From contig NZ_BOPC01000007.1 in NCBI RefSeq assembly GCF_016863555.1, positions 1-64,000 of the forward strand: a DNA stretch of 64,000 nucleotides, given 5' to 3'. Position numbers and translations under genes: made by a program. Of the stretch, positions 1 through 64,000 are shown piece after piece. The notes beneath the pieces were generated by a model, which searched no databases, was not told the origin of the DNA, and saw nothing but the letters and a program-made list of their open reading frames with translations. This stretch comes from Micromonospora qiuiae. GTDB taxonomy: Bacteria > Actinomycetota > Actinomycetes > Mycobacteriales > Micromonosporaceae. How positions within the stretch are numbered: the stretch's first letter is position 1; every line of letters begins with the position of its first letter.

Positions 1-109
1 TTCCGGTGGGGACGGTGGGACGGGCGGGGGCGGCGGAGGCGACGGCGGGAGCGCCGAGCACAGCGGCGAGGGTGAGGGCGAGGACGGGGACAGCCTTTCG
101 GAGCAGCAT
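1..109 (-). CDS. Secreted protein, N-terminal fragment cut by window edge
   Basis: Only the first 36 codons lie in the window. They start at an ATG at 107-109, preceded by a good ribosome binding site (GGGAGGTG, about 5 bases upstream). The translation begins MLLRKAVPVLALTLAAVLGA and continues with an Ala/Pro-rich stretch ending ASAAPA. This is a textbook Sec signal peptide: positive n-region (R4, K5), hydrophobic core, and a likely AxA cleavage near residue 27. What follows (RPTVPTG) looks like the Pro/Thr-rich start of an exported or wall-associated protein. The mature part lies outside, so no function can be given. The reading frame, start site and signal peptide are seen directly; secretion is inferred. 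Confidence 0.7.
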   Translation of the reverse strand, partial: MLLRKAVPVLALTLAAVLGAPAVASAAPARPTVPTG

Positions 110-277
110 CGCTGCACCTCCCAAGAGGGAGCCCGGGATTGCCGGGTTGGAGGTGGGTGTGTCCGATCGACCGTGAGTTGATGATCCGGCAACAATCCGG
201 AAACGTCAATGAAAAGTTACGCACGGGTAGCAACGGCCTGGCCAGGCGAGGTCACCCGACGGCGTCCACAAAGGACG

Positions 278-311
278 ATGCCGCACGCACCGACGAGGGT
301 GCGTGCGGCAT
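278..311 (-). terminator. Hairpin terminator after terC
   Basis: A perfect inverted repeat with 14-base arms (ATGCCGCACGCACC and its complement) and a 6-base loop lies 60 bases past the terC stop codon. There is no long T-run, as is usual for actinomycete terminators. It also lies 170 bases upstream of the start of the secreted-protein gene on the same strand, so it would insulate the two. Confidence 0.65.
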
Positions 312-371
312 CCGGTGCTGGCGGCCCCACCGACCCGCATCGCGCGGGCCGGGAAACGGCCTCCGCGCGGG

Positions 372-1172
372 TCAGGCGGTCGGAGTCGGTTCCGGCTCGG
401 GCTCCGGTCGCGCCGAACCGCTCTTCACGTACGTCGGGTGCAGCTGCACCGGCTGCGCCTCGTGACGGCGCTGGCGTGCCCGGACCCGCAGGTTGAGGAA
501 CTCCACGAAGATCGAGAAGGCGATCGGCCCGTACACGTAGCCCTTCGGGATGTGCTGGTCGAAGCTTTCCGCGATCAGGCTCGCACCGATGATCAGCAGG
601 AACGACAGGGCCAGCATCTTGACCGTCGGGTGCTGGTTGACGAATCTGCTGACCGCCCCGGAGGAGACCAGCATGATGATCATCGCGATGACCACGGCGG
701 CCACCATGATGGCGAGTTCGTTGACCATGCCGACGGCGGTGATCACCGAGTCGAGCGAGAAGACCACGTCCAGCACCAGGATCTGCGCGATGACCGCGCC
801 GAACGAGATGGTCTTCCTGGCCGATTGCCCGTGATCGCCGCCCTCCAGGTGCTCGTGGATCTCGTACGTCGCCTTGCCGAGCAGGAACAACCCGCCGAGC
901 AGGAGTATCAGGTCCCGCCCGGAGATCTCCTGCCCGAGCACGGTGAACATCGGCGCGGTCAGGCCGATGATCCAGGACAGCGAGGCCAACAGGAGCAGGC
1001 GCGTGATCAGGGCGAGCGAGATGCCGATCGTGCGGGCACGAGCCTGCTGATGCTCGGGCAGCCGGCCGGACAGAATCGAGATGAACACGACGTTGTCGAT
1101 GCCCAACACGATCTCCAGCAGGAGCAGGGTCGCGAACGCGATCCACAGCTCAGGGCTGGTCAAGAACTCCAT
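372..1172 (-). CDS. TerC family integral membrane protein
   Basis: 266-residue polytopic membrane protein of the TerC/Alx family (PF03741), linked in other bacteria to tellurite resistance and, more recently, to manganese export and metalation of exported enzymes. The conserved acidic motifs are visible: LGIDNVVF in the first membrane segment (about residues 23-30) and FSLDSVITAVG near residue 140, plus about seven hydrophobic segments. The start is the ATG at 1172, with GAGG 5 bases upstream; a longer frame to 1286 lacks a ribosome site. The C-terminal tail is unusual, ending in an EPEPEPTPTA run that is probably disordered. Transcribed alone and followed by a hairpin. The family is certain; the metal handled is not shown by the sequence. 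Confidence 0.92.
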   Translation of the reverse strand: MEFLTSPELWIAFATLLLLEIVLGIDNVVFISILSGRLPEHQQARARTIGISLALITRLLLLASLSWIIGLTAPMFTVLGQEISGRDLILLLGGLFLLGKATYEIHEHLEGGDHGQSARKTISFGAVIAQILVLDVVFSLDSVITAVGMVNELAIMVAAVVIAMIIMLVSSGAVSRFVNQHPTVKMLALSFLLIIGASLIAESFDQHIPKGYVYGPIAFSIFVEFLNLRVRARQRRHEAQPVQLHPTYVKSGSARPEPEPEPTPTA

Positions 1173-1277
1173 TCCATCCTCGACTCTCACGACCGGCCGC
1201 CGGGTCGGCACCCGGGCCATCGGCTGATCTGCGCACGAATGGCGTACCGTGCCGACCGCCCGCCCGCAACCCCGTGG

Positions 1278-1293
1278 CTGCGGCATGCCGCAG
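1278..1293. other. 16-bp perfect palindrome between terC and the next gene
   Basis: CTGCGGCATGCCGCAG is a perfect self-complementary 16-mer in the divergent interval between terC (minus) and the zinc-ribbon gene (plus). It could be an operator for either gene. No promoter boxes are convincing around it. Confidence 0.35.
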
Positions 1294-1334
1294 ACGGCAA
1301 CAAAACTGGTACCGCGGCGTCCGCTTGCTGAGCC

Positions 1335-1904
1335 ATGCTCGACGGCATGGTCGGCACTTGGCGCAGCCTCTTACTGGCCCAGGCTATCGGTCAGATCGAG
1401 GCGGAACTCGACCTGGCCTGGGCACGCCTGCTCAGCGACTTCGACGTCGCCCACGGCACCGCGGACGAAACGGCGCTGGGCTGGCTCGTGGTCGACAACC
1501 CCGAAGAGCACGACTGGCGTGTCGTCGACGCCGCCCTCGACCGCCTGAGCTGTACGGAGTGCGGTGTCACCCTGGCCAGGGGGCCGGCCACCTGCCGGCG
1601 GTGCACCTACCACCACGAGCTGCGCTTCGCGGCCCGGGAGACGGACCGGCCGAACGTGCCGCCCGGCAACGAGCACGCCATCCGCGTCTCCTTCGCGGTC
1701 GCCCGCAACCGCACCCGCTACAGCCCACGTGCGCGGGTCGGCTACGAACTGCTCCTACCCGATCTTGTCGCCGGTTTCCTACCCACCACGAAACAGGCGC
1801 AAGCAGCCAAAGCGTTGATCAACAAGCTGACGCCCGAGGAGTGCGACCGCGTCACGACCTTCGACGAGGTCGAAGCCCTCACCCGCACCCGTCCCGCCCT
1901 GTAG
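1335..1904 (+). CDS. Hypothetical protein with a CxxC...CxxC zinc ribbon
   Basis: 189 residues (185 if the second ATG at 1347 is used; neither ATG has a clear ribosome site). I do not recognise a named family. Visible features are an N-terminal acidic helical part, a four-cysteine knuckle (C73, C76, C87, C90: SCTECG...CRRCTYHH) typical of a treble-clef or ribbon zinc site, and a C-terminal alpha-helical region. The middle contains an RVSFAVARNRTRYSPR segment of basic character. Standing alone and divergent from terC, it gives no pathway context. A small nucleic-acid-associated or adaptor role would be usual for such ribbons, but that is inference. Its stop codon TAG lies inside the palindromic element at 1903-1952. 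Confidence 0.7.
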   Translation: MLDGMVGTWRSLLLAQAIGQIEAELDLAWARLLSDFDVAHGTADETALGWLVVDNPEEHDWRVVDAALDRLSCTECGVTLARGPATCRRCTYHHELRFAARETDRPNVPPGNEHAIRVSFAVARNRTRYSPRARVGYELLLPDLVAGFLPTTKQAQAAKALINKLTPEECDRVTTFDEVEALTRTRPAL

Positions 1905-1952
1905 ATCTTGGTCCGAAAACGCCCTCCCGAGGGCACTTTCGCAACAAGATCT
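1903..1952. repeat. AGATCTTG palindromic element, copy 1
   Basis: 50-base imperfect palindrome: arms of 24 bases with four mismatches around a 2-base centre, outer ends AGATCTTG and CAAGATCT, inner core GCCCTC/GAGGGC. Its first bases overlap the TAG stop of the upstream gene. It would fold into a strong hairpin and can act as that gene's terminator. Related elements lie at 4717-4761 and 5790-5836. Confidence 0.7.
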
Positions 1953-2137
1953 CTGCCGCGTCGAGGTGCCGGCGAGCTGGCGGGCACCACCGTTGAGGAC
2001 GAGCTGGCCGATAGGCTTGTGGGAGGCAGGACCGGGATTCGGAGAGGGGGTGCGCCAGTGGCTACCGCGCATGACGTGGCAGCGGCGGCCTGAGACTACG
2101 GACGCTGCTGTCGCGCAACGGCCGGACGGTTTACGCG

Positions 2138-2332
2138 TCAGGACCGCTCGATGACCCCGGTGACGAAGGTCCGCCAGGCGGTCGGGGTGAAGGTCAGGGC
2201 CGGCCCGGCCGGGTCCTTTGAATCGCGTACGCCGACGACGTCAGGCAGGTTGTCGGCGATCTCGACGCAGTTGCCGCCGTTGGAACTGCTACGGGTGCTC
2301 TTGCGCCAGTGGGCGCCGGTCAGGTCAGCCAT
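2138..2332 (-). CDS. DUF397 domain protein
   Basis: 64 residues with the standard DUF397 (PF04149) pattern: WRKSTRSSSNGGNCVEIA near the N-terminus, then VVGVRDSKDP, then the closing FTPTAWRTFV. Such proteins are abundant in actinomycetes and are nearly always encoded next to a DUF5753 helix-turn-helix regulator, as in the whiJ/BldB-type and AbaA-like loci of Streptomyces, where the pairs affect development and antibiotic production. The gene overlaps the 3' end of its partner by 13 bases, so the two are translated together. It probably binds the regulator and modulates it; that is inferred from the known pairs. Confidence 0.92.
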   Translation of the reverse strand: MADLTGAHWRKSTRSSSNGGNCVEIADNLPDVVGVRDSKDPAGPALTFTPTAWRTFVTGVIERS

Positions 2333-3066
2333 GCTCGCGCTCTCAGGAAGTCGAGGGACTGGTCACGCGGAAGCGCCACCGATCTCACGGTATCCCACAC
2401 CGCCCAGAGTGGAGCAACCTCGTTCGTGACCCTTCCCTGCGCCTGATCGTCCAGGTAGCCGACATCCTCGCCATCCCCTGTCGTGGCGATCACGAACGGC
2501 CCGGCCTGGCCCGGATGCAGCCCGGCGGCCAGCGGCAGCACGTGCACCATGAGGTTGGGCCGGCTCGCCATCGCCATCAGATGGTCAAGCTGCGGCCCCA
2601 TGATCTCCGGCACGCCTCGGCGCAGCGCAGCCTCGTCGATCACGAAGACCGCCAGCGGGGGCCGGGCCTTCTCGAAGACCGCGGCCTGCCGCTCCAGCCG
2701 GATGGCGACGTGGCTCTCGGCATCGGCGAGCAGCGGCCCGCAGGCCAGCACGGCACGCGCGTATGCCTCGGTCTGGAGCAGGCCCGGGATCACGGCCGAC
2801 TCGTAACACCGCAGCCCGGCGGCTTCCCGCTCGATGTGTGTCCAGGGCAGAAACCAGGCCGGTTCCCGTCGCCGGTGCGCGTCCGGCCAGAGGTCTGCCA
2901 TGTCTCTGCGAAGCAGCTCCGCCACGAGCGCGCGGTGCCGGACCTGCGGCACCCGATCCTGACTGACCCACCGCGCGACGGTCTTCGGGTCGACTCCCAC
3001 CTGCGCCGCGAGGCTGTCCGCCGTCTGACCTGCCTCTGCCATCGCGATCTGCACAGCCCGGTTCAT
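2320..3066 (-). CDS. XRE-type regulator with DUF5753 sensor domain
   Basis: 248 residues from the ATG at 3066, chosen because GGGAG lies 4 bases upstream and the product then starts MNRAVQIAMAEAG like its relatives; an ATG at 3087 is the alternative. An N-terminal helix-turn-helix spans about residues 5-55 (DSLAAQVGVDPKTVARW). A long DUF5753 domain follows, with the recognisable YESAVIPGLLQTEAYARA motif near 90-110. Known function of the family: DNA-binding regulators acting with a small DUF397 partner, which here is the next gene. It is divergent from 3271-3887, which may be under its control. Confidence 0.92.
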   Translation of the reverse strand: MNRAVQIAMAEAGQTADSLAAQVGVDPKTVARWVSQDRVPQVRHRALVAELLRRDMADLWPDAHRRREPAWFLPWTHIEREAAGLRCYESAVIPGLLQTEAYARAVLACGPLLADAESHVAIRLERQAAVFEKARPPLAVFVIDEAALRRGVPEIMGPQLDHLMAMASRPNLMVHVLPLAAGLHPGQAGPFVIATTGDGEDVGYLDDQAQGRVTNEVAPLWAVWDTVRSVALPRDQSLDFLRARAWLT

Positions 3067-3270
3067 CCCGCTCCCAACCATCATCATCCCTGATGTCCGA
3101 GATACAGACTCCTACGCGGTGTTACTGCACCGCAACCCTCGGCACAGTTCTCGTAGGCGGTGACGCATACAACGGGCCCGGCAACCCGCTTGCCCTGCCG
3201 CCAGGGCCGCGCCGAGCCGCCAACAACTTCGGGGCGGCCCCGAACATTTCCGGTTGATCGAGGAGGTCCC

Positions 3271-3633
3271 ATGTCTGTGCCGAGACCCGCGAATGCCGCT
3301 CCCGCCTCCCGCTGGGTGACCCGCCCGGCTGCCGCGACCCCCGATCGCCGCCCCGACGGCACGCCCCGGGTCACCCCCGGGGTGTACCTGCTGACCCGTT
3401 CGGCGTCGCCGCAGTTCGGGCGGCCGATCACGGTACGGGTGATCCGGGAACGGACCGAGCGGCACACCTACCACGGCTGGACCTGGCTCGACGTCTACGT
3501 GCTGAACGCGAAAGGCGACGCGACCGAGCGACGCGAGTTGTTCGTACGACCCGACGGTCTGCGCCCCACCCAGCCGTCCGACGCCCCGCGCCGTGACCCG
3601 GTTCGGCGCAACACGACGCGGGCCGACCGGTGA
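3271..3633 (+). CDS. Hypothetical protein, 120 aa
   Basis: Starts at the ATG preceded by GAGGAGG (7-base spacing); a frame extending upstream to 3160 lacks a ribosome site. The first 35 residues are Pro/Ala/Arg-rich and probably disordered. The rest looks like a small beta-rich fold (VTPGVYLLTRSASPQFGRP, then a YHGWTWLDVYVL strand). I do not recognise the family. It overlaps the next gene by 4 bases (GTGA), so the two form an operon divergent from the DUF5753/DUF397 pair, a layout that often marks the regulator's target or partner genes. Confidence 0.7.
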   Translation: MSVPRPANAAPASRWVTRPAAATPDRRPDGTPRVTPGVYLLTRSASPQFGRPITVRVIRERTERHTYHGWTWLDVYVLNAKGDATERRELFVRPDGLRPTQPSDAPRRDPVRRNTTRADR

Positions 3634-3887
3634 GTGCACCCCGCCGCGAGCACGTACCGTCCCGCCCGACGTGGCGCTGCCGGGCCTGCGGCATCGCCTG
3701 GCCGTGCTCCCCGGCGAAGCTGCGCCTGCTCGCACAGTACGAGGGCAACATGCCCGGACTCATGGTCCATCTCGTGACGCTGCGCGAGGAGGCCGCCGAA
3801 CAACTCGCCCAGCTCAACCCGGGCACCTACCCGGCGAACCTGCACCAACGGTTCACCGACTGGGTACCGGTCCGCTCCGCACCATGA
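3630..3887 (+). CDS. Small Cys-motif protein, 85 aa
   Basis: GTG start overlapping the previous stop. The N-terminal part holds WRCRACGIAWPCSPAK, three cysteines in a CxxC...C arrangement; the rest is helical (LREEAAEQLAQL). Similar short proteins are common beside DUF397 loci in Micromonospora, and I recall some being labelled flavin reductase, but nothing here shows a flavin fold. Best treated as a conserved hypothetical, possibly metal-binding. Translationally coupled to 3271-3633. Confidence 0.65.
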   Translation: MSAPRREHVPSRPTWRCRACGIAWPCSPAKLRLLAQYEGNMPGLMVHLVTLREEAAEQLAQLNPGTYPANLHQRFTDWVPVRSAP

Positions 3888-3908
3888 CATCGACTACGTG
3901 CGCAGGTG

Positions 3909-4340
3909 TTATCCATCACGGGCAGGCAGCACGGCGAGGGAAACCGACATGAGGGCCTCGCCGTCGAGGCATTCCGGATCGATCAGTACGCTCACCCCCA
4001 CGCCCGGGGCGGCCAGCCAGAAGGCGTGGCTCTCATCCCGAAGCCCGGTGACAGCGCCATGAAAGAAATCGCGCAGGGTCCAAGTCTCGGCGTCGCGTTC
4101 GTGGTAGTCGACGAGGAAGGCGCGCAGGGCCTCAAGGTCCGTCAGCCGCTCTCCGCGCAGCACATGAACCCGCAGGTCAGCCCGGTAACCGTCGTCGGTT
4201 TGCCGTTCCCACACACGCGAGGCGAAGTGGACATCCTCCCACTCGCTGGCGAAGTCGGAGACCTCCTCGCCCGCCTCGGCGGGCACGTACCCGATGTGGA
4301 ACCCGTCCAACACCCCGCCGTCGCGCATGCCGTCGCTCAT
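3909..4340 (-). CDS. Hypothetical protein, 143 aa
   Basis: The ATG at 4340 was chosen because GGAGG lies 4 bases upstream; a TTG at 4358, overlapping the previous stop, is possible but has no ribosome site. Acidic soluble protein with no signal peptide or membrane segment. It carries the pattern GFHIGYVPAEAG...VSDFASEWEDV...SRVWER...RADLRVHVLRG. I have an impression of many Micromonospora paralogues with this shape, but no named domain. Directly follows the coiled-coil gene at 4355-4618, so probably one transcript. Confidence 0.7.
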   Translation of the reverse strand: MSDGMRDGGVLDGFHIGYVPAEAGEEVSDFASEWEDVHFASRVWERQTDDGYRADLRVHVLRGERLTDLEALRAFLVDYHERDAETWTLRDFFHGAVTGLRDESHAFWLAAPGVGVSVLIDPECLDGEALMSVSLAVLPARDG

Positions 4341-4354
4341 CCCGCCTCCAGTGC

Positions 4355-4618
4355 TCAATTGCCGAGCGCGCGGACCTTGGTGATCGTTTCCTGGACCTGC
4401 TGCCTGGCGGGCTCATTGCCCTGGGCTGCCTGCGCCAGCGCCTGCCGGTAGGAATCGATCATGCTGATCAGCGGGCCGGCGGCAGCGCCCTGCAACGCGC
4501 CCGCGACGAGTTGGCGTGCCTCGGCCGCGTCCTGGGCGGCGGCGGCCGTCTTCGCCTTCGCCTCTTCCAGCTTCTGCACGGCTGCCGCCAGCCTGGCAAT
4601 CATCTCCGCTGCGCTCAC
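4355..4618 (-). CDS. Small coiled-coil protein, DUF6244-like
   Basis: 87 residues starting at GTG with a strong GGGAGGGG ribosome site. Almost entirely Ala/Glu/Gln-rich helix (EMIARLAAAVQKLEEAKAKT, later AQDAAEARQLVAGAL and YRQALAQAAQGNEPARQQVQ), with a short glycine-containing break near residue 45. The size and alternating Ala/charged heptads resemble the actinomycete DUF6244 family and, more loosely, WXG100-size helical hairpins, though no WXG motif is present. The downstream gene at 3909-4340 is the likely partner. Function unknown. Confidence 0.7.
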   Translation of the reverse strand: MSAAEMIARLAAAVQKLEEAKAKTAAAAQDAAEARQLVAGALQGAAAGPLISMIDSYRQALAQAAQGNEPARQQVQETITKVRALGN

Positions 4619-4716
4619 ACGCCCCTCCCGAGTTGCCGCCTCACGATGGCCGCTCGCCTCGCACCAGCAGCGGCCACACAGGAGCGTACGGAATCCGCGG
4701 AGCGCCCACCAGGCGC

Positions 4717-4761
4717 AGATCTTGGGACCTTCCCGTTAGCTGACGGAGAATTCCAAGATCT
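4717..4761. repeat. AGATCTTG palindromic element, copy 2
   Basis: 45-base element with outer arms AGATCTTGG and CCAAGATCT (9 perfect pairs) and a weaker inner stem. It overlaps the TAG stop of the DUF559-like gene on the minus strand, so the stop codon lies in the sequence TGTAGATCTTGG, the same as copy 1 at the end of a different gene. Likely acts as a hairpin terminator. Confidence 0.65.
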
Positions 4762-5719
4762 ACAACTGCGGTCGCCAACCGGCGGCGATCAGGGCACGGC
4801 GGACCGTATCGGCGACCTGGTCGGGGTGGGCTCGTACCAGCCAGGCAGGAAAGCGGAGGATGCGGTCGCCCGCCGTCCAAATGTCGTTCTGCCGCTGCAT
4901 GTCAGCCGTCCACTGACGTACGTCCATGTGGTGTGCGCCGTCGATCTCCACGTGCACCCGCCACTCCCGCCAGTACGCGTCCAGCCAGCGGGTGCGTCCG
5001 GCCGCGTCTGTCCGGTGTTGCTGAAGGTCGGGCCGGGGCAGCCCGGCTCGACGGCAGAGCCGGACGAAATCGATCTCACTGAGTGCCTGTGCGCCACCGG
5101 CAATATCATCGATGGTCTGCCGGATCAGCCGCCGCCGGGGCGTCCGAGGCATCCGCCGCAGCACAGCGCTCACCTCCTCGGGCAACACCCGCCGCTGCTG
5201 ACACCCAGCCGCCAGCACCTGCTGCGCCTCGCGTACCGTCGGTGCCCATCCCGCCGCGTCGACCAGGGCACGGGCGGTCGCCGTCCGGGGTGGCCGGCCG
5301 ACCTGAAGGTGGTCCTCGGGCAGTACCGTGCTGCGATGCACCACCACGGCGGCCATGTCGATCGGCAACCGGCGCAGGCCGCTACGCCCGACCCGTCGGG
5401 ACGCCGGCACCAACACGTGCAGCGGCTCGGACCGCAGCCCACGAACCCCGGACTCGGCCGCCGCGGTGACACCCGCGAGCACCGCACCCGAACCAGCGGC
5501 GAGCACGGCGAGCCACAACTGTTGATCCCGGGTCAGCCGACCGTTGCCGGCAAGCAACAGACCCCGACCCACCGAGCGCCAACGCCCCGAGCGCACCAGA
5601 CCCCGTACCGTCCCCTCGGTCAGCACGGAACGGGCCTGACTGGTGGTGAGCACACCGGCCTGCTCGAACATCAGCCATTGCAGCGCATCAGAGTCTTCGT
5701 CCGGAAGGCGGAACACCAT
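4760..5719 (-). CDS. AbiEi-type winged helix plus DUF559 nuclease-fold protein
   Basis: 319 residues. The N-terminal part (about 15-60: LMFEQAGVLTTSQARSVL, then GTVRGLVRSGRWRSV) resembles the winged-helix domain of AbiEi/type IV antitoxins. The C-terminal part (about 215-310) has the DUF559/VSR-like endonuclease pattern: ALSEIDFVRLCRRAGL, then RWLDAYWREW, then VHVEIDGAHH and a final DRILRFPAWLVR. The acidic residues E (SEID), D (LDAYW) and E/D (VEID) match a PD-(D/E)xK-type site. No cognate AbiEii toxin is adjacent. Such proteins are common and numerous in actinomycetes and their role is unsettled (DNA repair or defence are guesses). The architecture is seen; the activity is inferred. Confidence 0.85.
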   Translation of the reverse strand: MVFRLPDEDSDALQWLMFEQAGVLTTSQARSVLTEGTVRGLVRSGRWRSVGRGLLLAGNGRLTRDQQLWLAVLAAGSGAVLAGVTAAAESGVRGLRSEPLHVLVPASRRVGRSGLRRLPIDMAAVVVHRSTVLPEDHLQVGRPPRTATARALVDAAGWAPTVREAQQVLAAGCQQRRVLPEEVSAVLRRMPRTPRRRLIRQTIDDIAGGAQALSEIDFVRLCRRAGLPRPDLQQHRTDAAGRTRWLDAYWREWRVHVEIDGAHHMDVRQWTADMQRQNDIWTAGDRILRFPAWLVRAHPDQVADTVRRALIAAGWRPQL

Positions 5720-5789
5720 CCGCCGACCGTGCCCCGCCCTGCACCGTCAACACCATCAGATCTTGGACAGCAGCAACGCCAAAGCCGTC

Positions 5790-5836
5790 AATCTTGGAAA
5801 CGTACCGTTCGCAGCCAACGGTACGTTTCCAAGATT
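5790..5836. repeat. Perfect 20-bp inverted repeat, copy 3 of the AGATCTTG type
   Basis: AATCTTGGAAACGTACCGTT is followed, after the 7-base loop CGCAGCC, by its exact complement. A second partial AGATCTTGG lies just left of it at about 5758. It sits between the start of the DUF559-like gene and the end of the membrane protein gene at 5909, both minus strand, so it can serve as a terminator for the latter. Confidence 0.75.
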
Positions 5837-5908
5837 CAGAAGGACGCTCGACCGACGTTGCGCGGACAGGGCGAGGAAGGGCCCAGCCGCGAGCTGACCG
5901 GCCCAGCC

Positions 5909-6820
5909 TCAGCGCAGGGCGCGGAAAAGCAGCAGGTAGCCGCAGTAGGCCAACGGGACGGCCAGGAAGCAGAGCAGGAAGCCGAGCACCGGATAGCGGG
6001 GCGCAGTGGCGGCCCCGACGGCGGGCCGACCCCAGCGGCCGAGCACCACCCAGCCGCCGACCAGGGAGACGGCGGGCAGGCCGGCGCACATCCAGGCGTA
6101 GAGGGTGAAGCCGTCGACCACCCCGACCCCGGAGGCGAGCACCATGAGCAGCATGAGCACCACCGAGGCGCCGGCGAAGCCGAGGTAGACGGCGACCGCG
6201 CGGGCCATCGGCGACCAGGTGGGTAGCAGCGCCGGCCGCTGGGCGAGCAGCTCCGCCTGCTGCGCGTGCCGGTCGGCCTCGTCGGCCCAGCGCCGCGCCA
6301 ACTCCAGCTCCGTCGCCGGGTCGACCTGGCCGGTGCGCTGGGCCGGCACCCCGGCCGCCGTCGCACTCACCGCCACCGGCAACGCCCGGTCCGCGTCCTC
6401 GCCACCCGGCTGGGCGTACGCCCCGACTCCCGGCCGCCCCGGCGCGGCGGCTGCGCCGCCGGTCGACCCCGTCCCCGGTTCCGGGCCATTGTCCGGGTAT
6501 CCCACCGACACCGGTCCCGACGGCGGCGAGGGCGGCCCGCCCCCGGGACCCGGCGCAGGTGACGGCGAAGCACCCGGCCCGGGTGACGGCGGGGCACCCG
6601 GCGGCACCGGGGCGGGGATGCCCGGCGGGCTGCCGATCGTGCGGCCGAGATGGTCGAGGCGCTGGCCCTGGGCGACGAGCCGCCGGTCCAGGTATTCCAC
6701 GGCGGCGTGCAGGTCGCGTCGGCGTTCCGCCTCGGCGGCGGCGCCCTGCTCGCCGGCGCGCTGCTGGGCGGCCAGGTGACGGGCCAGCGCGGCGTACTCG
6801 TCGAAGGTGGACACGCTCAC
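5909..6820 (-). CDS. Coiled-coil, proline-rich membrane protein coupled to FtsK-like ATPase
   Basis: 303 residues starting at a GTG that overlaps the stop of the FtsK-like gene (GTGA), so the two are translated together. Three parts are visible. The first is an N-terminal helical region rich in Ala/Glu/Arg (about 5-60, AALARHLAAQQRAGEQGAAA). The second is a long Pro/Gly linker (about 65-130). The third is a second short helical segment leading into four hydrophobic segments (about 195-300, ending YCGYLLLFRALR). No family recognised. The N-terminal coiled coil would be cytoplasmic and could dock the ATPase to the membrane; this is inference from gene coupling. Confidence 0.75.
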   Translation of the reverse strand: MSVSTFDEYAALARHLAAQQRAGEQGAAAEAERRRDLHAAVEYLDRRLVAQGQRLDHLGRTIGSPPGIPAPVPPGAPPSPGPGASPSPAPGPGGGPPSPPSGPVSVGYPDNGPEPGTGSTGGAAAAPGRPGVGAYAQPGGEDADRALPVAVSATAAGVPAQRTGQVDPATELELARRWADEADRHAQQAELLAQRPALLPTWSPMARAVAVYLGFAGASVVLMLLMVLASGVGVVDGFTLYAWMCAGLPAVSLVGGWVVLGRWGRPAVGAATAPRYPVLGFLLCFLAVPLAYCGYLLLFRALR

Positions 6821-9459
6821 TCCTGCCCGTCGGAGGTGTGCCCGTCCCGGGCGAACGGCACGATCAGTTTGACCCGCTGGTCGTGCCGGTCGACCAACAG
6901 TGCCCGGTCGGCACGGGGGGTGTACGCCAGGTCGTGCACGCCCAGGTGCAGGCCCAGGTCGGCGCCGGGCACGTTCAACGCGATCAGGCAGGCGACGTCG
7001 TCGCGGTTCTGCGTACCGCCGAGGTCGTCGGCGAGCCGGCGCAGCCCGCGCCACCAGCCGAGCAGGTGCACCCCGTGGCCGGGGCCCTGTCGCAGCAGGG
7101 TGCGCAGGTCGTCGTGGCCGGAGCGGAACGTCGTGGGATCGGTCTCGGCGAGCAGCCCGGCGGCGGCGTCCATCCCGAAGACCACCAGGTAGGTACGCCC
7201 CGACGAGTCACCGTCCCCGGCCGTCCCGGCGGATCCCATCCCGGCGGATCCCATCCCGGCGGATCCCGTCCCGGGTGCGCTGGCGGCTCGTCCGGCGGAG
7301 GTGCTGGCGAGCAGGCCGAGGTTGGCGCGCAGGGCGACGGCGTCTAGACGCTCGACCAGGTGACCGGCGGCGGCCAGAGCGGCGGCGGTGTCGTCAGCGG
7401 CCGAGTCGGCGGCGGCGACCAGGGGGGCGAGCAGGAAGGCCGCCTCGCCCGGGGCGTGCTGCCGGGCCAGGCTCAGCGCCGCGGCGCGCAGCACCTCGGC
7501 GCCGACGGCGGAGGTGCCCACCGCGGCCAGGTGCCGGCCGGGGGCGGTGTCCATGATGAACAGCGCGCTGGTGCCGTCCACGTCGACCGTCCGGCCGACC
7601 AGCGCGAGGGGACGCCGGCCGCCGGGACGCAGCCCGGTGAAGGTGGAGTCGTCCTCGACGCGGGCGGTGTCGTACCCCCGGAACACCGACGGCGGCCGGG
7701 ACCCGGCCGGGCGGGCCTGCCACAGCTCGTGCCGCAGCCGGGCCAGCTCACCGGCGGAGGCGGAGGCGTCCGGGAAGCGGATCACGGTGTTCGCGCCGGA
7801 CGCGCCGGCGGCGGTGTTGACCACGGCGGAGCCGACCGGCAGGGTCGCCGCCGCGTCGTTGAGCTGGTCGAGCACTCCCCCGCCGCCGGGCAGCGCCACC
7901 CGCAACGCGAACTGACCGAAGACCGCCTCGGCGCGACCGTAGAGCGCTTCGATGCCCGTCGTGCTCTGGCTGGCGAGCACCAGGTGTACGCCGTACGAGC
8001 GGCCCTTGCGGGCCAACTCCTCCAGCAGGTTCACCGATTCGCGGGCGATCGGGTCGTTGCCGGCGAGCAGCACCTGGAACTCGTCGATCACCGCGACGAT
8101 GCGAGGCACGGCGGTGTCGGCGGGCAGGTCGGCGAGTTTGGTGACGCCGTGGCGCTTGAGCGCGGTGGCCCGCCGGTTCAGTTCCCGACGCAGTTCGCGC
8201 AGCACGGCCACGCCGTACTCGCGGTCGCTCTCGATGCCGACGGCGCGGGCGTGCGGCAGCCAGGACGGGTCCCGGCCGGTGGGGACGAACTCGGTGAAGC
8301 TCACGCCCTCCTTGAAGTCGAGCAGGTAGAGCTGCAGCTCGGCCGGCGAATAGCGGGCGGCCAGTCCGTAGAGGACGTCGAGCAGGAACACCGTCTTGCC
8401 GGCACCGGTCCGCCCCCCGATCAGCCAGTGTGGTGTGGCGTCGTCGAACGCCATGGCGAAGGTGTCCCGTTCGGCCCGGCCCACCACGGTACGCAGCCCG
8501 GCGCGGGCCGAGCCGGCCCAGCGCTTCCCCGGCAGCAGGTCGGCGAAGTCGACCGTGCCGCCGCGCCGCGCGGCCTGCCCGAGATGTTGAGCTAGGGCGG
8601 CGACCGAGGCCGGCGGCGGGTCGCCGTCGAGCAGCACCGGCGCGGCGAGACCGCTGCCGTCGGTGCTGAACGGCGCGGTGGGCGGGTCGCTGACGTGGGC
8701 GTGGCGGTTGGTCAACCGCAGCATGGTGGTGGCCCCCAACCGGGGAGCCGGATCGGTGGCGGCGCCCGGCCGGGAAGCCGGCTCGCCGGACGGCCAACCG
8801 GCGAGCAGGACGCAGACCGCCGCCGCCGGACCGGCGTGGGTCAGCGCGGCGAGGCGGGCCGCCTCCCGGGGCGGCGGCGTGGCGGTGGCGACCAGCACCA
8901 GGAGTTCCTGGTCCGGGCGGTCGGCCTGGTGGGCAGCGCGGGCGTGCCGTTCCGCCGCGTCGAGCACGGCGACGACCTCCGCCTCGGTCGTGGCCGGAGC
9001 GTCGATGACGCCCGTGTCGAGCAGCGGGCGCAGCGGTCCGAAGGCGGCGCCGAGCGCGGCGGTGTCCAGCCCGACCACCCGTACGCCGCCGGGTGGCGCG
9101 ATGGCCAGCAGCCGCAGCACCAGGGCCCGCAGCAGCGCCGCCACCGCCGGTTCGCGGCCGTCGGCGTCGATCGCCAGGTGGTGCCCGCCGCCGAGCGGGA
9201 GCAGGACGGGGAATCCGCCGCCGGTGGTGACGGCGGCGCCCACGCGTACCGGCACCGGCTGACGAGCCAGCGGAGTGTTCGGGACCGGCGTGGCCAGCGC
9301 GTCGCCCACCCGGGCCAGCCGCGCGATGATCTCGGGGTCGGGGTCCGGGGTGTCCGGGACGCCGGCCGAGCGCAACGCCGCGCGGGCCGCGTCGAGGTGT
9401 GCCCGGGCCGCGTGATGAGCGGCGATCGCATGCCCGTACGTCGACGCGAGCCTGCCCAA
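6817..9459 (-). CDS. FtsK/SpoIIIE-family ATPase
   Basis: 880 residues with one FtsK/SpoIIIE motor domain in the middle: Walker A GGRTGAGKT near residue 350 and Walker B IVAVIDEFQ near 456, followed by LASQSTTGIEAL. The N-terminal 330 residues contain a second, degenerate Rossmann-like part (VRVVGLDTAALG, then LLVLVATATPPPREAA) with no P-loop. The C-terminal 250 residues likewise look like a degenerate repeat (RPLALVGRTVDVDGTSALFI). There are no membrane helices and no FtsK gamma domain, so it is not the divisome FtsK. The layout resembles EccC/TraB-like pumps that move proteins or DNA. TTG start with GAGGGG 6 bases upstream; no ATG or GTG exists in frame. Coupled to the membrane protein that follows. 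Substrate unknown. Confidence 0.85.
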   Translation of the reverse strand: MGRLASTYGHAIAAHHAARAHLDAARAALRSAGVPDTPDPDPEIIARLARVGDALATPVPNTPLARQPVPVRVGAAVTTGGGFPVLLPLGGGHHLAIDADGREPAVAALLRALVLRLLAIAPPGGVRVVGLDTAALGAAFGPLRPLLDTGVIDAPATTEAEVVAVLDAAERHARAAHQADRPDQELLVLVATATPPPREAARLAALTHAGPAAAVCVLLAGWPSGEPASRPGAATDPAPRLGATTMLRLTNRHAHVSDPPTAPFSTDGSGLAAPVLLDGDPPPASVAALAQHLGQAARRGGTVDFADLLPGKRWAGSARAGLRTVVGRAERDTFAMAFDDATPHWLIGGRTGAGKTVFLLDVLYGLAARYSPAELQLYLLDFKEGVSFTEFVPTGRDPSWLPHARAVGIESDREYGVAVLRELRRELNRRATALKRHGVTKLADLPADTAVPRIVAVIDEFQVLLAGNDPIARESVNLLEELARKGRSYGVHLVLASQSTTGIEALYGRAEAVFGQFALRVALPGGGGVLDQLNDAAATLPVGSAVVNTAAGASGANTVIRFPDASASAGELARLRHELWQARPAGSRPPSVFRGYDTARVEDDSTFTGLRPGGRRPLALVGRTVDVDGTSALFIMDTAPGRHLAAVGTSAVGAEVLRAAALSLARQHAPGEAAFLLAPLVAAADSAADDTAAALAAAGHLVERLDAVALRANLGLLASTSAGRAASAPGTGSAGMGSAGMGSAGTAGDGDSSGRTYLVVFGMDAAAGLLAETDPTTFRSGHDDLRTLLRQGPGHGVHLLGWWRGLRRLADDLGGTQNRDDVACLIALNVPGADLGLHLGVHDLAYTPRADRALLVDRHDQRVKLIVPFARDGHTSDGQE
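7227..7271. repeat. Three 15-bp tandem repeats inside the FtsK-like gene
   Basis: Three head-to-tail copies of CGGCGGATCCCATCC (last copy with one change) encode a Gly-Ser-Ala-Gly-Met type pentapeptide run near residue 730. The copy number is likely to vary between strains; the region is a flexible linker. Confidence 0.75.
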
Positions 9460-9560
9460 CCTCTGCCCCTCACCGCCGAGCGCCGCCTGGTCCGCAGAGA
9501 ACCCTAACGGACGTCCAGGGCACCGGCACAGTCTGACGAGCCCGACGTGTCCGGCGGCCT

Positions 9561-9634
9561 GGTCGACGGGTCAGGGTGCGCGCTGGTCAACCGGTCAGGG
9601 TGCGCGCTCTGGTCGACGGATCAGGGTGCGCGCT
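9561..9634. repeat. Three 24-bp tandem repeats upstream of the FtsK-like gene
   Basis: Units at 9561-9584, 9585-9608 and 9611-9634 share the 3' half TCAGGGTGCGCGCT; the 5' half is GGTCGACGG or GGTCAACCG. A 2-base CT precedes the third. They lie 100-175 bases upstream of the FtsK-like start, between it and repeat copy A. Repeated binding sites or slippage-prone DNA are both possible. Confidence 0.7.
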
Positions 9635-9671
9635 CGCAGGTGGCGGGGCGACCTGGCCGGCGTTGCCACAG

Positions 9672-9751
9672 TGGAACAAGGGTCCCTTGTCAACCGAGAC
9701 TGTTAACAAGGGACCCTTGCTATACACGAGGCGTTAAAAGGGGGCCCTTCC

Positions 9752-9757
<6 letters not shown>
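9672..9757 (-). repeat. Dispersed GGGCCC element, copy A (extended)
   Basis: The core 9702-9757 matches the 58-base elements at 26496, 28814 and 41492: two half-units, each a GTTAA followed by an A/G-rich then CCCTT segment, with the shared middle AGGCGTTAA. Copy A carries an extra upstream half-unit (AACAAGGGTCCCTTGT), giving three. On the minus strand it begins GTGTAAGGAAGG, and this TAA is the stop codon of gltD. Confidence 0.8.
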
Positions 9758-15998
<6,241 letters not shown>

Positions 15999-16191
15999 CG
16001 GGCCTCCTGTCGTCACTCAAGTTCATTCATTGGTCGGGACGACGTTGGCCCTTGATTGGTCTATTGACTCTACGTTAGGGCCCATTTCGCAAGGCCCGGA
16101 CAGATTGATCACACCATCCATATTTCGGGACGCCATTCCCGCGCCCTGGACTCCCGCCGGCAATTGTCGCCGGCTGTTCTCGAGGAAGGTC

Positions 16192-17382
16192 CTAGCTGGA
16201 CGCGGAGGGTGGGCGCCACTGGGTGGCCATGGCGGCGGCGCTGCCCAGCAGGCGGGGGGTGATGGTGCCGAGGGCGGCGTCGCGGGCGCGCAACGCCAGC
16301 CGGCCCCGGGTCCGCAGCACGGCCGACATCCGGCGGGTCTGCCGGACCACGGCCGCCGCGCGGGGCCGTCGCACCCGGTCGTACGCCATCACCGCGTCGG
16401 GCAGCGTCGATTCGCGCAGCAGCGCGGCGAGCGTCGCGGCGTCCTCGAAGGCGAGGCAGGTGCCCTGCCCGAGGTGCGGCGGCATGGCGTGAGCGGCGTC
16501 GCCGAGCAGCACCACCGCACCCGGACCGGTCGGAAAACCGTACGCCCGGGGCAACGGGCGCAGTTCCCGGATCTCCTGCTGCACCAGGTCGGCCGGGTCG
16601 GTGGCGGCCAACAGTTCGTCGACGGGTGCGGGCCAGCCGGCGTACCAGCGGCGCAGCAGCGCCAGCTGCGTCTCGGGCGGCTCGGGTCGGGGCGCACCAG
16701 CGGCGGTCGCCATCCAGTGGATGCCGCCCCGGCTGGACCCCCCGGACGCACCCCGGTCGCCGAGCGAGGCGGCCACGAACCGGTAGCCGGCGCCGAGGAT
16801 CTCCCCACCGACGGGCCCGGGCAGCCTCGGTGCGCGGTACCACGGGATCACCGCCCGCCAGGCGGCACACCCGGAACTGACCAAGGTCGCCTCGGGAGCG
16901 AGCTGCCGACGGATCACGCTGTCGGCGCCGTCGGCGGCGACGATCAGGTCCGCCTCGTAGGTGTGTCGGCCGTCGCCGACCGCCGGGCGTTCGCCCGGCG
17001 CCGCGCGTACCGTCCGCACCGTCACCCCGGTACGTAACTCGACCCGCTCGCCCAGACCCGCGATCAGCGCGTCGTGCAGGTCCTCCCGGTGCACCACGAC
17101 CGGAAGCCGTTCGACCGGGGTCTGTCGCGGCTGCACCAGCCAGTGCCCGTCGGGACGCCGGACACCGCCGTCGGGCAACGGCGTGGCGATCGCGTCCAGG
17201 CCGGCACCAAGATCCAGGCTGCGCAGGGCGCGGACCCCGTTGGGCCAGAGCACCACCGCCGTCGGCTCGGGGCGGATCCGGTCGGCCCGTTCCAGGAGGG
17301 TGACCTGCCAGCCGGATCGGGCCAGCGCACCGGCGACCGCCAGGCCCCCGGGACCACCGCCGACCACCACCGCGGTCCGCAT
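16192..17382 (-). CDS. FAD-dependent monooxygenase
   Basis: 396 residues of the PHBH/UbiH-type flavoprotein class: GGGPGGLAVAGAL dinucleotide motif at residues 7-19, a DG motif in IVAADGADSVIRRQL near 150, and the second FAD motif GDAAHAMPPHLGQGTCLAFE near 280. ATG start with a GAGGGGG site. The substrate cannot be told from the sequence; relatives hydroxylate aromatic or polyketide-like compounds. It starts 13 bases after the lgt stop, so the two may share a transcript, and it ends 190 bases before gltB. Confidence 0.88.
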   Translation of the reverse strand: MRTAVVVGGGPGGLAVAGALARSGWQVTLLERADRIRPEPTAVVLWPNGVRALRSLDLGAGLDAIATPLPDGGVRRPDGHWLVQPRQTPVERLPVVVHREDLHDALIAGLGERVELRTGVTVRTVRAAPGERPAVGDGRHTYEADLIVAADGADSVIRRQLAPEATLVSSGCAAWRAVIPWYRAPRLPGPVGGEILGAGYRFVAASLGDRGASGGSSRGGIHWMATAAGAPRPEPPETQLALLRRWYAGWPAPVDELLAATDPADLVQQEIRELRPLPRAYGFPTGPGAVVLLGDAAHAMPPHLGQGTCLAFEDAATLAALLRESTLPDAVMAYDRVRRPRAAAVVRQTRRMSAVLRTRGRLALRARDAALGTITPRLLGSAAAMATQWRPPSASS

Positions 17383-17395
17383 AGCGCCCCCTCGC

Positions 17396-18565
17396 TCAGC
17401 TGTCGCGATCGGCGGGCCGGCCCGGGCTGGACTCCACCGCGTCGCCGTCGGCGAGCTCACCGGCCGGCTCTGCGTCACCACTGTCGGCGGCCACACCGTC
17501 GCGGGATGCCGGGTCGCCGGCGATACCGGTTCCGGCGTCGCCGGCGACGGCCTCGGGCGGCGCCTCGCCGGTGCTGCGCCAGTGCCGGAACTGCTCCTCG
17601 CTGACCACCCGGTAGCCCTCCGGCGCGGCCGGCTCGGCGCCGGCCCGCCGCGCCGACAGGTCGAGCTGGGAGACGTCGGAGGTGGCCTCCGGCGCGGTGG
17701 CGGTCGGCACGCCGATCGGGATCAGGTACTCGCGCGGCCCACGGACCCGCAGGAAGTAGAGCAACGCGCCGAGGAACACCAGCGCCGCGGTCCAGACATT
17801 GAGGCGTACGCCGAGGATGGTGTTGGCCTCGTCGGTGCGCATCATCTCGATCCAGAACCGGCCTGCGGTGTAGCCCATCACGTAGAGCGCGAACGCCCGA
17901 CCACGGCCGAGACGCAGCTTGCGGTCGAGGAAGAACACCAGCGCCGCGACCCCGACGTTCCACAGCGCCTCGTAGGCGAAGGTCGGGTGGTAGAGCCCCT
18001 CCTCCAGGATCGGCCGGCCCGCCTCGTCGAGCACCGCCTGCCCACCCACCATCCGGTGGATCTCCAACCCCCAGGGCAGGTCGGTCCGGCCGCCGACGAG
18101 CTCGTTGTTGAACCAGTTGCCGAGCCGCCCGATCGCCTGCGCCAGCGGCAGACCCGGCGCCAGCGCGTCGGCGACCACCACGAACGGGATGCCGAGCTGC
18201 CGGGCGGCGAACCAGGCGCCGACCGCGCCCCCGGCGACCGCACCCCAGATGCCCAGCCCACCCTCGTGGATGAAGAAGACCTTGATCGGGTCACCGCCGA
18301 TGCCGAAATATTTCTCCGGTGAGGTGATCACGTGGTAGATCCGGGCACCGATGATGCCGGCCGGCACCGCCCACAGGGCGATGTCCAGCACCGCACCGGG
18401 GGCCACGCCACGCTGGCGCAGTCGCCGTTCGGTGACCCAGCAGGCCACCACGATGCCGGCGAGGATGCACAGGGCGTACGCCCGGAGCGGAATCGGGCCG
18501 AGATGCCATACGGCGGTGCTCGGGCTGGGGATGGCGGCCAGATACATCGGCGAGGCGAGACTCAC
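17396..18565 (-). CDS. lgt: Prolipoprotein diacylglyceryl transferase
   Basis: First enzyme of lipoprotein maturation: moves diacylglycerol from phosphatidylglycerol to the lipobox Cys at the membrane. Seven hydrophobic segments and the Lgt signature GRLGNWFNNELVGG are present, as are HEGGLGIWG and the conserved YHPTFAYE. 389 residues from the GTG at 18565; an ATG at 18547 is possible. The C-terminal 110 residues (after the last membrane segment) are a hydrophilic Ala/Glu/Gly-rich tail, an extension typical of actinomycete Lgt. Lies just downstream of trpA, as in Streptomyces. The next enzyme, LspA, is at 51.8-52.5 kb. Confidence 0.95.
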   Translation of the reverse strand: MSLASPMYLAAIPSPSTAVWHLGPIPLRAYALCILAGIVVACWVTERRLRQRGVAPGAVLDIALWAVPAGIIGARIYHVITSPEKYFGIGGDPIKVFFIHEGGLGIWGAVAGGAVGAWFAARQLGIPFVVVADALAPGLPLAQAIGRLGNWFNNELVGGRTDLPWGLEIHRMVGGQAVLDEAGRPILEEGLYHPTFAYEALWNVGVAALVFFLDRKLRLGRGRAFALYVMGYTAGRFWIEMMRTDEANTILGVRLNVWTAALVFLGALLYFLRVRGPREYLIPIGVPTATAPEATSDVSQLDLSARRAGAEPAAPEGYRVVSEEQFRHWRSTGEAPPEAVAGDAGTGIAGDPASRDGVAADSGDAEPAGELADGDAVESSPGRPADRDS

Positions 18566-18647
18566 GGATGCAAAGGCTACCGCTGTCACCCCCTGAAACG
18601 TCACCCCGGTCCGCCCGCCCTCCCGGCCCCACCCGCACCCATCCCCG

Positions 18648-18717
18648 CGATCTTGCACTTTTCGTCCCGACAAAATTGGACGATCGTCACATAGGTGCGA
18701 CACAAAGTCCATGATCG
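18648..18717. repeat. Imperfect palindrome between trpA and lgt
   Basis: Outer arms CGATCTTGCACTTTTCGTC and the complement of GACACAAAGTCCATGATCG pair at 15 of 19 positions, around a 32-base AT-richer centre (CAAAATTGGACGATCGTCAC). I recall similar GATCTTGCACTTT elements scattered in Micromonospora genomes. Position suggests a terminator for the trp operon ahead of lgt. Confidence 0.55.
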
Positions 18718-18732
18718 GCGTGGGTTCAGGGG

Positions 18733-19536
18733 TCAGCGGGTGGGGTTGCGCACTCCCTCAGCCAGCTCGGCGCTGACCGCGCGCAGGGCGGAGAGGCCGG
18801 CGGCCTGGTCGGGGGCGTCGAGCAGACAACGGATCAGCGCGCTGCCGACGATCACTCCGTCGGCGTACCCGGCGACGGCGGCGGCCTGCGCGCCGGTGCC
18901 GACACCCAGCCCGACGCCGACCGGCAGGTCGGTGACCGCCCGGACCCGGGAGACCAGCACCGGCGCCGACTGCGAAACCTCGCGTCGCGCGCCGGTCACC
19001 CCCATCAGCGCCGTGGCGTAGACGAAACCCCGGCAGTGCGCCACCGTCATCGCCAGCCGGTCGTCGGTGGAGGAGGGCGCGACCAGGAAAGTGCGGTCCA
19101 GCTCGTACGCGTCCGAGGCGGCCAGCCACTCGTCGGCCTCGTCCGGAATCAGATCCGGGGTGACCAGCCCGGTGCCGCCGGCCGCCGCGAGGTCCCGGGC
19201 GAACGCGTCCACGCCGTACTGCTCGATCGGATTCCAGTAGGTCATCGTGACCACCGGCGCGCCGGTGGCCGCGACCTCCTCGACGATCCGCAGCGCGTCC
19301 CGGGTGCGTACGCCACCGGCCAGGGCGATGTCGCTGGCCCGCTGGATCACCGGGCCGTCCATCACCGGATCGGAGTAGGGAATCTCCAACTCGATCACGT
19401 CGACGCCCGCGGAGACCATCGCCTTCATCGCCGCGATGCTGCCCTCGACAGTCGGGAAACCGGCCGGCATGCAGCCGACCAGCACCGCGCGTCCGTCCGT
19501 CCGGGCCTTGTCGAAGACGACCCCGATCCGACTCAT
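18733..19536 (-). CDS. trpA: Tryptophan synthase alpha subunit
   Basis: 267 residues. Cleaves indole-3-glycerol phosphate to indole plus glyceraldehyde 3-phosphate and channels indole to TrpB. The catalytic motif ELEIPYSDPVMDGPVIQ is complete (Glu and Asp acid/base pair), and the phosphate-binding VGLGVGTGAQAAAV and DGVIVGSALI are present. Starts at ATG 6 bases after the trpB stop. Last gene of the trp run; lgt follows after a palindrome. Confidence 0.97.
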   Translation of the reverse strand: MSRIGVVFDKARTDGRAVLVGCMPAGFPTVEGSIAAMKAMVSAGVDVIELEIPYSDPVMDGPVIQRASDIALAGGVRTRDALRIVEEVAATGAPVVTMTYWNPIEQYGVDAFARDLAAAGGTGLVTPDLIPDEADEWLAASDAYELDRTFLVAPSSTDDRLAMTVAHCRGFVYATALMGVTGARREVSQSAPVLVSRVRAVTDLPVGVGLGVGTGAQAAAVAGYADGVIVGSALIRCLLDAPDQAAGLSALRAVSAELAEGVRNPTR

Positions 19537-19541
19537 GGCCG

Positions 19542-20774
19542 TCACTCCTTGTCGAGGATGCCGAAGTACTCGCCGGCGGTGTGTACGTCCTTGTCGCCCC
19601 GGCCGGAGAGGTTGACCACGATGGTGGGCTGCCGGCCCAGCTCGGCGGCGAGCTCTCCGGCGACGGCCAGGGTGCCGGCGAGGGCGTGCGCGCTCTCGAT
19701 CGCGGGAATGATCCCCTCGGTGCGGCACAGCAGCTCGAACGCCGCCATCGCCTCGGCGTCGGTGACCGGCCGGTAGCTGGCCCGGCCGGTGTCGTGCAGC
19801 CAGGCGTGCTCCGGCCCCACCCCCGGGTAGTCCAGCCCGGCGGAGATCGAGTGCGACTCCTGCGTCTGGCCGTCGGCGTCCTGGAGCACGTAGGTGCGGG
19901 TGCCGTGCAGCACGCCGGCGGAGCCGCCGGTGATGCTGGCCGCGTGCCGGCCGGTGGCCACGCCGTCGCCGCCCGCCTCGAAGCCGTAGAGCCGCACCTG
20001 CGGGTCGTCGGTGAAGGCGTGGAAGATGCCCAGCGCGTTGGAACCACCGCCGACGCAGGCGGTGACCGCGTCCGGCAGCGCGCCGGTCAGCTCCAGGCAC
20101 TGCGCCCGCGCCTCGTCGCCGATGCCCCGGACGAAGTCGCGGACCAGCGCCGGGAACGGGTGCGGCCCGGCGGCGGTGCCGATCAGGTAGTGCGTGTCGT
20201 CGACGTTGGCGACCCAGTCCCGCATCGCCTCGTTCATCGCGTCCTTGAGCGTGCGCGAGCCGTTCGTCACCGGTACGACCGTGGCGCCGAGCATCCGCAT
20301 CCGGGCCACGTTCAACGCCTGCCGCTCGGTGTCCACCTGCCCCATGTAGACCACGCAGCCCAGGTCGAACAGAGCGGCGGCGGTGGCGGTCGCGACACCG
20401 TGCTGACCCGCGCCGGTCTCGGCGATCACCCGCTTCTTGCCCATCCGCCGGGTCAGCAGCGCCTGGCCGAGCACGTTGCGCACCTTGTGCGCGCCGGTGT
20501 GGTTGAGGTCCTCCCGCTTGAGCAGCACCCGGGCGCCGGCCCTCGCGGAGAACCGGCGGGCTTCGTACAGCAGCGACGGGGTGCCCGCGTAGTCACGCAG
20601 CAGGGCGGCGAACTCGGCCTGGAACTGCTCGTCGGCCATTGCCGCGCGGTGCGCGGCGGCCAACTCGTCGAGGGCGGCGACCAGCGCCTCCGGCACGAAG
20701 CGACCGCCGAAGCGACCGAAGTGACCGGCCGCGTCGGGGAACCGCGCCGGAGCGGCCAACGCGTCAGCGCTCAT
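19542..20774 (-). CDS. trpB: Tryptophan synthase beta subunit
   Basis: 410 residues. PLP enzyme joining indole and serine. The PLP lysine is in HTGAHKVRN, the conserved glutamate and glycine loop in [11 protein letters not shown], and the phosphate-binding GGGSNALG are all seen. ATG start. Lies between trpC (33-base gap) and trpA (5-base gap) on one transcript. Confidence 0.97.
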
Positions 20775-20807
20775 GCCGGATCCTCTCCTTCCAAGGGCCG
20801 GCGCGGA

Positions 20808-21671
20808 TCAGCGCACCGGACGGGGCGTCGCGGGGTGGTTGCCGGCGTTGACCAGCTCGGCCACCGCCTCGCGGGGGCTCTTCTGGGTGACCAGGCCCTC
20901 GCCGACCAGCACCGCGTCGGCGCCGGCCGAGGCGTACCGGATGAGGTCGTGCGGGCCGCGTACGCCGGACTCGGCGATCTTGACGATGCTGCTCGGCAGA
21001 CCGGGCGCGATCCGCTCGAACGCGGACCGGTCGACCTCGAGGGTACGCAGATCGCGGGCGTTGACCCCGATCACCTGCGCGCCAGCCTCCAGGGCCCGGT
21101 CGGCCTCCTCCTCGTCGTGCACCTCGACCAGCGCGGTCATGCCCAGCGACTCGATCCGCTCCAGCAGGCCGACCAGGGCGTTCTGCTCCAACGCGGCCAC
21201 GATCAGCAGCACCAGGTCGGCGCCGTACGCGCGGGCCTCGTGCACCTGGTAGCTGGAGACCACGAAGTCCTTGCGTAGCACCGGGACCTTCACCGCAGCC
21301 CGCACGGCCGCGAAATCCTCCAGTGATCCGCCGAACCAGCGCCCCTCGGTGAGCACGCTGATGGCGCGGGCACCGCCGGCAGCGTACTCACCGGCCAACT
21401 CCGCCGGGTCGGCGATCTCGGCCAACTTGCCCTTCGACGGCGAGGCGCGCTTCACCTCGGCGATGACCGCGACGCCCGGCTGACGCAGGGCCGCGTACGC
21501 GTCCAGCGGCGGTGCCGCAGCGGCGGCCAGTTCGCGGATCCGCTCCAGCGGAACCTGCTCCTGCCGCCGGGCCACGTCCTCCCGGACACCGGCCAGGATC
21601 TCGTCGAGCACGCCGAGGGACGCCGTCGTACCGGCCTGGTTCCCCTCCGCGTGCGCATGCTCAGCAGTCAC
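20808..21671 (-). CDS. trpC: Indole-3-glycerol phosphate synthase
   Basis: 287 residues from the GTG at 21671, which has AGGGGAG 8 bases upstream; an ATG at 21698 lacks a ribosome site but has TAGCAT upstream, so a leaderless start there is the alternative. TIM barrel with the catalytic set [23 protein letters not shown] and [11 protein letters not shown]. Works on the product of the TrpF step, which in this organism is expected from PriA (41.5-42.3 kb). The N-terminus carries an extra His/Ala-rich stretch of about 15 residues compared with shorter IGPS proteins. Confidence 0.95.
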
Positions 21672-22050
21672 CAACGGACTCCCCTCTCCGGGCGTCATGG
21701 GCCGATGCTAGGGGGCTCTACCTGGCACCGGGCGGTGGGGGTATGGCGCTCCTCACCAAATGGACTGCGGCATAATGGCCGACTTGCGCGAACGCGTTGT
21801 AACTCTACGTCACCACGCCATCGATAGTCGCCCATACCGAGGCCCGTCCCGCGTCCGCCCGCCGGCAACGTCACGACCGTCGTCGATGCTGTGAGAAAGC
21901 TCAAGGACCAAGGGACCTTCGCCTGCTCACAGGGCTTACCGCAGAGTTGATGAGGCAGTCATCACCAGGAAACCCGAGTCGACCACCATTCTCCTCGGGC
22001 AGACTCAGTCACGCGCCTGCCCCACCACGCCGATCTCCTCCGGAGTGACC
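21672..22050. other. Divergent intergenic region upstream of trpC
   Basis: 379 bases between trpC (minus) and the small gene at 22051 (plus). I looked on both strands for a trp leader peptide with consecutive Trp codons and for a T-box and found neither. CATAAT at 21771-21776 on the plus strand is the best -10-like hexamer, but no -35 fits. A trpC promoter is expected because the preceding gene on the minus strand is separated by the plus-strand gene at 22051. Confidence 0.4.
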
Positions 22051-22302
22051 ATGAGCTCCTCCGCCCCGCAACAAACCATCGGACTCACCACCATCTCGCG
22101 TACCGTCGTATCGCTCGCCGTCGGTGTCGTACACACCCTGGAACGCGCCGTGGTCGGGCCGGATCGGATGCGGACCGCGCAGGGCAACGCCTGGGAGGCC
22201 ATCTGCGCCGACCGGGCCCGCGCCGACCGGCGGGCGGCCCTGGACCGGCTGGTGGCCGAACTCGCCGCGGCCCGGGCCCGCGACCGGCAGCCGGTCAGCT
22301 GA
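22051..22302 (+). CDS. Hypothetical protein, 83 aa
   Basis: ATG at 22051 with CCGGAG upstream; a GTG at 22045 is in frame. An N-terminal hydrophobic stretch (TVVSLAVGVVHTLERAVVG) is followed by an Arg/Ala-rich helix (RARADRRAALDRLVAEL). I do not recognise it. Its 3' end overlaps the end of the opposing trpM-like gene by 8 bases. It interrupts the trp run by lying between trpM and trpC on the other strand. Confidence 0.6.
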   Translation: MSSSAPQQTIGLTTISRTVVSLAVGVVHTLERAVVGPDRMRTAQGNAWEAICADRARADRRAALDRLVAELAAARARDRQPVS

Positions 22303-22846
22303 CCGTCGGATCCTCGCCCCGGTCCAGCGCGTCCCACGCGTCGACCGTGCCGCGCCCGCCGACCGGGCCACCCGCCGCCGGCCGGTTCGACGGCCGCTCG
22401 TAGCGGGCACCCATCGCCGGCCAGCGGTGGCCCCGCAGCGCGGTCAACAGCCCGCCGGCTGCGGCCAACAGCCCGCCGAGCAGGCAGATCGCCGGCCACT
22501 GCCAGTCGAACCCGCCACTGCGGTCGGCGACCAGCCCGTCACCGCCACCGGCCGCCAGCGCCAGGCCGAGCAGCGCGAGCAGCCCGCCCAACACCCGGCG
22601 CAGCCAGCCCCGGGTCGCCAACACCGCGCCCCCGCCGGCCAACCCGACCAGAGCCAGCGCCCACAGCCAAGGCAGCAACTGCCGCCCGGTCCGTCCCTCG
22701 GTCACCAACGGCATCGGATCCTGGCGGACGATCTCGCCCGTCTCCCAGGCGAGCGTCGCCGTCCAGGCGGCCAGGCCCGCCCCGGCCAGACAGAGCAGCA
22801 CGGCGTACGCCAACTCGCGCCGGCCCGCTGCGTTCCTCGCGCTCAC
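22295..22846 (-). CDS. Trp biosynthesis-associated membrane protein
   Basis: 183 residues of the TIGR02234 family, an actinobacterial membrane protein regularly found between trpE and trpC (called TrpM or Trp region protein). Four hydrophobic segments can be picked out (LAYAVLLCLAGAGLAAWTA, LLPWLWALALVGLAGGG, then VLGGLLALLGLALAA and WPAICLLGGLLAAAGGLL). Its role is not settled; influence on tryptophan or regulation has been proposed for Streptomyces. The start is a GTG inside the repeated GTGAGCGCGAGG sequence, so the N-terminal residues (VSARNAA) are encoded by the repeat at 22836-22966. Confidence 0.88.
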   Translation of the reverse strand: MSARNAAGRRELAYAVLLCLAGAGLAAWTATLAWETGEIVRQDPMPLVTEGRTGRQLLPWLWALALVGLAGGGAVLATRGWLRRVLGGLLALLGLALAAGGGDGLVADRSGGFDWQWPAICLLGGLLAAAGGLLTALRGHRWPAMGARYERPSNRPAAGGPVGGRGTVDAWDALDRGEDPTVS

Positions 22847-22966
22847 GGGATCCACCTTCGCTCGCGACTGCGAGGCTCGCAAACCCGGCTCACTCCTCGC
22901 GCTCACCGGCCCACCTTCGTTCGCGACTGCGAGGCTCGCAAACCCGGCTCACTCCTCGCGCTCACC
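22836..22966 (-). repeat. Tandem GTGAGCGCG junction element, trpE/trpM
   Basis: A unit of 59-60 bases is present twice, plus the shared end: CTCGCGCTCAC recurs at 22836, 22896 and 22955 (plus-strand reading), each followed by CACCTTCG(C/T)TCGCGACTGCG and GAGGCTCGCAAACCCGGCTC. On the minus strand each boundary reads GGTGAGCGCGAGG. The first boundary holds the TGA stop of trpE; the last holds the GTG start of trpM. A related single element is at 30661-30723. Confidence 0.8.
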
Positions 22967-24515
22967 GGGCCGGCCTGAGGGTTTCGGCGGCGGCGATGGC
23001 CGCCAGCACCGCGGCTGCCTTGTTCCGGGTCTCCTGATCCTCCGCGGCCGGGTCGGAGTCGGCCACCACACCCGCACCGGCCTGCACGTAGGCCCGTCCG
23101 TCGCGGATCAGCGCGGTACGGATCGCGATGGCCATGTCGAGGTCGCCGCCGAAGCCGAAGTAGCCGACCGTACCGCCGTAGAGGCCGCGGCGTACCGGCT
23201 CCAACTCCTCAATGATCTCCATGGCCCGTACCTTCGGCGCACCGGAGAGGGTGCCGGCGGGGAACGTCGCGGCGAGCGCGTCGAAGGCGGTGCGGTCCGC
23301 GCGGAGCGTGCCGACCACCGTCGAGACGATGTGCATGACGTGGCTGTACCGCTCGATGGTGGCGAACTCCGGTACCTCGACGCTGCCCGGCCGGCAGACC
23401 CGACCCAGGTCGTTGCGGCCCAGGTCGACCAGCATCACGTGCTCGGCCCGTTCCTTCGGGTCGGCCAGCAGTTCGGCGGCGAGCCGAGCGTCGGCCTCGG
23501 GCGTCGCGCCGCGCGGCCGGGTGCCGGCGATCGGGTGCAGCAGCGCCCGCCGCTCGCCGTCGGCCTCTCCGGTCACCTTCAGATGCGCCTCCGGCGACGA
23601 ACCGACGATGTCGAAACCGTCGAAGCGCAGCAGGTACATGTAGGGGCTGGGATTGGTGGTCCGCAGCACCCGGTAGACGTCCAACGGATCGGCGTCGGTG
23701 TCGCGTTCGAAGCGCTGGGCGAGCACGATCTGGAAGCACTCGCCGGCCCGGATCGCCTCCTTGGCCGCCTCGACCGCCTTCGGGTAGCCGCCGTCCGGAG
23801 TGCGGCTGCGCACCTTGCCGGCCGGCGAACGACGGACCGTGGCGACCATCGGCGGGATGGGCCGCGACAACGCGGTGGTCATCGCGTCGAGCCGGCCCAC
23901 CGCGTGGTGGTAGGCGGCGGCGACCAGCGCCTCGCGGCCCGGTTCCTCCGGCGGCGGCAGAATGGCGTTGGCGATCAGGATCGCCGAGCCGTCGAAGTGG
24001 TCCAGCACCACCAGGTCGGTGGCGAGCAGCATGCCCAGCTCGGGCAGGCGCAGGTCGTCCTCGGTGAGCGTGGGCAACCGCTCGAAGCGGCGGATCAGGT
24101 CGTAGCCGAGGTAACCGACCATGCCCCCGGTCAGCGGGGGCAGCCCGGCGTCCGGGTCGCCGGGCGGGCCGGCCAGCGCCGCCACCGTCTCCCGCAGCAC
24201 CCGGATCGGGTCGCCGGTGGTCGGCAGCCCGGCCGGCGGCGTACCGAGCCAGGCGGCGGCGCCGTCCCGCTCGATCAGGGTGGCGCTGCTGCGTACGCCG
24301 ACGAAGGAGTATCGGGACCAGGTCAGCCCCGACGAGCCAACGCCCTGCTCGGCCGACTCCAACAGGAAGGTCCCGGGGCCGCCGGCCAGCTTGCGGTAGA
24401 CGCCGACCGGGGTCTCCGCGTCGGCGAGCAGTCGCCGGGTCACCGGCACCACCCGCCAGCGGGCAGCGAGTTCGGTGAAAGCCGCCAGATCCGGGCTCAC
24501 CACGCCGTCGCTCAC
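22962..24515 (-). CDS. trpE: Anthranilate synthase component I
   Basis: 517 residues. Converts chorismate and ammonia to anthranilate, with the TrpG amidotransferase supplied from elsewhere (none in the window). The tryptophan feedback site LLES is present ([10 protein letters not shown], residues about 49-58). The catalytic core is complete: [40 protein letters not shown] and [23 protein letters not shown] start with CGGAG upstream. Ends in the GTGAGCGCG element. Chorismate route to Trp; feedback inhibition is therefore likely. Confidence 0.97.
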
Positions 24516-24561
24516 GCCGACACTCCGCTCTGCTCCCTGCCGCCGCGCACGGTTCGCTCGC

Positions 24562-24996
24562 TCACGACGTCACCTCCCCGGAGGAGGTCACCGGGAGTTG
24601 GGTGAAGAAGCAGCTGCGGTGCCCGGTGTGGCAGGCGGCACCGACCTGGTCGACGCTGACCAGCACGGCGTCGCCGTCGCAGTCGAGCGCCACCGAGCGG
24701 ACGTACTGGTGGTGACCGGAGGTGGCGCCCTTCACCCAGTACTCGCGCCGGCTGCGCGACCAGTAGGTGGCCCGCCCGGTGGTCAGGGTGCGGTGCAGGG
24801 CCTCGTCGTCCATCCATGCCACCATCAGCACCTCGCCGCTGTCGTGCTGACGGACCACGGCGGCCACCAGACCGTCGGGGGTGCGCCGCAGCCGGGCGGC
24901 GATCGCCGGATCGAGCCGGGACGGCCGGTCACCGCCGTCGGTCGGCTCCGGCGCTTCGAGGTGGGCGCCGGTCACCGGCGCGTCAGGTACGGACAC
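24562..24996 (-). CDS. hisI: Phosphoribosyl-AMP cyclohydrolase
   Basis: Third step of histidine synthesis. The domain is complete (about 115 residues): [20 protein letters not shown], then [12 protein letters not shown], the metal-binding [15 protein letters not shown] and the CHTGHRSCF cysteine pair. Proposed start GTG at 24996 ([10 protein letters not shown]), because GACAAT lies 8 bases upstream, a good -10 for a leaderless message. However, the same frame runs on upstream without a stop through a nucleotidyltransferase-like domain (next entry), so a fused product is also possible. HisE and HisG are not in the window. Confidence 0.85.
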
Positions 24997-25863
24997 AGTG
25001 AGCCATTGTCCCGCACGGGGAGCGGGCACCCCAGCGGGCTCCCGGCTGGCGGACGGCGGCGCGCCGACCGGCTGGGCCAACTGCGTTACGTAGCGGTCCA
25101 GGCGGCCGTCGAGAAGGGCATCGGCGAAATCCGGGCCGGCCGCCTCGGCCACCTCGGCGACGTACGGGCGGATCAACGGGATGGTGCCGGTCACCAGCCG
25201 GGCCGCCGCCGCCCACAGCTCGCCGATCGGGCCGGGCCGGATCCCGAGGCAGCGCAACATGTCCTCGCGGTAGCCGGCCGGCGCGACCGGCAGGTCGAGC
25301 GCGGCGGCGAACGCCGACCGGCGGGACACCACCCGGACCGACGGGTTCGCCAGCCGCAGCACCGACGGGCAGAGCCGGGCCAGGTCGGCGGCGGCCAGTC
25401 GGAGCCCCAGCGAGTCGTCGGCGTCGCGGGCCGAGGCCACCTTGCCGAGGGTGGCGATCAGCTCCTCCAGCCGTGGCTCGTCCGCCGGCTGGCAGAGCAC
25501 CGGCAGGTCGATCCGGTCACGCCAGTACGGATCCGCCCAGAGCAGGCGGGCGGGCGCCGCCACGGGCAGCCCGAACGCCCAGTCGGCCGGCTCGCCCAGC
25601 CGGATCACCCAGGAGCGGACGTCCCGGGCGGCCACCGAGACGTGGGTCAGCCGGCCGCAGTGCTCCGCGAGGTAGGCCCGGCGGGCCGCGTACGGTGCCC
25701 CGCCGACCAGCACGTCGACGTCGACATCGCTGTGTGCGGTGGCGGCCCGGCGGGCGTGGCTACCCCGCAGGAGGATGCCCACCACAGGTCGGTCGGCGGT
25801 CATGCGCAGCCGCGCGGCCCAGTCGTCGAGAAACCCGCTTTCCGGTGACCGAGCGTGATCCAC
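24562..25863 (-). CDS. Nucleotidyltransferase-fold protein in frame with HisI
   Basis: One open frame of 433 residues from the GTG at 25863 (or 460 from an ATG at 25944) to the HisI stop. Residues about 25-55 carry the nucleotidyltransferase signature [10 protein letters not shown]...[10 protein letters not shown] (GS then DxDxD), as in MNT/KNT-like enzymes. A helical region to about residue 260 follows, then a 30-residue Pro/Ala linker, then HisI. The start at 25863 is favoured by a promoter: TTGCAC, 17 bases, CACGAT, 6 bases, GTG. Either the upstream gene has lost its stop and is fused, or HisI is also made alone from its own start at 24996. Substrate of the transferase unknown. Confidence 0.6.
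25005..25010 (-). promoter_or_regulatory. Likely -10 box for a leaderless hisI transcript
   Basis: GACAAT on the minus strand, 8 bases before the GTG at 24996. No clear -35 is seen upstream, where a GC-rich stretch (CCCCGTGCGGG) can form a small stem. Confidence 0.4.
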
Positions 25864-25869
25864 CGCGCC

Positions 25870-25898
25870 ATCGTGCCGTACGTCCGTTCGGGGTGCAA
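25870..25898 (-). promoter_or_regulatory. Promoter of the nucleotidyltransferase-HisI frame
   Basis: TTGCAC (25893-25898), a 17-base spacer and CACGAT (25870-25875), with the GTG start 6 bases further on, implying a leaderless message. Confidence 0.5.
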
Positions 25899-26008
25899 TG
25901 ACCGGTGACGGACCTGGTGTCCGGTCTGAAGGGCCGTTGCCCATGATATAAGGATGTGACCCTCAGTGACGATTTCTCCGGAGCCCGCCGGGTGGCCCTT
26001 CGGCGTTG

Positions 26009-26404
26009 TCAGTCCCGCCCATCACCCAGCTCAGCTCGGCGATAGGCGTCGATCTTGAAGTCGAGCACCTTGAGGTCCTCCGTCAGCTCCGCCATCCGCC
26101 GCAGCACCCGAGCCCGGTGCTCCTCGAACAACGCCCGCCGCTCGCCGAGGGTGCCGTCGCCCTGCCGGGCCAGCTCGACGTAGCGGCGCATGTCGCGTAC
26201 CGACATTCCGGTGCGGCGCAGCCGGGTGAGCAGCAGCAGCCAGTCCACGTCCTGCTGGGTGTAGCGGCGGCGTCCGGCAGAGTCGCGGGCGGGCGGGGCA
26301 ACCAGCCCCTCCTGCTCGTACCAGCGCAAGGTGTAGGTGCTCAGGCCGACCTGTTCGGCTGCCTCGCTGACCGCGAAGGTCCTCTCCCGCGTACGGATGT
26401 CCAT
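26009..26404 (-). CDS. MerR-family transcriptional regulator
   Basis: 131 residues from the ATG at 26404. Winged helix-turn-helix with the MerR pattern FAVSEAAEQVGLSTYTLRWY, EQEGLV, and RRRYTQQDVDWLLLLTRLR (residues about 7-75), then a dimerisation helix (RALFEEHRARVLRRMAELTE) without an obvious metal-binding Cys set, so a small organic or redox signal is more likely than a metal. The same frame extends upstream to 26566, but that part is translated repeat (element copy B) and is not credible. It is divergent from the ABC transporter operon at 26610. Confidence 0.88.
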   Translation of the reverse strand: MDIRTRERTFAVSEAAEQVGLSTYTLRWYEQEGLVAPPARDSAGRRRYTQQDVDWLLLLTRLRRTGMSVRDMRRYVELARQGDGTLGERRALFEEHRARVLRRMAELTEDLKVLDFKIDAYRRAELGDGRD

Positions 26405-26495
26405 CCATCCAGGGTCACAGTAGGCGTCAAGCCCGTCGATGGCGTGTCGATGGCCGGTGGACGGTCCGCGCGCGGCGCCGGGCGCTGCCTCCGAA

Positions 26496-26553
26496 GTGTT
26501 AGGAGGGGGCCCTTTTACCTCACCAGGCGTTAAAAAGGGCCCCTTCCTTTCAC
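26496..26553 (-). repeat. Dispersed GGGCCC element, copy B
   Basis: 58 bases, starting GTGTTAGGAGG and ending CCTTTCAC on the plus strand, with AGGCGTTAA in the middle. It lies in the divergent space between merR and the ABC operon. It shares the flank CCGAAGTGTTA with copy C. Confidence 0.8.
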
Positions 26554-26558
26554 GTCGG

Positions 26559-26596
26559 GATTTCATCTAGTGTTGATTTCATCGGTAGTTGAAATC
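26559..26596 (+). promoter_or_regulatory. Operator candidate ahead of the ABC-TetR operon
   Basis: GATTTCATC occurs at 26559-26567 and 26575-26583, and the inverted TGAAATC at 26590-26596. The last two form a 22-base palindrome (7-base arms, 8-base spacer). It stands 14 bases before the ATG of the ATPase gene, over its ribosome site region, and fits a dimeric regulator such as the TetR protein encoded by the third gene. Confidence 0.5.
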
Positions 26597-26609
26597 TTGG
26601 AGGTGGGCG

Positions 26610-27356
26610 ATGGAAGACGCCATCGTCGTCCGCGGCCTGGTGGTGGACCGGGGCGGCCGGCGGGTACTGGACGGGATCGACGCCACGGTGCCCCGCGGCT
26701 CGGTCACCGGGCTGCTGGGGCCCAGCGGAAGCGGCAAGACGACGCTGATGCGCGCGATCGTCGGGGTCCAGGTGATCACCGGTGGCACGGTCACCGTGCT
26801 GGGTGCACCGGCCGGCTCGGCGCAGCTGCGGCACCGGGTGGGTTACCTGACCCAGGCGCCGAGCGTCTACGCCGACCTGACCGTACGGGAGAACGTGCGC
26901 TACTTTGCCGCCCTGCAGGGCCGTGGCCGGGCCGAGGCGGACCGGGCGATGACCGACGTCGGGCTGGCGTCGGCGGCCGGGCAGCTGGTCGGCACGCTCT
27001 CCGGCGGGCAGCGCAGCCGCGCGTCGCTGGCCTGCGCCCTGGTCGGCGAGCCGGAGCTGATCGTGCTCGACGAGCCCACCGTCGGCCAGGACCCGGTTCT
27101 GCGGGCCGACCTCTGGGCCCGGTTCCACGAGCTGGCCAACGCCGGCACAGCCCTGCTGGTGTCGAGTCACGTGATGGACGAGGCGGCCCGCTGCGACCGG
27201 CTGCTTCTCATCCGCGAGGGTCGGCTGATCGCCGACGACACCCCGGCGGCGGTTCGCGCCGCCGCCGGAGTCGACGATCTCGACGAGGCGTTCCTACGGC
27301 TGATCAGAGCGGGCGAGGCCGGCGGTCCGGCCGGCTCGGCAGCAGGGGAGGCATGA
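26610..27356 (+). CDS. ABC transporter ATP-binding protein
   Basis: 248 residues; ATG with GGAGGTGGG upstream. Complete nucleotide-binding domain: Walker A GPSGSGKTT (about 38-46), Q-loop in YLTQAPSVYADLTV, signature LSGGQRSRASLACALV, Walker B LIVLDEPTVGQDP and H-loop SSHVMDE. Resembles the drug/antibiotic exporters of the ABC-2 class (DrrA-like). Forms a transporter with the next gene, overlapped by 4 bases (ATGA). The operon also encodes a TetR regulator, which suggests export induced by a toxic compound. Confidence 0.92.
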   Translation: MEDAIVVRGLVVDRGGRRVLDGIDATVPRGSVTGLLGPSGSGKTTLMRAIVGVQVITGGTVTVLGAPAGSAQLRHRVGYLTQAPSVYADLTVRENVRYFAALQGRGRAEADRAMTDVGLASAAGQLVGTLSGGQRSRASLACALVGEPELIVLDEPTVGQDPVLRADLWARFHELANAGTALLVSSHVMDEAARCDRLLLIREGRLIADDTPAAVRAAAGVDDLDEAFLRLIRAGEAGGPAGSAAGEA

Positions 27357-28111
27357 TGAACCCGCGTATTCTCGCCGTCACCGTCGCTCGGATCCTGCGC
27401 CAGCTCCGGCACGATCGACGCACGATCGCCCTGCTGGTGGCCGTGCCCACCGTGCTGCTCACCCTGGTCTACTACATGTACGTCGACCAGCCCGCCGCGC
27501 CCGGCCAGCCGTCCGCGTTCGACCGGATCGCGCTGGTGATGCTCGGCTTCTTCCCGTTCATCGTCATGTTCCTGGTGACCAGCATCGCCATGCTCCGCGA
27601 GCGGACCACCGGCACGCTGGAACGGCTGCTCACCACCCCGCTGGCCAAGACCGACCTGCTCTTCGGCTACGGCATCGCCTTCGGTCTGGCCGGCGCCGTA
27701 CAGGCCACGATCGCCGCCGCCGTGGCGTACTGGGTGTTCGGCATGCACACGGCGGGCAGCAGCGGCCTGGTGATCATGATCGCGGCGTTGAACGCGGTGC
27801 TCGCCGTCGCGCTCGGGCTGCTCTGCAGCGCCTTCGCCCGCACCGAGTTCCAGGCCGTACAGTTCATGCCGGTCGTGGTCGCGCCGCAACTGCTGCTCTG
27901 CGGGCTCTTCGTGCCGCGCGACCAGATGGCCGGCTGGTTGCAGGCGATCAGCGACGCGCTGCCCCTGACGTACGCCGTCGAGGCGCTGCAGGAGGTCGGC
28001 GCCCACGCCGAACCGACCGGGACGATGTGGCGCGACGTGGGCATCGTCGCCGGCGCGGCGGTGCTGGCGCTGGTCCTCGCCGCCGCGACCCTGCGCCGGC
28101 GCAGCGGCTGA
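27353..28111 (+). CDS. ABC-2 type transporter permease
   Basis: 252 residues with six hydrophobic segments (first at about 20-40, TIALLVAVPTVLLTLVYYMY). The PF12698/PF01061-type motif SIAMLRERTTGTLERLLTTP and the late PLTYAVEALQ segment are typical of DrrB-like permeases. AGGGGAGG ribosome site; coupled to the ATPase. Substrate unknown. Confidence 0.9.
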   Translation: MMNPRILAVTVARILRQLRHDRRTIALLVAVPTVLLTLVYYMYVDQPAAPGQPSAFDRIALVMLGFFPFIVMFLVTSIAMLRERTTGTLERLLTTPLAKTDLLFGYGIAFGLAGAVQATIAAAVAYWVFGMHTAGSSGLVIMIAALNAVLAVALGLLCSAFARTEFQAVQFMPVVVAPQLLLCGLFVPRDQMAGWLQAISDALPLTYAVEALQEVGAHAEPTGTMWRDVGIVAGAAVLALVLAAATLRRRSG

Positions 28112-28167
28112 CCGCCGGTCCGGGCCCGGCTGCCGGCCGCGCCCGGGAGAGAGATTGAGGAGGACGA

Positions 28168-28785
28168 TTGGCACGGCGGACCGGACGGCGACCCGGAAAC
28201 CCGGGTACCCGGGAGGCGATCCTCGAGGCGGCCCGGAGCATCTTCGCGGAGCGTGGCTTCGACGCCAGCACCATCCGGGCGATCGCCGCCGCCGCCGGGG
28301 TGGACCCGGCGCTGGTGCACCACTACTTCGGCAACAAGGACCAGCTTTTCCTGACCGCCATGCAGGCGCCGGTCGACCCTCGGGAACTGCTGCCGAAGGT
28401 GCTCACCGGCGACCCGGAGGGCATCGGCGAGCGGCTGGTGCGGATGTTCCTCGCGGTCTGGGACTCACCGGCCGGCACCGCCGGGGTGGCCCTGCTGCGC
28501 TCCGCGGTCAGCAACGAGTGGACCGCCCGGCTGCTGCGCGAGTTCGTGGTCACCCAGGTGCTGCGCCGGGTCCTCGAAAACCTCGACGTCGATCCGGCGG
28601 AGTTGCCCCTGCGCGGATCCCTGGTGGCCAGCCAGCTGATCGGCCTGGCGATGATGCGGTACGTCGTCCGCCTGGACCCGATCGCCACCGCCGCCCCGGA
28701 GGCCCTGGTCACCGCAGTCGCCCCCACGATCCAGCGCTACCTCACCGCCCCGCTGCCCGACCAACCCGCCAGCTCTGCCGGTTGA
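28168..28785 (+). CDS. TetR-family transcriptional regulator
   Basis: 205 residues starting at TTG with GAGGAGG 4 bases upstream. Helix-turn-helix at about 16-62 (TREAILEAARSIFAERGFDA, then IRAIAAAAGVDPALVHHYFG and NKDQLF), followed by a helical ligand domain of the PF17920/TetR_C type (AVSNEWTARLLREFVV). It closes the ABC operon and most likely represses it, with the palindrome at 26575-26596 as candidate site. Confidence 0.92.
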   Translation: MARRTGRRPGNPGTREAILEAARSIFAERGFDASTIRAIAAAAGVDPALVHHYFGNKDQLFLTAMQAPVDPRELLPKVLTGDPEGIGERLVRMFLAVWDSPAGTAGVALLRSAVSNEWTARLLREFVVTQVLRRVLENLDVDPAELPLRGSLVASQLIGLAMMRYVVRLDPIATAAPEALVTAVAPTIQRYLTAPLPDQPASSAG

Positions 28786-28813
28786 TCAGGTGGTTCGGGC
28801 GTGCGCTGCCGAA

Positions 28814-28871
28814 GTGTTAAAAGGGGCCCCCTCTACTACGCGAGGCGTTAAGAGGGGGCCCTTCCTTGCAC
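28814..28871 (-). repeat. Dispersed GGGCCC element, copy C
   Basis: 58 bases between the convergent ends of the TetR gene (28785) and the ABC exporter (28874). On the minus strand it begins GTGCAAGGAAGG, 2 bases after the TGA of the exporter gene. Its two GGGCCC cores can pair, so it may terminate both genes. Confidence 0.8.
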
Positions 28872-28873
28872 GG

Positions 28874-30664
28874 TCAGCGGGTTTGTTCGAGCCAGGAGGC
28901 GTAGAGGAGGGCGTAGACGGAGTCCGGGTCGCGAATCAGCTCGTCGTGCGGGCCGCGCTGCACGATCCGGCCCCGGTCCACCACGATCACCTCGTCGGCG
29001 CTCTGGGCGGTGGAGAGCCGGTGCGCGATGGCGAGGGTGGTACGTCCCCGGGTCACCGCGTCCAAAGTCCGCTGCAGCCGTACCTCGGTGGCGGGGTCGA
29101 CGGCACTGGTCGCCTCGTCCAGCACCAGCAGGTCCGGATCGGCCACGTACGCCCGGGCCAGCGCGACCAGTTGCCGCTCCCCCACGCTCAACGCCTCGCC
29201 ACGCTCCCCCACCCCGGTGGCCAGCCCGGCCGGCAGCCCGTCCAACCAGTCCGCCAGACCCAGCTCGGTGAAGGCGGCGGCGAGCTGCTCATCGGTCAGC
29301 TCCGGACGGGCGAAGCGGACATTGTCCGCGACGCTGGCGTCGAACAAAAAGCCGTCCTGCGGCACCATCACCACGCGGGAGCGCAGCGAGTCGAAGCGAA
29401 CCTCGGTCAGCGGCACCCCGGAGAGCAGCACCGCGCCGGCCGTCGGATCCATCAGCCGGGTGAGCAGCTTGGCGAAGGTGGTCTTGCCGCTGCCGGTCTC
29501 ACCGACCACCGCCACCCGGCTCTTCGCCGGGATCTCCAGGCTGACGTCGTGCAGCACCGTTGGGCCGCCCGGGTAGGCGAAGCTCACGCCGGTGAAGCGG
29601 ATGTCGAGCGGGCCGGCGGGCAACTCGCGCCCCCGCTCGCCCGGGTCGGCCACGTCCGGAGCCACGTCCAGCACGTCCAGCACCCGGCGCCAGCCGGCGA
29701 TGGCGTTCTGCGCCTCGTTGAGCACCTCGGTGGCGATCTGCACCGGCTGGATGAAGAGCGTCACCAGGAACAGGAACGCGGTGACCTCGCCGATGGTCAA
29801 CGTCCGGTCGGCGCCCAGGAACACCCCCAGCACCACCACACCGGCCAGCGCCAACCCGGCGGCCAGTTCGCCGACGGAACTGCCCATGATGCTGATCCGG
29901 ATCGCCTTCTGCTGGGCCCGCCGCTGGCTGTCGATCGCCTCGTCGAGACGCCGCGCGGTGCGGCCGGCGACCGCGTACGCCCGGATCACCGGCGCCCCGA
30001 CCACGCTCTCCCCGACCGCCGCCAACAACGCGCCGGTGCGCTGCCGAACCACCCCGTACGCGGCGGCGAGCCGGCGCTGGAGCAGCCGGATCACGAACAC
30101 CGCCGGCCCGAAGGCTGCGTAGACCACCAGCGTCAGCTGCCAGGAGTACGCCAGCATCACCGTGGTGGTGACCACCAACTGCCCGAGGTTGACCAGCAGG
30201 ATCACCCCGCCCCACTGGAGGAACTGGGTGATCTGGTCGACGTCGCTGGTGACCCGGGAGACCAGCGAGCCGCGCCGCTCGGACTGCTGATGCAGCATGG
30301 ACAGGTCGTGCACGTGCCGGAAGGCACGGATGCGTACCCCGGCCAGCGCGGTCTCGCTGACCGTGAACAGCCGGCGCATCATCAGGTAGCCGCAGGCGGT
30401 GGTCACCACCAGCACACCGACGGTGATCGCCACGACGGTGAACAGCGCCTCGAAGTCGAGCCCGTTGACGATGCCGCGGTCGATGCCCTGCTGCACCGCG
30501 ACCGGCACGGCCACCCGGCCGACCATGTAGACCAGCGCCAGGCCGATCGTGCCGACCAGCCCGATCCGCAGCTCCGGGGAGAGCGCCAGCCCCCGACGCA
30601 GCGTCATCCAGGTCGACTCGGCCTGCTCCGGGCCCGGTTTCGTCTCCTCCGCGATCGCGCTCAC
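28874..30664 (-). CDS. ABC exporter, half-transporter with consensus ATPase site
   Basis: 596 residues: six membrane segments (about 40-320) then the ATPase domain. Walker A GETGSGKTT, Walker B LLVLDEATSAVD with catalytic Glu and H-loop IAHRLST are intact, but the signature is LSVGE instead of LSGGQ. This is the usual division in heterodimeric exporters such as TM287/288: this subunit supplies the working Walker B and His, and takes the good signature from its partner at 30720-32612. GTG start (30664) lies in the GTGAGCGCG element. Likely exports lipids, peptides or drugs; substrate unknown. Confidence 0.92.
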   Translation of the reverse strand: MSAIAEETKPGPEQAESTWMTLRRGLALSPELRIGLVGTIGLALVYMVGRVAVPVAVQQGIDRGIVNGLDFEALFTVVAITVGVLVVTTACGYLMMRRLFTVSETALAGVRIRAFRHVHDLSMLHQQSERRGSLVSRVTSDVDQITQFLQWGGVILLVNLGQLVVTTTVMLAYSWQLTLVVYAAFGPAVFVIRLLQRRLAAAYGVVRQRTGALLAAVGESVVGAPVIRAYAVAGRTARRLDEAIDSQRRAQQKAIRISIMGSSVGELAAGLALAGVVVLGVFLGADRTLTIGEVTAFLFLVTLFIQPVQIATEVLNEAQNAIAGWRRVLDVLDVAPDVADPGERGRELPAGPLDIRFTGVSFAYPGGPTVLHDVSLEIPAKSRVAVVGETGSGKTTFAKLLTRLMDPTAGAVLLSGVPLTEVRFDSLRSRVVMVPQDGFLFDASVADNVRFARPELTDEQLAAAFTELGLADWLDGLPAGLATGVGERGEALSVGERQLVALARAYVADPDLLVLDEATSAVDPATEVRLQRTLDAVTRGRTTLAIAHRLSTAQSADEVIVVDRGRIVQRGPHDELIRDPDSVYALLYASWLEQTR

Positions 30665-30723
30665 CGGGCCCGCCTTTCGTTCGCGACTGCGGTACTCCGC
30701 TGCGCTGCGTTCCTCGCGCTCAC
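30661..30723 (-). repeat. GTGAGCGCG junction element between two ABC genes
   Basis: 63 bases bounded by GGTGAGCGCG on both sides (minus strand). The first boundary contains the TGA stop of the upstream exporter gene, the second the GTG start of the downstream one. Inside is CGCAGTCGCGAACGAAAGGC, matching the trpE/trpM element (22836-22966) in its CGCAGTCGCGAACGAA part. Confidence 0.75.
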
Positions 30724-32612
30724 CGGTCCACCTCCAGGCCGGAGGTCAACGGCGTGACCTCGTCGTACGTCCGCTGCCGGTCGTGGTCGACCTCGGCCTG
30801 CTCGTAGGCGGTGACCAGGTCGGCGTAGCCGGGCACCGTGGCCAGCAGGGTCGCATGGGTGCCCCGCGCCACCACCCGCCCCTGTTCCAGGTAGATGACC
30901 TCGTCGGCGAGTGCGATGGTGGCCCGGCGGTAGGCCACCACCAGGATCGACGCGCCGGGCCCGCCGGCCTCGGCGGAGCGCAACCCGGCCAGGATGGCGG
31001 CCTCCACCCGGGGGTCGACCGCGCTGGTGGCGTCGTCGAGCACCAGCAGCCGGGGGCGACCGGCCAACGCCCGGGCCAGGGTGAGCCGTTGCCGCTGGCC
31101 GCCGGAGAGCGAGGTGCCTCGCTCGCCGACCATGGTGTCCAGCCCGTCGGGCAGGGCGGCGACGAAACCGTCCGCCTCGGCCAGCCGCAACGCGGCCCAC
31201 ACGGCCTCGTCGTCGACGCCTGGCCGGTCGAGCGAGACGTTGGCCCGGACGGTGTCGTCGAAGATGAACGGCACCTGGGCCACCAGCGCGGCGGTGGCGG
31301 CCAGCGAGTCCGCCGCCAGGTCCCGCACGTCCACGCCGTCGATGCGGACCGTGCCGGAGCGCGGATCCATCAGCCGGACGGCCAGCGCCGCGACGGTCGA
31401 CTTGCCGGCCCCGGTCGGCCCGACCAGAGCGACGGTCTTGCCGGCCGGCACGGTGAAGGAGACCTCGCCGAGCACCTGCGCGCCGGGCAGGTGCGCCTCG
31501 GCCGGCTCGTAGGCGAAGCCGACGTCGGTGAAGGTGAGGGTGGCCGGCGCGGACGAGGCGTCCAACCGGCTGTCGCCGTACGGCATCTCGCCGGTGGCGT
31601 CGAGCACCCGGCGGAGCCGGTCCCAGCCGGCGACGCTGCGCGGCAGCTCGGCCAGCACCCAGCCGATCGCCCGTACCGGAAAGGCCAGCACGGTGAAGAG
31701 GAAGGCGACGCTGACCAGTTCGGTCACGTCGATCGCGCCCTGCCGCAGGCGGTACGCGCCGACCATCAGCACCGCGAGGGTGCCGAGGCTGGGCAGGGTC
31801 TCCAGCATCGGATCGAAAATGCCGCGCAGCCGGCCGACCGAGATCAACGCGTCACGTAACTCGCCGGCGCGGTCGGCGAACCGGCCGGTCTCCTGGGCCT
31901 CCCGGCCCATCGTCTTGACCACCAACGCGCCGTCGAAGCTCTCGTGGGCGATGCCGCTGACCTCGGCCCGTAGCCGCTGGGCGCGGGCCTGACGCGGCGC
32001 CATCCGGCGGGAGTAGGCCACGTTGAGCGCGAACAACGCCGGGAACACCGCCAGTCCGACCAGGGCGAGCGCCCAGTCGGTGACGAACAGCGCGGCCACC
32101 GCGCCGACCAGCATCACCAGCGTGCCGACCGCGAAAGGCAGCGGGGCGATCGGATGCCAGGCCGCCTCCACGTCGGAGTTCGCGTTGGACAGCAGGGTGC
32201 CGGTGGCGTGCCGGTGGTGCCAGGACAGCGGCAGTTCCAAATAGCGGCGGGTGACCCGGCGCCGGTAGTCGGCCTGGAGCCGGTACTGCATGTAGCCCGC
32301 GCCCATCCGCCGGCCGAAGATGCCGACCACCCGCAGCACGCTGATGCCGAGCAACGCCGTGGCCGCCAGGGCGAGCGCGCCGGTACCGACCGACCCGCTG
32401 GCGATCGCCGGCACGACCACCTCACCGACCACCCGGCCGACCACGAACGCGCTGGCGACCACCATCAGGCCGAAGAGCACGCTGCCGGCCACCGCGACCG
32501 CGAAGATCCGCGGTTGTTCCCGGATGGCCCGCCCCAACACGGCCAGCCCGCGGCCGAGAACTTTCCGACTAGTCCCGCTCGCCACATTCTCCCCCGCCGT
32601 AAGTGTCATCAT
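30720..32612 (-). CDS. ABC exporter, half-transporter with degenerate ATPase site
   Basis: 630 residues. Membrane domain about 35-340, ATPase domain from 370. Walker A GPTGAGKST and signature LSGGQRQRL are intact, but the catalytic Glu after Walker B is Asp (LLVLDDATSAVD) and the H-loop His is Tyr (VAYRRAT). It therefore gives the good signature and the non-hydrolysing site, complementing the next gene. ATG ATG start with GAGGGAGG directly upstream; the second ATG (32609) or a GTG at 32585 are alternatives. Joined to its partner by the repeat at 30661-30723. Confidence 0.92.
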   Translation of the reverse strand: MMTLTAGENVASGTSRKVLGRGLAVLGRAIREQPRIFAVAVAGSVLFGLMVVASAFVVGRVVGEVVVPAIASGSVGTGALALAATALLGISVLRVVGIFGRRMGAGYMQYRLQADYRRRVTRRYLELPLSWHHRHATGTLLSNANSDVEAAWHPIAPLPFAVGTLVMLVGAVAALFVTDWALALVGLAVFPALFALNVAYSRRMAPRQARAQRLRAEVSGIAHESFDGALVVKTMGREAQETGRFADRAGELRDALISVGRLRGIFDPMLETLPSLGTLAVLMVGAYRLRQGAIDVTELVSVAFLFTVLAFPVRAIGWVLAELPRSVAGWDRLRRVLDATGEMPYGDSRLDASSAPATLTFTDVGFAYEPAEAHLPGAQVLGEVSFTVPAGKTVALVGPTGAGKSTVAALAVRLMDPRSGTVRIDGVDVRDLAADSLAATAALVAQVPFIFDDTVRANVSLDRPGVDDEAVWAALRLAEADGFVAALPDGLDTMVGERGTSLSGGQRQRLTLARALAGRPRLLVLDDATSAVDPRVEAAILAGLRSAEAGGPGASILVVAYRRATIALADEVIYLEQGRVVARGTHATLLATVPGYADLVTAYEQAEVDHDRQRTYDEVTPLTSGLEVDR

Positions 32613-32736
32613 CCTCCCTCATCCTTACGGCTACGCACCCGCCCCGCCGACTCGCAGCGATATGTCCGACGTCACCTCCATCGGCCGGACTGCCGCGATC
32701 AGCGCCCGCCGCCCCTCGCCGGCATACGATCGGTGC

Positions 32737-33366
32737 ATGCCGCGGTACGCCCGTTCAGAGCGCGAGGCGCTCGTTGCGCTGATGTCGACGCTGGGCCCGG
32801 ACGCGCCGACCGTCAACGAGGGGTGGCGCGCCCGCGACCTCGCCGCGCATCTGGTGGTGCGGGAGCGACGGCCGGAGGCCGCGGCGGGCATCGTCCTGGC
32901 GCCGCTGCGCGGTTACGCCGAGCGGGTCCGGCGCGAGGTGGCGGCGGGCGACTGGGTCGAACTGCTCGACCGACTGCGGCGTCCTCCGCTGTGGAGTCCG
33001 GTGAGCAACCCGGTGGTCGACGAACTGACCAACACGCTGGAGTTCTTCATCCATCACGAGGACGTGCGCCGGGCCGGGGCCCGATGGCGGCCCCGGGAAC
33101 TGCCCGCGGGGCTGGACCGGGCGCTGTGGCGGCGGGCCTCGATGCTGGCCCGGCTGGTGCTGCGTCGATTCCCGGCCCGCCTGCTCGTGCAGGCGCCCGA
33201 CCGGGGCGAGATCGTCACCGGCCGGGGCGGTGAGTCGCTGCGTGTGGTGGGCACCCCGGGTGAGCTGGCGTTGTTCCTGTCCGGCCGGCAACGGGTGGCC
33301 GAGGTGCGCCTGACCGGCCAGCCGGGGCTCACGGAGCGGCTCCGCGCCGCCAGGCTGGGCTTCTGA
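32737..33366 (+). CDS. TIGR03085-type metal-binding (DinB/MSMEG-like) protein
   Basis: 209 residues. Matches the actinobacterial TIGR03085 family related to mycothiol-dependent maleylpyruvate isomerase (DinB-like four-helix fold): N-terminal YARSEREALVALMSTLGPDA, then RARDLAAHLVVRERRPEA with the first His, and LEFFIHHEDVRRA carrying a His pair. Activity not established; thiol-dependent transfer is a guess from the fold. No ribosome site; TACGAT ends 6 bases before the ATG, so the message is probably leaderless. Stands alone between the ABC exporter and the terpene synthase. Confidence 0.82.
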   Translation: MPRYARSEREALVALMSTLGPDAPTVNEGWRARDLAAHLVVRERRPEAAAGIVLAPLRGYAERVRREVAAGDWVELLDRLRRPPLWSPVSNPVVDELTNTLEFFIHHEDVRRAGARWRPRELPAGLDRALWRRASMLARLVLRRFPARLLVQAPDRGEIVTGRGGESLRVVGTPGELALFLSGRQRVAEVRLTGQPGLTERLRAARLGF

Positions 33367-33489
33367 CCCTGGCCGGGATTTCGACCGTCAGGAATATCCG
33401 AAACGTTATCCACTCGGCCGTCCGGAACGATCGATGCTCCCGTACGCTGGCCGCGCTGCTCTGCGCGGGGCAGAGCAACAGGGAGCGCG

Positions 33490-34425
33490 ATGCGAAGCTT
33501 TGCGATCGCGGCGCTGCGGGAGCCCCCCTTCTCCAGCGTCCGGCACGACGACACGGAGCGCGCCGCGCGGGAGAGTGCGGACTGGGCGCAGGGCCTGGGT
33601 CTGGTCGATAACGGGCAACGGCTGGATCGGGCGGACGCGGCCGGGCTCGCCGGACGGGCCTGCCCGCAGGCACCGCTGGAGGGGCTGCGGCTGCTGACCG
33701 ACCTGATCTCCTGGCTGTTCGTGATGGACGACGCCTGCGACGAGGACGGCCTGGGTAACGACCCGACCCGCCTCGCGCCGGCGGTGGCGGACCTGATGGA
33801 CGTGCTCGACAACCGCGGGCGGCTGCCGGAGCCGGGTCGCGCCGCGGGCCCGTTGGCGCCCGCCCTGGCCGACCTCTGTCACCGGATCCGCGCCCACCGC
33901 CGGCCGGCCGTGCTGCTGCGCTTCACGGCTGGCATGCGCGAGTACCTGCTCGCGCTGCTGTGGGAGGCGGCCAACCGGGAGCACGACCGGATTCCGCCGG
34001 TGACCGAGTACGTCCAACTGCGCCGGCACACCGGAGCCGTCTATCCCAGTCTCACCCTCACCGATCTGGCCCTGGGCGCCTTTCCGCCGGCCGCCCGACG
34101 GGCCGACCCGGGCTGGGCAAGGTTGGAGTCGCTCGTCGCCGACCTGGTCTGCTGGTGCAACGACGTCTTCTCCTACGACAAGGAGCACCGGGTCCGGCCC
34201 GACGCGCACAACCTGATCACCGTGCTGATTCAAGAGATCGGTGACGAGTCGGTGGCGCTGCGGGCCGCCGCCGACCGTTTCAACGAACGGCTCGGCGCGT
34301 ACCTGACCATCGAGCACGACCTGCTCGTCACACACGGCGACGCGGTGCGCCCGGCGCTGGCCGCCCGGCGGAACTGGATCCGGGCCACCTACGACTGGTC
34401 CCGGGCGGCACAGCGGTACGCGTGA
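33490..34425 (+). CDS. Class I terpene synthase
   Basis: 311 residues, the usual size for a bacterial class I cyclase. Both metal-binding motifs are intact: DDACDED at 80-86 (aspartate-rich, preceded by WLFVM) and the NSE triad NDVFSYDKE at 224-232. The C-terminal RY pair is at 309-310. It would ionise a prenyl diphosphate (GPP, FPP or GGPP) and release a cyclic or linear terpene. It has no features of geosmin synthase (which is twice as long), and no prenyltransferase, P450 or methyltransferase is next to it, so the product cannot be guessed. ATG with GGGAG upstream. A fatty acyl-CoA ligase follows but is probably unrelated. Confidence 0.9.
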   Translation: MRSFAIAALREPPFSSVRHDDTERAARESADWAQGLGLVDNGQRLDRADAAGLAGRACPQAPLEGLRLLTDLISWLFVMDDACDEDGLGNDPTRLAPAVADLMDVLDNRGRLPEPGRAAGPLAPALADLCHRIRAHRRPAVLLRFTAGMREYLLALLWEAANREHDRIPPVTEYVQLRRHTGAVYPSLTLTDLALGAFPPAARRADPGWARLESLVADLVCWCNDVFSYDKEHRVRPDAHNLITVLIQEIGDESVALRAAADRFNERLGAYLTIEHDLLVTHGDAVRPALAARRNWIRATYDWSRAAQRYA

Positions 34426-34521
34426 GCCGAGCGGTACGCGTGCCGGGACCGGCCGTCTGATGATCGCCGGGGTAGCCGATGCCCCTGACGCAGGCAATAC
34501 TCTTCGGTAACGCATACCTAC

Positions 34522-36387
34522 GTGACGACCGTCACGCCTCCACCCCCGAAGGCGGCTACCTCGATGGCTCTCGACGTACCTTACCGTTCCATCCCTGACA
34601 TGTTCCTCAAGCGCGTGGCGGCGACCCCCGACCGCCACGCCTTCGCCCACCCCGGGCCGGACGACTCACCGGTCTGGCTGACCTGGGCGCAGGTCAGCCA
34701 ACGGGCCAAGGCGATCGCCGCCGGCCTGCACGGCCTGGGCGTCGGCCAGGAGGATCCGGTGGCGATCCTGGCGAACACCCGGCTCGAGTGGGTGCTGGCC
34801 GACTTCGGCATCATGTGTGCCAGCGGCGCCACCACCACGGTCTACCCGACCACCGAGCCGCAGGACGCCACCTACATCCTCGCCGACTCCGGATCGAAGG
34901 TGCTCTTCGCGGAGAACCCGGACCAGGCGGCGAAGATCGCCGGGGCGGAGCTGCCCGCGCTGGCCCACGTGGTCCTCTTCGACGGTGCTTCCGACCCGTC
35001 GGCGGCGGTACCCCAGCTGACCCTGGCCGAGCTGGAGGAGCAGGGCGCCGGGCGACTCGCCGAGGATCCGGAACTGATCGACCGCCTCGTGGCCGGGATC
35101 GGCCCGGAGCACCTGGCCACCCTGATCTACACCTCCGGCACCACGGGTCGCCCGAAGGGCGTCGAGCTGCTGCACGGCGGCTGGTGCTGGGAGGGCGTGG
35201 CGCAGGAGGCGATGGGGCTGCTGCGTGAGGACGACCTCCAATACCTGTGGCTGCCGCTGTCCCACTCGTTCGGCAAGACGCTGCTCTGCGGCACCACCCA
35301 CGTCGGCATGCCCACGTACGTCGACGGCCGGGTGGACAAGCTGGTCGAACTCCTCTCGGTGGTGCGGCCGACGCTGATGTGCGGGGCGCCGCGGGTCTTC
35401 GAGAAGGTCTACAACAAGGCGGTGACCACCGCGCGGGACGCCGGTGGCGCGAAGGCGAAGATCTTCGCCTGGGCCGTCGCGGTCGGCAAGGAGAAGGTCG
35501 CCCTGGAGCAGGCCGGCAAGCCGTTGCCGGGCGGATTGAAGCTGAAGTACACGGTGGCCGAGAAGCTGGTCTTCAGCAAGCTCCAGGCCCGCCTCGGCGG
35601 ACAGATGCGGGTGCTGGTGTCCGGCGCCGCCCCGCTCAGCCCCGACATCGCCACCTTCTTCGCCGCGGCGAACCTGCCGATCTCCGAGGGTTACGGGTTG
35701 ACCGAGTCCAGCGCCGGCAACTTCGTCAACCCCCCTGGGGCGATCCGGATCGGCACCGTCGGCAAGGCCATGGGCGACCTGGAGTGCCGCATCGACACCG
35801 ACGGGGAGATCCTGATCAAGGGCCGGCCGGTGATGCGCGGCTACCACAACCTGCCCGAGGAGACCAGCGCCGCCTTCACCGAGGACGGCTTCTTCCGCAC
35901 CGGTGACATCGGCAGCCTCGACGACGACGGCTACCTGCGCATCACCGACCGGAAGAAGGATCTGGTCAAGACCTCCGGCGGCAAGTACGTTGCGCCGTCG
36001 CACATCGAGGGCATGTTCAAGGCGACCTGCCCGTACATCTCCCAGGCGGTGGTCATCGGTCAGGCCCGCAACTACTGCACGATGCTGGTCACCCTCGACC
36101 CGGACGCCATCGCCGGCTGGGCGGCCGGCACTCCGCTCGAGGGTCGCCCGTACGCCGAGATCGTCGCCTCGCCGCAGGCGCAGGCCATGGTCGAGGAGTA
36201 CGTCGCCCAGCTCAACAGCAAGCTCAACCGCTGGGAGACCATCAAGAAGGTCACCATCCTGCCGCGCGACCTGACCATCGAGGACGGTGAGATCACACCG
36301 TCGCTCAAGATCAAGCGCCGCGGGGTGGAGAGCAGCTTCGCCGCCGAGATCGACAAGATGTACGAGGGCAGCCTCGCCGAGATCTGA
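34522..36387 (+). CDS. Long-chain fatty acid-CoA ligase
   Basis: 621 residues. ANL-superfamily adenylate-forming enzyme: AMP-binding loop YTSGTTGRPKGVELLHGG (about 196-213), GYGLTESSAG (about 396), FFRTGDIGSLDDDGYLRITD and the C-terminal hinge Lys region KDLVKTSGGKYVAPSHIE. Activates fatty acids to acyl-CoA; closest by pattern to FadD15-type ligases of actinobacteria. GTG start at 34522 without a clear ribosome site; an ATG 14 codons later (MALDVPYRSIP) may be the true start. Followed by a strong terminator. Confidence 0.93.
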   Translation: MTTVTPPPPKAATSMALDVPYRSIPDMFLKRVAATPDRHAFAHPGPDDSPVWLTWAQVSQRAKAIAAGLHGLGVGQEDPVAILANTRLEWVLADFGIMCASGATTTVYPTTEPQDATYILADSGSKVLFAENPDQAAKIAGAELPALAHVVLFDGASDPSAAVPQLTLAELEEQGAGRLAEDPELIDRLVAGIGPEHLATLIYTSGTTGRPKGVELLHGGWCWEGVAQEAMGLLREDDLQYLWLPLSHSFGKTLLCGTTHVGMPTYVDGRVDKLVELLSVVRPTLMCGAPRVFEKVYNKAVTTARDAGGAKAKIFAWAVAVGKEKVALEQAGKPLPGGLKLKYTVAEKLVFSKLQARLGGQMRVLVSGAAPLSPDIATFFAAANLPISEGYGLTESSAGNFVNPPGAIRIGTVGKAMGDLECRIDTDGEILIKGRPVMRGYHNLPEETSAAFTEDGFFRTGDIGSLDDDGYLRITDRKKDLVKTSGGKYVAPSHIEGMFKATCPYISQAVVIGQARNYCTMLVTLDPDAIAGWAAGTPLEGRPYAEIVASPQAQAMVEEYVAQLNSKLNRWETIKKVTILPRDLTIEDGEITPSLKIKRRGVESSFAAEIDKMYEGSLAEI

Positions 36388-36426
36388 CGGCAGGCTGCCC
36401 GCGCCGAGAACGACGGCGGGTTGCCG

Positions 36427-36465
36427 CCTCGGCCCCGCGCCCGATCCCAAGGGGCGGGGCCGAGG
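36427..36465. terminator. Bidirectional terminator between fadD-like gene and ltrA-like gene
   Basis: Perfect 12-base arms CCTCGGCCCCGC and GCGGGGCCGAGG around a 15-base loop that can pair further (CCC/GGG). It stands between two convergent genes. Confidence 0.75.
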
Positions 36466-36508
36466 GCACCGGGGCGCAACGGCGTGCCCGGCGGGGGCGA
36501 TCATCCCG

Positions 36509-37816
36509 TCACAGGTGTCGGCGGCGCCAGTTGCTCTGCTCGGCCTCGGCGGCGAGTTGCTCGGCCAACGCCACCTCACGTACCCGTTGGCGCAGGGGTG
36601 CATCCACCAGCGTCTGCACCGTGATCGCCGCCACCACGACCACGGTGAGCAGTCCCAGGGTGGCCAGCCCCGGCAGCCGCGGAACGACCAACGCCAGCAA
36701 CGTCAGCGGCGTTACGGCGGCCATGGTCGGCCAGCGGAGCATCCGCAGCACCCGCCAGCCGAGCGCCGCCAACCCGAGGAAATAGATCGCCACTCCGCCG
36801 AACACGGCCACCAGTTCAAAATGGGGCAGCTCGCCGGCCAGGCCGGATGACTCGGCGTGCCCGCCAGCCTTCCCCTTCGCCCCCAGAGCGAACAGGATCG
36901 GGCCGGCGACCAGAAGCAGGTGCAGGTAGGTGTAGGCATCCCGGGCCAACACCGCCCTAGCCCGCTGGTCCCGGGTGCGGTGCAGCGTCTGTTCCATCGC
37001 CAGCGCCAGGGTGTCGAAGTACGCCCACCACTGCGCGGCGAGCACCGCCACGGCCAGCAACGCCCCTACGATCACCTGCCAGCTCAGCGGCCTTCCGGTG
37101 GCGAACCCGGCGCCCAGCCCCAGCCCGATGATCGTCTCACCGAGCGCCACCAGCACGATCAACGCGTGCCGCTCCGCCCAGTGTCCAGCCGACAACACCA
37201 ACCAGCCGCCGCCCCGCAGCGCCAAGGCGATCCCGTATTCGACGGTGAGCGCGGCGATCCACAGCCCCAGCCGCAGCCAGACCCGCTCCTGTTCACCGGG
37301 CAGAAACTGCGGCAGCAACGCGGCGGCGAGGATCAGCGCCCCGACGGGCAGTCCGCGACCGATCGCGAGCAGGAAGCGACGGCGCAGCTCGCGGTTGACC
37401 CGGGTGAGCCATCCCAAGAGCGCCACTTGAACGGCGCGGGTCAGGAAGTAGCAGACGGCGAAGACCAGCGGGCCGGACAGACCGGTCGGTCCTTCCCGGA
37501 AGGCATGCGGCATGGCGATGGTGAAGACGAATACCACGGCCATGGTGGCGAACGCGACGAACGGCACGACGCCCTGATCGGTGCGGACCAGGTTGCCGAT
37601 CACAGCGAAGCCGGTCCACGCCCACCAGAGCAGGGCCAGAACGGCCAGGCACTGCACCAGCCCGCGCACGGTGGGGGTGTTCGCGGTGAGCGTAGTGACC
37701 TGGATGAAGGCGAAGGCGAAAACGAGATCGTAGAAGAGTTCCAGGCGGGTACTGCTGGAGCCCGGGGCGCCCGGGCGGACGCCGGGCGACCATCCCAGAC
37801 CCCGGACGCTGTCCAC
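36509..37816 (-). CDS. Low temperature requirement A (LtrA) family membrane protein
   Basis: 435 residues from a GTG at 37816, which has CAGACT 6 bases upstream (leaderless); a TTG at 37861 is the alternative. About ten hydrophobic segments. LtrA (PF06772) hallmarks: TRLELFYDLVFAFAFIQVTT near the start, AHWAERHALIVLVALGETII in the middle, and WWAYFDTLALAMEQ. First described as needed for growth of Listeria at low temperature; molecular role unknown. The C-terminus is a soluble basic helix. Confidence 0.88.
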   Translation of the reverse strand: MDSVRGLGWSPGVRPGAPGSSSTRLELFYDLVFAFAFIQVTTLTANTPTVRGLVQCLAVLALLWWAWTGFAVIGNLVRTDQGVVPFVAFATMAVVFVFTIAMPHAFREGPTGLSGPLVFAVCYFLTRAVQVALLGWLTRVNRELRRRFLLAIGRGLPVGALILAAALLPQFLPGEQERVWLRLGLWIAALTVEYGIALALRGGGWLVLSAGHWAERHALIVLVALGETIIGLGLGAGFATGRPLSWQVIVGALLAVAVLAAQWWAYFDTLALAMEQTLHRTRDQRARAVLARDAYTYLHLLLVAGPILFALGAKGKAGGHAESSGLAGELPHFELVAVFGGVAIYFLGLAALGWRVLRMLRWPTMAAVTPLTLLALVVPRLPGLATLGLLTVVVVAAITVQTLVDAPLRQRVREVALAEQLAAEAEQSNWRRRHL

Positions 37817-37885
37817 CCTGGCAGTCTGCCCGCCGCGACCGGCGGGCCACTGCGGATTCAACCGAATCAGTCGGCCGGGCTCGCC

Positions 37886-39343
37886 TCAGGCGATGACGCT
37901 GGGCTCACGCCACCGGGTCAGCCCCGCCCGGTCCAGGTCGTAGCGGACCGCGGCGATCCGTCCGACCGCCTCGACCAGGTCGGCGGCGGGGAGGGTGAAG
38001 GGCAGCCGCAGGAACCGCTCCAGGGTGCCGTCCAGGCCGAACCGAGGACCCGGCGCCAGCCGTACGCCCACCTCCTCGGCCGCCCGCGCCAACGCGCTGG
38101 AGATCGGTCCGTCCATCTCGGCCCAGAGCGTCACGCCACCGCGCGGCACGGTGACCCGCCACTCGGGCAGCCGCGCGGCCAGCGCGTCAAGCAGCGCGTC
38201 GCGCTGGGCGGTGAGTTGCGCCCGCCGGGCGGCCACGATGGCCGGCGCGTCGGCGAGCAGGTGCACGGCGACCAGTTGATCCAGCACCGGGCTGGCCATG
38301 TCCACGCCGACCCGCGCCGCGGCCAGCCGCTGCACCTGGGGCGCGGAGGCGCGGACCCACCCGATCCGCAGCCCACCCCAGTACGGTTTGCTCATCCCGC
38401 CGATGCTGACCACCCGGCTGTGGCGGTCGAAGCTCGCGGTCGGCGGGGGCAGTTCGGTGCCGTCCAGCGGCAGGTCCACGAACGACTCGTCGATCACGAG
38501 GTCGGTGCCGACCGTGTGCGCGACGGCCACCAGCCGCTCACGCAGTTCCGCCGGCATCAGGTGACCGGTCGGGTTCTGGAAGTCCGGGATCAGGTACGCC
38601 ATCCGCGGACGCACCTGCCGCAGGGTGCCGAGCAGCAGGTCGGCGTCCCAGCCGCTGGGGTCGACGGCCAGGCCGTACGTGGTGATCCGGGCCCGTCGTG
38701 CGGTCAGCGCGGCGATGGCGTTGGGGTAGCTCGGCGACTCGATCAGGACGCTGCCGCCCGGGGCGAGGCCCAGCCGCAGCACCAGGTCCAGGGCGTGCTG
38801 GGTGCCGTTGGTGACCATGATCTGGTCCGGCGAGGTGGGCAGGCCGCGCGCGGCGTATGCCTGGGCGACCGCCTCCCGCAACTCGATGATGCCGATCGGG
38901 TGGTACCCCGCGCCGCCGAGATAGCGTGGCAGGTCCTCGGCCGCCGCCCGGGCGGCCGGTGACAGCTCGGGCGGCGCGGCCAGGGCCGCCACCCCGAGAT
39001 CGAGCATCTCCCGGTCGTCGAGGGGGATCCACAGCCCGTTGGGCGCCACCCGATGCGTTCCCGGCAGCATCGTCCAGCTGCCCGCGCCCCGCCGGCTGGC
39101 CAGGTGCCCGCTGTCGCGCAGCTCCCGGTAGGCGGCGGTGACGGTGGTACGGCTGATCCCCAGCGCCTCGGCGAGCTCGCGCTCGGCGGGCAGGCGTACG
39201 CCCAAGGGCAGCCGGCCGTCGGCGAGCAGGCCGCGGACGGCACCGGCCAGCGCCGCGTAATCGGGGCTGCGCCGGCGGCCGGGCAGGGCGTGCCACTGCC
39301 CGAGTAGTCGGGCCAATTGGACTCCCCGTACCTGACTTGTCAT
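37886..39343 (-). CDS. MocR-type regulator (GntR helix-turn-helix plus aminotransferase fold)
   Basis: 485 residues. N-terminal GntR winged helix (about 30-95: LRLPAERELAEALGISRTTV appears here as VRLPAERELAEALGISRTTV), then an aspartate-aminotransferase-like domain with IPDFQNPTGHLMP and the PLP lysine in GGMSKPYWGGLRIGW (about residue 317). Such regulators bind PLP as sensor. The start is the ATG with GGGGGAG 6 bases upstream; a longer frame to 39418 runs over the operator. Divergent from a YczE-type membrane protein gene, exactly the YczR/YczE arrangement known in Firmicutes and actinobacteria, in which the regulator controls the membrane protein. Confidence 0.93.
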   Translation of the reverse strand: MTSQVRGVQLARLLGQWHALPGRRRSPDYAALAGAVRGLLADGRLPLGVRLPAERELAEALGISRTTVTAAYRELRDSGHLASRRGAGSWTMLPGTHRVAPNGLWIPLDDREMLDLGVAALAAPPELSPAARAAAEDLPRYLGGAGYHPIGIIELREAVAQAYAARGLPTSPDQIMVTNGTQHALDLVLRLGLAPGGSVLIESPSYPNAIAALTARRARITTYGLAVDPSGWDADLLLGTLRQVRPRMAYLIPDFQNPTGHLMPAELRERLVAVAHTVGTDLVIDESFVDLPLDGTELPPPTASFDRHSRVVSIGGMSKPYWGGLRIGWVRASAPQVQRLAAARVGVDMASPVLDQLVAVHLLADAPAIVAARRAQLTAQRDALLDALAARLPEWRVTVPRGGVTLWAEMDGPISSALARAAEEVGVRLAPGPRFGLDGTLERFLRLPFTLPAADLVEAVGRIAAVRYDLDRAGLTRWREPSVIA

Positions 39344-39356
39344 AGCCACTCCCCCG

Positions 39357-39394
39357 ATATTGGCTCTATTGAGGTGCCAATTGGCGCCTAGAGT
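39357..39394. promoter_or_regulatory. Operator/promoter region between the MocR gene and yczE
   Basis: TTGGC at 39360-39364 (plus strand) is answered by GCCAA at 39376-39380, directly followed by a second TTGGC (39381-39385), so direct and inverted TTGGC half-sites overlap, as expected for a dimeric MocR regulator. TAGAGT at 39389-39394 is a -10 for the plus-strand gene, 7 bases before its GTG. A further CAATTGG lies inside the MocR gene near 39315. Confidence 0.5.
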
Positions 39395-39401
39395 GGCATG
39401 C

Positions 39402-40055
39402 GTGACCCTGCTTGGCAACCTCCGACACCGCCCGGTCCGACGCCTGACACAGCTGTTCTTCGGGCTCGTCGTCTACGGCTTCAGCATGGCGTTGATGATC
39501 CGGTCCGAACTCGGCCTGAACCCCTGGGACGTGTTCCACCAGGGAATGTCCCGGCTGACCGGACTGAGCATGGGCACGGTCGTCATCGCCACGGGGCTGC
39601 TGGTGTTGCTGGCCTGGCTCCCACTGCGGCAACGCCCCGGCGTGGGCACCCTGGCCAACGTCGTGGTGATCGGTCTGGCCGTCGACGCGACCCTGGCCCT
39701 GATGCCGCCCGTGGAGCCGTTCGCCACCCGGGCCGTCCTGCTGGTCGCCGGCATCGTGGTCAACGGCGCGGCCACCGCCCTCTACCTCGGCGCCCGGCTC
39801 GGGCCCGGACCTCGGGACGGGCTGATGACCGGGTTCGTCGCCCGCCGGCCCGGCCGGTCGCTCCGCCTGGTCCGCACCGTCATCGAGGTCGGCGTACTGG
39901 CCGTGGGCGCGCTGCTCGGCGGGACGATCGGCGCCGGCACGGTCGCCTACGCGCTGGCCATCGGGCCGCTGGCACAGCTGTTCCTGCCGTTCTTCGACGT
40001 GCCCGAGCCGACCCGTCCGGCAACGGAGCACGTCACGCCGGCACCAACCGGCTGA
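39402..40055 (+). CDS. YczE-type integral membrane protein
   Basis: 217 residues from GTG at 39402 (leaderless, TAGAGT 7 bases upstream). Five or six hydrophobic segments; the YczE/YitT-like family patterns LFFGLVVYGFSMALMIRSEL, GLNPWDVFHQG and LGARLGPGPRDGLM are clear. The family is thought to transport or scaffold something related to PLP or amino acids, mainly because it is so often controlled by a MocR regulator. Function not proven. Confidence 0.88.
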   Translation: MTLLGNLRHRPVRRLTQLFFGLVVYGFSMALMIRSELGLNPWDVFHQGMSRLTGLSMGTVVIATGLLVLLAWLPLRQRPGVGTLANVVVIGLAVDATLALMPPVEPFATRAVLLVAGIVVNGAATALYLGARLGPGPRDGLMTGFVARRPGRSLRLVRTVIEVGVLAVGALLGGTIGAGTVAYALAIGPLAQLFLPFFDVPEPTRPATEHVTPAPTG

Positions 40056-40154
40056 CCCGCCTCTCGTCAGCCGCCCGCATCCATCCGATCACATGTCGTC
40101 TCGATAGCCCGGGCGGTATTTTCCTAAGGCCGATTCACCGGGCAGAATCTCCGC

Positions 40155-40616
40155 ATGGGGGAGAGAGCTTGGCGTCGTACCGATGCATGGATCTTCGTTT
40201 CGTTGGTGATCGCCAGCGGCGCCGGCCGGCACCGTCGGTCCCCGACCACCCGCCGCCCCGAGGGCGTACGTCTGGCCGACGTGCTCTCCACCGCCGACCA
40301 CCTCGACCGGAGCATCCCCGAACGGCAGGACATCGAGGAGGCGGTCCGGCGGCTGCTCGGCGCCGGGCTGGTCGACGTCACCGACGGCTGGTTCCGGATC
40401 ACCCCCGACGGCGAACGGCTCTGGCGGTCCCGCCCCAGCGCCGGGCTGGCCACCATGGTCGACACCGTGCAGGGCGTGCTCACCCGCCGGTACGCTCCGG
40501 GCACCGCGGAGTGGCACCTCGACGAGAGCGAGCATGCCGCCGCCGTACAGGAATATTTCGTCCGGTCCATCCCGATGCCCCGGCGCTCGCCCGAGGGTCA
40601 CTCCGGCCGGAGCTGA
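40155..40616 (+). CDS. Winged-helix-like hypothetical protein
   Basis: 153 residues. The central part ([20 protein letters not shown], then [30 protein letters not shown]) has the spacing of a winged helix as in PadR or MarR-like proteins, in this case without a clear recognition helix. CAGAAT lies 6 bases before the ATG, so a leaderless message is likely. Convergent with hisF (10 bases between stops). Family common in actinomycetes but unnamed to me. Confidence 0.65.
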
Positions 40617-40625
40617 TCGCGTCCG

Positions 40626-41393
40626 TCACCGGACGGGGTGCCCCGCAGCGCGCAACGCGTCCTTGACCTCGGCGACGGTCAGCTCACCGAAGTGGAAGAC
40701 GCTGGCCGCCAGCACGGCGTCGGCGCCCGCGCCGACCGCCGGGGGAAAGTGCGCCACCTCGCCCGCGCCGCCGCTGGCGATCACCGGCACGTCGACCACC
40801 CGGCGCACCGCGGCGATCAGTTCCAGGTCGAAGCCGGCCTTGGTGCCGTCGGCATCCATCGAGTTCAGCAGGATCTCCCCGGCGCCCAGCTCCGCACCGC
40901 GCCGTGCCCACCACACCGCGTCGAGCCCGGTGCCCCGCCGGCCACCGTGAGTGGTGACCTCGAAGCCGCTGGGGGTGATGCCGGCCGGGGCCCGCCGCAC
41001 GTCCAGGGAGAGCACCAGCACCTGCCGACCGAAGCGATCCGCGATCTCCGCGATCAGCTCGGGCCGGGCAATGGCCGCCGTGTTCACCCCGACCTTGTCG
41101 GCGCCGGCGCGCAGCAGGGTGTCCACGTCGGCCACCGTCCGGACGCCTCCACCCACGGTCAGCGGAATGGAGACCGACTCGGCGGTGCGCCGGACCACGT
41201 CGAGCATGGTGCCCCGGTCACTTGAGGAGGCGGTGACGTCGAGGAAGGTCAACTCGTCCGCGCCGGCCCGGTCGTACGCCGACGCCAGCTCGACCGGATC
41301 GCCGGCGTCCCGCAGGTCGAGGAAGTTGACCCCCTTGACCACGCGACCCGCGTCCACGTCGAGGCAGGGGATCACTCGCACCGCCACCGTCAT
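40626..41393 (-). CDS. hisF: Imidazole glycerol phosphate synthase cyclase subunit
   Basis: 255 residues. TIM barrel that uses ammonia from HisH to make imidazole glycerol phosphate and AICAR. Catalytic Asp in [11 protein letters not shown] (residue 12) and the second Asp in LSLDVRRA; phosphate motifs VGGGVRT and ASGGAGE. Last gene of the his run, separated from priA by 150 bases that hold repeat copy D. ATG start. Confidence 0.97.
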
Positions 41394-41491
41394 GCCCCGA
41401 GCCTATCTTCCCGCGAACGGCGCCCCGACGCCGCGCACCCGCGCTGCGATGTCACGCGCAGCCGCGCTGCGTCGCCCGCACTCGCGCTGCG

Positions 41492-41549
41492 GTGTTAATA
41501 GGGGGCCCTTCCTCTACCGTAGGCGTTAATAAGGTGCCCTTCCTTACAC
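41492..41549 (-). repeat. Dispersed GGGCCC element, copy D
   Basis: 58 bases in two 29-base halves (GTGTTAATAGGGGGCCCTT..., then AGGCGTTAATAAGGTGCCCT...). On the minus strand it opens GTGTAAGGAAGG; this TAA is the stop codon of priA, the same arrangement as copy A at gltD. Sits between priA and hisF. Confidence 0.85.
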
Positions 41550-42269
41550 CTCGGCGAGGGTGCGGAGGGCTTGGGCGACGGTGAAGGCGCCGGCGTAGAG
41601 GGCCTTGCCGGCGATGACGCCCTCCACCCCGATCGGTTCCAGGGTGGCCAGCGCACGCAGGTCGTCCAGCGTCGAGACGCCGCCGGAGGCGATCACCGGG
41701 GCGTCGGTGCGGGCACACACCTCCCGCAGCAGGTCCAGGTTCGGCCCGCGCATGGTGCCGTCCTTGGTGATGTCGGTGACCACGTACCGGGAGGCCCCGG
41801 CCTTGTCCAGCCGCTCCAGCACCTCGTACAGGTCGCCGCCGTCGCGGGTCCACCCCCGGGCCGCCAGCGTGCGCCCGCGTACGTCCAGCCCGATGGCGAC
41901 CCGGTCGCCGTACTCGCCGCAGACCCGGTCGCACCACGCCGGGTCCTCCAGCGCGGCGGTGCCGATGTTCACCCGGGCGGCGCCGGTGGCCAGCGCGGCG
42001 CGCAGCGAGGCGTCGTCGCGGATGCCGCCGGAGAGTTCCACCCGTACGTCGAGGCGGCGCACCACGTCGGCGAGCAGTTCGGCGTTGGAACCCCGACCGA
42101 AGGCGGCGTCCAGGTCGACCAGGTGAATCCACTCGGCGCCGTCACGCTGCCAGGCCAGGGCGGCCTCCAGCGGGTCGCCGTAGGTGGTCTCGCTGCCGGC
42201 GGCGCCCTGCACGAGGCGGACGGCCTGGCCGTCGGCGACGTCCACGGCGGGCAACAGGGTGAGGCTCAC
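41544..42269 (-). CDS. priA: PriA, bifunctional HisA/TrpF isomerase
   Basis: 241 residues. In actinobacteria this (beta-alpha)8 enzyme isomerises both ProFAR (histidine, HisA reaction) and phosphoribosyl anthranilate (tryptophan, TrpF reaction). Catalytic Asp in [14 protein letters not shown] (residue 9 or 11) and second Asp in [14 protein letters not shown]; phosphate motifs LSGGIRD and ASGGVST. That it is PriA rather than plain HisA rests on lineage and on the absence of trpF here. The stop codon lies in repeat copy D. Upstream are a small membrane protein and hisH. Confidence 0.95.
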
Positions 42270-42287
42270 GTGTCTTTGTCCTCTCGA

Positions 42288-42611
42288 TCAAAAACGGCGG
42301 TCCAGGGCGATCACCACGATCACCGGCAGTACGAGCAACAACAGCATGACCAGCATGACGCGCAGCGCCAGGTCGGGCACGAACAGCCAGATCAGGACGA
42401 CCGCCGCCAGGCTCAGCGCCACGATGCTGGCCCGCTCGCCCCGGGAGTATCTCGGCAGGCGTCCCGTCCGGCCACGGCGTACGGTCGGCACCAGCCGGCG
42501 GACCAGCGCCCGGCGACGGGCCCGCCGGGCCAGCGCACGTTCCCGCACCAACCGGCGCCGGGCCGCCTCCGCCTCGCGGGCCGCCCGCCGCCGGGCCCGT
42601 TCCTTGCTCAC
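42288..42611 (-). CDS. Small basic membrane protein in the his operon
   Basis: 107 residues from a GTG with GGAGG 5 bases upstream; a longer frame to 42680 is not supported. The first 60 residues are highly basic and helical (KERARRRAAREAEAARRRL), followed by two hydrophobic segments (IVALSLAAVVLIWLF and VMLVMLLLLVLPVIVVIAL). No family recognised. Its position between hisH and priA is shared with other actinomycetes as far as I recall, but the role is unknown. Confidence 0.7.
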   Translation of the reverse strand: MSKERARRRAAREAEAARRRLVRERALARRARRRALVRRLVPTVRRGRTGRLPRYSRGERASIVALSLAAVVLIWLFVPDLALRVMLVMLLLLVLPVIVVIALDRRF

Positions 42612-42722
42612 CGCGACCTCCAGCACGACCCACCCAACGGCACATTCGGCCACGATCCGCCCGGCGGCCCAGCCGGCCACGATCGGCCCACCCGCACACC
42701 CGGCCGCGGCCGGGCCGCCCGC

Positions 42723-43376
42723 TCAGCCACTGATGGGCATGGTGGCCAGCCAGTTGCGCAGCAACGCGGCACCGGTGTCGGCGGACTTCTCGGGGTGGAA
42801 CTGGGCGGCCGACAGCGCGCCACGTTCCACCGCGGCGACGAAGTCGGTCTCGTGATGGGCCGTGGTCACCCGGGCGCCGGTCGCGGAGAGCGCGGCGGTG
42901 TCGCAGACGGCGTACGAGTGGACGAAGTAGAACCGGCTGTCGGCCGGCAACCCGGCGAAGAGAACCGAGCCCACCGGCGGATGCACCGTGTTCCACCCCA
43001 TGTGCGGCAGTCGGGCGGCGGCGAGCCGGGTGACGCCGCCCGGCAGCAGGCCCAAGCCCTTGGTGACGACCCCGTGCTCGTCGCCGGACTCGAAGAGGAT
43101 CTGCATGCCCACGCAGATGCCCAGCACCGGGCGGCCGGCGGCGACCCGCTCGGCGATCACCGGCCCGGCACCGAGCGCCTCGATGCCGGCCATGCACGCG
43201 GCGAAGGCGCCGACCCCGGGCACCACCAGACCGTCGGCGGCGGCCGCGGCGGCCAGATCGTCGGTGACCAGCACGTCGGCACCGGCCGCGGTCAGCGCCC
43301 GCTCCGCCGAACGCAGGTTGCCTGAGCCGTGGTCGAGCACCACGACGCGGCGGCGCTGGCCCCCGAGGGCCGTCAC
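42723..43376 (-). CDS. hisH: Imidazole glycerol phosphate synthase glutaminase subunit
   Basis: 217 residues. Class I glutamine amidotransferase delivering ammonia to HisF. Nucleophile Cys in GICVGMQILFE and the His-Glu pair in QFHPEKS; oxyanion region PGVGAFAACM. GTG start overlaps the stop of the small membrane gene before it (GTGA), so translation is coupled. Confidence 0.97.
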   Translation of the reverse strand: MTALGGQRRRVVVLDHGSGNLRSAERALTAAGADVLVTDDLAAAAAADGLVVPGVGAFAACMAGIEALGAGPVIAERVAAGRPVLGICVGMQILFESGDEHGVVTKGLGLLPGGVTRLAAARLPHMGWNTVHPPVGSVLFAGLPADSRFYFVHSYAVCDTAALSATGARVTTAHHETDFVAAVERGALSAAQFHPEKSADTGAALLRNWLATMPISG

Positions 43377-43546
43377 GACCCCTCCCCGGGCAGCAGCCAC
43401 AGCACCCCGGCGGCGGTGGCCAGCACCGCGAGCAGGCCGGTCACCACCACGGCACCCCGTGGCGCCCCCTGCCGGTGCAGAGACAGCGTCCCGCCCACCA
43501 GGACCCCGGCGAAGATCAGCAACAGTGTGGGCAGCACCGCCCTCAT
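43373..43546 (-). CDS. Small membrane protein, 57 aa
   Basis: ATG at 43546 (a GTG at 43555 is in frame) with AGGGG upstream. Two hydrophobic segments: VLPTLLLIFAGVLVGG and AVVVTGLLAVLATAAGVLWL with a short basic loop between them. Coupled to hisH by a 4-base overlap, so it belongs to the his operon. No family recognised; the hairpin shape resembles other tiny actinomycete membrane proteins. Confidence 0.65.
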   Translation of the reverse strand: MRAVLPTLLLIFAGVLVGGTLSLHRQGAPRGAVVVTGLLAVLATAAGVLWLLPGEGS

Positions 43547-43604
43547 CGGCGCCACCCCTGCTTCGGTCCGGTCGCCGCGGCGCGCACCGGCACGCGCGGT
43601 GCGC

Positions 43605-44216
43605 TCACAGGGCGCCCTTGGTGCTGGGGATCGTGCCGGCCGCCCGCGGATCCACGGCGGTGGCCTCCCGCAGCGCCCGGGAGACCGCCTTGAACTGCGC
43701 CTCCACCACGTGGTGTGCGTCCGGGTGGCCGCCGGGACGGGCCGCCCGCAGCACGTCCACGTGCAGGGTGATCCGGGCCGCCTGGCCGAAGGACTCCCAG
43801 ATGTGCCGGGTCATGCTGGTCGGGTAGACCGGCCCGATGTAGGGGGCCAGGGGCGGCTCGTCGTGCACGACGTACGGCCGGCCGGACAGGTCCACGGCGG
43901 CGCGGACCAGCACCTCGTCCATCGGGACGGTGGCCGAGCCGTAGCGCCGGATGCCGACCTTGTCTCCCAGCGCCTGGTCGAACGCGGCGCCGAGGGCCAA
44001 CGCGGTGTCCTCCATGGTGTGGTGGGCGTCGATCTCCAGGTCACCCACCGTCTGCACGGTCAGGTCGAAGCCGCCGTGCCGGGCGATCTGGTGCAGCATG
44101 TGGTCGTAGAAGCCGACCCCGGTGCTGATCTCGGCCGCTCCGGTGCCGTCGAGGCCGATCTCGACGAGAACCTTGGTCTCCTTGGTGATCCGCTCCACCC
44201 GGGCGGTCCGGCTCAT
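43605..44216 (-). CDS. hisB: Imidazoleglycerol-phosphate dehydratase
   Basis: 203 residues, dehydratase only, without the phosphatase domain found in enterobacterial HisB. Metal-binding repeats [10 protein letters not shown] and [12 protein letters not shown], plus [17 protein letters not shown] overlaps the hisC stop (ATGA). The frame continues upstream through hisC antisense-like sequence, which is not coding for HisB. Confidence 0.97.
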
Positions 44217-45331
44217 GGTGTGCCTTTCGTCGGTGACTGCGGGGCGGACGGGCCCTCGCGCTGAATCTTGTCCATGGCTGCAAGGAAGGCGTCGGTCTCG
44301 GCCGGGGTGCCGGCGGTGACCCGAAGCCAGCCGGGCAGGCCCACGTCGCGGACCAGCACCCCCTGGTCGAGCAGCGCCCGCCAGGCCACGGACTGGTCGC
44401 CGCCGACCTCGTACAGCACGAAGTTGGCGTCGCTGTCGGCGACCCGCAGGCCACTGCGGCGCAGCTCGGCGACGATCCGGTCGCGCTGTTCGGAGATCGC
44501 GGCAACCGTACCGAGCAGCAGGTCGCGGTGCGCCAGCGCGGCCCGGGCGGCGGCCTGGGTGAGCGCGGAGAGGTGGTACGGCAGGCGCACCAACTGCACG
44601 GCCGCCACCACGGCCGGGTCGGCCGCCAGGTAACCCAGCCGCCCGCCGGCGAACCCGAACGCCTTGCTCATCGTGCGGGTCACCACCAGCCGCGGGTGGC
44701 CGGGCAGCACCGCCAGGGCACTCACCGTGCCCGGCCGGGCGAACTCGGCGTACGCCTCGTCGACCACCACCATCCCGGGCGCGACGTCGAGCACGGCGGC
44801 GATCACGGCCGGATCGAGCGCCGTCCCGGTGGGGTTGTTCGGCGAGCAGAGGAAGACCACGTCCGGGCGGTGCTCGCGGACCTGGGCCACCGCCTCGTCG
44901 ACGGTCAGCCCGAAGTCGACGCCCCGGCGAGCCGGCACCCAGCGGGTGCCGGTGCCCAACGCCAGCAGCGGGTGCATGGAGTACGCCGGAGTGAAGCCGA
45001 GCGCGCTGCGCCCGGGACCGCCGAACGCCTGGAGCAGCTGCTGCTGGATCTCGTTGGAGCCGTTGGCCGCCCACACCCCTTCGGGGTCGAGCCCGTGACC
45101 GAGGTAGGCGGCCAGGTCGGCGCGGAGCGCCAGCGCGTCCCGGTCCGGGTAGCGGTTGAGGTCACGCAACTCGGCCGCGACGGCCTTGCCGATCGCCTCG
45201 ACCACCGGCTCCGGCACCGGGTAGGAGTTCTCGTTGGTGTTCAGCCGCACCGGCACGTCCAGCTGCGGCGCGCCGTACGGCGACAGCCCGCGCAGGTCGT
45301 CCCGGATCGGCAGGTCGTTCAGGCTGGTCAT
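44213..45331 (-). CDS. hisC: Histidinol-phosphate aminotransferase
   Basis: 372 residues. PLP fold type I transaminase. PLP lysine in [17 protein letters not shown] (about residue 228), CSPNNPTGT and the Tyr/Arg set [13 protein letters not shown] overlaps the hisD stop by 4 bases. Confidence 0.97.
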
Positions 45332-46650
45332 GCCGGCTTCCCCGGGAAACGGGCGGTGACCGCCTGGCCGTGGGCCGGCAGGTCCTCGGCGTCGGCCAGG
45401 GTGACCACGTGCGGGGCGACCTCCCGCAGCGCCGCCTCGGTGTACTCCACCACGTGGATGCCGCGCAGGAAGGACTGCACGGAGAGCCCGGACGAGTGCC
45501 GCGCGCAGCCGCCGGTGGGCAGCACGTGGTTGGAGCCGGCGCAGTAGTCCCCCAACGAGACCGGCGAGTACGCCCCAACGAAGATCGCCCCGGCGTTGCG
45601 TACCCGCATGGCCCACTCCCGGGCGTCGGCAGTCTGGATCTCCAGGTGCTCCGCCGCGTACGCGTCGACCACCCGCAGCCCGGCCGTCAGGTCGTCGACC
45701 AGCACGACACCGCTCTGCTCGCCGCCCAGGGCCGTGCCGACCCGGTCGGCGTGCTTGGTGGCCGGCACGCGCCGGGCCAGTTCGCGGTCCACCGCGTCGG
45801 CCAGCGCCACCGACGGGGTGACCAGCACGCTGGCCGCGAGCGGGTCGTGCTCGGCCTGGCTGATCAGGTCGGCGGCGACGTGCCCCGGGTCGGCGGTGTC
45901 GTCGGCGAGGATGGCGATCTCGGTCGGGCCGGCCTCGGCATCGATGCCCACCACACCGCGCAGCAGCCGCTTGGCAGCGGTCACCCAGATGTTGCCCGGG
46001 CCGGTGATCATGTCGACCGGGTCGCAGTGGGCGCTGCCGGCGGCATCGGTCGCGCAGCCGTACGCCAGCATGGCCACGGCCTGGGCGCCCCCGACGGCGT
46101 ACACCTCGTCGACGCCGAGCAGCGCGCAGGCGGCCAGCACCCGCGCGTCGGGCAGGCCGCCGTTGTCCCGCTGCGGCGGGCTGGCCACCACCAGCGACCG
46201 GACGCCGGCCGCCTGGGCGGGCACCACGTTCATCACCACGGTCGACGGGTACATCGCCAGGCCACCGGGCACGTAGAGGCCGACCCGGTCGACCGGGACC
46301 CAACGCTCGGTGACCGTGCCGCCCGGCACCACCTGGGTGGTGTGATCGGTACGCCGCTGGTCGGCGTGCACCTTGCGGGCCCGCGAGATCGACTCCAGCA
46401 GCGCGGCGCGGACCTGCGGATCCAGCGTGCCCTCCGCGGCGGCGATCGCCTCGGCGGGCACGCGCAGCGTCTCCGGGGCCACCCCGTCGAACCGCTCGCT
46501 GGCCTCGCGGACGGCCGGGTAGCCATGCTCGCGGACCGCCTCCACGACGGGACGGATCTGCTCGACGGCCGCCGAGACGTCGAGCCGAGCGCGGGGCAGC
46601 AGGTGGCGCGGATCGGGCGCGCCACCGCGCAGGTCGATGCGGTTCAACAC
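45328..46650 (-). CDS. hisD: Histidinol dehydrogenase
   Basis: 440 residues. Last two oxidations of histidine synthesis, NAD and zinc dependent. Typical blocks: [62 protein letters not shown] and [12 protein letters not shown] start with TAGACT 7 bases upstream and no ribosome site: leaderless, first gene of the his operon. Confidence 0.97.
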
Positions 46651-46657
46651 CCCTGCG

Positions 46658-46663
46658 AGTCTA
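46658..46663 (-). promoter_or_regulatory. -10 box of the his operon
   Basis: TAGACT on the minus strand, 7 bases before the hisD GTG. No good -35 hexamer is visible 16-18 bases upstream, which is GC-rich. Confidence 0.5.
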
Positions 46664-46744
46664 GGCGGCCCCGCGCCGGGCCGGCCCGCGCCGCCCGCTG
46701 GCCGGGACGGTGAGGCGGGACACGCCGGGCGTTGCCGGTGCGGC

Positions 46745-46750
46745 TACCCT
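46745..46750 (+). promoter_or_regulatory. -10 box of the LON-domain gene
   Basis: TACCCT, 7 bases before the GTG at 46758; no ribosome binding site, so probably leaderless. Only about 80 bases from the opposing his promoter. Confidence 0.45.
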
Positions 46751-46757
46751 CGATCAC

Positions 46758-47459
46758 GTGACCGCACGGCTGCCGGTGTTCCCGCTCGCCACAGTGCTCT
46801 TCCCCGGGCTGGTGCTGCCGCTGCACATCTTCGAGGAGCGCTACCGCGCCCTGGTCCGGCACCTGGTCGAGCTGCCCGAGGGGACACCGCGCGAGTTCGG
46901 TGTGGTGGCGATCCGCAGCGGCTGGGAGGTGGCGCCCGCCTCCGGCCGCGTCGTTCCCGGCAGCAGTGAGGTGCAGCTCTACGAGGTGGGCTGCACCGCA
47001 CAGCTGCGGCAGGTCACCGAGTTGGCCGACGGTGGCTTCGACATCGTCACCGTGGGGCGGCGGCGGTTCCGGGTGACGGAGGTGGACCACCACTGGGCGC
47101 CGTATCTGACCGCCGAGGTGCAGTGGCTGCCCGAGCCGGAGGGCCCGGACGAGACGACCGGCCAGCTGGCGGCGCGGGTTATCGCCGTCTTCCGGCACTA
47201 TCTCGGCCTGATCCGGGACGAGTCCGGCCAGTTGACCGAGCAGCTGCCGGAGGACCCGAGCGTGCTCTCCCACCTGGTGGCCGCGACGGCGGCCCTGACC
47301 GTGGCGGACCGGCAGCGGCTGCTCGAAATCGACGACACCGCGGCCCGGCTGCGCGCCGAGTTGCACCTGCTCAACCGCGAGGTGGCTCTGCTGCGTCAGG
47401 TGCGGGCGGTTCCGGTGCCGCTGGCGGAGCTGGCCACGGCGCCGCCGGCCCCGAACTGA
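46758..47459 (+). CDS. LON peptidase substrate-binding domain protein
   Basis: 233 residues. Stand-alone PUA-like LON N-terminal domain (PF02190): LPVFPLATVLFPGLVLPLHI and FEERYRALVRH at the start, FGVVAIRSGWEV, then GFDIVTVGRRRFRV. No ATPase or protease domain. Widespread in bacteria; role unclear. Leaderless GTG. Its 3' end overlaps the convergent DUF2567 gene by 89 bases. Confidence 0.88.
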   Translation: MTARLPVFPLATVLFPGLVLPLHIFEERYRALVRHLVELPEGTPREFGVVAIRSGWEVAPASGRVVPGSSEVQLYEVGCTAQLRQVTELADGGFDIVTVGRRRFRVTEVDHHWAPYLTAEVQWLPEPEGPDETTGQLAARVIAVFRHYLGLIRDESGQLTEQLPEDPSVLSHLVAATAALTVADRQRLLEIDDTAARLRAELHLLNREVALLRQVRAVPVPLAELATAPPAPN

Positions 47460-48105
47460 CCGGGCCCGGCCAGGGCGGGCCCAGCTGCGGATCCGGTTCC
47501 GGCTCCGGACGCAGCGACGGCCACCGCGACCAGCCGGCCAGCAGGGTGTACGCCACCGCGGCGCCGAACGCCGGCAGCAGCACGTTGCCGTACGGCACCG
47601 GCAGCACCCCGAACAGCAGCTCGATCCCGCCGGCGCGCAGGTCGGGCGGCTTGGTGAAGGCCGTTCCGTCCGGGGCGGTCTCCAGCAGCCGCTGGTAGGT
47701 GCCCAGCCCGATCCGGCGCCCGACCTGCCAGGCCACCAGCGCGGCGGCGAACGCGCCGACCACGACCGTGACCAGCCCGACCGGTCCCCGCCGGCGGCTC
47801 AGCACGAACCACACGGCGAGGGCGGCGAGCACCCCGAAGCCCAGCCCGAGCAGGCTGAACCAACCGTCGGCCGCGACCGGTTGCTCCGGCTGCGGCTGGC
47901 CGTACACCGCGCCCTCGGCGGTCTTGACGACCGGTGTGGCGGGGGCGATCGCCACCCAGAGCAGCCCCAGCGGGGCGCCCAGCAGGCCCAGGACCAGCAG
48001 CGTCGCCGCCACTGGCCAGGCGGACCGGCCCGGGGCGACGGGCGGTGACGGGTCGGCCGGCGGTGCCGGCGCGGGCGGTTCGGCGGCGGGGGTGTCGGGG
48101 CTCAC
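47371..48105 (-). CDS. DUF2567 membrane protein
   Basis: 244 residues from a GTG with GGGAGG 8 bases upstream. Actinobacterial membrane protein with four hydrophobic segments (VAATLLVLGLLGAPLGLLWV, LLGLGFGVLAALAVWFVL, VTVVVGAFAAALVAW, LLPAFGAAVAYTLLAGW), flanked by Pro/Ala-rich ends. Pattern fits DUF2567. The last 30 residues, PAPPAAPEPPAPDAAEPPRG-like, are read from the strand opposite to the end of the LON gene. Function unknown. Confidence 0.8.
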   Translation of the reverse strand: MSPDTPAAEPPAPAPPADPSPPVAPGRSAWPVAATLLVLGLLGAPLGLLWVAIAPATPVVKTAEGAVYGQPQPEQPVAADGWFSLLGLGFGVLAALAVWFVLSRRRGPVGLVTVVVGAFAAALVAWQVGRRIGLGTYQRLLETAPDGTAFTKPPDLRAGGIELLFGVLPVPYGNVLLPAFGAAVAYTLLAGWSRWPSLRPEPEPDPQLGPPWPGPVSSGPAAPWPAPPAAPEPPAPDAAEPPRG

Positions 48106-48154
48106 CCGATGATCCTCCCAGTTGCCGGCGCTCGCCGTGCGCGGTGTCGTCACC

Positions 48155-49651
48155 TCAGCGGGCGAACGGTTCCAGCATCGCCGACGCCGCCCGCAGCCAC
48201 GCCTGCCGGGTCTCGGCCTGGAGCTGGTGGTATTCGATCGAGGACCCGGTCTCCAGGGCGGGATCGTAGGGCACCACGGTCACCGCGCGGGTGCGGGTGG
48301 CGAAGTGCCGCTCCAGGTCGGCCTGGATCGGCAGCCGGCCCGGCGTCGGGCAGGAGATCAGGGTGACCGCGTTGTCGGCCAGCTCACCCATCCCCTCCTC
48401 GTGCAGCAGGTCGAGCATCCAGTCCGCGCTGAACGCGGCGTCCTCGCGCGGCACGGTGGTGACCACCAGCTGATCGGCGGCCTGCATGACGGTGCGCCAG
48501 TTCGGGCTCTCCACGTTGTTGCCGGTGTCCACACAGATCACGTCGTGGGTGCGCCGGAGCAGCTCCAGCACCCGCTTGACGGTGAACTGGTCCAGCCGCT
48601 GGGCGAATCGAGGGCTCTCCTCACCGGCCAGCACGTCGTACGAACCGTCGGAGGCGTGCCGCAGGTAGTCGTCGAGTATCTCCAGCAGCTCCGGGCCCTC
48701 CCGGATCTCGATCTGGACGAGATCGGCGACCAGGTGCCGGATCGTGCGGGCGTGCCGGGCGCTGCCGGCGCGCAGCCCGAGGGTGCCACGCAACTCGTTG
48801 TCGTCCCAGGCCAGCACGCCACGGCCACGTACGCTGCCGACGGTGGCCGCGGCCAGCACGGTGGCGGTGGTCTTGTGCACGCCGCCCTTGGGGTTGGCGA
48901 AGGCGATCACCCGTGGGGTGCCCAGGTCCCGACGGAGCACGGCGGCGGCCCGTTCGAGGTCGCTTTCGGCGCTCTGTGCGCGCCATTCGATCCGCCCCGG
49001 GCGGCCCGCCATCGTCGGTGGCTTCGGCGTGGGCACCGGAGGCGGTGGCGGGGCGGGTGGCTGGTAGCCGACGTTGTCGAGCAGTGCGTACCGGGACTCC
49101 ACCGGTGGCGGCGCGTGCCGGTAGCCGTTGTCCAGCAGGGTGTAGCGGGACTCCGTCGGCTCCGGTCGGCGCTGCTCGGGCACGACCGGGTAGGCCGCTT
49201 CCGACCGGTAGGCCGGCTCCGCCGGGTAAGCCGGCTCCGCCGGGTAGGCCCGTTCCGCGGGGTAGGCCGGTTCCGTGGGATAGGCCGGTTCCGTGGGATA
49301 GGCCGGCTCCGCCGGGTAGGTCGGCTCCGCCGGGTAGGTCGGCTGCCCGCCGTACGTCTGGGCCGGGCGGACGGGCTCGACCCGATAGCTCGGCTCGGCT
49401 CGGTAGCCGGGCTCCGCGCCGTACGGCCGGTCGGCCGACTGGCCCACGGGTGCGACCCGCCCCGAGTAGCCGGAGCCCGACGCGCGTCGGGGCAGCGGCT
49501 CGGCCGGCCGCGGTGGCGGTGCCTCCTCGGCGTGCCGCTCGACTGCGGCCTGCTCCACGCCGCGGCCGCCGAAGCGGGCTCGGTCGAGCAGCGCCCGCCA
49601 CCGCGGTGCCGGTTCGGCGGGTTGTCCCCAACCGGTCTCGCTGCCCTCCAC
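48155..49651 (-). CDS. MinD/ParA-like ATPase with long repeat-bearing N-terminus
   Basis: 498 residues. The C-terminal half is a deviant-Walker ATPase: FANPKGGVHKTT (about 252), AWDDNELRGTLG, HDVICVDTGNN and a late YHQLQAETRQAW. The N-terminal 230 residues are disordered and rich in Pro, Tyr and Glu, including hexapeptide repeats of the type YPAEPA (see 49209-49334) and two copies of ESRYxLLDN. The build resembles actinobacterial proteins such as EspI and other SRP/ParA-like factors tied to secretion or polar positioning. GTG with GGGAGG. The membrane protein gene just upstream (49747-50835) also has tandem repeats and is the likely partner. Confidence 0.85.
   Translation of the reverse strand: MEGSETGWGQPAEPAPRWRALLDRARFGGRGVEQAAVERHAEEAPPPRPAEPLPRRASGSGYSGRVAPVGQSADRPYGAEPGYRAEPSYRVEPVRPAQTYGGQPTYPAEPTYPAEPAYPTEPAYPTEPAYPAERAYPAEPAYPAEPAYRSEAAYPVVPEQRRPEPTESRYTLLDNGYRHAPPPVESRYALLDNVGYQPPAPPPPPVPTPKPPTMAGRPGRIEWRAQSAESDLERAAAVLRRDLGTPRVIAFANPKGGVHKTTATVLAAATVGSVRGRGVLAWDDNELRGTLGLRAGSARHARTIRHLVADLVQIEIREGPELLEILDDYLRHASDGSYDVLAGEESPRFAQRLDQFTVKRVLELLRRTHDVICVDTGNNVESPNWRTVMQAADQLVVTTVPREDAAFSADWMLDLLHEEGMGELADNAVTLISCPTPGRLPIQADLERHFATRTRAVTVVPYDPALETGSSIEYHQLQAETRQAWLRAASAMLEPFAR
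49209..49334. repeat. Seven 18-bp tandem repeats in the MinD-like gene
   Basis: Units of TAGGCCGGCTCCGCCGGG and close variants, at 18-base steps from 49209. Translated, each gives (A/T)YP(A/T)EP-type hexapeptides. In frame, so copy number can change without loss of the protein; a Tyr at fixed spacing suggests a phosphorylation or binding array. Confidence 0.85.
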
Positions 49652-49746
49652 GGCTCGCCTCCCAAGCGCTTCGATTTACGTCTGACAGGCTACGAATGAA
49701 ACCCTTTTCCGGCCACCCAGGCTGTGCACGAATGTGCCCGGTTCCG

Positions 49747-50835
49747 TCACGGTGTCGGTTTCGGAGCACTTTCTGCGGCAGTGTCCGCCGAGGTCAGCAG
49801 CGTCTCGACTGCCGAGGGCGAGGGTGCGGATGCGGATCCGGGCGCCGCCGGCGTGGGTGACGAACTCGTCACCTCGGGCTCGACCGGTGCACGCTTCTCC
49901 GGCTCGACCGGTGCACGCTTCTCCGGCTCGACCGGTGCACGCTTCTCCGGCTCGGCCGGTGCGCGCTTCTCCGGCACCGGCTCCGGGGAACGGGAGTTCG
50001 TGTCGGCGCTCGGTGTCGGGCTCGGTTCGAGGTCGCGATCGACCGGTGGCCGGGCCACGTCCCGCTGTTCGGGCAGTGGCGGGGTGAACACGGTGCGCTC
50101 CAGCCGCCGGACCTCCGGCGCCGGGTCGACCACCCGCACGCCGGGCCGGGTCGCCACGCCGCGCAGCCTCGTCGTCGTGTCTCTCACCACCAGCGCGTAG
50201 AGGCAGGCGCACCCGGCGCGGTAGGCGGCCGCCTCCTGCGCCGCGATCCGCGCCCCGCTCTCGTACAGCTGGCGCAGCTCGCGTTCCGGCGGCCCGCCGC
50301 CGCCCAACGCGGCAGCCCGCGACCGGTAGTCGGCGGCCTCCCGTTCCTTGCGCACGGCCAGCTCCGTCATTCCGGACATCACGTCCTCGGGCAGTCGCTG
50401 GGCGGGAATCCGGACGATCTCGGTCTGCCGCTCCGGCAGCGGCACCCGCCCGAAGACGGCCGCCACCCGCACGTCGCCGACCACCGTGGCGACCGACTGC
50501 GGGGTGAGGTACTCGGTCAGTGAGACCAGGGCGTAGGTGCCGTCACCCGGCGCGACGTCCAACGCGGCCAGGGCCGCCGCGGCGGCGCGCTCGTAACCGG
50601 GGATCGAGTCGCCGTCGGCGACACCCACCCGGGTCACCTCACCGACCGTCCGGTCCGGAACCGGCGGGCCGCCGGTGGCGAGCACGGCGGTGAACAGCAC
50701 GGCGGAACAGGACAGCACCGCCACCCACCCGAGCAGCGAACCGCGGACCGGGGCCTGAGCAAGCCGGGTCAGCACGGCGGCGAGGCGTGGCAGCAGCAGC
50801 TGATCCAACTGCCGAAGCAGATCGCCGGCGCGCAC
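49747..50835 (-). CDS. Single-pass membrane protein with KRAPVEPE repeats
   Basis: 362 residues from a GTG with GAGGGGGG upstream. A short cytoplasmic start (QLDQLLLPRLAAVLTRLAQA), one membrane helix (LLGWVAVLSCSAVLFTAVLA), then a large outside part with a mixed alpha/beta region (about 70-250, containing YALVSLTEYLTP and AAYRAGCACLYALVV) and a Pro/Glu/Lys tail holding four KRAPVEPE octapeptides. No family recognised. Lies 95 bases before the MinD-like gene on the same strand; function as a membrane anchor or outward-facing sensor for that ATPase is a guess. Confidence 0.75.
   Translation of the reverse strand: MRAGDLLRQLDQLLLPRLAAVLTRLAQAPVRGSLLGWVAVLSCSAVLFTAVLATGGPPVPDRTVGEVTRVGVADGDSIPGYERAAAAALAALDVAPGDGTYALVSLTEYLTPQSVATVVGDVRVAAVFGRVPLPERQTEIVRIPAQRLPEDVMSGMTELAVRKEREAADYRSRAAALGGGGPPERELRQLYESGARIAAQEAAAYRAGCACLYALVVRDTTTRLRGVATRPGVRVVDPAPEVRRLERTVFTPPLPEQRDVARPPVDRDLEPSPTPSADTNSRSPEPVPEKRAPAEPEKRAPVEPEKRAPVEPEKRAPVEPEVTSSSPTPAAPGSASAPSPSAVETLLTSADTAAESAPKPTP
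49877..49972. repeat. Four 24-bp tandem repeats encoding KRAPVEPE
   Basis: GGCTCGACCGGTGCACGCTT plus CTCC repeats at 49877, 49901, 49925 and, with two changes, 49949. They encode the octapeptide array at the C-terminal side of the membrane protein. Confidence 0.85.
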
Positions 50836-50869
50836 GGGCGGCCCCCCTCGTGAGATCGGTCGGGGCGCG

Positions 50870-51814
50870 TCAGTCGCGGAGGATGTCCAGCGCACGTCCC
50901 AGGTCGTCAGGGTAGTCGCTGACGAAGCGGACCTCGTCCCCCGTACGGGGGTGCTGAAAACTCAACTCTCTGGCGTGCAACCACTGGCGGTCCAGTCCGA
51001 GCCGGGCGGCGAGCGTGGGATCGGCACCGTACGTCAGGTCACCCACGCACGGGTGCCGCAGGGCCGAGAAGTGCACCCGGATCTGGTGGGTACGGCCGGT
51101 CTCCAGCCCCACGTCGACCAGGCTCGCGGCGGGGAACGCCTCGATGGTGTCGTAGTGGGTGATGCTCGGCTTGCCGCCGGAGACCACCGCCCAGCGGTAG
51201 TCGTGGTGCGGGTGCCGATCGATCGGGGCGTCGATGGTGCCGCGCAGCGGATCCAGGTGGCCCTGCACCACCGCGTGGTACCGCTTGGAGACCTCGCGGT
51301 ACTTGAAGGCTCGCTTGAGGACGCTGTACGCCTGCTCGCTCTTGGCCACCACCATGACCCCGGTGGTGCCCACGTCGAGCCGGTGCACCACCCCCTGCCG
51401 CTCGGCGGCGCCGCTGGTGGCGATGGTGTGCCCGATCGCGGCCAGCCCACCGATCACGGTCGGACCGGTCCAGCCGGGACTCGGGTGGGCGGCCACGCCG
51501 ACCGGCTTGTCGACCACCACGATGTCGTCGTCGGCGTAGACGACGCGTAGGCCGGGCACCGCCTGGGGCAGCACCACCGGCGCGGCGACCGGCGGGGGCA
51601 GCGTCACCTCCAGCCAGGAGCCCGCCCGGACCTTGTGCGAGTTGGGCCGGACCGCCCCGTCGACCAGCGCCTCGCCGGCGTCGACGAGAGCGGCGGCGGC
51701 CGTCCGGGAGAGCCCGAACAGCCGGGCCACGGCCTGGTCCAGTCGCATCCCGTCGAGGCCGTCGGGTACCGGCAGGCTGCGGTGGTCGCCCCCGGCGGCG
51801 AAGGTCGCGGTCAT
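50870..51814 (-). CDS. RluD-type 23S rRNA pseudouridine synthase
   Basis: 314 residues. N-terminal S4 RNA-binding domain (about 20-80: [20 protein letters not shown]), then the pseudouridine synthase fold with catalytic Asp in [23 protein letters not shown] and [13 protein letters not shown] overlaps the lspA stop (ATGA), the usual lspA-rluD pair. Confidence 0.95.
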
Positions 51815-52452
51815 GCGCGCTCCCGTCGTCCGCCGTCGGCGTGCTCCTCGGCCGCGCCCGGGGCGACGTCGGCGCCCTTGCTCTTGTCCTTGTCGGTGGC
51901 GATCCGACTGCCGTCGCGTTGACGGCCGGTGAACTCCAGCGCGACGGCCAGCAGCACGCCGCAGACCAGGGCGCTGTCCGCGACGTTGAAGATCGGGAAG
52001 ACCCGACCGTACGGGTCGAAGACGCTGATCATGTCGACCACGTGCCCGACGAACCAGCCCGGGGCGCGGAAGATCCGGTCGATCAGGTTGCCCGTCACGC
52101 CGCCGACCACCAGGCCCAGCGAGATCGCCCACGGCACCGATCGCAGGCTCCGGGCCATCCAGGCGATCCAACCCAGCACGCCGACCGCGATCACCGGGAA
52201 GACGAAGGTGTAGTCCGCGCCCAGGCTCCACGCGGCCCCGCTGTTGCGGGTCAGCGAGAGGTAGACCGCACCACCCAGCAGTCGCACCGGCTCGCGGTCG
52301 CTCAACTCGGCCAGGGCCAGATGCTTGGTGAGCAGGTCGACCGCGAATGCGAACACCGCCAGGCAGAGCAGGATCGTAAGGGGCTTGCGCCGCGACCTCG
52401 GGGCGGTGCCCGACTCGGCAATGCCGGATCCGGCGGGCGGTGCTGCGCTCAT
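51811..52452 (-). CDS. lspA: Lipoprotein signal peptidase II
   Basis: 213 residues. Aspartyl membrane protease that removes the signal peptide after Lgt modification. Four membrane segments; catalytic Asp pair in [12 protein letters not shown] and [12 protein letters not shown]-terminal 24 residues and the C-terminal 40 (charged, Lys/Asp-rich) are extensions outside the core. Coupled to rluD. Confidence 0.96.
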
Positions 52453-52519
52453 CTACTTCCCATCGACGATCGCGGCGGTACCGTCGTACCGCCGCGCACG
52501 GGCGCCGGGGAACGTGCCG

Positions 52520-52939
52520 TCAGCGCCGCTCCTCCAGCTGCTTGCAGGTCACGCAGAGGGTCGCCGACGGGAAGGCGGCCAGCCGCTCCACCGGGATGGG
52601 GTTGCCGCACCGCTCGCACCAGCCGTAACCACCCTCGTCGAGGCGCTCCAACGCGCGCTCGACCTGCGTGATCCGTTCCAGGATGCTGTTGGCGAGGGAG
52701 ATCTCCTGCTCCCGCTCGAACGTCTTGGTGCCGGTGTCGGCCTGGTCGTCCCCGGCCGAGTCGGTCAGCCGGTCGCGCTGCAGCTCGGTGATCTCGCTCA
52801 GCGTCTGATCGTACTCGGCTCGCAACTCGTCATGCCGGGCCGCCAGGGCGGCTCGGATCTTCTCGGTTTCCGCGGCGCTGCGGGTGGACTTCGCCGCCGC
52901 CTTGCGGCCTGCGGTCCTGGTCTCGGCTGGCTTGGCCAT
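52520..52939 (-). CDS. DksA/TraR-family zinc finger protein
   Basis: 139 residues from ATG with GGAGCGACG upstream. Basic Lys/Ala/Arg N-terminus, a coiled coil (IRAALAARHDELRAEYDQTL, then EITELQRDRLTD), then the C4 zinc finger CERCGNPIPVERLAAFP...CVTC. DksA-type proteins enter the RNA polymerase secondary channel; actinomycete members are poorly studied. The usual DxxDxA-type tip is not clear. Preceded by a good promoter. Confidence 0.9.
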   Translation of the reverse strand: MAKPAETRTAGRKAAAKSTRSAAETEKIRAALAARHDELRAEYDQTLSEITELQRDRLTDSAGDDQADTGTKTFEREQEISLANSILERITQVERALERLDEGGYGWCERCGNPIPVERLAAFPSATLCVTCKQLEERR

Positions 52940-53240
52940 CGTCGCTCCCTCGGCCACGGAGCCGCGGTGGGTCCGCGGCACCTGGACAGGGGCCGCCAAC
53001 ATCGGCCGCCCCAGGTACAAAACGGGCGCGCGGCGACTTGGCCGCGCACTCCGGAGGTTGGCAAGGATACGGAACGTAAACGCGTCCGACAATGCGCCGC
53101 ACCGATAACGCCCGCTTCCGCCCCAAGCACTTCCACATCGGGGCAAAGGGGACGCTAGCAGATGGAGTGGTGCGGTTCGGACGCACTTCGCAAGCTCGCA
53201 CCAGGGAATCCCGGCCGGACGCGTCAGCGACCGGCAGCCG
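52940..53240 (-). other. Upstream region of the DksA-like gene
   Basis: 301 bases without a gene. On the minus strand they hold the promoter at 53064-53092 and an untranslated leader of about 118 bases containing a short stem (CCGCGGTGGGTCCGCGG). A long open frame crosses it from 53248 but has no start signals and the wrong composition. Nothing else was seen on the plus strand. Confidence 0.5.
53064..53092 (-). promoter_or_regulatory. Promoter of the DksA-like gene
   Basis: TTGTCG (53087-53092), 17-base spacer, TATCCT (53064-53069). One of the best housekeeping-type promoters in the window. Confidence 0.65.
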
Positions 53241-53552
53241 TCAATCAACTGGTTCAGTGCCGTCGAGCAACCGGCGCAGCCGCTCGGCCACCTCTGGACC
53301 GGCAGCGGCCACCAGGAAGAGCTTGTCGCGACTGGCCGCGCCAGAGCGCAGCGACACCGCCGCCCGCCGGACGCCGAGCGCGCCGGCCAGGGCGCGCCGA
53401 GCCGCCTCGGTGGCCCGCCCGTCGACCGCCGGCGCGTTGACCGCGATCACCAGCGCGGGCCCGTGCGGGCCGTCGTACCGGCCGCCCACCCGGGCCCGCG
53501 ACACGCCCGGTTTCACCCGGACGGGAACGGTCAGCGCATCATCCACGGACAT
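53241..53552 (-). CDS. DUF167 family protein
   Basis: 103 residues. YggU-like small domain (PF02594): LTVPVRVKPGVSRARVGG, ALVIAVNAPAVDGRATEAAR, RRALAGALGVRRAAVSLRSG, ASRDKLFLV. Function unknown. ATG 4 bases after the stop of the 183-residue gene upstream, so co-transcribed. Confidence 0.9.
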   Translation of the reverse strand: MSVDDALTVPVRVKPGVSRARVGGRYDGPHGPALVIAVNAPAVDGRATEAARRALAGALGVRRAAVSLRSGAASRDKLFLVAAAGPEVAERLRRLLDGTEPVD

Positions 53553-53556
53553 CCGA

Positions 53557-54108
53557 TCAACGCAGGCCGGAGCGGGACAGCAGGGTGGTGCCCGGCGTGC
53601 AGTGCGCGCACGGGGTGAAACCGAGCTCGACCGCCTCGGCGACCGGCAACGGCTCGTGTTCCCGCCCGACCAGGTGCGGGCACTCCGCGAGGTGGTAGCG
53701 CGGCCGTCCGTCGACCACCTGCACCTCGTCTGGGAGGGAGGCCAACTGGGCCACCTCGTCCGGGGTGATCTCCTGAGCCGCGGGCTCGTCGTCATAGCCG
53801 GCACCGGCGTCGGCGGCTGGCTCCGGCGGGTCCATCACCGGCGGCCCGGGCGGTTGCCGCCGCCCGGAATCGCCGGTGTGCACCGTCGGAGGTAGGTGCT
53901 GGGTCGGGATGCCCGGCTCGCGAGCGGTCGAGCCGCGAGGCGCCGAAACCCGGCCGGCGGCTGCCTGGCGGGCACCGACGACCAGTGCGACGGCGGCCAG
54001 CAGACTGGCCCCGATGGAGACGACCAGCAGCGGACTTGACCCGCCGGCCAGACCGAACACCAGCAGCACCACCGCGACGAGGATGAGCGCGAGACTGACG
54101 ACTATCAC
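53557..54108 (-). CDS. Membrane-anchored protein with Cys/His motif
   Basis: 183 residues; GTG with GGGGGTGA upstream. Two N-terminal membrane helices (SLALILVAVVLLVFGLAG and LLVVSIGASLLAAVALVVGA), a disordered Pro-rich middle, and a C-terminal motif RYHLAECPHLVGREHEPLPV...GFTPCAHC. The spacing of H, C, H then CxxC resembles a metal-binding Ada-like or HNH-free zinc knuckle seen in many actinomycete proteins. Position next to divIVA is conserved in Micromonospora as far as I recall. Role unknown. Confidence 0.75.
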   Translation of the reverse strand: MIVVSLALILVAVVLLVFGLAGGSSPLLVVSIGASLLAAVALVVGARQAAAGRVSAPRGSTAREPGIPTQHLPPTVHTGDSGRRQPPGPPVMDPPEPAADAGAGYDDEPAAQEITPDEVAQLASLPDEVQVVDGRPRYHLAECPHLVGREHEPLPVAEAVELGFTPCAHCTPGTTLLSRSGLR

Positions 54109-54143
54109 GGCTCACCCCCGCCGGGTCGTACCGATGAGGCAGA

Positions 54144-54177
54144 GTCGGTGACCGTCGTGCTGCCGACGGTCACCGAC
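54144..54177 (-). terminator. Hairpin terminator after divIVA
   Basis: Perfect 14-base arms (GTCGGTGACCGTCG and complement) around TGCTGC, 9 bases past the divIVA stop codon. It separates divIVA from the 53557-54108 gene. Confidence 0.75.
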
Positions 54178-54185
54178 CCGGTGAT

Positions 54186-54986
54186 TCAGCGACCGGCCTC
54201 GAGTGCGCCGGAGCGACCCCCGCCGAACGAACCGGCGAGACCGGCGGCGGCCAGAGCGTTGCCGCCGGACCGGGAGCCCTCGCCCCGGGTCAGCTCGGCC
54301 TCCAGGCCCTGACCGCGACCGTCGAGGTCGCGCAGCTGGCTCTCCAGGTACGCCTTGAGCCGGGTGCGGTACTCCCGCTCGAACTGCTTGAGCTCCTCGA
54401 TGTGCTTCGACAGCGCCGTGCGCTTGGCGTCCAGGCCGCCCATGGCCTCCTGGTGCCGCTGCCGGGCGTCGCGCTCGAGAGCGTCGGCCTTGGCCCGGGC
54501 CTCGCGGGTGACCTCCTCGGCCTTCGAACGGGCCTCGGAGAGGAGCTGATCGGCCTCGCGGCGGGCGTCGGAGACGTGGTCGTCCGCCGTCCGCTGGGCC
54601 ATCATCAGCACCCGCAGCGCCTGCTGCTCGCCGTCACCGCCCGGCACCACGGCACCGCCGGCGGCACGGACCTGCTCCAGCTCGGCCTGCATGGCGCGAG
54701 CGGCCTGCTCGGCGGCGGCCTTGTCGCGCTGGGTGCGGTCGAGCTGAGCCTTGAGGTCGTTCAGCTCGGCCGCCAGCCGGGCGTCGCCACCGGGGCCTGC
54801 GGGCGCACCGCCTCGGCCGCCGCGCTCCACCTGGGCGCGCAGCTCGTTGTTCTCCTCGATCAGACGGGCGAGTTCGCGCTCGACCTCGTCCAGAAAAGCG
54901 TCGACTTCCTCCTCGTCGTAGCCCCGTTTGCCGATCGGCGGCTTCTTGAAGGCGACGTTGTGGACGTCGGCCGGGGTCAGCGGCAT
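54186..54986 (-). CDS. divIVA: DivIVA/Wag31 polar growth protein
   Basis: 266 residues from the ATG with GAGGAG 5 bases upstream. N-terminal membrane-binding DivIVA motif [20 protein letters not shown] and [20 protein letters not shown], then a long broken coiled coil (about 30-230). C-terminal Gly/Ser/Arg tail. In actinobacteria it marks the poles and directs tip growth. The region between two coils holds a Gly/Pro linker ([13 protein letters not shown]). Confidence 0.96.
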
Positions 54987-55030
54987 CGAAACTCCTCGGG
55001 TCAGTTGCGGCCGCGATAGCGCGTCGGTCA

Positions 55031-55336
55031 TCAGGCGGTCCTGATGATCGCCGGCTCTAACACAAACCTCATCAGCACGAACAGGATAACCAGGAGCACA
55101 AGAGAGGCCAGGTCGATGCTCACGGTACCAATCCGCAGCGGAGGGATCACACGCCTCAACGCCCAGAGCGGGGGATCAGTGACGCTCCACACGGATTCTA
55201 GTCCGGCCGATGCTCCACGACCGGGCTGCCAGCGCCGGCCGTACTGCAGGACCGCGCTGAGCACGAACCGGGCCAGGAGAACGATCAGGAAGACGTACGT
55301 GATCAGGTAGAGGACCTGGAGCAAGATCGACAACAC
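55031..55336 (-). CDS. YggT family membrane protein
   Basis: 101 residues from GTG at 55336 (a TTG at 55369 overlapping the sepF stop is the alternative). Two hydrophobic segments ([20 protein letters not shown] and [17 protein letters not shown]) with the family motif [19 protein letters not shown] between. YlmG/YggT proteins sit beside sepF in Gram-positives and influence division or osmotic tolerance. Confidence 0.92.
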
Positions 55337-55365
55337 GGTAGGCGACGTCCCTCGGGTCGGGCGGG

Positions 55366-56052
55366 TCAACTCAGGCTGAAGAACCCGCCCTCAGCGATCT
55401 TGGCCTTGTCCTCCGCGGTGACCTGGACGTTGGCCGGCGAGAGCAGGAAAACCCGGTTGGTCACGCGCTCGATCGTACCCCGCAGCCCGAACGCCAGCCC
55501 GGCGGCGAAGTCCACCAGACGGCGGGCATCCGCCTCGTCCATCTCGGTGAGGTTGATGATCACGGGCACGCCGTCCCGGAAGTGCTCGCCGATGGTGCGG
55601 GCCTCCCGGTAGGTGGTCGGGTGCAGCGTGGTGATCTGATAGCGCTGCTCCTCCTCGTGCACCACCGCACGCTCGCGCGGCTGCGCCTGCGGAGCCAGGG
55701 CGAGATTGTCCCGGGTGTGGTAGGTCAGCGCACCCGAGTCCCCGGCCGACCGGGTGATCGACCGGACACTGGCCCGCTCCACCCGCTCCGGGCGCTCGGC
55801 GTCCAGCCGCTCGGACTCGCCCAGACGGCCACTGGACCGCTCGCTGAGCCGGCCCCGCTCTCCCAGCCGTGAGCGAGGCGCCGGCGGCTCCTCCGCCTCC
55901 TCCTCGTCGTCGGCGAACTCCTCGGCGTACCGGCTCTGCCGGTAGCGCGACTCACGGTAGCCACCCTTGTCGTAGCCACCGTCGTCGTAGGCCCGCTCGT
56001 CGTCCTCTTCGACCAGTCCGAGCCAGACCCCCGCCTTGCGCAGTGCACCCAT
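55366..56052 (-). CDS. sepF: Cell division protein SepF
   Basis: 228 residues from ATG with GGAAGG upstream. N-terminal membrane-binding helix [17 protein letters not shown], a charged Tyr/Arg/Glu-rich linker (about 20-115), then the SepF core ([51 protein letters not shown]). Actinobacteria lack FtsA, and SepF is the membrane anchor for FtsZ. A frame extended to 56334 has no start signals. Confidence 0.96.
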
Positions 56053-56248
56053 CCCCGCGCCCTTCCCGTCCGCCCTGCGGCGACACACCCCACCGTGCCG
56101 CCTGTCGCGAGTGGACCGTCTTCTGCCCACCGGACCGGAACGGCAATCCCCCGACGCGCAATTCGCGTTGCACGTCACGCCCCCCTGGTCGCGGGGAAGG
56201 CCGTTCCCACAAACAACACTGATGTAATTTGCTTCTCTGGCGGCCAGG

Positions 56249-56995
56249 CTACCCCAGCGTGGGGCGCATTCCGAGCAACGCGCTGCCGACGCGGACATGT
56301 GTCGCGCCGTGTTCGATCGCCGACTCCAGATCACCGCTCATGCCCGCCGACACGCTCGTGGCCTGTGGATGGTCCGCTCGCAGCGCTGCGGCGAGGGCGG
56401 CCAGCCGGTCGAACGCCCGGGGCGGCTCCCAGCCCAGCGGCGCCACGGCCATCAGCCCGGCCAGCCGCAGTCCCGGCGCCGCAGCCACCGCGTCGACGAC
56501 CGGGCCGAGACCGACGTCCGGGTCGGACGAGTCCGGCACCGCCCCGCCCCGCGCCGGGTCGGCGTCGATGCTCACCTGGACGAGCACGTCCAACGGCCGG
56601 TCCCGGGCGGCGACCGCGGCCGCGTCCAGGGCGGACACGAGCCGGACCCGGTCGACCGACTGGACCACGTCCGCATACCGGACAACCGACTTCACCTTGT
56701 TGCGTTGCAGTCGGCCGATGAAGTGCCAGCGCGGCGTGACCCCGACCGCGGCGACCTCCCTGGCCTTGGGCGCCGCCTCCTGGTCGCGGTTCTCCCCCAC
56801 GTCGGTCACGCCCAGACTCATCAACGCGACCACGTCGGCCGCCGGATAGGTCTTGGTCACCGCGATCATGGTCACCTCGGTCCGGGCACGGCCGGCGGCG
56901 GCGCAGGCATCGGCGATGCGGGAGCGTACGCGCGCCAGCCCGACGGCGAGTTCGGCACGACGATCGGGGCGCACCAGGGCGAAACTGTCGGTCAT
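56249..56995 (-). CDS. YggS-type pyridoxal phosphate homeostasis protein
   Basis: 248 residues. PLP-binding barrel without known enzyme activity, needed for PLP balance. PLP lysine in [14 protein letters not shown] (about residue 47), [23 protein letters not shown] and the late [23 protein letters not shown] 9 bases after the ftsZ stop. In Streptomyces a laccase-like gene (pgeF/ylmD) normally lies between these two; it is absent here. Confidence 0.94.
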
Positions 56996-57004
56996 GGCAG
57001 CCGC

Positions 57005-58120
57005 TCAGGACCCGTTCTTGAGGAAATCGGGCACGTCGACGTCGTCGAAGAGCACCCGGCGCGGCGACTGCGGAGCCACCGGCGGGGCGGGCGACGGCAC
57101 GACCGGCGTGCTCGGCTGGGCGGGCTGGTTCTGGTTGGTCTTGCGAGCCGGTTCGGCCGCCTTGTAAGCCGGTGTGCCGCCGTCGAAGCCGGCCGCGATC
57201 ACGGTCACCCGCACCTCGTCGCCGAGGGCGTCGTCGATGACCGCACCGAAGATGATGTTGGCGTCCGGGTGGGCCGCGTCGGTGACCAGCTGCGCCGCGT
57301 CGTTGATCTCGAACAGGCCCAGGTCGGAGCCGCCGGCGATGGAGAGCAGCACGCCCCGGGCACCGTCCATGCTCTGCTCCAGCAGAGGGCTGGAGATGGC
57401 CGCCTCGGCCGCCTCCACCGCGCGGTTCTCGCCGCGCGCGCTGCCGATGCCCATCAGCGCGCTGCCCGCGCCACTCATCACGCTCTTGACGTCGGCGAAG
57501 TCCAGGTTGATCAGACCCGGCGTGGTGATCAGGTCGGTGATGCCCTGCACACCGGAGAGAAGCACCTGGTCGGCCGTACGGAAGGCGTCCATCATGCTGA
57601 TGTTGCGATCCCCGAGCGCCAGCAGCCGGTCGTTGGGGATGACGATCAGCGTGTCGCACTGGTTGCGCAGCTCGTCGATGCCCGCTTCGGCCTGCACCTG
57701 GCGGCGCTTGCCCTCGAAGGAGAACGGCCGGGTCACCACGCCGATGGTCAGCGCACCCAGCTTGCGGGCGATGTTCGCCACCACGGGCGCGCCGCCGGTG
57801 CCGGTGCCGCCGCCCTCGCCGCAGGTCACGAAGACCATGTCCGCGCCCTTGAGCACTTCCTCGATCTCGTCGCGGTGGTCCTCGGCGGCGTTCTTGCCGA
57901 CGTCCGGATTGGCGCCGGCGCCCAGCCCTCGGGTCAACTCGCGGCCGACGTCCAACTTGACGTCGGCGTCGCTCATCAGCAGGGCCTGCGCGTCCGTGTT
58001 GATCGCGATGAACTCGACGCCCTTGAGCCCAACCTCGATCATCCGGTTGACGGCGTTGACGCCGCCGCCCCCGATGCCGACGACCTTGATGACCGCCAGG
58101 TAGTTGTGCGGAGGTGTCAT
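57005..58120 (-). CDS. ftsZ: Cell division GTPase FtsZ
   Basis: 371 residues from ATG with GGACCGGAG upstream. Tubulin signature [15 protein letters not shown] (about 105), T7 loop region [20 protein letters not shown], and the C-terminal conserved tail [13 protein letters not shown] that binds SepF. A Pro/Gln/Ala linker precedes the tail. Preceded by its own promoter at 58228-58256; ftsQ is upstream on the same strand. Confidence 0.98.
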
Positions 58121-58227
58121 CTCCGGTCCTTTCCCTTCGAGATTGGCTACTCCCCGACCGGCTCCGGCCTGGCCGGACCGGCGGTCGACGCAGCTGTCAC
58201 CAGCAGGGTCCAGAGGCAAACCCTAAC

Positions 58228-58256
58228 CCTCTACTAGAGGGTTAGAGTTATGTCAA
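58228..58256 (-). promoter_or_regulatory. ftsZ promoter with overlapping palindrome
   Basis: TTGACA (58251-58256), 17-base spacer, TAGAGG (58228-58233), about 108 bases upstream of the ATG. The near-perfect palindrome TAACCCTCTACTAGAGGGTT (plus A; 10-base arms, 58224-58244) covers the -10 and half the spacer, so a protein binding there would block the promoter. Confidence 0.65.
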
Positions 58257-58372
58257 CCACTGATCCTCTTCCGGGCAACGTAAGCGCACCAACGCGCCGA
58301 GCCAAGGACCTGCCCGGCGTGTCGCCGGTCGAGCGCCACGCCTCACAGCCGGCGCTCTCGCTGACCCGCCAC

Positions 58373-59188
58373 TCACCGGAAGGTGACCACGTCCGGCGCG
58401 CTGACGTCGATCCGGGCAGCCTCCTGGTCGAGCAGCGCGGTGGCCACCCGAGCCTTGTCCGAGCCACGGGTCGCGTCGCCCCAGAACACCGTACGGTCAC
58501 CGCGCAGCACGACGCTGATCCGGGCCAGGCTCTCGACGTTGAGCTCCACCAGTTCCGCGCGCAGCTGCGGGGTGAGCGCGGCGAGCACCTCCAGCCCGGC
58601 CCGGGTGGCCGGATCATCGGGGCCGGGCTCGGCCAGCCGGATCAGCGGCAGACCATCGGGACGCTGCGGCAGCGTCCGAAACGCCACCCCGGCGGCGTCG
58701 AGCACGACGAACCGCTCGCCACGGGGCACGACCGCCACACCGGTCCGTTCGGTCAGCCGGACGACCAACGTGTCCGGCCAGTCCCGGGTCACCGTCACCC
58801 GCTCCACCTCGGGCAGGGCACCGATCCGGTCGGCCAGCTCGGCCAGGTCGATCCGGGCCAGCGGAGCGTCGTCCGGCACCCCCGCCGCGTTGCGCACCTG
58901 CACCGCGGTCACCAGCTCGGCGCCCTCCACCCGCACCTCACGCACCCCGAACAGGCCGGTGCCGAGCAGCGCCCAGGCCACCAGACCGGCCAGGGCGAGC
59001 ACCCCGCCGGCCACCGCCCAGGGCAACGCCGCGCGCATCCGGCGGCGCCGGGCCCGCGCCATGAACCGTCGGGTGGAGGCGGGCACCGCGTCGCGACCGG
59101 CACGAACCAGCTGCCACCGGCGGGGTGAGCGCCGCCCCCCGCCACCGTCGACTCCGGTGCCGCGCCCGCGAGCCGGGCCCGGACTCAT
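58373..59188 (-). CDS. ftsQ: Cell division protein FtsQ
   Basis: 271 residues. Basic cytoplasmic N-terminus, one membrane helix (AALPWAVAGGVLALAGLVAW), then the POTRA domain (FGVREVRVEGAELVTAVQVR, then LPEVERVTVTRDWPDTLVVR) and the FtsQ beta domain. Joins FtsB/FtsL in the divisome. ATG overlaps the murC stop by 4 bases. Confidence 0.95.
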   Translation of the reverse strand: MSPGPARGRGTGVDGGGGRRSPRRWQLVRAGRDAVPASTRRFMARARRRRMRAALPWAVAGGVLALAGLVAWALLGTGLFGVREVRVEGAELVTAVQVRNAAGVPDDAPLARIDLAELADRIGALPEVERVTVTRDWPDTLVVRLTERTGVAVVPRGERFVVLDAAGVAFRTLPQRPDGLPLIRLAEPGPDDPATRAGLEVLAALTPQLRAELVELNVESLARISVVLRGDRTVFWGDATRGSDKARVATALLDQEAARIDVSAPDVVTFR

Positions 59189-60720
59189 TCCGCCACGGGC
59201 GCCGCGCCGTCCACCCCGACACCGCCGGAAACGGTGTCGCCGATGCTGACCGACCCGCCGGCCAGACCATTCGAGACGGTGCCGACCGGCGCCTGCGGGT
59301 CGGCGGTACGCGCGGTCAGCGCGGCCAGCAGCTCGTCACCCATCAGCGAGATCGGCGGTGCGCCCATCGTCACCACCACGTCGCCGGGGCGGGCCCGCCG
59401 GGCCACCTCGACCGGGACGTCCTCCCACGAGTCGACGAAGACCTTGCGCTCCGCCGGCAGCCGCACCGCCTCGATCACTTCCGCGGACCCCTCGCCCGGC
59501 CCCCGCTGCTCCCCCGGCCCGAAGACCTCCAGCAGCACCAGCTCGTCGGCGAGGGCGAGCGCCTCGGCCATCTCCGCCAGCAGATCCCGGGTGCGGTAGA
59601 GCCGGTAGGGCTGGAAGACGACGATCAGCCGGCCATCCCCGGCCACCTCCCGCAGCGTCCGCAGAGCCAGGGCCATCGCGGTCGGGTGGTAGGCGTACTC
59701 GTCGTAGACCAGCACATCGTCGGCGACCCCCTTGCGCTCGAACCGGCGGCGCACGCCGGGGAACGCCGCCAACGCGGCCTCCGCCGCCTCGCCCGGCAGC
59801 TCCAGCAGGTGCGCGGCCAGCACCGCCGAGGCACTGTTGAGCCCCATGTGCCGCCCCGGCACCGGCAACCGGAACTCGCCCAGCAACCGGCCGTCCATGT
59901 GGGCGAGGTAGCGCACCCCCCGGACCGAGGAGGCCATCTCACTGCACCGCAGGTCGGCGTCGGCGGCCTCGCCGTAGGTGTACACCCGGCGCCCCTCGGC
60001 GCGCAGCGTGGCGGCCAGCCACCGCCCGCCGGCGTCGTCGGCGCAGGTGATGATGAAGCCCGCCGGGTCGGTGAGCCGGGCGAACTCGGCGAAGGCGGCC
60101 TCCAGGTTGGCCAGGTCGCCGTAGGTGTTCAGGTGGTCCGCCTCGATGTTGGTGATGATCGACACGAACGGGCGGTAGATCAGGAAGGAACGGTCACTCT
60201 CGTCCGCCTCGACCACGAAAAACTCGCCGGTGCCGTGGTGCCCCCCCGAGCCGACCTCGGAGATCTCCCCGCCGATCACGAAGGAGGGATCCATCCCGGC
60301 CTGCTGAAGCACCTTGGTGACCATGGAGGTGGTGGTGGTCTTACCGTGCGTACCGGTCACGGCCACCGTGCGCCGACCGGTCATCGCGGCCGCGAGAGCC
60401 TCCGCGCGGTGCAGCACCCGCAGGCCGCGCCGACGCGCCTCGACCATCTCCAGATGGTCGGCCGGGATGGCCGAGGAGTAGACCACCGTGTCGACCCCGT
60501 CGAGGTTGGCCGGCTCATGGGTCATGTGGATGGTGCCGCCGAGCGCCCGCAGGCCCGCCAGAGAGGGCCACTCGCGCAGTTCGCTGCCGGAGACCGGCAG
60601 GCCACGGGTGAGGAAGAGTCGGGCCAGGCCGCTCATCCCGATCCCGCCCACCCCGATCAGGTGGATGTGGCCCAGATCCTCGGCGGTCAGGGTGCCCGCC
60701 GGACTGAACGTACCCTTCAT
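59185..60720 (-). CDS. murC: UDP-N-acetylmuramate-L-alanine ligase
   Basis: 511 residues. Adds L-Ala to UDP-MurNAc. HLIGVGGIGMSGLA at the N-terminus, ATP loop GTHGKTTTTSMV (about 117), VVEADESDRSF and NIEADHLNTYG. Two conserved blocks of the C-terminal domain deviate: YDEYAYHPTAM where DDYAHHP is usual, and FQPYRLYRTRD where FQPHRYSRT is usual. C-terminal 40 residues form a Gly/Val tail. Overlaps murG and ftsQ by 4 bases on each side. Confidence 0.95.
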   Translation of the reverse strand: MKGTFSPAGTLTAEDLGHIHLIGVGGIGMSGLARLFLTRGLPVSGSELREWPSLAGLRALGGTIHMTHEPANLDGVDTVVYSSAIPADHLEMVEARRRGLRVLHRAEALAAAMTGRRTVAVTGTHGKTTTTSMVTKVLQQAGMDPSFVIGGEISEVGSGGHHGTGEFFVVEADESDRSFLIYRPFVSIITNIEADHLNTYGDLANLEAAFAEFARLTDPAGFIITCADDAGGRWLAATLRAEGRRVYTYGEAADADLRCSEMASSVRGVRYLAHMDGRLLGEFRLPVPGRHMGLNSASAVLAAHLLELPGEAAEAALAAFPGVRRRFERKGVADDVLVYDEYAYHPTAMALALRTLREVAGDGRLIVVFQPYRLYRTRDLLAEMAEALALADELVLLEVFGPGEQRGPGEGSAEVIEAVRLPAERKVFVDSWEDVPVEVARRARPGDVVVTMGAPPISLMGDELLAALTARTADPQAPVGTVSNGLAGGSVSIGDTVSGGVGVDGAAPVAE

Positions 60721-61823
60721 CTGGCCACCGCCTCGTGGACGAAGTTGAGCAGCGCCTCGTCGCCGTCGCGCCGCCCGTAGGCCGCCGCGGCGGCGCCCAT
60801 CGCGTGCAGCCGCTGCGGGTCGCGGATCAGCGGGATCACCGTACGCTCGAGCCAGTCCGGGGTCAGCTCGGTGTCGTCGACCAGCAGCCCGCCACCGGCC
60901 TCGACCACCGGCAGCGCGTTGCGCTTCTGCTCCTGATTGCTGTGCGGGTACGGCACGTAGATGGTCGGCAGGCCGATCGCGGCCACCTCGGCGCAGGTCA
61001 TCGCCCCGCCCCGGCCGAGCATCAGGTCCGCCGCGGCGTACCCGGCGTCCATGTCGGACAGGTACGGCAGGGTCACGTACGGCACCGGAAGGTCGGTGGG
61101 GATCGGCACCGGCTCGTTGCGGGCGCCGATCACGTGCAACACCTGGATGCCGTTGCGGGCCAACTCCTTGGCCGCACCTGCGACGGCGAGGTTGATCGAC
61201 CGGGCGCCCTGCGAGCCACCGGCGACGAAGAGCACCGGCAGGTCGGGACGGAGTCCGAAGTGGGCGCGGGCCGCGCCCTGCATGGCAGCCCGGTTCAGCC
61301 CGGCGATGCTGCGCCGCAGCGGCACGCCCACCACTCGCGCATCGCGCAGCGACTCGGCCTGGGACGGCTGGTGCGGGAAGCCGACCGCCACGTGCTTGGT
61401 GAACTTCATGCCCAGCCGGTTGGCCACCCCCGGCGGCACGTTGACCTCGTGGATGACGATGGGCAGCTCGCGCCGCCAGGCAGCCAGGTAGGCCGGCACC
61501 GAGACGTACCCGCCGAAGCCCACCACCACGTCGGCGCGTACCTCCTCGATGATCTTGCCGGCGGCGCGGGCCGCGGTCCACATCCGACCGGGCGTGCGGA
61601 CCAGGTTCATGTTGATCGACCGGGGCAGCTGGTAGGCCGGGATGTTCCGCAGTTCGTAGCCGGCTGGCGGAATCAACTCGTTCTCCAGGCCCTTCGGCGT
61701 GCCGAGGCAGGTGATCCGGACGCCGGGGTCGTGTCGGCGCAGGCAGTCGGCGAAGGCGAGCAACGGGTAGATGTGCCCCCCGGTGCCACCTCCCGCGAGC
61801 ACCACCGAACGCAGCGGACCCAT
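60717..61823 (-). CDS. murG: UDP-GlcNAc lipid I transferase MurG
   Basis: 368 residues from ATG at 61823 (GAGGAG 6 bases upstream; a GTG one codon before is possible). Makes lipid II on the inner face of the membrane. GGGTGGHIYPLLAFAD at residues 11-26, FGGYVSVPAYLAAW, GGSQGARSINLAV and GRGGAMTCAEVAAIGLP, all typical of GT28. Coupled to ftsW upstream and murC downstream. Confidence 0.97.
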   Translation of the reverse strand: MGPLRSVVLAGGGTGGHIYPLLAFADCLRRHDPGVRITCLGTPKGLENELIPPAGYELRNIPAYQLPRSINMNLVRTPGRMWTAARAAGKIIEEVRADVVVGFGGYVSVPAYLAAWRRELPIVIHEVNVPPGVANRLGMKFTKHVAVGFPHQPSQAESLRDARVVGVPLRRSIAGLNRAAMQGAARAHFGLRPDLPVLFVAGGSQGARSINLAVAGAAKELARNGIQVLHVIGARNEPVPIPTDLPVPYVTLPYLSDMDAGYAAADLMLGRGGAMTCAEVAAIGLPTIYVPYPHSNQEQKRNALPVVEAGGGLLVDDTELTPDWLERTVIPLIRDPQRLHAMGAAAAAYGRRDGDEALLNFVHEAVAR

Positions 61824-63535
61824 CACCGTCTCCTCTCGTCCGCCGACCCGCCGCGACCCCGGCCGTCCCGGGCGCCACGCGGTGCGGCCTGGTCGTCCCT
61901 ACGCCGCTTGCGCGCCTGGGGCACGGTTCCCCGGGCGGCCGACGGCGGCGCCGCACGGCGACGCCGGCCGGGAAGCGGCGGCAACGGTGCCCACACTAGT
62001 CGGACCCACCGGGCCGGCGGACGGGCATGCAGCGCTCGGGCCGCATCGGGTTCCGCGCGCGCGAACGAGGCCAGCATTCCGACCGCCGCCAGGGTGACGA
62101 CCAGGGCACTTCCGCCGACCGAGATGAACGGCAGCGGCACGCCGGTCAGCGGCAGCAGGCCGATCACGCCGCCGATGTTGATGAACGCCTGCCCGACGAG
62201 CCACGCCACGGCCCCGGCGGCGGCAAGCCGACGGAACGGGTCGTCGACCCGCCGGGCGATGCGCAGCCCGGTGTAGGCCAGCACTGCGAAGAGGCTGACC
62301 ACCACCGTGCAGCCGACCACACCCAACTCCTCGGCGATCACCGCGAAGATGAAGTCGTTGTCCGCCTCGGGCAGCCAGGCCCACTTGGTCCGCCCCTGGC
62401 CCAGGCCGGTGCCGAACCACCCGCCGTTGGCGATGGCGTACCGGGCCTGCACCATCTGGTAGCAGAGATCGTTCCTGCACTGCTCCAGCGGCGGTGGATT
62501 GAAGAAGACGGTCAGCCGGGCCAGCCGGTAGTTCTCCTCGCCCCGGACACCGGAGCCGGCGCCGAGCGAGGCGACCGCGACCAGCAGACCGATGCCGACC
62601 AGCCCGATCGCGCTGAGCGCGGCGAAGATCCGCAGCCGTACCCCCGCCGCCCAGAGCAGGCCGACCACCAGGGCCAGCAGGCAGAGCATGCTGCCCAGGT
62701 CGTTGTAGCCGACCAGGACGAACAGCAGGCCGACCACCGGAAACAGCGGAGTGGCCAACTCCCGCCACCAGCCCAGCGCCGCGCCCTTGCGGGCCAGCAC
62801 GTACGCCCCCCACAGCACGAGCGCGAACTTCGCCAGCTCGGAGGGTTGCAGACCGATGCCGCCGACGTACAGCCCGAGCAGCTCGGCCTCCAGCGGCCCG
62901 ATCCTCGCCGGAGCGCCGGTCAACCGCCCGTACGCCACCAACAGGTTCAGCAGCACCAGCAGCCCCACCGCGACGGCCAACACCGGCCGGCCCAGCGCCC
63001 GGTAGGTGCGGGCCGGCAGCCGCTGACAGGCCCAGAACGCCACGATGCCGATGAAGGCGAAGATGCCCTGCCTGGTCAGGGAGGCCGAGGCGTTGCGGCC
63101 CTCGGCGTAGTCGCGCACGCTGGTGGCCGAGAAGACCATGGTCAGGCCGATCAGCAGCAGCAGCCCGGCGCTGGCCAGCAGCAGGTGGTAGGAGGCCAGC
63201 GGCCGGGCCAGCAGGCCCCGCAGCGCGGCGAGCCCGCCGATCGCATCCAGCCCGCGCCACGGGCCGTCGCCCGGTTCCGCGCCACCCCCGCCCGGTTCCG
63301 CCGAGCGCCCCGTACCGGCCGAACGCGCGGCACCGGCCGCGCCCGAGCGCGCGGGTCGCGAGGCCTCCTCGGTCCCCACCGCGCCGCTCGACCCACCACC
63401 AGCCTTCGCCGCCCCGCCAGTCGACCGGCGGCTACCCGGCTCCACGCCCTTCTCCTCGCGCGCCTCCCCCACCACGCCATCATCGCCGCTACCGCCACCC
63501 GGCACTGCCGGTACCGCACTCTCGGCGTGTCGCAC
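61823..63535 (-). CDS. ftsW: Lipid II polymerase / division protein FtsW
   Basis: 570 residues. Start chosen at GTG 63535, where GGGGGGAG lies 5 bases upstream; longer frames to 63619 run through the inverted repeat. The first 120 residues are a Gly/Ala/Ser/Arg-rich cytoplasmic part, longer than usual. About ten membrane segments follow with SEDS motifs: LLIGLTMVFSATSV, GIGLQPSELAKFALVLWGAY, NDLGSMLCLLALV and the late GVPLPFISVGGSALVVTLAA. C-terminal tail strongly basic. Partner of murG; mraY is next upstream with no murD between. Confidence 0.94.
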   Translation of the reverse strand: MRHAESAVPAVPGGGSGDDGVVGEAREEKGVEPGSRRSTGGAAKAGGGSSGAVGTEEASRPARSGAAGAARSAGTGRSAEPGGGGAEPGDGPWRGLDAIGGLAALRGLLARPLASYHLLLASAGLLLLIGLTMVFSATSVRDYAEGRNASASLTRQGIFAFIGIVAFWACQRLPARTYRALGRPVLAVAVGLLVLLNLLVAYGRLTGAPARIGPLEAELLGLYVGGIGLQPSELAKFALVLWGAYVLARKGAALGWWRELATPLFPVVGLLFVLVGYNDLGSMLCLLALVVGLLWAAGVRLRIFAALSAIGLVGIGLLVAVASLGAGSGVRGEENYRLARLTVFFNPPPLEQCRNDLCYQMVQARYAIANGGWFGTGLGQGRTKWAWLPEADNDFIFAVIAEELGVVGCTVVVSLFAVLAYTGLRIARRVDDPFRRLAAAGAVAWLVGQAFINIGGVIGLLPLTGVPLPFISVGGSALVVTLAAVGMLASFARAEPDAARALHARPPARWVRLVWAPLPPLPGRRRRAAPPSAARGTVPQARKRRRDDQAAPRGARDGRGRGGSADERRR

Positions 63536-63558
63536 TTGCACTCCCCCCGACCCCGCAT

Positions 63559-63621
63559 CGTTGACCATGAAGTTGTTACCGCGACACGCCGGGCGGGACG
63601 ACAACAACTTCATGATCAACG
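63559..63621. repeat. ATGAAGTTGTT inverted repeat between mraY and ftsW
   Basis: Arms GTTGACCATGAAGTTGTT (63560-63577) and AACAACTTCATGATCAAC (63603-63620) pair at 17 of 18 positions and the pairing extends by one C/G outside; 25-base GC-rich loop. I recall the same GTTGATCATGAAGTTGTT palindrome scattered through Micromonospora and Salinispora genomes. It lies 27 bases after the mraY stop codon and 24 bases before the ftsW start. Confidence 0.8.
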
Positions 63622-63647
63622 CGGGAGTGCCCCGGGGAGGGGCGGGG

Positions 63648-64000
63648 TCAGCCCATGTTGGCCAGGAAGTCGCTGTAGAAGAGGCCCAGGGCGATGGCTA
63701 CGCCGATGCCGGCGATGATCCAGAAGCGGACCACGATGTTGACCTCGCTCCAGCCCGCCAGCTCGAAGTGGTGCTGGAGGGGGGACATGCGGAACACCCG
63801 CTTGCCGGTGGTCTTGAAGGAGATGATCTGGATGACCACAGACATCGTGATGATCACGAAAAGCCCACCGATGATCGGCAACAGCAGGATGGTGCGGGTG
63901 GACATCGCCATGCCGGCGATCAGCCCACCGAGACCGAGTGCCCCGGTGTCGCCCATGAAGATCCGGGCCGGTGAGGTGTTCCACCACAGGAAGCCCACGC
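63648..64000 (-). CDS. mraY: Phospho-MurNAc-pentapeptide transferase, C-terminal part
   Basis: Last 117 codons only; the gene continues beyond the window. Transfers phospho-MurNAc-pentapeptide to undecaprenyl phosphate (lipid I). Visible: the catalytic loop [20 protein letters not shown], the His motif [16 protein letters not shown] and three membrane segments. Upstream of ftsW on the same strand; a 112-base gap holding a palindrome lies between. Confidence 0.96.

Follow-up and report, generated by a model that had tools for sequence, protein, structure and literature searches.

In Micromonospora qiuiae, an ANT(4')-II-like nucleotidyltransferase domain (NT) and the histidine biosynthesis enzyme HisI are encoded in one open reading frame. 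Comparison with related genomes makes it likely that the two domains are genuinely fused and that hisI, with its ancestral promoter, is nested in the fusion frame, so that a 433-residue and a 144-residue protein would both be made from this frame. The frame is located on the reverse strand (24562-25944 (-)) of the analyzed stretch of 64,000 nucleotides, referred to here as the window, and is open for 460 codons. A previous sequence-only reading had described it as running from NT to HisI without a stop codon, which is borne out by the absence of a stop between the domains. The promoter-like boxes named there are likewise correctly placed, both on the NT side (TTGCAC at 25898-25893, 17 bases, CACGAT at 25875-25870, then GTG 25863) and inside the frame (GACAAT at 25010-25005, then GTG 24996), and the proposed product sizes of 433 and 144 residues equal the frame lengths from GTG 25863 and GTG 24996. 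That reading had considered a true fusion and, alternatively, two products from a single frame. Both are supported, and the sequences of the relatives favour both at once, with one frame for two proteins being the better supported option.

Table 1. Features of the NT-HisI locus and of the genes downstream of it, in window coordinates
Feature	Position	Strand	Basis or remark
Long product NT-linker-HisI, 433 codons (predicted)	24562..25863	-	leaderless-type GTG 25863; start motif in 120/128 genus loci
Short product HisI alone, 144 codons (predicted)	24562..24996	-	GTG 24996 = codon 317 of the 460-codon frame
NT domain, ANT(4')-II-like, residues 41-288	25081..25824	-	PF18280, NF028535 (below cut-off), 4ebj match, Foldseek, pN/pS
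Nucleotidyltransferase motif GSHARR..HSDVDVD, residues 61-77	25714..25764	-	conserved residues in 128 genus loci
Linker, residues 289-343, disordered	24916..25080	-	pN/pS, pLDDT
DNA-conserved block in linker, codons 310-326, putative embedded hisI promoter and start	24967..25017	-	low synonymous divergence; also found where NT is lacking and in other genera
-10-like hexamer GACAAT of the putative embedded hisI promoter	25005..25010	-	GACAAT/GAGAAT counts
Putative internal GTG start codon of short HisI	24994..24996	-	codon 317 conservation
PRA-CH (HisI) catalytic domain, residues 374-447	24604..24825	-	PF01502; invariant residues
Promoter-like TTGCAC-17-CACGAT of the long product	25870..25898	-	related motif in 120/128 genus loci
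27-codon upstream extension of the frame	25864..25944	-	closed by stops in some relatives
trpE, next gene downstream	22962..24515	-	profile match
Trp_oprn_chp (trp-associated membrane protein)	22295-22906	-	downstream of trpE
trpC	20808-21698	-	downstream of Trp_oprn_chp
trpB	19542-20774	-	downstream of trpC
trpA	about 18733-19530	-	downstream of trpB
lgt-like gene	17396-18712	-	downstream of trpA; scores 339 against a cut-off of 636

The NT-HisI frame and its conservation

The NT part matches PF18280 (Ant-IIb_sub-bd) at residues 158-260 with 131 bits (cut-off 27), and the ANT(4')-IIb structure 4ebj was retrieved both at the sequence level, with an E value of 5e-35 and the GS..DxD motif aligned, and by Foldseek, with a TM-score on the target of 0.84 and about 35% identity to NT. 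Since NF028535, which represents the ANT(4')-II subfamily, scores 129.3 bits against a cut-off of 350, we describe NT as similar to the ANT(4')-II family but do not assign it to this family. Residues G61, S62, D73, D75 and D77 are each conserved at 0.99 or above across 128 genus loci, and the pN/pS of NT is 0.34 (this and all further pN and pS values stem from a random 40 of the 128 genus genomes). By these measures, the NT part is kept by selection with its catalytic motif intact, and, as the G-S pair and the three aspartates are conserved to at least 0.99, it is probably an active enzyme. The pN/pS value led us to reject a pseudogene, and a type VII MntA antitoxin was rejected as well (NF047752, 17.8 bits against a cut-off of 60).

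The HisI part matches PF01502 (PRA-CH) with 114.6 bits (cut-off 27) and scores 177.9 against the cut-off of 126 for NF000768 (HisI); this frame contains the sole PRA-CH match in the M. qiuiae genome. Residues D394, C395, D396, D398, C411 and C418 (433-residue numbering) are invariant in 47 sequences, and the DxDxD motif and the three cysteines are presumably the metal-ligand residues. A pN/pS of 0.14 indicates strong constraint on HisI. No Pfam match to a HisE domain was found in the fusion, and its score for HisIE membership stays below the cut-off (NF002747, 131 against 187, reached through the HisI part alone). In an AlphaFold model, the NT part is of fair to good quality and the HisI part of poor quality, so that the model says nothing on the relative placement of the two halves. 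The first 27 residues of the frame, from ATG 25944 to GTG 25863, are not conserved among relatives, in some of which (L006 and L015 are examples) the open frame starts just 7-8 codons ahead of the NT start, and this extension is probably not translated. No intrinsic terminator between NT and HisI was found in 24400-26100. An RNA switch near the cluster was rejected, since nothing in 22000-27000 reached the gathering score of an Rfam family, and so was a defence system, for which PADLOC gave just two weak hits (the best 3.4e-5 over 39 residues).

Named relatives belong to Micromonospora, Verrucosispora and Plantactinospora. Among 160 genus genomes searched, NT is present in 135 and HisI in 157. 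Both domains occur in 138 loci (L001 and L026-L031 were left out of this count), where they are adjacent in 137 and share one open frame in 136; of these 136 loci, 129 (counting the window) belong to the genus and 7 to two neighbouring genera. These counts represent related species and not independent events. The two exceptions are the locus of genome G205, which belongs to a different genus and has the genes 3.2 kb apart, and that of genome G111, which carries a one-base shift. Whether the frame is kept open in close relatives had been proposed as a check of the fusion, and it is open in 129 of the 135 NT-bearing genus genomes. The other six are G111 and five fragmentary or split cases, with the parts at contig ends or on separate contigs (G009, G023, G066) or with partial matches only (G105, G014). 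In G111 (locus L117, single-contig assembly), a single base is deleted in a run of C after GTG 317 and the upstream part is in register; the shift is probably a sequencing error, and it is no sign of separate genes because a deletion after GTG 317 breaks the short form too. Of the 80 named loci, which overlap the set of 138, 75 carry the fusion and four are cut off by a contig edge; in the remaining one (L177), NT is unfused and terminates at a stop of its own 12 bases past the domain. Sister species were searched for a stop separating the domains, which would have spoken against the fusion, and none was seen in the adjacent NT/HisI pairs compared; unfused NT genes with an own stop were seen only in another genus (G205, G249). 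In G205, the unfused NT and hisI are separated by a long opposite-strand frame containing acidic repeats (L166, 434-3502 (+)), and by eye a similar antisense sequence seems to sit upstream of hisI in L168.

NT appears limited to Micromonospora and three close genera, as far as searched and among the matches listed. An order-wide search detected it in 60 of 397 genomes, 59 of them in the genus plus one weak match of 39 residues; this search was loose, with six candidates scored per genome, and misses the three close genera that have NT. Micromonospora is known for aminoglycoside production. The presence of NT in most of its genomes searched would suggest that NT serves a general role rather than protecting individual aminoglycoside producers from their own products. 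Since NT is absent from 25 of the 160 genus genomes, the fusion is dispensable. On a HisI tree of 148 genus loci (L117 left out), NT presence changes at least nine times, compared to 17-19 times for shuffled labels.

We then considered what the linker tells about the fusion. An open frame alone is no evidence of fusion in GC-rich DNA, where long chance and antisense frames occur: an antisense frame of 457 codons lies opposite the fusion (24475-25848 (+)), and in the NT-less loci L024, L076 and L116 chance frames of more than 460 codons run into HisI. The openness of the linker by itself is weak evidence, as its other two frames contain a stop in just 7 and 2 of 127 loci. Adjacent NT/HisI pairs are in register in 136 of 137 cases, while the upstream linker, measured from the NT end to codon 317 in the 135 fused loci with both ends, has 21 different lengths of 54-387 nt. 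Parsimony on trees built from both domains, with the linker omitted, requires at least 29 length changes, compared to 38-40 for shuffled labels. The 135 loci were chosen as fused, so that lengths in multiples of three are partly expected by construction and 136 of 137 is the unpicked figure; as some changes are moreover repeat units of threes, no simple probability can be given for the register. A chance open frame was nevertheless rejected, with the register kept over the length changes and openness alone being insufficient; the kept register, not openness, is the decisive evidence for the fusion. Outside the conserved block described below, the linker has pN/pS values of 0.86 and 0.90, near-neutral as protein, and the pLDDT is below 50 at model residues 267-317, in line with linker disorder. 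In L162 of the Plantactinospora group, the linker has grown to 459 nt with tandem AQLAEPAQ-type repeats, and similar repeat growth is visible in the Micromonospora loci L089, L097 and L118.

A probable start of hisI inside the frame

A short block within the linker is conserved as DNA and reads CGTGCGGGA[C/G]AAT-N5-AC[T/C]-GTG. All 128 aligned genus loci have GTG as its final codon, codon 317; with the neighbouring genera included, this codon is GTG in 129 and ATG in six of the 135 fused loci, all of which match the block pattern, a pattern that itself demands GTG or ATG. Further codons of the block are also kept among the 128 loci (CGT310 in 126, GGA312 in 125, CAA or GAA313 in 128, ACT316 in 104). 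The GC3 of these genes is 0.93, and the A/T-ending codons of the block are thus rare yet kept. When synonymous divergence was calculated in 422 windows over the 128 genus loci, the ten lowest all fell at codons 309-329, and rank 11 lies inside HisI (371-382). The block has a pN of 0.134 and a pS of 0.133, compared to a pS of 0.38 for the linker; with pN equal to pS, conservation of the block concerns the DNA more than the encoded peptide. Loci of other genera were excluded from the codon and synonymous-divergence windows, the pN/pS values, the NT-start motif and the analysis of NT-less starts and the HisI tree, and L134, which is cut by a contig end, was excluded from the codon and synonymous-divergence windows and from the pN/pS, linker-length and NT-start-motif analyses.

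The hexamer 8 bases ahead of the start is GACAAT in 71 and GAGAAT in 56 of the 127 loci (of 136 fused) that match the strict pattern. Compared with TAnnnT, the T at position 1 is missing, there is no evident -35 box, and a simple scan for the sigma-70 consensus did not list this -10-like box. According to a study on Actinoplanes, a member of the same family, the -10 motif TAnnnT lies 6.2 +/- 1.1 nt from the transcript start, and transcripts with at most 3 nt before the start codon are classed as leaderless, comprising 14% of CDS (PMC7682106). If this spacing is applied, GACAAT would start transcription on the conserved A of AC[T/C]-GTG, giving a 3-nt leader, and CACGAT on the G of GTG 25863. 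A -10-like box 8 bases ahead of codon 317 fits a near-leaderless start. A conserved internal start combined with a promoter-like box under DNA-level constraint is what would be expected of a nested gene, and both features are found here.

At or near the position of GTG 25863, the motif [C/T]ATTG..GG[A/C]A[C/G]NAT-N6-GTG is present in 120 of 128 genus loci. The sequence CGT[A/G]CGG precedes both boxes in the window. Across the 6.76-Mb genome, the pattern CGTNCGGNANNAT-N5-9-RTG has 9 sites, of which two lie at this locus, and the backwards pattern has none; the forward pattern may mark a class of leaderless promoters. The copies at the locus are located at 25005-25017 and 25870-25882 (-), next to 7 other sites in the genome. 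A sigma-70-like pair TCGTCA-18-TATCAT is found upstream of the NT start at 25943-25972 (-).

The same start is present where NT is absent. We examined 19 of the 25 NT-less genus genomes, and in 19 of 19 loci [A/G]A[C/G]AAT, 8 bases and GTG or ATG precede HisI in frame. Two of these (L081, L098) have an in-frame TGA between box and start, three codons before the start, as compared to none of 127 fused loci, and 9 of the 17 NT-less loci with the strict pattern have a stop within 240 bases upstream, again compared to none of 127. Beyond the genus, an in-frame [A/C/G]A[C/G]AAT-N6-8-RTG was detected ahead of HisI in 19 of 22 other-genus loci of the family, among them L267, the hisI of the unfused G249, and in 5 of 6 loci of other families, while shuffled sequence gives this pattern in at most 1.5% (0.015) in each comparison; the start block was not seen in three of the 22 and one of the 6. 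Fused and NT-less genomes share the box and GTG proposed inside the frame, both conserved at the DNA level, which upholds the two-product idea. As NT presence changes repeatedly on the HisI tree, the block outlives the fusion, and since the same start occurs in NT-less, other-genus and other-family loci, the hisI promoter and start look older, with the fusion laid over them.

Alternative readings and a proposed origin

Two products could also arise if the short one were made by internal translation initiation on the long mRNA and not from an internal promoter. The GAGAAT variants contain GGAG 11 bases before the start, a possible distant ribosome site, but the more frequent GACAAT variants have no GGAG there and the part common to both is A[C/G]AAT; moreover, NT-less genomes retain the block below unrelated upstream sequence. 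We consider this route unlikely. Rather improbable, too, is an obligate fusion, in which one 433-residue bifunctional protein would be the only product and the block a protein motif or an unrelated element. It would account for the frame being kept in 136 of 138 loci and for the peptide PRAGQW-TVPVPDAP that recurs in the linker. The block, however, is conserved at synonymous sites and in rare codons, has a pN equal to its pS, ends in GTG, or ATG in six loci, at codon 317, and persists where NT is gone.

That HisI alone matters, with the NT frame a decaying remnant and the shared frame a product of chance in GC-rich DNA, would agree with the 25 genus genomes in which NT was not found and with its at least nine changes of presence. 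It is nevertheless very improbable in view of the NT pN/pS of 0.34, the GS..DxD motif intact at 0.99 or above and the register, which 136 of 137 adjacent pairs retain despite at least 29 changes in linker length. That a sequencing error joined two separate neighbouring genes can practically be dismissed, since the fused state recurs in single-contig genomes and many assemblies, even though unfused NT genes do exist in G205 (3.2 kb from hisI) and G249.

For the preferred reading, a fusion with nested hisI, we propose the following origin. The hisI of this actinomycete order would start at an old near-leaderless promoter, as its distribution suggests, with a -10-like box ending in A[C/G]AAT and the start codon 6-8 bases on. 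An ANT(4')-II-like nucleotidyltransferase gene would have come to sit just upstream of hisI and lost its own stop in the ancestor that Micromonospora shares with close genera, whereupon the NT frame would read through the hisI promoter into HisI. Since then the fusion frame has stayed open and in register while the linker length varies freely, and the coding frame has preserved the promoter-like start block at the DNA level. The 433-residue NT-HisI would be translated from a leaderless transcript beginning at GTG 25863, and the 144-residue HisI from a near-leaderless one beginning about 3 bases before GTG 24996; the short transcript may also feed the downstream trp genes. In both forms HisI would perform its usual step in histidine synthesis.

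One may further speculate that the locus is a working switch, in which the leaderless promoter that fires sets the ratio of NT-HisI to HisI and the substrate that NT nucleotidylates is either a HisI partner or a metabolite from the histidine/tryptophan branch. We consider this elaboration doubtful; if true, primary metabolism would have co-opted an enzyme fold of the resistance type at the head of the trp operon.

Comparison with known systems

The nested-fusion reading implies a fusion written across a promoter, which would be recognisable as DNA and yet read as a protein linker in about 130 species. The locus offers a way to test how, in leaderless genomes, fusions can come about while the downstream gene stays under control, and an annotation that picks one start would misstate either HisI or the fusion. 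It also places a fold of the aminoglycoside-modifying type inside primary metabolism. In the open-licence full texts searched, we found no description of a HisI-nucleotidyltransferase fusion or of fusions with internal leaderless starts, and neither the domain pairing nor a promoter preserved genus-wide as the linker of a fusion seems to have a precedent in this literature.

Among known proteins, NT is similar to the aminoglycoside 4'-O-adenylyltransferase ANT(4')-IIb (4ebj/4ebk) in its fold, its sequence identity and its GS-x-AR..SD-x-D-x-D motif; it differs in being joined to HisI and in scoring below the subfamily cut-off. The HisI part resembles ordinary HisI, phosphoribosyl-AMP cyclohydrolase (1zps; NF000768), in having the full domain with DCDGD and C..C invariant, but is preceded by another enzyme domain at its N-terminus and has a nested start. 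The hisIE, hisNB, HIS4 and HIS7 fusions likewise combine a his enzyme with another enzyme and show repeated fusion and loss. A 2007 survey of his fusions states that hisIE is lacking in Actinobacteria, although 2.8% is given in its table, and its text does not contain the word nucleotidyltransferase (PMC1963479). The partners in the known his fusions are themselves his enzymes, whereas here the partner is NT and there is no HisE domain. In-frame nested genes, in which a shorter C-terminal protein is made from an internal leaderless start, are a known kind in actinobacteria. Compared to these, the inner gene here would be the ancestral one, and its promoter would have become the coding linker of a later fusion that is kept genus-wide.
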